Of a DNA stretch of 32,762 bases, positions 1-32,762 are shown one piece after another. The notes beneath the pieces are model-generated. The model was not told where the DNA came from, did no database searches, and saw nothing but the letters and a program-made list of their open reading frames with translations. The stretch comes from a bacterium. GTDB lineage: Bacteria; Patescibacteriota; Minisyncoccia; UBA6257; GWB1-50-10. Both the position numbers and the translations under genes were made by a program. Numbering within the stretch: position 1 is the first letter of the stretch; every line of letters starts with the position of its first letter. Location: contig JAKANQ010000001.1 of NCBI GenBank assembly GCA_021812365.1, positions 1 to 32,762 of the forward strand, read 5' to 3'.

Positions 1-126
1 CGCTTTATGCTTCTCGTCATTCAAGAGTCCCGCGATGGTAAGACCGACATCCTGAAATTGGACATATACCTTGCTTTTTTTGCCGCGCTCCCTCAGCGCT
101 TTTAGATAATCTTCATTAAGCGGCAT
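1..126 (-). CDS. partial hypothetical protein, N-terminus MPLNEDYLKALRERGKKSKVYVQFQDVGLTIAGLLNDEKHKA..., runs off the window
   Basis: Open minus-strand frame from an ATG at 126 to the window edge, 42 codons without stop; not in the ORF track because of length. Confidence 0.6.
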   Translation of the reverse strand, partial: MPLNEDYLKALRERGKKSKVYVQFQDVGLTIAGLLNDEKHKA

Positions 127-155
127 TAAGCCTATTGTATGATATTATAAACGTA

Positions 156-710
156 ATGAAAAGGCGTTTATTCATTGGGGTTTCGTTTCCTGACGACGTT
201 CTTGCTTTCATCGAAAAAGAGCTTGATACGCTTAAGCCCCGCTTTTCGAATTCGGTCCGAATCGTACCACGCGAAAATTGGCATGCAACGCTTCTCTTTT
301 TGGGCGACCAGGAGGAACAGGCGATACCTCATATTCGCGAGGCGATGGAGGAGGGGCTTCGCTTGTTTGCGTGGGAGCCCATTTCGTTCGATTCCATTTC
401 ATACGGCCCCTCAAAGCATACCCCGCGAATGATATGGTGGAACGCCACCGAATCCACCTCGAAAAATCTTGGAACGGCACGAGACATCTTGGCACATGAA
501 CTTGAAGCGCGCGGAGTGCAATGGGAACATGAACGCCGTCCTTATCACGGGCATGTGACGCTTGTGCGGCTCGATGAGCCTCCTCACGACGATGCGCTTT
601 TTATTTCGGCGCCCGCCTCGTGCGGGGCATATTCAGTCGACCTATTTGCGTCCGAATTAAGCCCGAATGGCGCGAACTATTCGCTTCTCTATTCACTTGA
701 GAAGGAGTAA
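156..710 (+). CDS. thpR: RNA 2',3'-cyclic phosphodiesterase / 2'-5' RNA ligase family
   Basis: Two HxT-type motifs (WHATLLFLG and YHGHVTLVRL); start placed at MKRRLFIG, preceded 7 nt upstream by a TATTAT box. Confidence 0.85.
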   Translation: MKRRLFIGVSFPDDVLAFIEKELDTLKPRFSNSVRIVPRENWHATLLFLGDQEEQAIPHIREAMEEGLRLFAWEPISFDSISYGPSKHTPRMIWWNATESTSKNLGTARDILAHELEARGVQWEHERRPYHGHVTLVRLDEPPHDDALFISAPASCGAYSVDLFASELSPNGANYSLLYSLEKE

Positions 711-755
711 ATTGCGAAGAGTTCAGAAGTTTGGTTAAATGAAGTCTGTGACTCT

Positions 756-2018
756 ATGAAAAAATATATACAAAAAATTTGCGGGCCGGTTCAAAGAATG
801 GAACGTGTGTACAAGATAACTCTCGCGAGTGTTCTTTTGGCGGCCGCGCTCGGCGGAGCGGCCTATGGCGGCTATTACGCGGGGCATGCGCGTTCGATTC
901 AGATCACCGATAGTAAGCAACTCATCAATGCCGACTTCAACCTCTTTTGGGAGGCGGTTCAAAAGGTAAAGGAAAAGCATGTTGAGGCGGGCAGCGTAAA
1001 CGACCAGCAATTGGTCTATGGCGCCATTAAAGGCATGCTCTCGGCATACGATGACCCATACACGGTATTTTTCAATCCTTCCGACGCGAAGAAGTTCAAT
1101 CAAGACCTGAGCGGTAACTTCGGCGGTATTGGCGCGCAGATCGGAATAAGAAATGATCAACTTCTTATCGTTGCGCCGCTCAAGGGAAGCCCTGCGGAAA
1201 AGGCGGGCTTAAGGCCGCTTGATAAGATATGGAAGATAGATGGAAAGGATACTTCGAATCTTACCGTTGACGAGTCGGTGAGCCTTATTCGCGGAAAGCC
1301 GGGAACGGTGGTGAAGCTTTCGATCTTCCGCGATGGATGGAGGAGTACGAAGGATTTTAATGTTACGCGCGATCTGATTCAGGTTCCCACCATTGATTCC
1401 GAGATAAGAACATTGAAATCGGGCAAGAAGATAGCAGTCATCAGTCTTTATAATTTCAATGCGAATGTTTCCGGTTTGTTCCAAGACACAATGAGGAATT
1501 TGGTGGAGAAAGGGGGATTCGATGGCATCGTGCTCGATCTTCGCAATAACCCCGGAGGATTTCTTGATGTAGCAACCGATCTTAGCGGATGGTTCGTAAA
1601 GAAAGGAAGTACGGTGGTTGTTGAGAAAAGCAGAACGGGTAATGATGAACCTTTGCTCGCGGATGGAAATGAAGCGCTTCTTGATATTCCCACGGTCGTG
1701 CTTGTGAATGAGGGGTCCGCTTCAGCGGCGGAGATCTTGGCGGGCGCGCTTCGCGATGATAATGGTGCAAAACTTGTTGGTGAGAAAACATTCGGCAAAG
1801 GAAGCGTGCAAGAAGTTGATACGATGTCGAATGGTTCTACGATAAAGATAACCATTGCTCATTGGTATACGCCGAAAGGAACCAAGATAGACAAGCTTGG
1901 ACTCACTCCGGACTTCGTAGTCCCTCTTACCGATGACGACTATACGAAGGGACTTGATCCTCAGCTGGATAAGGCGCTTCAAGTCGTTGATGCCGAAGTG
2001 CTTGCAAAAGGCAAATAA
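756..2018 (+). CDS. S41 family C-terminal processing peptidase with PDZ domain
   Basis: N-terminal TM; PDZ region ([41 protein letters not shown]); catalytic [13 protein letters not shown] and [11 protein letters not shown]. Confidence 0.93.
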
Positions 2019-2025
2019 TGATCAT

Positions 2026-2466
2026 ATGAAAGTTATCTTCTTAAAAGACGTGAAAGGAGTCGGGAGGAAGGGGGAGATTAAGGAGGTGAATGACGGGTAC
2101 GCTCGCAACGCGCTTCTCCCTAAAAAATTTGCCGAGATAGCCACTAATGCGAATATTGAGGTGGTGAAGAAGAATAATGAAATGAAGAAGGAGGCGCATG
2201 AAGCGCATGTGATGAAGCTTAAGCAATTGGCAAAATCACTTGAGGGGACCAAGCTTCATTTCATTCTGAAGGCGGGAGCTAAGGGCGAACTTTTCGGGTC
2301 AGTGTCCGAAAAGGATATTGAAAAAGAGCTGAAGAAGTTCAAGGCGTCTGATGCCACCGTGATACTTGCAAGTCCGATAAAGACGATAGGCGTCCATGCC
2401 GTAACCCTTGATTTTGGAGAGAATATACACACAGGAATTGAGATTGAGGTGAACGAAGAAAAATAA
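2026..2466 (+). CDS. rplI: 50S ribosomal protein L9
   Basis: [36 protein letters not shown] signature; start is internal to the listed ORF 1933..2466. Confidence 0.95.
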
Positions 2467-2473
2467 GTATAAA

Positions 2474-2498
2474 AAAATCCCGCCAACGGCGGGGTTTT
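2474..2498. terminator. bidirectional rho-independent terminator between rplI and rpmA
   Basis: AAAAAAT-CCCGCC-AAC-GGCGGG-GTTTTT. Confidence 0.8.
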
Positions 2499-2500
2499 TC

Positions 2501-2776
2501 TTAGATCAAGACGTTCACTATCTTCACCATCTTTCGTGAACCGTCAAAATGTTCCTTCATTTTGTTCGCGAACTTAACGGTTCCCGCTTTCTTTGCGTAA
2601 AGAGTATCATCTCCGCCGCGAAGCACGTTCGTGCCCGGGTAGAATTTGGTACCGCGCTGGCGAATGATAACGCCGCCCGCGTTCACTTTCTGACCATCAA
2701 AAAGTTTAACGCCAAGACGTTTGGCTTCGGAGTCGCGACCTAATTTAGTAGAACCTTTAGCTTTTGTATGTGCCAT
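2501..2776 (-). CDS. rpmA: 50S ribosomal protein L27
   Basis: [48 protein letters not shown]. Confidence 0.96.
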
Positions 2777-2798
2777 ATTTCCGTATAAATTCCGCCTT

Positions 2799-2827
2799 TT
2801 GGCGGTTTTTTATTGCCAATGTATAAT
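2799..2827 (+). promoter_or_regulatory. sigma70-like promoter TTGGCG-N17-TATAAT; the -35 lies in the 3' arm of a CCGCC/GGCGG hairpin (2792-2805)
   Basis: Hexamers and 17-nt spacing read directly. Confidence 0.55.
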
Positions 2828-2880
2828 AATGCAAATAGGGGATTTATGTCAACCTCAAATCAACAGGTCTTTGCAGGACG

Positions 2881-3033
2881 ATGAGATATATCAATGCCGA
2901 TGACCCTGCGGTGCGAATGGCTGTGGTAATAGCCGTTTTTTTGCTTATTGGGTGCTTTGGATTCGCACTTGGCTATCTTGCGAGAGGGGATGCAAATCCT
3001 GCGCCTATAGTAATTGAGAAGTGTTCGCAATAA
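2881..3033 (+). CDS. small 50-aa single-TM protein MRYINADDPAVRMAVVIAVFLLIGCFGFALGYLARGDANPAPIVIEKCSQ
   Basis: ATG-to-TAA frame with a clear hydrophobic helix; overlaps the stop of a 12-codon upstream ORF (2846-2884) by ATGA; followed by a terminator. Confidence 0.6.
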   Translation: MRYINADDPAVRMAVVIAVFLLIGCFGFALGYLARGDANPAPIVIEKCSQ

Positions 3034-3038
3034 CAAAG

Positions 3039-3063
3039 AACCCCGCAAAAGCGGGATTCTTTA
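3039..3063. terminator. rho-independent terminator (stem CCCGC/GCGGG with A/T flanks)
   Basis: AAAGAACCCCGCAAAAGCGGGATTCTTT. Confidence 0.7.
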
Positions 3064-3198
3064 TTGTGCGAGGGACAGGAAATTGAACGTCGCACACGCG
3101 GGGCGCGTGCACTTCCTGACACCTTGCGGTTTCAGTACTTCCACCACAGGGAAACTTTCGTTTCCCCGACCCCTTTCCTTTGTTCAACTCCTGCCCTG
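3064..3198 (-). ncRNA. candidate structured RNA of unknown family, minus strand
   Basis: Minus-strand hairpins GGGAAAC-GAAA-GTTTCCC and CTGAAACC-GCAA-GGTGTCAG (both GNRA loops) and CACGCG-CCC-CGCGTG, inside a longer imperfect pairing of the two ends; a terminator lies downstream. Confidence 0.4.
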
Positions 3199-3209
3199 AA
3201 TGGATACAA

Positions 3210-3240
3210 AAAGAGATGCTTCAAGAGCATCTTTTTTGTA
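3210..3240. terminator. bidirectional terminator downstream of tRNA-Leu
   Basis: AGATGCT-TCAAG-AGCATCT flanked by A and T runs. Confidence 0.7.
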
Positions 3241-3245
3241 TTAGT

Positions 3246-3328
3246 GCGCGGGACAGGAGTTGAACCTGCAAGCCCTTACGGGCGCTACCACCTCAAGGTA
3301 GTGCGTCTGCCAGTTTCGCCACCCGCGC
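3246..3328 (-). tRNA. tRNA-Leu(GAG), no encoded CCA
   Basis: Minus: GCGCGGGTGGCGAAACTGGCAGACGCACTACCTTGAGGTGGTAGCGCCCGTAAGGGCTTGCAGGTTCAACTCCTGTCCCGCGC; 7-bp acceptor stem, CTACC/GGTAG anticodon stem with loop TTGAGGT, long variable arm, GGTTCAACTCC T-arm. Confidence 0.95.
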
Positions 3329-3345
3329 ATATAAATTACCAACCA

Positions 3346-3374
3346 ATGATACCAAACAATATAAAAAAGTTCAA
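3346..3374 (-). promoter_or_regulatory. promoter TTGAAC-N17-TATCAT for tRNA-Leu
   Basis: Hexamers read on the minus strand directly upstream of the tRNA. Confidence 0.6.
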
Positions 3375-3381
3375 CAAAAAT

Positions 3382-3401
3382 CCCCCGCGAGTGTGCGGGG
3401 G
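3382..3401 (-). terminator. terminator of the 3408..3911 gene
   Basis: CCCCCGC...GCGGGGG followed on the minus strand by ATTTTTG. Confidence 0.7.
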
Positions 3402-3407
3402 TGTGGG

Positions 3408-3911
3408 CTATTCGGAATTGCTCGGAATGATGACGAGATGATGGAATTCTCCAAGCCAGGGAACGGGGTAGTCCAGGATGAAGAAGTTCACTCTGAATTT
3501 CTCCTCCTTTTTGACGGACATCACCGCGATACAGAGCTGACCCTTCGATTCGAACAGCATTATCGCCGACTTGTTGGAATCAACGAGCCAGTGCGGACAT
3601 TTGTTCGCAAGATCTACGATCTGATTCTGCGTCATACAAAGCGCATTGATGTCCTTGTTCAGCTGTTTGTTCTTCGCAAGCCACTCGAACATCTCTCGGA
3701 ACGTGGCATCGTGCTTCAGTTCGTACGCAAGCAAATACATATCCGCGGTGCATTTTTCCACAGCAATGTGGTCATTGAACGCGGGCTCGATCTCCGCAAA
3801 TACGTCAGTCGCGGAAGCAATTCTTCTTTGTCCGTACGTGGGACTGATTTTCAAAACATGAACGCGCTTCAGAAGGTCTTTCCTATGGCGGAACCATTCC
3901 CTAAGGCTCAT
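3408..3911 (-). CDS. hypothetical protein (MSLREWFRHRKDLL...)
   Basis: Long ORF; AAAGGAGAA SD upstream of the ATG at 3911; terminator downstream. Confidence 0.75.
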   Translation of the reverse strand: MSLREWFRHRKDLLKRVHVLKISPTYGQRRIASATDVFAEIEPAFNDHIAVEKCTADMYLLAYELKHDATFREMFEWLAKNKQLNKDINALCMTQNQIVDLANKCPHWLVDSNKSAIMLFESKGQLCIAVMSVKKEEKFRVNFFILDYPVPWLGEFHHLVIIPSNSE

Positions 3912-4007
3912 GATATTCTCCTTTGCTCGCAATCGGCGAGGTCGGTTGTGGAAGTTTCTATCCGCATTTTGACATATAGTTCATCGGTACGTCAATGAGC
4001 ATCTATA

Positions 4008-4036
4008 TTCATAATTTTTCAATTTCACGATATAAT
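4008..4036 (+). promoter_or_regulatory. promoter TTCATA-N17-TATAAT, -10 ends 7 nt before the ATG (leaderless configuration)
   Basis: Direct reading. Confidence 0.6.
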
Positions 4037-4043
4037 AAGTGCG

Positions 4044-4388
4044 ATGGATCTCACATTTTTTTCTCGTCATAAGACAATCTCGGCGTTCATCATTGTTTCC
4101 GTGGTGTTGTTGTTCGCCTCTTTTTTCCTTATTAGCGTAAGCTATGGCCGGCTTGCTCAGTCGATAGTGCTTCACTTTGATATATTTCACGGCGTTGACC
4201 TTTTTGGAGCTCGGGCAAGTGTATGGTGGATATGGTTTTTGGGACTTGCAATCTTCCTCGTAAATAACGGGTTGGCGTATGAGTTCTATCATCGTGAACG
4301 ATTTCTCTCTTACCTTTTTCTAGGGGCAAACATGCTCACCTCTCTTTTTGTGCTTGTGGCGCTTGGCGTGATAATTTCAATCAACTGA
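4044..4388 (+). CDS. small multi-TM membrane protein, hypothetical
   Basis: 114 aa with about three hydrophobic segments; abuts rmuC. Confidence 0.75.
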   Translation: MDLTFFSRHKTISAFIIVSVVLLFASFFLISVSYGRLAQSIVLHFDIFHGVDLFGARASVWWIWFLGLAIFLVNNGLAYEFYHRERFLSYLFLGANMLTSLFVLVALGVIISIN

Positions 4389-4389
4389 T

Positions 4390-5460
4390 ATGACCGATAT
4401 TCTTACTCTTCTTTTATTCATTATCTTCGTTGCGCTCATTGCGGGATTCATTCTGTTATTTCGGGCGCTGAAGAAAAAAGATGAGCCGCAAGATGCACAA
4501 TCACTTGTACTTTTGCAAAATCAGATTCAAGAATTGAATCGCACATTGGATTCGAAACTTGGTGAATCGACTAAGTTCATTCAGTATCAGCATAGCGAAT
4601 CGGCGAAGCTCATTCGCGATGTGACTGAACGCCTCACGAAGCTTGATGAGACCAACAGACAGGTGGTCAGTTTTACCGACCAACTTCAATCGCTCCAGGA
4701 TATTTTGAAGAATCCGAAGCAGCGAGGTGTACTTGGTGAGTATTATCTCGAAACGCTTTTGAAAAATGTATTGCCGACAGGGAGCTATGAGGTTCAATAC
4801 CATTTGGGCATCGATGAGAAGACGAATAAAGAACTCATTGTGGACGCGGTAGTGTTCGTAAAAGATAAGATAATTCCCATCGATTCGAAGTTTTCGCTCG
4901 AAAATTATAATCGCCTTGCGGAGGAGAAGGATCCCGTGGAACGTGAGCGATTAGAAAAATTATTCAAGACAGACCTTAAGAATCGCATTGATGAGACGGC
5001 GAAGTATGTGCAGCCAAAGAAGGGAACGATGGATTTTGCATTTATGTTCATTCCGCATGAAGCGATCTACTACGACCTTCTTATCGCGCAAGTGGGGGCG
5101 GCAAAGGTGAATACGCGAGACCTCATTGAATACGCATTTAAGGAGAAGCATGTGATCATCGTTTCTCCCACGTCGTTCCTTGCATATCTTCAGACGGTAC
5201 TTCAGGGATTGAAGGCGATGCAGATAGAGGAATCAGCGAAGGATATCATCAAACGTGTAGGGGAGTTGGAGCGCCATATTGGAAGTTATGAGTCCGCAAT
5301 GCAGAAGTTGGGCAACAACCTTGGTTCTTCGGTAAATGCCTTCAATGCGGCATATAAAGAATTCGGCAAAATAGATAAGGATGTGATGAAGATCACGGAT
5401 GGTGTTTCGAAAGTCGAGCCGATGATACTTGAAGGCCCCACGCATCGTGAAGAGGAGTAG
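4390..5460 (+). CDS. rmuC: RmuC-family DNA recombination protein
   Basis: N-terminal TM, coiled coil, and QRGVLGEYYLETLLKNVLP / VDAVVFVKDKIIPIDSKFSLENY. Confidence 0.9.
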   Translation: MTDILTLLLFIIFVALIAGFILLFRALKKKDEPQDAQSLVLLQNQIQELNRTLDSKLGESTKFIQYQHSESAKLIRDVTERLTKLDETNRQVVSFTDQLQSLQDILKNPKQRGVLGEYYLETLLKNVLPTGSYEVQYHLGIDEKTNKELIVDAVVFVKDKIIPIDSKFSLENYNRLAEEKDPVERERLEKLFKTDLKNRIDETAKYVQPKKGTMDFAFMFIPHEAIYYDLLIAQVGAAKVNTRDLIEYAFKEKHVIIVSPTSFLAYLQTVLQGLKAMQIEESAKDIIKRVGELERHIGSYESAMQKLGNNLGSSVNAFNAAYKEFGKIDKDVMKITDGVSKVEPMILEGPTHREEE

Positions 5461-6346
5461 TGAAAAAGCAATAAAAGATCTCTTTGCATTATATGGCGCA
5501 TTCGGGCGTCCGCTTTCGCTTGTGGAGATTCTTATCCGCATTCCTTCCGAGGTGTGCGCTCCCGAAGAGGTGTTCAAATGGTTAGATGATTCAGTTGTGT
5601 CCGGAAAGCTTATCACCGAAGAAGGATTCTATTGGAAAAAAGAATTTCCACTTTCCGGGACGAAGAGGAAGACGCAGGATCTCTACTTAGACTCAAAATG
5701 GAAGAAGCTTCAAACACTTTCCGGATGGTTCAGACACGTTCCTTTTTTTGAGTTTGTGATGGCGAGTGGCTCTCTTTCATTCGGTAATGTGAATCCCAAT
5801 TCGGATTTTGACGTGGTGACAGGAGTGAGGGAGAGGAGGATATTTACCGCGCGTTATCTTGCGAGCGCACTTTTTTCCGTGCTTCATGCGCGAAGACTTG
5901 ATGACCTGCAGGCAAGCAGTCCCGATAAGTTATGTTTCAATCACTTCATCACGAAGTCGACTTATTCCAAGCCACCATATAATTACTATCGGAAAGAGTT
6001 GTATCGTAATATGATTCCGCTTTGGTGCAATGGGACCTCGTGTGAAGAATTTGTCCAGATGAATGAGTGGTCTGGAATCACAAAAGACGCATTGTTGGAT
6101 CTGCATTGCGCGCGAAAAGGGAAAAGCGCGTTTGCGAAGAGTATTGAATGGATGCTTAGCGGTGTGGTAGGGGATTTTGTAGAACGGCGAATCGCGCGTC
6201 CTATCGCAATGAAGAGGCTTTCCGCGTATCTTTCTCGAAAAGCTGACGCATCAAATGAGGCCGGCGAGAGGGTCATCATACATGATGAAGAACTTGAATT
6301 TCACTTTGTTCTGAATTACGAAAAGAAGTTTGAAGGATTGGGATAG
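5429..6346 (+). CDS. nucleotidyltransferase-fold protein
   Basis: GSLSFGNVNPNSDFDVV resembles the GS...SDxD motif; N-terminus uncertain (TTG 5429 or GTG 5447). Confidence 0.7.
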   Translation: MKAPRIVKRSSEKAIKDLFALYGAFGRPLSLVEILIRIPSEVCAPEEVFKWLDDSVVSGKLITEEGFYWKKEFPLSGTKRKTQDLYLDSKWKKLQTLSGWFRHVPFFEFVMASGSLSFGNVNPNSDFDVVTGVRERRIFTARYLASALFSVLHARRLDDLQASSPDKLCFNHFITKSTYSKPPYNYYRKELYRNMIPLWCNGTSCEEFVQMNEWSGITKDALLDLHCARKGKSAFAKSIEWMLSGVVGDFVERRIARPIAMKRLSAYLSRKADASNEAGERVIIHDEELEFHFVLNYEKKFEGLG

Positions 6347-6362
6347 GGGAAATGGATAGGGC

Positions 6363-6391
6363 TTGCATTTTTCAGCGAAGTGTGATATATT
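6363..6391 (+). promoter_or_regulatory. extended -10 promoter TTGCAT-N17-TATATT (TGaTATATT)
   Basis: Direct reading; consensus spacing. Confidence 0.65.
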
Positions 6392-6397
6392 TCAAAC

Positions 6398-6504
6398 GTT
6401 GAGCAGTGCAGGAGTCTTCTTGGTGGGTAGATATTAATTTATTTGGCTGTTTAGGAAGATTCCAATCTGATTCCAATCCCGTCGCAAGGCGGGATTGGTT
6501 TTTT
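6398..6504 (+). ncRNA. candidate ~107-nt sRNA or transcription attenuator upstream of secA
   Basis: Starts after the promoter at 6363-6391 and ends in a strong terminator; internal 11-bp stem 6411-6421/6453-6463; perfect tandem GATTCCAATC at 6458 and 6469. Confidence 0.5.
6473..6504 (+). terminator. strong rho-independent terminator
   Basis: CCAATCCCG-TCGCAAGG-CGGGATTGG-TTTTTT. Confidence 0.8.
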
Positions 6505-6523
6505 ATTAGACGGATGATATACT
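6495..6523 (+). promoter_or_regulatory. secA promoter TTGGTT-N17-TATACT, extended -10
   Basis: Direct reading; the -35 overlaps the 3' arm and U-tract of the preceding terminator. Confidence 0.6.
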
Positions 6524-6540
6524 CTAAAAGAGCTGATTTT

Positions 6541-6628
6541 ATTGGGTTGTAGGAGCGATTGCGGATGCGCACTCGCTCAACAATAAAAAAATTGGAGGTC
6601 ACCACCGCAGTCGCTCTTGCAACCTAAT
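6541..6628 (+). promoter_or_regulatory. secA leader hairpin enclosing an upstream ORF
   Basis: ATTGGGTTGTAGGAGCGATTGCGG (6541-6564) pairs with CCGCAGTCGCTCTTGCAACCTAAT (6605-6628) over 24 positions, 20 Watson-Crick and 4 G-U. Confidence 0.7.
6565..6627 (+). CDS. candidate leader peptide MRTRSTIKKLEVTTAVALAT
   Basis: ATG-to-TAA, AGGAG at 6551-6555, stop 12 nt before the secA ATG. Confidence 0.45.
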   Translation: MRTRSTIKKLEVTTAVALAT

Positions 6629-6639
6629 ACAGCCATTTT

Positions 6640-9147
6640 ATGTTCACTTTTTTATCGAAACTATTCAAAGACAGCAATATAAAGCGCCTTCAGGGCGTTA
6701 TTTTGAGCATAAACGAGCTTGAGGAAGAAATTACAAAGCTTTCCGACGATGAGTTAAAAGTGGAGTCCGAGACGCTTAAAAAGAAGATTCAGGCGAATTC
6801 TGAGGAGATGGAGTCTGAACTCACTGAGGTACTTCCAAGAGCATTCGCGCTTGTTCGCGAGGCAAGCCGTAGAACACTCGGTCAGCGTCATTTTGATGTT
6901 CAGCTTATCGGAGGTGCGGTGCTTCACGAAGGAAAGATAGCTGAGATGTTGACGGGAGAGGGAAAAACATTGACTGCCACGTCCGCGGTATATTTGAATG
7001 CGCTTACAGGCAAGGGCGTTCATGTGGTTACCGTGAACGATTATTTGGCTCGTCGTGATGCGGTATGGATGGGGCAGATCTATGATGCTCTTGGACTTTC
7101 TGTTTCGTGTATTGTGCATGATACCGCATATCGGTACGATCCGAAGTTTGAATCCGCGGAATTAGATAAGGAACGCGATGAGGTTGGCGGATTCCGTGTA
7201 GTGGAAAAGTTCTTGCGCCCCATCACAAGAAAAGAGGCGTACGCATGCGACATCACATACGGTACGAATCACGAATTCGGATTTGATTTCTTGCGTGACA
7301 ATTTGGCACTTGTGCTTGCCGATCGTGTACAGCGCCCTCATTATTTTGCGATCATTGATGAGGTGGATAGCATTCTTATCGATGAGGCGCGTACGCCACT
7401 CATCATCGCCGCTCCTGATGAAGAATCGAGTGAATACTACCGAACATTTGCAAACGTTGTTGCTCGTCTCAACCCAGAAGAAGATTATGTTGTGGATGAG
7501 AAGCTTCGCACTGTTTCAATCACAGAGCCCGGTATTGAGAAGGTTGAGAAGGCATTACACATCGAAAATATCTTCTCGCCGGAAAGTTCTCGCCTTGTGC
7601 ATTTTTTGCAGGAGAGTTTGAAGGCGAAGGCATTATTCCGCAGAGACAAGGAATATCTTGTAAGAAACAGTGAGGTGCTCATCGTTGATGAGTTCACGGG
7701 GCGCGTGCTGCAAGGGCGTCGTTATTCAGGTGGCCTTCATCAGGCAATCGAGGCAAAGGAGGGGGTGGAAGTGAAGAAGGAAAATCGTACCTATGCTCAG
7801 ATAACGATTCAAAACTATTTCAGATTATATAAGAAGATAGCGGGCATGACAGGAACCGCGCAAACATCCGCGGAAGAATTTCATAAAGTATATGGATTGG
7901 ATGTGGTCAGTATTCCTGCAAACAGGCCGCTTGTGCGCAAAGATTTACCCGATCTTATCTATAAATCAAAAGATGCAAAATATCGTGCGATTGCGGAGGA
8001 TATCAAGGAGCGCCATGCGTTGGGCCAGCCGATACTTATCGGTACCACTTCCATCGCGAACAACGAGATAGTCTCTCAGTATCTCGCGAGCGCACACATC
8101 CCTCATGAAGTGTTGAACGCAAAGAACAATGAGCGCGAAGGTGCCATCATCGCTCAGGCGGGCCGCATAGGTGCGGTGACAGTGGCTACCAACATGGCGG
8201 GCCGCGGTGTTGATATTTTGCTTGGAGGCAATCCACGCAACGATGAGGAGGCGAAGAAGATAGTGGAATTGGGAGGACTTTACGTGATAGGTACTGAGCG
8301 CCATGAAGCGCGCCGTATTGATAACCAATTGCGAGGGCGCGCAGGCAGACAAGGCGACCCTGGCGCATCTCGCTTTTTCCTTTCTATGGAGGATGATCTT
8401 ATGCGTATTTTCGGCGGAGACAGAATAAAGAATTTGATGCAGATGGTGAATCTTCCTGAGGATGTGCCGATTGAGTCAAAGATGGTTTCGCGCGCGGTGA
8501 ATCAGGCACAGCAAAAAGTTGAGGGAAATAATTTCGATGTGCGCAAACACCTGCTCGAATTCGATGATGTGTTGAATAAGCAACGAACTTCGGTATATGC
8601 AAAACGTTCACGTTATCTGGAAGCGGGGGAGAAGGGAGAGGTACTCCCATTAGTGCGTGAATTGCTTGAGCATTTCGTTTCGTTGTATGAAAAGCAGCAC
8701 GCCGCACGAGAAGAATATTCCGAGGAGCAGAACAAGCTTGTAGAAGAAGCGAAAAGTAAGCTTTCACTTATACCCGAATCGGTTGAGAGGGAGCGCTCTA
8801 TAATGCTTGCTCAGCATCTCGTGCGTATCTTGGATATGTTGTGGGTTGAACACTTGGAGAGTCTTGAATCGCTTCGTGAGTCGGTGAATATTCGAGCGTA
8901 TGCCCAGCATGAACCGCTCATAGAATATCGCAGGGAAGCGTATTCCTTGTTCCAACAATTGCAGATGAATTTCGAGCAGTTCACGTTCAATTCGATATTT
9001 GCGCTTTTTGCACTTGATGAGTCAAAGATAAAAGTGACGGAAAAGACTCCTTCGCACGTAGCTCCGGAAGAAGCCAGAGAACTTGGGCGTAACGACCCGT
9101 GCTACTGCGGAAGCGGGAAGAAGTATAAGCATTGTCACGGGAAATAG
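6640..9147 (+). CDS. secA: protein translocase subunit SecA
   Basis: AEMLTGEGKTLTAT, VHVVTVNDYLARRDA, IDEVDSILIDEARTPLI, GRAGRQGDPG and C-terminal SEC-C zinc motif GRNDPCYCGSGKKYKHCHG. Confidence 0.98.
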   Translation: MFTFLSKLFKDSNIKRLQGVILSINELEEEITKLSDDELKVESETLKKKIQANSEEMESELTEVLPRAFALVREASRRTLGQRHFDVQLIGGAVLHEGKIAEMLTGEGKTLTATSAVYLNALTGKGVHVVTVNDYLARRDAVWMGQIYDALGLSVSCIVHDTAYRYDPKFESAELDKERDEVGGFRVVEKFLRPITRKEAYACDITYGTNHEFGFDFLRDNLALVLADRVQRPHYFAIIDEVDSILIDEARTPLIIAAPDEESSEYYRTFANVVARLNPEEDYVVDEKLRTVSITEPGIEKVEKALHIENIFSPESSRLVHFLQESLKAKALFRRDKEYLVRNSEVLIVDEFTGRVLQGRRYSGGLHQAIEAKEGVEVKKENRTYAQITIQNYFRLYKKIAGMTGTAQTSAEEFHKVYGLDVVSIPANRPLVRKDLPDLIYKSKDAKYRAIAEDIKERHALGQPILIGTTSIANNEIVSQYLASAHIPHEVLNAKNNEREGAIIAQAGRIGAVTVATNMAGRGVDILLGGNPRNDEEAKKIVELGGLYVIGTERHEARRIDNQLRGRAGRQGDPGASRFFLSMEDDLMRIFGGDRIKNLMQMVNLPEDVPIESKMVSRAVNQAQQKVEGNNFDVRKHLLEFDDVLNKQRTSVYAKRSRYLEAGEKGEVLPLVRELLEHFVSLYEKQHAAREEYSEEQNKLVEEAKSKLSLIPESVERERSIMLAQHLVRILDMLWVEHLESLESLRESVNIRAYAQHEPLIEYRREAYSLFQQLQMNFEQFTFNSIFALFALDESKIKVTEKTPSHVAPEEARELGRNDPCYCGSGKKYKHCHGK

Positions 9148-9211
9148 AACGGAGTTGACTGGTGTAACGGCTTGCGTTAGTCTGCAACCAGAACATTGAA
9201 GGAGGTGCGAA

Positions 9212-9589
9212 GTGAAGATATTTCTTATTTCTCCGGTGCAGAGGGCTGTGCCGGAAATGCAGGAAAGGATCGCTCGGTACGTAGCATCCCTTGAGGACGA
9301 AGGGCATCGTGTTCATTGGCCAATCAGGGATACGAAGCAGGATGATCCGACCGGCGGCTATGACGTTTGCAAGGTCAATTTCCAGGGAATCATGGAAGCG
9401 GATGAGATCCATATCTGGTATGAGGAAACGAGCGGTGGTTCGAAGTTCGATATGGGCGGGGTATTCATGCTCGTCACGATGCTCGGTTGGCAGAAGAAGG
9501 TCATAATTGCAAATGACGACGAGGTTGTGGATCCCAACAAAAAAAGTTTTTATAAAGTTTTCAAACGTCTCATGGAAGATGCAAAATAA
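9212..9589 (+). CDS. nucleoside 2-deoxyribosyltransferase-like protein
   Basis: MKIFLISPVQ start, ADEIHIWYEETSGGSKFDMGGVFML resembles the NDT-superfamily motif; strong AAGGAGGTG SD. Confidence 0.55.
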   Translation: MKIFLISPVQRAVPEMQERIARYVASLEDEGHRVHWPIRDTKQDDPTGGYDVCKVNFQGIMEADEIHIWYEETSGGSKFDMGGVFMLVTMLGWQKKVIIANDDEVVDPNKKSFYKVFKRLMEDAK

Positions 9590-9592
9590 ATA

Positions 9593-9617
9593 CCCCCGCC
9601 ATTCGACGGGGATTTTG
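9593..9617. terminator. terminator between convergent genes
   Basis: CCCCG...CGGGG plus ATTTTG. Confidence 0.55.
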
Positions 9618-9624
9618 TTTCTAG

Positions 9625-10011
9625 TTAATAGGGGATATTTGCGTCGGGAATCTCCTGAGGGTTGTTGCGCGTGGCGCAATATTGTTTATATCTTTCAGTA
9701 TTCTGTACAATGTCCTTCTTGATCTCATTTTCATCAAAGCTAAGAAAGATGCCAAATTCGTTGTGAGGGAGTGCACGCCATAGTATTTCGATCTCTGCCT
9801 CGCTGAAATGGTGTTCTCTCAGAAGTGCGGTAAAAATATCTTTTTGTATCAGACTCCATTCCACTAAAGTAAATTGGTGTTTGCATTTATCGCACACCAC
9901 ACCGCGTGTGGGAATGTAGGGGCTATCACTTTCCATGTTATAAAATCTTACTTTTCCCATGCAGCCATTTTGCGGACATGGGGTTTTAAGATACACATGG
10001 GGACCGTTCAT
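9625..10011 (-). CDS. hypothetical zinc-ribbon-like protein
   Basis: CPQNGC...CDKC cysteine pairs; AAAGGAGAG SD upstream of the ATG at 10011. Confidence 0.7.
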   Translation of the reverse strand: MNGPHVYLKTPCPQNGCMGKVRFYNMESDSPYIPTRGVVCDKCKHQFTLVEWSLIQKDIFTALLREHHFSEAEIEILWRALPHNEFGIFLSFDENEIKKDIVQNTERYKQYCATRNNPQEIPDANIPY

Positions 10012-10072
10012 TGTTCTCTCCTTTGTATGAACTGTATTCACAGTACAGAGGCGAAATATGTTTGTCAAAAAA

Positions 10073-10093
10073 ACGGACCTTATGAAGGTCCGT
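10073..10093 (-). terminator. terminator
   Basis: ACGGACCTT-ATG-AAGGTCCGT followed by T-run on the minus strand. Confidence 0.75.
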
Positions 10094-10094
10094 T

Positions 10095-10328
10095 CTATTC
10101 ATGTTTTTTGATATTGCATAGCCGCTTTTCGAGGTAGGCGATATCTTCTTCTCTTGCAGGATTTTTGATGTCGCTTCCCATGACTCGAGTAAGTGCATCG
10201 ATATCACAGATGCTGAAGTGAGAGAATGGCATCAAACCGATCTCCTTGCGAAGTGTAAGAAGACGCTCAATTCTTTTCATAACGCGCTCCGCATCTTCGG
10301 GTCTAAACTCGATCCATGGTTTGCTCAT
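10095..10328 (-). CDS. small hypothetical protein (MSKPWIEFRPEDAERVMKR...)
   Basis: SD GAGGTG upstream of the ATG at 10328; terminator downstream. Confidence 0.65.
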   Translation of the reverse strand: MSKPWIEFRPEDAERVMKRIERLLTLRKEIGLMPFSHFSICDIDALTRVMGSDIKNPAREEDIAYLEKRLCNIKKHE

Positions 10329-10337
10329 TTGCACACC

Positions 10338-10610
10338 TCAGCACACGAGATCAAGCAATCTGTCGATGAGACGTCTCAATTTTGTCTTGCGAAATTCCTT
10401 TGCGGCAAGCTCGGGAATCTTTGTTTCATAATTATCATTATGCATGGTTCCATCGACGCGCGTGGTACCAATGCTGAGTGTCCCGAATTTGGGGCACCAC
10501 GTGATGACTTGTGCGTCGCCAAGAATGCTCGGATTGTGGGAAATGACTTCTACGCCATCCTTTCCGTCCGTGCAGTCTGCACAGTCCGCTTTGACCATAG
10601 GGTAGGCCAT
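10338..10610 (-). CDS. small hypothetical protein (MAYPMVKADCADCTDG...)
   Basis: SD GAGGTG 4 nt upstream of the ATG. Confidence 0.65.
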   Translation of the reverse strand: MAYPMVKADCADCTDGKDGVEVISHNPSILGDAQVITWCPKFGTLSIGTTRVDGTMHNDNYETKIPELAAKEFRKTKLRRLIDRLLDLVC

Positions 10611-10674
10611 ATCACACCTCTTTTAGAAGAACTGCCCCAATGATAGTGGAGCGTAGGGGAAATATCAATAAGGT

Positions 10675-11442
10675 CTATTGGAGGTAGCCTATGTGTTTCA
10701 ACCAGTCGGCATTCTCCCATTCCCAAAGTTTCTTTGCCCCAAGGAATGCAGAGAAATCTTCTTCCCATGTAGGGAACTCTTTAAGTTCTATGTGGCCTTT
10801 CATCTCACCCCAACTGTGGCGGCATGCACGCATGACTGGATTATCCCATTGCATTTTGATCTGGAGTTTGCCGCCCTTATTGCGAAGAAGTGCTCCGCAA
10901 AAGATGCAAGGGCGACTTTGATCGATGCGCAGTATCCAGCGCGTCTCAAGTCCTTTAATGTCATTTTTCAGCGCGGCGAGATAGGCCGATGTTTGAAGGT
11001 TGTAATCGCGGTAGATCTCCTGAGATGTCTTTATATCCAACACGCCGAGTTTTTCATCTATCTCCGCAATTGCATCAATGGTGCCTGCATAACGATGTTC
11101 GTGATTAGCAAGACGGGCCTCGACATATTCGGGGTCAACCTTGATGTTATTTTCGGACATGAATTGCTGAAGCGCGGTGATGGAAGGTTCGATCGTTTCA
11201 GGAATTGAGACGGGTTGATTCAAGAATATCTTTTCCGCGGTCTCATGTATCAGGGTACCTTCGGCCGCAGATTGATTTTTAATACGTTCGCCTTCAGCGA
11301 AGCTCGACATCTTTCCATAGAACCGATAGAGTGCCGGTTTTGCTTTTATCTCTACAATACGAGTGACGCGCGGATACCATGTGCCGTCAATCTCATATCC
11401 GCAGCCCTGTTTAAACTCATCACTTGTTTTAAATTCATTCAT
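10675..11442 (-). CDS. PD-(D/E)XK nuclease-like protein
   Basis: GTLIHETAE ... YAGTIDAIAEIDEKLGVLDIKTS ... QTSAYLAAL matches the RecB-like nuclease core. Confidence 0.75.
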   Translation of the reverse strand: MNEFKTSDEFKQGCGYEIDGTWYPRVTRIVEIKAKPALYRFYGKMSSFAEGERIKNQSAAEGTLIHETAEKIFLNQPVSIPETIEPSITALQQFMSENNIKVDPEYVEARLANHEHRYAGTIDAIAEIDEKLGVLDIKTSQEIYRDYNLQTSAYLAALKNDIKGLETRWILRIDQSRPCIFCGALLRNKGGKLQIKMQWDNPVMRACRHSWGEMKGHIELKEFPTWEEDFSAFLGAKKLWEWENADWLKHIGYLQ

Positions 11443-11719
11443 AGATAGGTGTATATAAGCATGATACCGTAAAACAACGAACTCATGCAGTTGACGCTCT
11501 ACCGAGAATGCTCTTTGGTAGGGGATGAAAATAGTGGCATATCAAGAGATATCATAAAAAATAATTTCAAAAATATTATTTTCTCAAATGTAAAAGATCT
11601 AGATTTAAAAACACGCCAATCATCTATCGGCGTATTTTGCCGAATTGTCTCATCCCTTAAAGAGGCGCCCGAAGGGCCGGGGGAGGTATGATTTTAGCAG
11701 AGCTTCAAGAAGAATGATG

Positions 11720-11745
11720 TGTCGCACAATATATCTTTTGCGACA
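11720..11745. repeat. short inverted repeat TGTCGCA-N12-TGCGACA
   Basis: Perfect 7-bp arms. Confidence 0.5.
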
Positions 11746-11794
11746 GTAAACACCTTTTTACAACAGGCTGAGATCTATTGGATTTATTCTTTTC

Positions 11795-12223
11795 TTATAG
11801 ATAACTCACTATCTTGTTAAGTAACTCGAGTAATAACAGAAGAAAACGTTTTAAGAAATCAACCGCCCATGATATGAATGCCGGTGAATTTGCCGCATTC
11901 AGATGCGCATTGAACCACTCTGCTATCCTATTCAATACATTTGATACCGAATCATATGTTATTCCTTTTTGGTCCAAAAAGTTCTTGGCACTGCCAATCG
12001 GTATATTTGTGGTAGCTTGAGGCAGTTTGCTTCCCAATGTGTCTTTGAAGTTCTCAAACGGCTTTATAAGGTCATTTATAGGGCCCGTAACGGCGTTTTT
12101 AAGCGATTCTCCCGATGTTTGGATAGTTTGTGCCATTATGGGTTTTGGAGCCCCAATAAGCGTTATAATGACCAAAATCGAAAAAAACAAACCGAGATAG
12201 AATAATCGTATTTGGTTTGCCAT
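11795..12223 (-). CDS. secreted or membrane-anchored hypothetical protein
   Basis: N-terminal signal/TM segment and hydrophobic C-terminus; TATAAT 11 nt upstream of the start. Confidence 0.7.
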   Translation of the reverse strand: MANQIRLFYLGLFFSILVIITLIGAPKPIMAQTIQTSGESLKNAVTGPINDLIKPFENFKDTLGSKLPQATTNIPIGSAKNFLDQKGITYDSVSNVLNRIAEWFNAHLNAANSPAFISWAVDFLKRFLLLLLELLNKIVSYL

Positions 12224-12243
12224 ATATTGTGCTTATTATAGCA

Positions 12244-13581
12244 TTATTTACAATCTGAATCCGAGGCATGGGGTATGCCTGCGAGATCTGGCAAGTATGT
12301 GACCGGGTCAATGGTGACGCCAATTGGTACAAGGCCCGCGGCCGGCGGGATTGATTTGTACTGAATGGTTGGCGCCCAAAGTACTGTGAGATGCAAGTGC
12401 GGACCGAAGGCGTATCCTGTATTACCGAGATAGCCGATAACATCACCCTTATTCACGTGCTGCCCTTTCACCACGATTATTTTTGAAAGGTGTGCGTAAA
12501 GAGTCGCTAAATTATTGTCGTGTTTGATGACGATATGTTTTCCATATTGAAATTTACTCCAGCGCGAAGTTCCCCGGTCGTTATTTCCTGTTGCGTCAAC
12601 TATTCCCGAATCCGCGGCAAGTATCGGTGTTCCAATAGGTCCGCCAAAGTCCACGCCATTATGGCTTTTTGAACGATATGCTCTCGCGGCAAATTTGGTG
12701 GGGCCGTAGCATTGCGTTATGTATGGGCTATCAATGGGAAAATCAAGTACGCCGTGGCGCTTGAGCGGCAATAATGTCGGGTCGAATGTGGAACGAAGTT
12801 TGTATTCGCTCTCATCGATCACCGCACTGATCTCGCTTTGTTTTTTATCAAGCTCCTTGAGCTGCGCCGCGTATATTTGTTCCTGGCTTTTTGTCTGCGC
12901 GAGTATCTGCTGCTTTTGATCTTTCTGTTCTTTCGCGATTTGTTGGAGATTTACAAGATTATTCGTTTGAATTTGCTTTGTGATTCTCGTTTTTTTGCTC
13001 TCATCTATTTTTGTTGCATAATTTTCGCGAAGATTTTTCAATTCGGTGATGTTATTTCTTAACGCGTCATTTATCGTGGTGATGCTTTCCATCTCCGCGA
13101 TGCTGTCGCTTAGCGTTTTCCCTTGAAGAATGCGGGTAAACAGGTCCTCCCCTTCTTTCTCTTGAAGTTCGGCAAAGAGATTTGCAATCGCTTTTTTCCT
13201 ATCGATGATCGAATTGCCAATCGTACCGATCTGCCCTGAGAGCGAACGAATCTCATATTCGAGTTTTTGAATGTTCAGCGAGTTCGTTTTGATGGAAAGA
13301 TTCAGCGAATTTATGTTCGCATTATATGTTTGAATATCCTTTTTAATTGAGTCTCCCGATCTGCTTATCTCATCAAGTGTTTTTGTGAGCGCGTCTCGCT
13401 GTGCCTGAATTGCCTGAAGTTCCGCGTTTTTCTCGTCGATATGTTTTTGAAGGTCGTCAATAGTCGTGGAATTGGTTGCGGATTGTGCCGTAGAATCCGC
13501 CGCGCGTACAAAAAAAGGATTGGTAAGCAAAATTGCTGACAAAAAAATAAACAAGAGCGATTGTGCGATAGAGCGTCGCAT
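12244..13581 (-). CDS. M23 family peptidase / murein hydrolase activator with coiled coil
   Basis: Signal peptide, long coiled coil, HNGVDFGGPIGTPILAADSG ... HLSK ... GPHLHLTV. Confidence 0.92.
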   Translation of the reverse strand: MRRSIAQSLLFIFLSAILLTNPFFVRAADSTAQSATNSTTIDDLQKHIDEKNAELQAIQAQRDALTKTLDEISRSGDSIKKDIQTYNANINSLNLSIKTNSLNIQKLEYEIRSLSGQIGTIGNSIIDRKKAIANLFAELQEKEGEDLFTRILQGKTLSDSIAEMESITTINDALRNNITELKNLRENYATKIDESKKTRITKQIQTNNLVNLQQIAKEQKDQKQQILAQTKSQEQIYAAQLKELDKKQSEISAVIDESEYKLRSTFDPTLLPLKRHGVLDFPIDSPYITQCYGPTKFAARAYRSKSHNGVDFGGPIGTPILAADSGIVDATGNNDRGTSRWSKFQYGKHIVIKHDNNLATLYAHLSKIIVVKGQHVNKGDVIGYLGNTGYAFGPHLHLTVLWAPTIQYKSIPPAAGLVPIGVTIDPVTYLPDLAGIPHASDSDCK

Positions 13582-13586
13582 AAGTG

Positions 13587-15005
13587 TTATTGAAGCATAC
13601 TGCCTAATTTGTGGAGCGCAATCTCGATACGTTCAAGTGATTCTTTGCGCCCGAGCACATAGAGAAGTTCTATGGGGCCCGGTGAATTCCCTTTTCCTGA
13701 AAGAGCCACGCGAAGCGGCCACAAGACATCACCCCTCCCCTGCTTTTCCGCAAATGCAAGAATATCATTTTTCATTGTTTCATCGGGAAAATGCGCCTCA
13801 TCGCCTTTCTCAAGAAGTGAACGAACTTGCGTCAGATGTTCTATTACGCGCTCGGCCGGTGTGTTTTTCCACGGAATGATAGACGCATCATATTCCGGCA
13901 TCATAAAGATGAATGAAGAGTCTTTTTGGAAATCACAAAGATTTTTCAATCTATCTTTTGATATTTCCACCGCTCGTCTAAATATCTTTTCATTTTGTTT
14001 CCATTCCGCGGGCACAAACGGAATCAGATTTTTTACAAGTTCATCGACATCCATTGCGCGAATATGCATGAAATTAAGCCAGTCCAATTTTTCCGGATTG
14101 AATACAGCCCCCGCTTTTTGGACACGTTTTATTGAAAATTCGCTTATCATTTCGAGTGTCGTGAGCACCTCCCTGTCTTCCTTGGGATGCCAGCCGAGGA
14201 GTACTAGGAAATTAAGAAGCGCGTTCGGTAAGTAGCCCTGATTCTTATAATCATTTAATGAATTGGTGAGAAATCGTTTCGAGAGTTTTTTCTTGTCCGC
14301 GCCCAAGATGAGCGGAAGATGCGCGTAGGTCACCGAAGGGAAACCAAACGCTTCTTGCAGCACCATCTGTTTGGGCGTATTGGAGAGATGTTCTTCTCCG
14401 CGAATGACGTGAGTAACTCTTTGTTCCGCATCATCGACGACCACCGCAAAATTATAAAGAGGTTCACGAAGCCCTTTCGCAATGATGATATCGCCGAACA
14501 GTTTCGTATCGAATTCAACCTTTCCGCGTATCATGTCGTTAAATGAGATTATCTCCTCGGGCATTTTAAAACGGATGACCGCGGGGGATGTTTTTAATTT
14601 CTCAGAAACCTCATTTGCAGAAAGAGATTTGCACTTACCGCTATATTTGGGAATTATTCCCTGCGAGAGCTGCGCGCGATATTCTTCTTCGAGTTCCTCG
14701 GAAGAACAGAAACAATAATATGCCTTATGTTCGTCGATAAGTTTTTTGAGATTCTTTTCATAGATGTCTATCCGCTCGCTTTGACGAATGATGGGCTCAT
14801 CCGGCATGACACCGAGCCACTCAAGGTTTTGCACGATATCCTCTTCAAAGCGTTTTTCGGAACGTTCCTTATCGGTATCCTCTATGCGCAGCAAAAATGT
14901 ACCGCCTTCGTGGCGCGCAAAAAGCCAGTTAAATAACGCTGTTCGAACGCCTCCGAGGTGTAAAAAGCCCGTGGGTGAAGGCGCGAAACGTACCCTTACT
15001 TCCAT
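13587..15005 (-). CDS. gltX: glutamyl-tRNA synthetase
   Basis: RFAPSPTGFLHLGGVRTALFNWLFA; KKLSKR motif. Confidence 0.97.
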   Translation of the reverse strand: MEVRVRFAPSPTGFLHLGGVRTALFNWLFARHEGGTFLLRIEDTDKERSEKRFEEDIVQNLEWLGVMPDEPIIRQSERIDIYEKNLKKLIDEHKAYYCFCSSEELEEEYRAQLSQGIIPKYSGKCKSLSANEVSEKLKTSPAVIRFKMPEEIISFNDMIRGKVEFDTKLFGDIIIAKGLREPLYNFAVVVDDAEQRVTHVIRGEEHLSNTPKQMVLQEAFGFPSVTYAHLPLILGADKKKLSKRFLTNSLNDYKNQGYLPNALLNFLVLLGWHPKEDREVLTTLEMISEFSIKRVQKAGAVFNPEKLDWLNFMHIRAMDVDELVKNLIPFVPAEWKQNEKIFRRAVEISKDRLKNLCDFQKDSSFIFMMPEYDASIIPWKNTPAERVIEHLTQVRSLLEKGDEAHFPDETMKNDILAFAEKQGRGDVLWPLRVALSGKGNSPGPIELLYVLGRKESLERIEIALHKLGSMLQ

Positions 15006-15011
15006 TTTGAG

Positions 15012-15040
15012 ATTATACCTTGAAAGGCTTCTTTTGTCAC
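15012..15040 (-). promoter_or_regulatory. promoter GTGACA-N17-TATAAT, -10 ends 6 nt before the gltX ATG (leaderless configuration)
   Basis: Direct reading on the minus strand. Confidence 0.7.
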
Positions 15041-15045
15041 TTATT

Positions 15046-16182
15046 TCAGCGAGAAAACCCTTTTACCAATTGAAGTATTTCCTCTGCGGTATTTTTTGCC
15101 GCCGCGGGTTTAAAGAAGTTTTTGGCTGCGATTTTCGCCCTCATCTGCATAGTTTCATCTTTGAGCATCGAGCGAATCAATGAAAGAACAAGGTTCGTGG
15201 TGAGATTCGATTCTTCTACTACTGTTGCCGCTCCCGTACCCGCATAGATATACGCATTGCTTCGTTGATGATCGTTTGCTGAACCCCCGAGAGGAATGAG
15301 TATCGCCGGTTTTTGCGCTGCTGCTATTTCGAATATAGTTCCTGCTCCTGCGCGCGAGATTATGATATCCGCCGCGCCTAACGACTCTTTCATTCTTTGG
15401 GGCGTGAGATATGCAAATTGATGATATCGCGCTTGTAGCGGCTCCTCCAGCTCTTTAAGAGACGGTTTTATGAGTGCTTGCATCTCATCAAAATTTGCCG
15501 CGCCCACCTGATGTGTTATCTGCATTTCGGGCAGGAAGGAATGCAATGAATCCAAAATGAATGTGTTTATGCGGACCGAGCCTTGTGATCCTCCGAGTAC
15601 GAGAATATTCGGAAGGTTTGGATTCAGATTGGTGAATTGCTTTAGCTGTGCAGTATCGCCATAGCCGTCAATGAATTCGCGGCGAATGGGATTTCCCACC
15701 ACTACCGTTTTTGCCGAAGGAAAGTATATAGCCGTTTCTTTGAATGAAACAAGTATCTTTTTTGCGAATTTTGCGGAAAGACGCGTGGTAAGACTTGGAA
15801 CAGAATCGGATTCATGAATCACGATGGGTATCATATACCACCTCGCGGCGATGATGACGGGCAACGCGCCCGGCCCTCCCTTTGAAAAAATAACCGCGGG
15901 CATTTCCGAATAGAGCTTAAAGAGCGCCTGAATGATGCCGAAAAAAAACTTGGGGATATCAATGATATTCCTTATATCGAAATAGCGGCGAAGTTTGCTT
16001 GGTGCGATGGGATATATCGCAATGTCGCGCGATTCGAATTCTTCCGTCATCTCATTGAGGGGTCCAAAATAAGAAAGGCGAAGATTCGGTCCTGCTGCGT
16101 ATTTCAATTCATCCGCGACCGCAAGCAGCGGATATAGGTGTCCGCCCGTTCCCCCACCCGTCAATGCTATACGAATAGTCAT
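15046..16182 (-). CDS. murG: UDP-GlcNAc:undecaprenyl-PP-MurNAc-pentapeptide GlcNAc transferase
   Basis: ALTGGGTGGHLYPLLAVADEL; VLGGSQGS; ISRAGAGTIFEIAA. Confidence 0.95.
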   Translation of the reverse strand: MTIRIALTGGGTGGHLYPLLAVADELKYAAGPNLRLSYFGPLNEMTEEFESRDIAIYPIAPSKLRRYFDIRNIIDIPKFFFGIIQALFKLYSEMPAVIFSKGGPGALPVIIAARWYMIPIVIHESDSVPSLTTRLSAKFAKKILVSFKETAIYFPSAKTVVVGNPIRREFIDGYGDTAQLKQFTNLNPNLPNILVLGGSQGSVRINTFILDSLHSFLPEMQITHQVGAANFDEMQALIKPSLKELEEPLQARYHQFAYLTPQRMKESLGAADIIISRAGAGTIFEIAAAQKPAILIPLGGSANDHQRSNAYIYAGTGAATVVEESNLTTNLVLSLIRSMLKDETMQMRAKIAAKNFFKPAAAKNTAEEILQLVKGFSR

Positions 16183-16185
16183 AAA

Positions 16186-17292
16186 TTAGCGCTTATATTT
16201 TGATATGTTAACAATGATACCGCTCATGGTCAAAAACACAGCCAATGCGGTTCCTCCATAGCTTATGAAAGGAAGCGGTACTCCCGTCATCGGAATGACC
16301 CCTGAAATGGCGCCCACGTTCACGAATGTCTGCAGTCCGAACATGCACATGAAGCTTATCACAAGATAGCGTCCGAAGTTATCCGGCGCATTGCGCGCGA
16401 TTTTCAATCCGCGCCAAATGAATGCAAGGAAGAAAAGAAGAACGGCTATTGCGCCCGCAAAACCCAGTTCCTCCGAGATGATGGCGAATATGGAATCACC
16501 CATCGGTTCCGGCAAATAGTATTTTGTCGTTGAATTTCCAAGTCCCACTCCCCAGATTCCCCCCGAACCAATCGCTATCTGCGCCTGTGCGATGTGATAT
16601 CCTTTGCCAAGCGGATCGGCAGCAGCAGCGTTCAAAAATGTGCTTACGCGCGCGGCTCTGTATGCTTTTACGGATACGAGCGCGATGGCGCCAAGACACG
16701 CAACAAGCACAAGTGCCGCGACAAAACGAACCTTTGCGCCGGAGGTGAAGTATACGAGCAATGAGGTAAGAAATATAAGTCCCGCCATTGAGGTTGCCGG
16801 CTGCATAAGCAAAAGAAACATCACGAGTGCGATGAGTATGGTGAACGGAACAAGTCCGCCCCAAAAACTTTTGCCGCGCTGCTGGCTTTTGCTTATCCAC
16901 GCGGAAAGGTAGATGAAGAACGCCAATTTCATTATTTCTCCGGGTTGAAATGAAAGGGGGCCGAGATTCACCCAGCGAGTACCTCCCTTCAATGTAAGGC
17001 CAAGAGGCGTAAATACGAGGAGTAGGGTTCCGATGCCCGCAATAAGTATATAGGGGGCGATCTTTTCCCAGCGCCTATAGTACATGAAATATCCAATAGC
17101 AAATCCTATAAGTCCTGGTATCAATCCGCTCATTATCTGGTGTTTCAAATAATAGGTGCTGTCATTGAAACCCTTTGCGGCAAGTTCCGAAGACGCGCTC
17201 ATAAGCATTACAAAACCGAATATTACAAGAATCGTGAGGAATCCCACGAATACCATATCCGCATCCGAACTTTTGGGGCCTGAAAGTCGCAT
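16186..17292 (-). CDS. ftsW: FtsW/RodA-family lipid II polymerase / division protein
   Basis: SEDS protein; GGTRWVNLGPLSFQPGEIMKLA; GVPLPFISYGGTA. Confidence 0.93.
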   Translation of the reverse strand: MRLSGPKSSDADMVFVGFLTILVIFGFVMLMSASSELAAKGFNDSTYYLKHQIMSGLIPGLIGFAIGYFMYYRRWEKIAPYILIAGIGTLLLVFTPLGLTLKGGTRWVNLGPLSFQPGEIMKLAFFIYLSAWISKSQQRGKSFWGGLVPFTILIALVMFLLLMQPATSMAGLIFLTSLLVYFTSGAKVRFVAALVLVACLGAIALVSVKAYRAARVSTFLNAAAADPLGKGYHIAQAQIAIGSGGIWGVGLGNSTTKYYLPEPMGDSIFAIISEELGFAGAIAVLLFFLAFIWRGLKIARNAPDNFGRYLVISFMCMFGLQTFVNVGAISGVIPMTGVPLPFISYGGTALAVFLTMSGIIVNISKYKR

Positions 17293-17293
17293 A

Positions 17294-18790
17294 TTATGTT
17301 CGCTTGATTATCGCACCGCTTAGCGTGTGCATATTCATTCCATTTTCGAGCGCAAGCTCGCCATTCACGAATACATAGGTCGGTTCAAAATTCGAAAATA
17401 TCGCTATGTCCGCAAAATACCCCTCTCTTACGAATCCTCGCTTCGCGATGCCGTATTTTTGCGCGGGCAATGATGTTGCTTTTTCCACTGCTTTTTCCAA
17501 GCTTATCAATTTTGAATCATCCGCAAACCGTAAGAATGTCGGAAACGTTTCCGTGCTTGGCGTAAATTTAAATTCTTTCTTGCCGAAACTCGCGCTATTC
17601 GTTGAGATGATTGAGTTTGGGTGCGCAAGGAAGGAATTAAGCGTTTCGATATCGACTATCTTCGCCGCAAGTGTTGCTCTCAAATGAGTAAGTTCCATGA
17701 TCCTAAGGAGCCCTTCCTCGTAGTTCATGCTATTTCGCGTCGAAAATTCCTTTATCGATTTACCTTCCAAATATTTCAGCGATGCATCGGGTATGTGCGT
17801 AATAATGCACTCACGTGGCGCATTTTCTTTGAGATATGAAATGAGCCGTTCGCGATTGGATGCCACCCTCATCTTTTTGTGCATCGTTTCGATACTTTCT
17901 TCGCTAAACCATTTTGGGAGAAGCTCGTATATGAGGAGAGGAACCGAATCAAAAGGATTTACATCAAAATGTATCTGATGGCGGGACGACTCTTTCTCTA
18001 TTTTCGCGGCCGCATCTTTATATGTGTCGCGATATTTCTTTAGAGGTTGAAGATGAGATATTTCTACATTTGCATTCGTTTCAATCGCCAGTTCGAGTAT
18101 CTCATCAATGGATTCTTCCAAACCTTCTCGAGCGTCTCTTACGTGGACAGCGTAGATGCTATTGTGCTTTGCAACAACGCGGACCAGTTCGCGAAGTTCC
18201 GAGAATGGAGTTCGTGCGGCGTGCGTATGTTCAAGGCCGACTGAAAGCCCGAATGCCCCATCTTTCAATCCATCCCCCACTATCTTTTTGAACATCTCAA
18301 TTTCGCTTTCCGTAAGGTCGCGAAATCTGTTTTGAGTTATCGCTCGCCGAAGCGAGGTGTGCCCTATGAGCGTTCCAAAATTGATACCTAGTTTTTTCCG
18401 TTTCAGAATCTCCAAAAATTCTTTCACGGAATGCCAGTTCACGTTGATACCCTTCTCACTTCCCCATTCGCGTACCGATTCAAGCGAACCGCCTATCTGC
18501 GGAGCCAAAGAAACGCCACAATTGCCGCCTATGATGGTGGTGATGCCTTGCCGTATGAAATCCTCCTGATACGGCTCATAGAAGAGCGACATATGGTGGT
18601 CGGAATGAGAAGTAATATCGACAAATCCGGGCGTTACCATTGAGCTTCCCGCATCGATGACCACATCCGCGTGTTCACGTGAAAGAGTTCCGCATTTGGC
18701 GATATACGCGCCACGGATAAGAATATCTTTTTTGACCGGAGCGGTTCCGCTTCCGTCATACACCAGGCCGTTTTTAATTAGCGTCGTCAT
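17294..18790 (-). CDS. amidohydrolase, N-acyl-D-amino-acid deacylase-like
   Basis: VDAGSSMVTPGFVDITSHSDHH; GGNCGVSLAP; VEISHLQPLKKY; FADIAIF. Confidence 0.85.
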   Translation of the reverse strand: MTTLIKNGLVYDGSGTAPVKKDILIRGAYIAKCGTLSREHADVVIDAGSSMVTPGFVDITSHSDHHMSLFYEPYQEDFIRQGITTIIGGNCGVSLAPQIGGSLESVREWGSEKGINVNWHSVKEFLEILKRKKLGINFGTLIGHTSLRRAITQNRFRDLTESEIEMFKKIVGDGLKDGAFGLSVGLEHTHAARTPFSELRELVRVVAKHNSIYAVHVRDAREGLEESIDEILELAIETNANVEISHLQPLKKYRDTYKDAAAKIEKESSRHQIHFDVNPFDSVPLLIYELLPKWFSEESIETMHKKMRVASNRERLISYLKENAPRECIITHIPDASLKYLEGKSIKEFSTRNSMNYEEGLLRIMELTHLRATLAAKIVDIETLNSFLAHPNSIISTNSASFGKKEFKFTPSTETFPTFLRFADDSKLISLEKAVEKATSLPAQKYGIAKRGFVREGYFADIAIFSNFEPTYVFVNGELALENGMNMHTLSGAIIKRT

Positions 18791-18822
18791 TCGTCTATTT
18801 ATTTTACATCATTTGAAGAAAA

Positions 18823-18853
18823 AATCCCCGTTCACCTATGGTGATTGGGGATT
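18823..18853 (-). terminator. terminator of the 18871..19092 gene
   Basis: AATCCCC..CACC..GGTG..GGGGATT with T-run on the minus strand. Confidence 0.75.
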
Positions 18854-18870
18854 TCAATGATATGAAGGAA

Positions 18871-19092
18871 TCAATGCTTCCGTTTTTTCCTCGTTTTTCG
18901 ACGATTAGCGATTGCGAAGAAGATGTTTCGTCCGCTGGGTGTGTTTTTGCTCGCGCGGTAGAGCTTGTTGAAGTATGGGATATTGGGCATGCCGCTCGTC
19001 ACAATTCTAAACATACTCGATCCTCGATGTAAAAGTTCGCTTCCGAAGAGTGCTTCAACCATGAGAATCACAAGCGACCTTCTCGCATTCAT
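18871..19092 (-). CDS. small basic orphan protein, 73 aa (MNARRSLVILMVEALFGSELLHRG...RRKTRKKRKH)
   Basis: GGAGG SD 5 nt before the ATG at 19092; own terminator downstream. Confidence 0.65.
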   Translation of the reverse strand: MNARRSLVILMVEALFGSELLHRGSSMFRIVTSGMPNIPYFNKLYRASKNTPSGRNIFFAIANRRKTRKKRKH

Positions 19093-19174
19093 ATATGCCT
19101 CCATTCGTCATTGGGGTATGAGAACGTGCGTGCAAGAATAGTAACACTCATTATTCGCTTTCGCCAATCATTTT

Positions 19175-20221
19175 CTAAAGAAATCGCGCGAGGAAGAAAA
19201 GCGTAAGTCCAATCGTCGTTGCGACGATGGACACGAACCAAAAGCGCATCGTGATCTGGCTTTCGGGCCAACCAAGCGCTTCGAAATGGTGATGGATCGG
19301 CGTGGAGAGAAATACTTTCTTCTTTCTTATTTTTTTACTGATGACCTGAATGATGACCGTGGAGGATTCAAAGATAAGAATAGAACCGAAGAATGGAAGA
19401 AAGAGCGCAGTGTTTGTGAGCATTACCATCACGCCAAGGGTGATGCCGAGCGACATTGAGCCCGTATCGCCCATGAAAAAACGCGCTGGATGGATGTTGA
19501 ACCAAAGAAATGCAAGGATAGAGCCTAAAATGACCGCATTCATCGCCGCAAGATCGAAGCGATGCATTGCAAACGAGATGACCGCAAGCGCGCCAAAGGA
19601 AAAGAATAATGTTCCCGCGGCAAGTCCGTCCAGACCATCAGTCTCATTCGTTGAAAATGCGGTCGCAATGAGGATGAACATGAAGAATGGAATGTACCAC
19701 CACCCCATTGAGATATTCCCGTAGAAAGGAACGTAGAGTGTATTGAATCCAAGTCTGAGGTAAAACCACCACGCGCCAACTGCTGAAATCGCGGTATAGA
19801 GGACAAGTTTTTGTTTCACGCTAAGTCCTCCTCCGTGAGGCCCCTTTCCCATGAGTCCATAGATGTCGTCGATGAGCCCCACAATCGCCGCAAAGAAAAG
19901 TGATGCGAGTGGAAGGTAGGTTTCCGAGCGGCTTACGAAATTGAAATAGTTTGCAAACCCGTCGAAGAATTTTTGTAAGATGAAAAATATGATAGCGAGT
20001 CCGATGACCGTGCCCCAGATAATAATGCCCCCCATCGTCGGCGTATCCGCTTTTTTCTTGTGAAATTGATAGAATATCGGCGCGCTTGATTCATCGCGGA
20101 TATTCGTCTTCTTTACGTTGAATTTTTTGAGAAGACGGACCACGAAAGGCGTCAAAAAAAGAGCAACAACGAAACCAAGCGCGAAAAGTATTAAAATGCG
20201 GATTGCCTCAAATGCGATCAT
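19175..20221 (-). CDS. mraY: phospho-N-acetylmuramoyl-pentapeptide transferase
   Basis: KKADTPTMGGIIIW; NETDGLDGLAAG; MGDTGSMSLG; TPIHHHFEALGWPE. Confidence 0.97.
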   Translation of the reverse strand: MIAFEAIRILILFALGFVVALFLTPFVVRLLKKFNVKKTNIRDESSAPIFYQFHKKKADTPTMGGIIIWGTVIGLAIIFFILQKFFDGFANYFNFVSRSETYLPLASLFFAAIVGLIDDIYGLMGKGPHGGGLSVKQKLVLYTAISAVGAWWFYLRLGFNTLYVPFYGNISMGWWYIPFFMFILIATAFSTNETDGLDGLAAGTLFFSFGALAVISFAMHRFDLAAMNAVILGSILAFLWFNIHPARFFMGDTGSMSLGITLGVMVMLTNTALFLPFFGSILIFESSTVIIQVISKKIRKKKVFLSTPIHHHFEALGWPESQITMRFWFVSIVATTIGLTLFFLARFL

Positions 20222-20222
20222 G

Positions 20223-21155
20223 TTAGTTGTATATATATGCTTCCTTTATCCATTTCAGAAGCTTGTTGGTTTGTTCTGTGCGGTCATGGCTTCCCAAGAG
20301 TATGTATATGATGCGGTCATTGTTGAATGAAAACAAGGCAAGCAAGTTTTCTCTCGCCTCGGGCGTGGTGCCCGTCTTTCCTCCAAGAAATGACGCGTCC
20401 GATGAGAAGATATCGATGTTATTTACGCTTCGGCTTACCGTGCTATTCGTCGGCTGTACTTTGATAGTCTGTAATCGCGTCCATCCTATTATTTCCGGAT
20501 GCTTGTCTATGAGATATTTTGCGAGTTTCAAAAGGTCGCTTGTGGTCGATTCATTTTTCGGTGAGAGACCTGAACCGTCATAGAAGACAGTGTTCGTCAT
20601 TCCGAGGTCCTGCGCCTTTTTATTGAGCATCACCGCAAATGCTTCCTTACCTCCCTCATATTGCTCAAATGCGGCAGCCGCGCGATTTGATGAGACCATG
20701 AGCATTATCTTCATGAGGTCTTCGGAAGTGTATGTTTCCCCACTTTTCAGGTCTCCTGCGATACCTTCCGTTTCAAGCGCCTCCTTGGTTATTGGAATTG
20801 TCTTGGTGAGTCCCACATTTTCAGTTATGACGACTGCGGTCATAAGTTTTGTGAGGGACGCCATGGGCCATTGCTTATTCGTTTGATAATTGAAAAGCGG
20901 ATAATCAAGATCAAGGTCCTGTATCAAGACGGACTGCGCATCAACCTGCGGATCCAATACATCCATTTTCCTTGTGGGAAGTTTTCGCGTGTCCTGAGGT
21001 GTATGCGCAGGAATTGTTCCCGTGTCTTCAGCGGTGCTTGTGGCCGTTCCTTCAAACGCGCTTCTCGAACTTTGAGAAATGGAAATTAATTTGGTAATCG
21101 CAAATGAAGCGACAATGACCGTAGTAACAATAAGTAGTTGCGTGCGTAATGACAT
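20223..21155 (-). CDS. D-alanyl-D-alanine carboxypeptidase (serine-type PBP)
   Basis: SLTK (SxxK), SSN, KTGTT motifs; N-terminal TM. Confidence 0.92.
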   Translation of the reverse strand: MSLRTQLLIVTTVIVASFAITKLISISQSSRSAFEGTATSTAEDTGTIPAHTPQDTRKLPTRKMDVLDPQVDAQSVLIQDLDLDYPLFNYQTNKQWPMASLTKLMTAVVITENVGLTKTIPITKEALETEGIAGDLKSGETYTSEDLMKIMLMVSSNRAAAAFEQYEGGKEAFAVMLNKKAQDLGMTNTVFYDGSGLSPKNESTTSDLLKLAKYLIDKHPEIIGWTRLQTIKVQPTNSTVSRSVNNIDIFSSDASFLGGKTGTTPEARENLLALFSFNNDRIIYILLGSHDRTEQTNKLLKWIKEAYIYN

Positions 21156-21169
21156 ATGAATATCCGTAT

Positions 21170-21742
21170 CTACTGTGAAATGGCCGCTGGCCCCGCTGAT
21201 TCCGTTTGCGGCTGAAGCTGCTCCTCGAATTGTTTCAATGTTTCTTTATATTTCGCATATTCGGGCAGCTGTTCGACGGATGTAACACCCATATGCTTCA
21301 AAAAGCGTTCAGTGATCCTATAGTGGAATGAACTTCCCTTCTCATCGCCGCGTTCCACAAGACCGCGCATTACTAGGCTTCGAATGGTGAAACTTGAATT
21401 CACGCCGCGCACGTAGTCGACGGTTGAGCGTGGCACCGGACCCAAATACGCGATAAGCGATAGTGTTTCAAGCGCCGCGGGCGTCAATTGTTCCCTGAAT
21501 TCGTCTTTAATGATGGACTCGCCTATCTGTTTCAATTCGGGCTTGGTAACAAGCTGCACCCTTTTTTCTTTATGTAAAAGCAAAAGACCCCGCGTCTCGT
21601 CCTCCGCGAGTTTCTTTTCCAATTCAGTAAGCGTCTTTTCGCACTCCTCTTCGGAAATTGAGAGTAGTGACGCTATTTTCTTGATTTCTATCGGTTCTCC
21701 AAAATAAAAGAGAAGTGCTTCGATTTGTGCAAAGATATTCAT
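21170..21742 (-). CDS. scpB: segregation and condensation protein B
   Basis: IEALLFYFGEPIEIKKIASLL ... TLSLIAYLGPVPRSTVDYVRGVNSSFTIRSLVMRGLVER. Confidence 0.93.
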   Translation of the reverse strand: MNIFAQIEALLFYFGEPIEIKKIASLLSISEEECEKTLTELEKKLAEDETRGLLLLHKEKRVQLVTKPELKQIGESIIKDEFREQLTPAALETLSLIAYLGPVPRSTVDYVRGVNSSFTIRSLVMRGLVERGDEKGSSFHYRITERFLKHMGVTSVEQLPEYAKYKETLKQFEEQLQPQTESAGPAAISQ

Positions 21743-21745
21743 ACG

Positions 21746-22534
21746 TTATTCTAATCCCTCCTCTTGTACATTGTATTCGGTGAGGGTTGTTTTCGCAATC
21801 TTCATTTCTTCAAAATGTCCCGCTTGTTCCACATTCACGAGCTGTTGCTTGATGAGGTGAAGAATGGCCAGAAAGAGCACTACCACTTCCCCTTTGGTTC
21901 CGTTTCCGCCGTGAAGTTCGCTGAATGTAGTGGGAATGCTGGTGAGTCGCGCCGCTATTTCTTGAATCTTCGTGCGTAAATTGACGATCTGATTGCGCAC
22001 TGTCGCTTTAGGCTTGAAGAGCTGTTCCAAATCCCCCGTGATCTTAAGAATCGACTCAAAAAGTTTTTCAGGGGTTACGTCAGAGGGAGGATAGAAAAGA
22101 GGTTCGTTCGAGGTTAAAAATTCGCGCGCATACATCTTTGGCATATCGCTCCACAATGCGCGAACGTGTTCTTGCGTCTTCTTGAATTCCTTATAGAGCG
22201 CGAGACGGTGCTCGAGATCTTTTATTTCTGTTTCTTCTTCCACGCTGAGATCAAGCGATGGTAAAAGTGACTTTGATTTTATAAGAAGCAGGCGTGAGGC
22301 GATGACCAGAAAATCCGCGAGAAGTTCCGGGGGTGCGTCGAATAATGGGGAATCTTCATTTGGGGGAAGATTTTCAACCAATGCCACCTTGAACTGATCG
22401 AGGTAGCCTAAAAAATCATTTGTTACGTCCGCGAGACTCACTTGTGAGACCTCAAGTTTCTTCTCTTCGATGAGGCTGAGAAGTTTTTCAAGAGGACCCT
22501 GGAAATATTCCAAACGTAGTTCAAAGTTCGACAT
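21746..22534 (-). CDS. scpA: segregation and condensation protein A
   Basis: FELRLEYFQGPLEKLLSLIEEKKLEVSQVSLADVTNDFL; start corrected to MSNFELRL. Confidence 0.92.
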   Translation of the reverse strand: MSNFELRLEYFQGPLEKLLSLIEEKKLEVSQVSLADVTNDFLGYLDQFKVALVENLPPNEDSPLFDAPPELLADFLVIASRLLLIKSKSLLPSLDLSVEEETEIKDLEHRLALYKEFKKTQEHVRALWSDMPKMYAREFLTSNEPLFYPPSDVTPEKLFESILKITGDLEQLFKPKATVRNQIVNLRTKIQEIAARLTSIPTTFSELHGGNGTKGEVVVLFLAILHLIKQQLVNVEQAGHFEEMKIAKTTLTEYNVQEEGLE

Positions 22535-22548
22535 GTGATAGATGGATA

Positions 22549-23544
22549 TTATCCGTGGCGGATGACCATTACGTCTCCGTCCTGCACTACGTAGTCCTTG
22601 CCCTCCAATTTCATCCAGCCCTTTTGCTTTGCCTGATTCCATCCTCCCGCCTCAAGTAATTTTTGCCAATTCACCACCTCGGCGCGGATGAACGTTTTTT
22701 CAAAATCGGTATGAATTGCGCCCGCCGCTTGCGGAGCCTTCCATCCGCGTTCGATCGTCCATGCGCGCGTTTCATCCTCGCCCGTTGTTAAGAAGCTGAT
22801 GAGGTCCAATATCTCATAGGCCTTTGCGATGAGCTCGTCCATCTTTTGAGCATTTGAAAGATCAATGACCACATATTTTCCTCCAAGTTCCCCTATCTTC
22901 TTCTTCAGTTCTTCGGGCACGTGACTCTCCTCGCCATTCAAGAGGAAGACCTGCTCCTTGGCGGTTAAGAGCCCTAATTCGCGAATGATATCCTCGTTCT
23001 TGTATTTTTTGGTAAGGTTCCCCTTTTCCAATTCCTCTTTCACTGATTTCAATATTGTCGCGTCGTGTGCCGCTTTTTTATCTCCCGCACGCACATCGCG
23101 TTCCAATTTTTCCAAACGCTTGGTCACCGTTTCGAGATCTTTGAAGATAAGTTCGGTATTTATGATATCAAGGTCGCGAAGCGGGTCGGTTGAGCCTTCC
23201 ACGTGGATGATATCGCCAAGCGGAAAACAACGAAGTACTTGTACGATCGCCTTACATTCGCGGATGTTCGCCAAAAATTGGTTGCCGAGCCCTTCCCCCT
23301 CACTCGCTCCTTTTACGAGTCCCGCAATATCATAGAATTCCACCACTGCCGGAACTATTTTTTTGGAATTGGATAATTTTGCAAGTTTCTCCAATCGTTC
23401 ATCGGGGACGGGTACTACGCCGATATTCGGATCAATTGTCGCAAATGGATAGTTTGCGATATGGACCTCTTGTTTCGTCAATATCTTAAATAAGGTGGAC
23501 TTTCCCACGTTCGGAAGTCCTACAATGCCAATAGAAAGCTTCAT
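22549..23544 (-). CDS. ychF: redox-regulated GTPase/ATPase YchF
   Basis: [49 protein letters not shown]-terminal TGS domain. Confidence 0.97.
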
Positions 23545-23595
23545 AATGTATGCTCATTTTACCGATTTTTCCGCGTTTTCTCAAGTAATAAAATC

Positions 23596-23613
23596 CCCCC
23601 GATTTCTCGGGGG
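23596..23613 (-). terminator. terminator of the CAP-domain gene
   Basis: CCCCCGA-TTTC-TCGGGGG, T-rich downstream on the minus strand. Confidence 0.7.
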
Positions 23614-23622
23614 AATTCATTA

Positions 23623-24576
23623 CTAGAATATTGCCGCATTCATCAGTGAGAAGTAATGATTTAAAATAAGAATCCCATTTAAGACTATTATTAAGAACAT
23701 GCCGTTCATTACCAGTCTAAGGTGCTGTGTTTTTATCTTAATGAGCGCATTCAATAGCAGTGCCATTGAGATGATTGCCATGAGTATCAAGTAAATAGAT
23801 GCTGATATTTTCTTTGGCGATGTGATGGCGCTCCATGGAGATTGTGATGCGGGAATCGTATTTCCGGCCGCAATGGAAGTTTCTCCAAGAACTGCTTCTT
23901 TGCTGGTGCTTGCTACGACCGTTGAGGTTGTAACGTCATTTCCGGGTGTTTCATCTTGCTTAGCTGCCGGAATAGAGGGAATGTTTGTGGCCGTTGCTAC
24001 CGCCTGTGATTCCGCCGGTTTTCCGAATATCTGTACGACAAATGTTGTTTCTTTGCCTTGATATGTCCCATGGGCAATACCAATACCAATTTCCGTGAAA
24101 TGCTGACTTAACATATTCGCGCGATGCGCGGGCGAGTTGAGCCATGCTTTTATCACATCTTCGGAGTCGGAGAAATTGATTGCTAAATTCTCTCCCGCAT
24201 AGCTGTATTTGTAACCAGCCTTATTTATCCAAAACCAAGGCTCTATTCCCGAGGGGCTTGTATGAGCAAAATATCCATTTGCCACCATATCTTCCGCTTT
24301 CATTTTTGCGGCGGCATCCAACAGAGAATTTTCTTTAAGAGCGTTCAAATCGTTTGACGTGCGACTTATGTTCGTTTCATCGACGAGCGTCGTTTGCAAT
24401 ACGGAGGCGAAAAAATTCGTCCTTTTCAGTTGAAATGGGTCGGCAAAAAAGACCACCTCGATAAGGAGAACGAGAATGAGAACGAATATGGCCGATTCCG
24501 TACGCAACGAATGTGGCTTGTATTCGTTGTGTTCATGCGGAATAAAGTACTTCTTAAGCCATTTAAGAATGCTCAT
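23623..24576 (-). CDS. CAP (SCP/PR1, YkwD-like) domain membrane protein
   Basis: AGENLAINFSDSEDVIKAWLNSPAHRANMLSQHFTEIGIGIA; N- and C-terminal TM segments. Confidence 0.9.
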   Translation of the reverse strand: MSILKWLKKYFIPHEHNEYKPHSLRTESAIFVLILVLLIEVVFFADPFQLKRTNFFASVLQTTLVDETNISRTSNDLNALKENSLLDAAAKMKAEDMVANGYFAHTSPSGIEPWFWINKAGYKYSYAGENLAINFSDSEDVIKAWLNSPAHRANMLSQHFTEIGIGIAHGTYQGKETTFVVQIFGKPAESQAVATATNIPSIPAAKQDETPGNDVTTSTVVASTSKEAVLGETSIAAGNTIPASQSPWSAITSPKKISASIYLILMAIISMALLLNALIKIKTQHLRLVMNGMFLIIVLNGILILNHYFSLMNAAIF

Positions 24577-24626
24577 AATGAATGAGAAATTTATACCACA
24601 AAATCATAAAAATATCAAATACAAAA

Positions 24627-24653
24627 AACTCCTCGCTATCGCTAGGAGGAGTT
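24627..24653 (-). terminator. terminator of the large surface-protein gene
   Basis: AACTCCTC...GAGGAGTT with T-run on the minus strand. Confidence 0.75.
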
Positions 24654-24670
24654 CTTTGAGCTTTCTTGCG

Positions 24671-27600
24671 TTATTGCGTGCCCGTTTCAGCTTTCAGAAG
24701 TTTCACCAACTCGGTCATAAGGGAGATAAGTTGGGCTCTTAGTGTTGCGGTTCTTTCCGCATCCGCACTCGTAGACGCTCCAAGTACCTGCCCTACTTCT
24801 GCCGTTGCAACTTGCGTTGCGGAAGAATTTAACTGTGCCATCGTCTTCGGCCCTACGAATCCCGTTGTCTCAATATCGTGTTTCTTTTGAAACGCTTTTA
24901 CCGCAGTTTCGGTGAGTGAGCCGAAGTATCCGGTAATTGGACCATTATATACGCCTTCTGCATTGAGACGATTCTGAAGTTCTGTCACGTCGTCACCCTT
25001 TGAACCCTTATGCAGGGCCACAGTGAAGTTGAATGTAGATACACCCAATACCTGACCTTGTGCTTCGGTGGCCGTCGATTGAGTTTGTATCGCGGCTATA
25101 GGAGCCGTGGTGCCTGTCGTCACTGTTACCGCATATGCCTGTGTCGAGCCGTCCGCGGCCGTTACGGTAAATGTTTTAGGTGTAGTGAAATCAACTGCCG
25201 TTCTATTCGGGGTTACAGCCGCTCCCGAGATAACACTTGTCGGAATGAGAGCCGTAAGGGTTGTACCCACGGGCATGGTTACCGTGATAGTATGAGCGGT
25301 CTCATTGATTACCGATGAACCGATCTGACCTGGGATAGTAAATGACGTAATTGCTTTGTTGGAACTGTAGACCGAGTAACCTCCTCCGCCACCCCCGCCG
25401 CTTGATACGACCGGAGATGGTGTTGGAGCCGGAATAGCTGTTTTCGTATAGGTTACGAACGTGGTGAAGTGTTTTGTCCATACCACGAGGTCATTTCCTG
25501 AATTTATTTTACAATCAGCACCCTCGGAAAGAGCGTCCCCCGTTGTTTGGTCATCCGCGTCACATACGGCGGTTATCTCACTGAATGTTCCCGCGTGATT
25601 ATACCAGCCAATTGATTTATCTTTTTGTCCCGCAAAAAGGATGCGAACACCCTTGTCGAAGGTAAGATCGGAATCATTTGAGCCGATTGCGATTGCGGAA
25701 TTCACCGTCGTATCAAATCCGGAGAATGAAACGGTCTTCGTGGTCTCCAATGGAGTTGCAATAGTGCCCGTCCATGTTGAGTTTCCAGTAATGATGGCGT
25801 CTTTCGGAATGTCTACCGTGACATTAATGCCGTTAGCGGTTCCGGTTTGCGTGAGCGCGACAGGAAGAGTTGTCGATGCCGCGTCATCCGAATGAGTCGT
25901 GGTCGTCTTAAGTTCGGTCGATGATGCGTCTGTATACCAAGGCGAGAACAAGACTCCGCTGTAGACCTGTCCTGTCGTCGGACCTGATGAATTGCCCCAC
26001 CAATTTTCCGTAGCTACCACGGTTGCGGGCGATGCGGGTCCGCCACTACCATCGTCCGAATTCACCGCTTTCGGAATATTGATACCGAAGAAGTTATTGT
26101 GAACTGTCGCGGTGGGAGTTCCCTTTTCAAGGTTGATTGCCTGATGAAGATCGTGGAATGAATTATGCGTGATAACTGCGGTCGAATCATCCGCGCCAGT
26201 TACATAGAAAGAACCGACGGTGATACCCGTATCAGATGAGTAGATCTCATTGTCATGGATATTCGCAGCTGAGGGATTTGCATTTGTCGCATTATCGTAT
26301 GAGGTGACAAGCACTCCTACCGAATCCCATATCGGATTTGGTCCGATCGTCGCCGCATTATGCAGTTTATTGCCATATATCTCAACGGTTGAACCACCCC
26401 AGAGATTTATGAGATTTTGCACCTGCGTAACGCCATCTACGCCTTGTCCGATTATTTCATCGTTATATACCTTTCCCGATGAATTGATGAATCGAATGCC
26501 GCGCTTATCGAATGCTGAAACGGTGTTGTCATGAATTGACGCGACGCTTCCCGCATCGATCTCGATGCCATTCGAACTTACGTTCCATATGTTACTTACT
26601 GAAAGATTTTTAAGTTCTATTGGCGCGGCATTGGTACCTGAGTTATTGACCCAAACGCCATAATCAAATGTATTGGCGCCTCGTGCCGAACCTCCTCCGT
26701 TTATCTCAATGGTGCTGATAGCCGCATCGCCTGAGACGCCATCCACTTTGAGAATATAATTTGAGGTCGATGTTCCAACCAGTACCGTTCCGTTCACGCC
26801 GGAAAGAGTGAGCGGCTTATTTACAAGAAGGCTCTCCTTGTATGTTCCCGCACCGATCATGATCGTGTCGCCGGGAGTTGCGTCATCGATAGCAGACTGA
26901 ATGCTTGAATAAGCCGTACCCACGCCATCTTTGATGATAGCCGCTGTGTTTGCGAGCGGTTTATCGCTCCACAAGATTCCCGTGGAGTTGGAGATTGCAT
27001 ATTTGGTATATCCCGCAGCGTTAACAGCGACTGTCGCGGTACTGGTAACATACGCGCCATCAGACCAAATTTGATTTTTGTCAGCTAAAGTGCCGCTTGT
27101 AAGTGTGAATACTGATGGATCAAGGACTCCTTTGCCCGGGTCTACATTTACCGCATTCCACGCGTTGCCGTTCGTTGTCAGGTTTGTTGCGGTAACTGTG
27201 GAGCCATTTACTACAACACCTGAACCGCCAAAATTTGATATCGTAACCGTATCAAGATTCACGTTCGTTGATGTGCAGACATTGATACCGTGAAGGTTTG
27301 AGCTTCCGGTCCCATCAACAATAAGATTTTTTATTGTTACGTTGGAATGTTGAATTCCAATAGCTGAATTATTAGTGTAATCAGTTTTTGCAAAGGATGT
27401 GTGTATGGTATGGCCATTTCCATCAAGTGTTATTGGTTGGGTTATGGTTATTTGTGCTTTCGTTGTTATATCGGCGCCAAGTGAAATAGTATCACCGTCA
27501 GCAGCCGCGTTTATTGCTTCTTGGATTGTTGCGTATCCAATTTTTTTAGTTGAATCAAATACCGCATGAATATCTCCAGTACTTACTGCTGAATTTGTCC

Positions 27601-28150
27601 AAACCTCTCCAAGAGAAGATGTATATGTCCAAGACCAATCAAGGAGATTAGCGGTTGAACTTGCATCAAAATACTGAGTTGTCCACGCAGAATACTTCTG
27701 TCCTAGGACCCACGAAGTATCAGACAATGTAGGTGTCGTACTCGTTGCTCCGGTAATTTCCCAAACCTCCCCACCGGTCATTGTTCCAGTAACGGTTCCG
27801 GTAAGCGAACTACCAGACTCTGGTGAGTAGGTGCCATTGGTTGCAAATGTACCAGTGTCGGTGGTTTGTCCGCAGTAAGTGCCTGGAGTTGCAGACTCCC
27901 ATACCTTTATATTTCTAACATAGGTATCGAGAGCCCAGTTACCCTTATTCGCATTTCCAGAATCTGGATTGTTGGTTACTTGCTGATTAACCTCCTTGAG
28001 GATTACAGAGGTTGGACCTCCGCTGCAGGGACCCGTTATTACTGCTGCGTTCACATTGGCCACAAAAAAACCGCTCACTATGAATGCTGCGGTTCCAAAG
28101 AGAACTAATTTAGTTATTTTATTCGCACTATTTAGTAATTGTATTTTCAT
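24671..28150 (-). CDS. large surface protein: signal peptide, tandem parallel beta-helix (NosD/pectate-lyase-like) regions, Gly-rich linker, Ig-like domain, peptidoglycan-binding domain
   Basis: Two ATIQEAINAAADGDTI / SSIQSAIDDATPGDTIMIGAGTYKESLLVNKPLTLSG motifs, HDN-type beta-helix repeats, SGGGGGGGY linker, GSKGDDVTELQNRLNAEGVYNGPITGYFGSLTETAVKAFQKKHDIETTGFVGPKT. Confidence 0.88.
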   Translation of the reverse strand: MKIQLLNSANKITKLVLFGTAAFIVSGFFVANVNAAVITGPCSGGPTSVILKEVNQQVTNNPDSGNANKGNWALDTYVRNIKVWESATPGTYCGQTTDTGTFATNGTYSPESGSSLTGTVTGTMTGGEVWEITGATSTTPTLSDTSWVLGQKYSAWTTQYFDASSTANLLDWSWTYTSSLGEVWTNSAVSTGDIHAVFDSTKKIGYATIQEAINAAADGDTISLGADITTKAQITITQPITLDGNGHTIHTSFAKTDYTNNSAIGIQHSNVTIKNLIVDGTGSSNLHGINVCTSTNVNLDTVTISNFGGSGVVVNGSTVTATNLTTNGNAWNAVNVDPGKGVLDPSVFTLTSGTLADKNQIWSDGAYVTSTATVAVNAAGYTKYAISNSTGILWSDKPLANTAAIIKDGVGTAYSSIQSAIDDATPGDTIMIGAGTYKESLLVNKPLTLSGVNGTVLVGTSTSNYILKVDGVSGDAAISTIEINGGGSARGANTFDYGVWVNNSGTNAAPIELKNLSVSNIWNVSSNGIEIDAGSVASIHDNTVSAFDKRGIRFINSSGKVYNDEIIGQGVDGVTQVQNLINLWGGSTVEIYGNKLHNAATIGPNPIWDSVGVLVTSYDNATNANPSAANIHDNEIYSSDTGITVGSFYVTGADDSTAVITHNSFHDLHQAINLEKGTPTATVHNNFFGINIPKAVNSDDGSGGPASPATVVATENWWGNSSGPTTGQVYSGVLFSPWYTDASSTELKTTTTHSDDAASTTLPVALTQTGTANGINVTVDIPKDAIITGNSTWTGTIATPLETTKTVSFSGFDTTVNSAIAIGSNDSDLTFDKGVRILFAGQKDKSIGWYNHAGTFSEITAVCDADDQTTGDALSEGADCKINSGNDLVVWTKHFTTFVTYTKTAIPAPTPSPVVSSGGGGGGGYSVYSSNKAITSFTIPGQIGSSVINETAHTITVTMPVGTTLTALIPTSVISGAAVTPNRTAVDFTTPKTFTVTAADGSTQAYAVTVTTGTTAPIAAIQTQSTATEAQGQVLGVSTFNFTVALHKGSKGDDVTELQNRLNAEGVYNGPITGYFGSLTETAVKAFQKKHDIETTGFVGPKTMAQLNSSATQVATAEVGQVLGASTSADAERTATLRAQLISLMTELVKLLKAETGTQ

Positions 28151-28304
28151 TTTTAATTTAATTTGAGTTACGCATGTTCGATTCGACGAGAATCTTTTTG
28201 ATGTGCGTACATTTTTGATTTTATATTTGACATGTGGAATTCCGGCCTTTGTTGTTACAGGTATTGTGTTTGACTAATCTTCATTAAAACCTGGTATGCC
28301 ACTA

Positions 28305-28332
28305 TCTATACTCCTCTCTCTTGATTTGTCAA
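28305..28332 (-). promoter_or_regulatory. promoter TTGACA-N16-TATAGA for the surface-protein gene
   Basis: Direct reading on the minus strand; implies a ~147-nt 5' UTR. Confidence 0.55.
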
Positions 28333-28381
28333 TATGCAGATATTCGCAACTACTAATATATCAACCCTTTGTTATAAGATA

Positions 28382-28410
28382 AAAAAACGCAGTACACATG
28401 CGGTTTTTTT
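28382..28410. terminator. bidirectional terminator-like hairpin
   Basis: AAAAAACGCA-GTACACA-TGCGGTTTTTTT. Confidence 0.5.
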
Positions 28411-28523
28411 CCATCCTTCATCTTTGTGTTTCCCTCGCATATCACATTTTCCCAATTTTGCGAGATTATTGACGTATGCCGCGGATTGCAGTATTGTGCC
28501 CGCAGCAGACCAAAGGAGGAAGC

Positions 28524-28823
28524 ATGAGCGAGAAAGGCAAAAGCAAGTCCGCGCCGTTCGCGTGGAAGGAACGATATCCTTCAATCACGATGCACGTGAA
28601 GGAAGTGGATGTGAGCGATGCGAAAAGGAAATTTCCGTGGTTACAAGACCACAAGCGCGTAGTGCTCGTTGAACAGCACGGCCAGCGCTTTGAAGCCGTG
28701 ATTCACAACGACATCGCGGGTCTCCTGCAGCGAGGACGAGCGTATACCATTTGGTATTCACATACCGACCGATACCACGATAGATATGTTGAGATTCTCT
28801 GTGTGAATGTCGTTGAAGACTGA
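28524..28823 (+). CDS. small hypothetical protein (MSEKGKSKSAPFAWKERYPSITMHVKE...)
   Basis: AAAGGAGGAAGC SD; own terminator. Confidence 0.75.
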   Translation: MSEKGKSKSAPFAWKERYPSITMHVKEVDVSDAKRKFPWLQDHKRVVLVEQHGQRFEAVIHNDIAGLLQRGRAYTIWYSHTDRYHDRYVEILCVNVVED

Positions 28824-28828
28824 TAAAT

Positions 28829-28853
28829 CACCCGCCAATCGGCGGGTGTTTTT
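28829..28853. terminator. terminator between convergent genes
   Basis: CACCCGCC-AATC-GGCGGGTG-TTTTT. Confidence 0.8.
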
Positions 28854-29235
28854 ATATGAGTCCGCGTATTTCCGCGAGAATCTCCGCGGGAATCGGATCA
28901 CGCTTCGCACTTTGCCCCGGGTAGCGCCACGCAGTTATGACCTTTATCTTTTTATTCGGTAGAAAATAATTTGCGATGGCTTTCTCGGTCTTATCGTCTG
29001 AATCGCTCTCTCTTTTTTTACCATCCACTATCTTATACATCACCCACAATTCCTGTTGTCCTTTCGCGCCTGCGGGTTGCATTGCCGCGATGGTATCTTC
29101 GGCAATTCCCTCTTCGGTGCGCGCGGGAAATCGCACAATACGTTTTATGCGCTGTTCTGAGATGCCATAATACTGCATCTTCATCCATGCGTGAGATGTC
29201 CACGTATATGTAGAGTCGTTTTTGGGAGGCTTCAT
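28852..29235 (-). CDS. hypothetical protein, possibly DUF4258/BrnT-like fold
   Basis: SHAWMKMQYYGISEQRIKRIVRFPARTEEG ... KKIKVITAWRYPG pattern. Confidence 0.55.
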   Translation of the reverse strand: MKPPKNDSTYTWTSHAWMKMQYYGISEQRIKRIVRFPARTEEGIAEDTIAAMQPAGAKGQQELWVMYKIVDGKKRESDSDDKTEKAIANYFLPNKKIKVITAWRYPGQSAKRDPIPAEILAEIRGLI

Positions 29236-29240
29236 TCCGA

Positions 29241-29834
29241 TTACTTTCTTCCGTACATTCCCATGATGCTCGTGTGCTCAAGGATGTGTTGCTCCATCAT
29301 TCGTAAGAGTTCTTCTTTAGGCACACCTGATTCCAATTCCAGCATCGAGTCTAACGCGTAGAGTGTGAATACATAGCGATGCGCCGGTTTCCCCGAAGGC
29401 GGACACGGACCACTGTATTTCACCTTGCCTCCGCTGTTTACGCCCTGTCGCGCGTCTGAAGGGAGATTATCTTCCGAGATATACTGTGTTTTAGGATCGA
29501 TGTTCCACACTATCCAATGGTCCCATGGAGTGCCACGCGAGGCATCGGGGTCGTCCATGATAAGTGCTAAGCTTTTTGCGCCTGAAGGAACATTTCGAAT
29601 TTCCAGTAACGGATTCACATCTTCCCCATCGCATGTGTATTTTGACGGAATCAGCTCGCCTTCTTTGAATGCCGAGGTTTTAAGTTTGAAATTTTCCATG
29701 ATGATAGGCTGTCGCGGTATTACTTTTGTTTTTTCCACCCAGATTTTCAATATGATTACGCCTGAGATGCCGAGTATCTGTAGCATGATGACCGCCAATG
29801 CCACCCATTCTTTTACCCCATAGGCAGGCTTCAT
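29241..29834 (-). CDS. YbhB/YbcL family Raf-kinase-inhibitor-like protein
   Basis: SKYTCDGEDVNPLLEIRNVPSGAKSLALIMDDPDA ... PWDHWIVWNI; start placed at the second ATG because the first overlaps a TATAAT box. Confidence 0.9.
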   Translation of the reverse strand: MKPAYGVKEWVALAVIMLQILGISGVIILKIWVEKTKVIPRQPIIMENFKLKTSAFKEGELIPSKYTCDGEDVNPLLEIRNVPSGAKSLALIMDDPDASRGTPWDHWIVWNIDPKTQYISEDNLPSDARQGVNSGGKVKYSGPCPPSGKPAHRYVFTLYALDSMLELESGVPKEELLRMMEQHILEHTSIMGMYGRK

Positions 29835-29883
29835 TTGTTTCATTATAGCATGTATAATGGGCGTATCATATTTTTATTATCGT

Positions 29884-30987
29884 ATGTCACTCGCGCTCTA
29901 TAGGAAATACAGACCGTCCACATTTGAAGACCTGCTCGGTCAGGAGCTTATCTCGCGTATCTTGCGCGAGGCGGCACGGCAGGACAAGCTTTCGCACGCG
30001 TATCTTTTTGCGGGTTCGCGCGGAACGGGAAAGACGACCACGGCTCGCTTGATAGCGAAGATTGCAAATTGTGAGAAACGGCAAAAGGATCCCGAATTCT
30101 TGAAGAAAGGAGAACCATGCAACAAGTGCAGAATGTGTATCGAGATAGATGAAGGAAAGAATTTGGATGTGATGGAGATAGACGCGGCTTCGACGCGCGG
30201 CATCGATGATATACGGGACCTCAAAGAAAACGTCCGCGTCTCCCCCAATTTCGCGCGATATAAGGTCTTCATCATTGATGAGGCTCATCAGCTTACAAAA
30301 GACGCGTGGAATGCGCTTTTAAAAACGTTGGAAGAGCCCCCCGAGTACGTGATATTGATATTGGCAACGACCGAGGTTGATAGGGTTCCCGCAACCATCG
30401 TATCGCGTACGCAGCAATTTCATTTCAAGCACGTGCCGCTTGAGACGATTGTCGGCAAGTTGAAGATGATCGCGAAAGAGGAGGAAATCGATATTGCCGC
30501 AGATGCCCTTGAACTCGTGGCTTCATCCGCGGAAGGAAGTTTTCGTGACGCGGAGTCTCTTTTGGGACAACTTATCTCATTTGGCGACAAGACGGTCACT
30601 CTTTCCGAGGTTGAATCAATGGTTGGTAAGGTGGGATTCGACAAGCTCTCCATATTCGTGGGTCTTTTGATGGACAAGAATGTAAGCGATGCGCTCAAAA
30701 CACTTTCCGGTATCTATGACGGTGGATACAATATCGTGCAGTTTACGAAAGATATCATTCACTACCTGCGCCGCGTAGCCGTCTTAAGATATAATCCGGA
30801 GATGAATGAGCTTTTCGCGCGTGAATTGATGAAGGACCACGTGTCAAAACTCGAAGCACACGCGAAGAAATTCGAAGAAAAGCATATTGTTCTCTTGAAA
30901 GGGCTTATCACTGCCTACGGACAGATGCGCTATAGTCAGTTCCCCATCATTCCGTTGGAGGTGACCATCATTGAGAGTTTAAAATAG
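29884..30987 (+). CDS. dnaX: DNA polymerase III subunit gamma (short DnaX)
   Basis: ALYRKYRPSTFEDLLGQE; GSRGTGKTTTARLIAK; zinc module CNKCRMC; IIDEAHQLTKDAWNALLKTLEEPPEYVILILATTE. Confidence 0.95.
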   Translation: MSLALYRKYRPSTFEDLLGQELISRILREAARQDKLSHAYLFAGSRGTGKTTTARLIAKIANCEKRQKDPEFLKKGEPCNKCRMCIEIDEGKNLDVMEIDAASTRGIDDIRDLKENVRVSPNFARYKVFIIDEAHQLTKDAWNALLKTLEEPPEYVILILATTEVDRVPATIVSRTQQFHFKHVPLETIVGKLKMIAKEEEIDIAADALELVASSAEGSFRDAESLLGQLISFGDKTVTLSEVESMVGKVGFDKLSIFVGLLMDKNVSDALKTLSGIYDGGYNIVQFTKDIIHYLRRVAVLRYNPEMNELFARELMKDHVSKLEAHAKKFEEKHIVLLKGLITAYGQMRYSQFPIIPLEVTIIESLK

Positions 30988-31008
30988 TAATTAGTGTAGA
31001 ATAAACAT

Positions 31009-31488
31009 ATGAATAAGAAGAACATATTGGTTCTTGTGGGTGGTGGTATTATTATCTTGGTGATAGGCATACTAATCGGTTCTAGGAATGGCGCGCCTCG
31101 CGGAGTACCGCCCTCCGAGCCGGCAACCATAACCACATCGACTTCGGGAACGGCTGCCACATCCGCCCCTTCCGCAAAGACGGCGGTACCAAAGACAACG
31201 ACCGGTACCACGCTTACAAGAGCGGAGGCATACAGTTATTATTCAGGCAAAAAATTATATACGCAGCTTGTCGATTGTGTGGGATACCCGAGCAGCTTCT
31301 TTTTCAAAGTGGGAACGAAGTTCATGGTAGAGAATAGTGCTCCCCTTCCCGCGGCGCTTACCATACAGAGCCAGTCCTACATAATTCCCGCAAAAGGATT
31401 TGAGATAATTACCGCATCGCAATCGGGCGTGTACAACGCGATTTGCAACGGAAAGATAGCGCTTCGGCTTCAAGTGAGTCCGAACTAA
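31009..31488 (+). CDS. single-TM secreted/anchored hypothetical protein
   Basis: N-terminal TM then Thr/Ser/Ala-rich linker and a small domain; TAGAAT 6 nt upstream of the ATG; terminator downstream. Confidence 0.7.
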   Translation: MNKKNILVLVGGGIIILVIGILIGSRNGAPRGVPPSEPATITTSTSGTAATSAPSAKTAVPKTTTGTTLTRAEAYSYYSGKKLYTQLVDCVGYPSSFFFKVGTKFMVENSAPLPAALTIQSQSYIIPAKGFEIITASQSGVYNAICNGKIALRLQVSPN

Positions 31489-31509
31489 ATAACAAAACCT
31501 AGAGCTTAA

Positions 31510-31536
31510 AAAACGCCGAATCCCGGCGTTTTTTTG
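31510..31536. terminator. terminator between convergent genes
   Basis: AACGCCG-AATCC-CGGCGTT-TTTTT. Confidence 0.8.
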
Positions 31537-31545
31537 AACAGTTTT

Positions 31546-32762
31546 CTATTCTACGTGAACCTTGATATCGGTGCGCTCGTTCTTCAATTTGAGGAAAAGT
31601 ATCGTGAAAGAACCAATGAACACGATGATCGATGAGATCAAGAACACATAATCATACGCATTTACCTGAGCTTTCAATACAACGAGTGAGATATATTTTT
31701 GAATTTCTGAAGGTATGCGACTATTTAGTTTGCTAAAACTGTTGATAGTAAGAATGTTGGTGGTGATTCTATTGTTCAGGATCGTCGCGAACACCGCTAT
31801 ACCGACCGCGCCCGCTATATTTCTTACCAGTGCAAGAATGGAAGAGGCAATGCCTATTTCAGATTGTGGGACAACAGACGCGATGATATTCGTTCGCTGA
31901 GCCATGCCGAATCCAAGTCCGAACGCCATGACCGATAGAGGGATGATGATATCAAGTGCCGTTGATTTCGGATCAAGTCCTGTAAAAAGGAAAAGGCCGA
32001 ATGACGCGACAAGCGTGCTTGCAAATATGACATAACGCGATTGGACTTTTCCGGTGAGTGCGCCGCCGATCGGTGCGGCGAGAAGCATGGCTATCGCCAT
32101 GGGTATGAAAAGATACCCAGATTCAGTTGCGTTATATCCAAGAAAAGTTTGAGCGAAGACGGGCAATAAGAAAACTCCGCCCATCATACCCATAAAGACG
32201 ACAAAATTGTTCGTGAGCGCATTCACAAATGCGGGAATTTTGAAGAATTTGAGGTCAACGATGGGTTCAGCGGCTCTTTGTTCTATTTTAATGAAGAGGC
32301 CGAGGAATATCACAATCAAGAAATAGCATATCCAGCTTCCCGATGATAGCCATCCCCAATCCGAGCCTTTGTCCAATACCAACACGAGAGAAGAAAGCAT
32401 GCCTCCCAATACGAATGCTCCCCACCAATCAAAGAATCTCGTCTTTATTTCCGAGCGTGATTCATTGATGAAACGCATTGCCATGACGATACCCAGTATT
32501 CCAATCGGCAGATTTATCAGGAATACGGAACGCCAGCCAAAATTATCAATGAGCGGTCCACCCAAGAGCGGTCCAAATACCACTGCCGCGGCGAAGGATG
32601 ATGACCAAATGCCAAGCGCTTGCGCTCGTTCTCTGCCTTCTTTGAATGTGACCGCAAGTATTGCCATGGCGGTCGGATAGTCCGCGGAGCCCGCGATCGC
32701 TTGAATCACGCGAAATACGATCATTGATGAGAGATTCCACGCCAATCCCGCCAAGACCGAAC
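31546..32762 (-). CDS. MFS transporter, DHA2 (EmrB/QacA) type, N-terminus outside the window
   Basis: LAGLAWNLSSMIVFRVIQAIAGSADYPTAMAI; WRSVFLINLPIGILGIVMA; the frame stays open to the window edge. Confidence 0.9.
   Translation of the reverse strand, partial: SVLAGLAWNLSSMIVFRVIQAIAGSADYPTAMAILAVTFKEGRERAQALGIWSSSFAAAVVFGPLLGGPLIDNFGWRSVFLINLPIGILGIVMAMRFINESRSEIKTRFFDWWGAFVLGGMLSSLVLVLDKGSDWGWLSSGSWICYFLIVIFLGLFIKIEQRAAEPIVDLKFFKIPAFVNALTNNFVVFMGMMGGVFLLPVFAQTFLGYNATESGYLFIPMAIAMLLAAPIGGALTGKVQSRYVIFASTLVASFGLFLFTGLDPKSTALDIIIPLSVMAFGLGFGMAQRTNIIASVVPQSEIGIASSILALVRNIAGAVGIAVFATILNNRITTNILTINSFSKLNSRIPSEIQKYISLVVLKAQVNAYDYVFLISSIIVFIGSFTILFLKLKNERTDIKVHVE

Follow-up and report, generated by a model that had tools for sequence, protein, structure and literature searches.

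A small RNA encoded upstream of secA in Patescibacteria that probably acts in trans on a single partner, the leader hairpin of the secA operon

Introduction

The Escherichia coli OxyS RNA, a multi-target Hfq small RNA (sRNA) with two hairpin loops, contacts one mRNA, fhlA, at two sites, one of which is near the ribosome-binding region. In the pT181 RNAI/repC system, a perfect antisense RNA that is encoded in cis, on the opposite strand, acts by attenuation. SecM, also from E. coli, is a translation-arrest peptide that acts on secA through its leader.

Here, we analyzed a 32,762-nucleotide stretch of DNA (the window), the source assembly of which is that of a patescibacterium with a small genome (626 kb). 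Upstream of secA, the window carries an sRNA unit that, judging from comparison with relatives, very probably acts in trans and is specific to a single partner, the hairpin in the 5' leader of the secA operon. As for OxyS and fhlA, this would be a two-site, loop-mediated contact of an sRNA with one mRNA; here, however, two single-stranded arms flank a hairpin and pair with one loop, one-to-one and in another phylum. As in pT181, a small RNA bound to a leader hairpin could determine whether that hairpin or a terminator downstream of it forms, but the sRNA is a separate gene with short arms, often adjacent to its partner and sometimes distant from it, and not a cis antisense regulator. The likeness to SecM would lie in an action on secA via its leader, although a conserved arrest-peptide ORF is absent. 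The small SRP RNA (RF00169) is similar in being non-coding and linked to the machinery of protein export; as an identity it was rejected, there being no match to RF00169.

Results

An sRNA unit with its own promoter and terminator lies upstream of secA

The following features were assigned to the sRNA unit (window coordinates):

6363-6391, + strand: sRNA promoter, with a -35 TTGCAT (6363-6368), a 17-nt spacer and an extended -10 TG-N-TATATT (6383-6391)
6398-6504, + strand: sRNA of ~107 nt with both ends predicted, based on the fold z-score and on homologues
6398-6409, + strand: sRNA 5' arm GUUGAGCAGUGC, complementary to positions 6567-6581 in the loop of the secA leader
6411-6463, + strand: sRNA central hairpin, arms 6411-6423 and 6451-6463, 13 bp, from the MFE fold and covariation
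6458-6478, + strand: tandem GATTCCAATC, copies at 6458-6467 and 6469-6478, from the sequence
6460-6466 and 6471-6477, + strand: UUCCAAU within the tandem repeat, which may form a second pairing site with leader AUUGGAG
6473-6504, + strand: sRNA intrinsic terminator, stem 6473-6498 plus T6

An earlier, sequence-only reading of this DNA had proposed most of this architecture, and much of it held. Its extended -10 promoter is read directly at 6363-6391, and the TTGCAT/TATA layout was seen again ahead of homologous units in relatives; the promoter is missing from a generic sigma-70 scan, TTGCAT being a weak -35. The coordinates of its ORF-less transcript of about 107 nt and of the strong terminator were confirmed, with positions 6398-6506 folding at -44.9 kcal/mol compared with -25.0 ± 3.2 kcal/mol for dinucleotide shuffles (z = -6.2; none of 200 shuffles as good). 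The internal stem between 6411 and 6463, which had been put at 11 positions, extends to 13 bp in the fold, and the covariance in relatives that the reading had called for was found, the homologous hairpin covarying in 30 relatives with 0/500 shuffles as good. The secA -35 does sit in the 3' arm of the terminator, which TTGGTT at 6495-6500 overlaps. With its own promoter and terminator and no conserved ORF, the unit thus has the sequence-level attributes of an sRNA. The proposed search of Rfam 15 gave no match for the unit at gathering score, and low-threshold matches were unrelated.

The tandem 10-nt repeat fared less well. It is exact in the window but is not conserved, the closest relative having GAATCCTATC/GGTTCCAATC, so the suggestion that its two copies form mutually exclusive pairings is unsupported. 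The ORF that precedes the sRNA (5429-6346) has no Pfam match; a homologue adjoins the inverted sRNA of genome G026 (locus L071).

The conserved sequence lies in a second structured RNA, the hairpin of the secA leader

Downstream of the sRNA unit, we assigned these features:

6495-6523, + strand: secA leader promoter, -35 TTGGTT (6495-6500) and -10 TATACT (6518-6523), from the sequence
6540-6629, + strand: secA leader hairpin, arms 6540-6564 and 6605-6629, matched by the leader model R1 at 6551-6621 with 80 bits
6567-6581, + strand: leader loop site 1, GCGCACUCGCUCAAC, predicted pairing partner of the 5' arm in the sRNA
6569-6599, + strand: inner helix P2, 6569-6570 and 6572-6574 with 6595-6599 (GC-A-CUC / GAGGU)
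6590-6603, + strand: leader loop site 2, SD-like, nearly invariant (U)UGGAGGUCACC
6640-9147, + strand: secA, with Pfam SecA domains, which the leader precedes in this genome

It is this leader hairpin, and not the sRNA unit first noted, that is conserved in sequence at the level of the family and order. The hairpin (6540-6629) folds with a z-score of -6.7, a -10 box lies directly 5' of its stem in many relatives, and Rfam holds no match to it at gathering score. Across the alignment, which was refitted by a covariance model since MAFFT misplaced stems, variation is free in the stem, whereas the loop is near-fixed as G-N-GCACUC...UUGGAGGUCACC. In 99 sequences, 93.7% of stem cells were paired, with 474 double-change cells (0/500 shuffles as good) and double changes in 13 of the 14 outer-stem pairs; no shuffle or slid control came close to the observed covariation score. 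Cells of P2 were paired at 99.4% in the same sequences, but this helix is nearly invariant and for that reason lies outside the covariation test.

Because the start codon is located ~40 nt past the SD-like loop, the latter is no ordinary SD for secA. Two coding interpretations of the leader were rejected: the overlapping short ORF MRTRSTIKKLEVTTAVALAT, considered as a SecM-like leader peptide, is not conserved in relatives, and neither is the start codon of a putative SD plus start within the loop (UUG/AUG GAG GUC ACC).

Distribution of the leader and the sRNA

The R1 leader model matched 167 of the 244 genomes of this order of uncultured Patescibacteria; of ~283 genomes sampled elsewhere in the phylum, it matched none. 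There is one leader per genome except in G032, where the extra copy is a duplicate at a contig end, and in G204, whose bin has 9% contamination. When the exact leader pattern was run against 84,980 bacterial and archaeal species, 26 contig stretches matched, none of them outside Patescibacteria going by record titles, several of which read only 'bacterium'; the relatives recovered include Jorgensen-, Harrison- and Wolfebacteria and other Parcubacteria. The leader is absent from G001 and G002, of the same genus as the window, where by eye secA directly follows an apparent methionine aminopeptidase gene. Partial second copies of the loop motif (CACTCA...) occur beside the true leader at four loci (L157, L185, L149, L005); they end in TCCCGC rather than GGAGGTCACC and may be decayed duplicates or an inserted repeat.

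The sRNA unit recurs among relatives: a search for the loop complement upstream of leaders recovered, in most relatives bearing the leader, a -10 box, a 5' arm complementary to the loop, a hairpin and a terminator. The unit is in place in G003, while G059, from another genus, has a diverged copy. In G026 it lies between the same two genes on the opposite strand; in G039, G070, G212, G217, G219-G222 and G097 it is on another contig than the leader, and in G040 it is 115 kb away. A loose DNA pattern for the sRNA was dominated by chance matches across the order, and the pattern TTGCATTT-N-GTTGAG, helpful for G000, G003, G026 and G059, gave chance matches too. A second model (R2) was built on a cleaner subset of sRNAs, as MAFFT had misplaced stems among the first 26. 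R2 found one copy in 85/244 genomes of the order, a lower bound given that the model derives from the core-motif type described below and does not detect the divergent sRNA in the genus of the window. Matches occurred in 82 of the 167 genomes with a leader versus 3 of the 77 others (Fisher p = 6e-14). In G176, G218 and G224 the sRNA model matched and no leader was detected; their leaders are possibly diverged.

Two arms of the sRNA covary with the loop of its own leader

In the window, GUUGAGCAGUGC and GCGCACUCGCUCAAC are predicted to form a duplex of 11-12 bp with one bulge at -19 to -20 kcal/mol, which none of 5000 shuffles equalled. Site 2, the second half of the leader loop, is matched by the pre-terminator arm of the sRNA. 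This second match is weak in the window (-6.6 kcal/mol), where both repeat copies are partly within stems, and weaker still in G003; it is strong in families f17 and f21. Elsewhere, changes in the leader are answered in the sRNA, as in the site 1 pairs CACTCACACAAC with GTTGTGTGAGTG (leader and sRNA of G024) and GCACTCACTTATTTT with AAATAAGTGAGTGT (G044), and in the site 2 pairs, here with the sRNA arm first, CUCCUAUUUU and AAAAUAGGAG (G059), CUCUAAUU and AAUUAGAG (G015), UUCCGUUU and AAACGGAG (G053), and GCGAUUUG and CAAAUCGC (G143). Site 2 overlaps the SD-like GGAG in the window's family and mostly stops short of it in others. RNAcofold predicted no contact between sRNA and leader, which is expected since loop pseudoknots are beyond its model.

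Early searches at site 1 had picked sRNAs by complementarity. The covariation test was for this reason repeated on sRNAs recognized by a core motif of the type CGAYGAYRUCGA, found at 38 of 117 leaders (5 in 2340 shuffles). In these 38, the sRNA paired better with its own leader than with others at both site 1 (-15.4 vs. -12.7 kcal/mol; z = -7.1) and site 2 (-13.8 vs. -9.1 kcal/mol; z = -11.7). With columns anchored on the fixed letters, covariation exceeded all 2000 permutations. Permutations inside one family gave p = 0.035 for site 1 and p = 5e-5 for site 2, and those across other families p = 5e-5 for both, the genomes in each case being related. In family f21, too small at n = 6 to be decisive, site 1 was not significant.

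Thirteen of the sRNAs found with R2, likewise chosen independently of complementarity, are remote from the leader, either 2-115 kb away or on another contig of the draft assembly. Both arms again fitted their own leader better than those of other genomes (p = 5e-5 each). That the match is kept with the sRNA inverted, on another contig or 115 kb off indicates action in trans, and, given the fit of remote sRNAs, the match is unlikely to have arisen by local duplication or gene conversion.

Genes and competing hairpins downstream of the leader

In 25 of 116 leaders (3.8 expected), a downstream segment is complementary to the 3' stem arm, in some cases with U-runs behind it. The resulting competing hairpin reaches up to 22 bp; in L178, L158, L137, L162, L022, L180, L191 and others, the downstream segment is a copy of the 5' arm with perfect complementarity to the 3' arm. 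These arrangements suggest attenuation in the lineages that have them, possibly as a terminator/antiterminator switch. No such hairpin was found for the leader of the window, and control there would therefore be at the level of translation or stability.

At 28 of 115 loci, secA is the first ORF after the leader. Other first genes, identified from examples, are often murB, and in some cases hpf (S30AE), rplC or GIY-YIG; first genes other than secA occur at the leader loci of families f17, f21 and f27 and of G004, G027 and G060. In a number of genomes in which secA is not first, it lies ~0.5-2 kb downstream on the same strand, consistent with an operon that includes it.

Neither 4.5S RNA, an Ffh M-domain nor a convincing SRP54/FtsY GTPase was found in 20-39 genomes (G000 and up to 38 relatives), and SRP loss in Parcubacteria has already been reported (PMC4508563).

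Discussion

At the level of sequence comparison, our data show an sRNA unit, two hairpins, two intermolecular pairings and action in trans. From these we infer control of the downstream operon, headed by secA here and by murB or hpf elsewhere. The link to secA made by the sequence-only reading therefore stands, but by a route that it did not contain, namely base pairing with the secA leader hairpin. Of its two options, sRNA or attenuator, the free sRNA is borne out by units that are inverted or distant in relatives, and the termination-controlled leader feeding secA is not.

That second option would make the unit itself the secA leader, with readthrough set by repeats that switch partners. The unit is indeed co-directional with secA and immediately 5' of it, and the secA -35 overlaps its terminator. 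The leader has its own -10 box, however, the repeat is not conserved in G003, and homologous units lie on the opposite strand in G026 and, in other genomes, on separate contigs or at a distance of 115 kb; the fit of such remote sRNAs to their own leaders effectively excludes a cis-attenuator, which we regard as highly improbable. Even less credit is due to the notion that the complementarity is an artefact of chance or inheritance of the conserved GAGUG/CACUC motifs. Although the CACUC/GAGUG core is common to all members, so that part of the pairing is shared, a sRNA's own leader beats others in selection-free, trans-encoded and within-family permutation tests.

Two further readings accept the pairing and are harder to dismiss, yet both appear unlikely. 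A bipartite structural RNA, for example a protein scaffold with incidental effects on downstream genes, could account for loop letters (GCACUC and GGAGGUCACC) that are near-invariant beyond the needs of pairing, and for a leader that precedes unrelated genes in some families. Against this, transcription of the leader seems to run on into the downstream gene, and a competing hairpin follows the leader in roughly one case in four; both features are characteristic of regulation in cis. The leader might instead serve mainly as a sponge that titrates the sRNA from other targets, an idea to which we assign a small probability: it heads different genes in different families and is accompanied by extra partial loop-motif copies at several loci, but each genome has a single leader, which as a rule has a promoter of its own and precedes a gene, and one-to-one covariation with a single site suggests a dedicated pair.

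For the dedicated trans-acting sRNA that we favour, the following mechanism can be proposed. The 5' arm would pair with the first half of the loop (GCACUC...) and the pre-terminator arm with the second (...UUGGAGG), with the sRNA's own hairpin between them. Since the 5'-3' order of the arms is that of their targets, the two helices would cross as a bimolecular pseudoknot, and the leader stem, helix A, sRNA hairpin and helix B may meet as a four-way junction. Pairing at site 1 would have to open P2, which otherwise holds the SD-like GAGGU; an sRNA at GCACUC and P2 are incompatible and could not coexist. We lean slightly towards repression, by blocking or degradation of the leader or by tipping it to the terminator where a competing hairpin exists, over activation through the opening of P2. 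The effect could differ between families, as does the overlap of site 2 with the SD-like GGAG.

sRNA pairing with an mRNA leader is a familiar kind of interaction. A dedicated, order-wide pair with two crossing contacts in one loop is undescribed in Rfam and the literature searched, and that literature held no dedicated sRNA-target pair for Patescibacteria/CPR bacteria. The sRNA and leader constitute two new RNA families with covariance support and a rare natural one-to-one RNA pair, the co-evolution of which can be read over many species of one order.

The pair is single-copy, order-wide and covarying at both contacts, and it is tied to secA in bacteria that lack SRP, in which SecA should bear more of the export load. 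Tentatively, and with somewhat less than even confidence, we envisage a new kind of two-RNA switch in which the sRNA docks by two crossing helices into the loop of the leader hairpin, and the resulting bimolecular four-way junction opens the SD-like, invariant inner helix and also flips a terminator in some lineages. Such a switch may set export and envelope capacity through the secA, murB and hpf operons of this SRP-less order.
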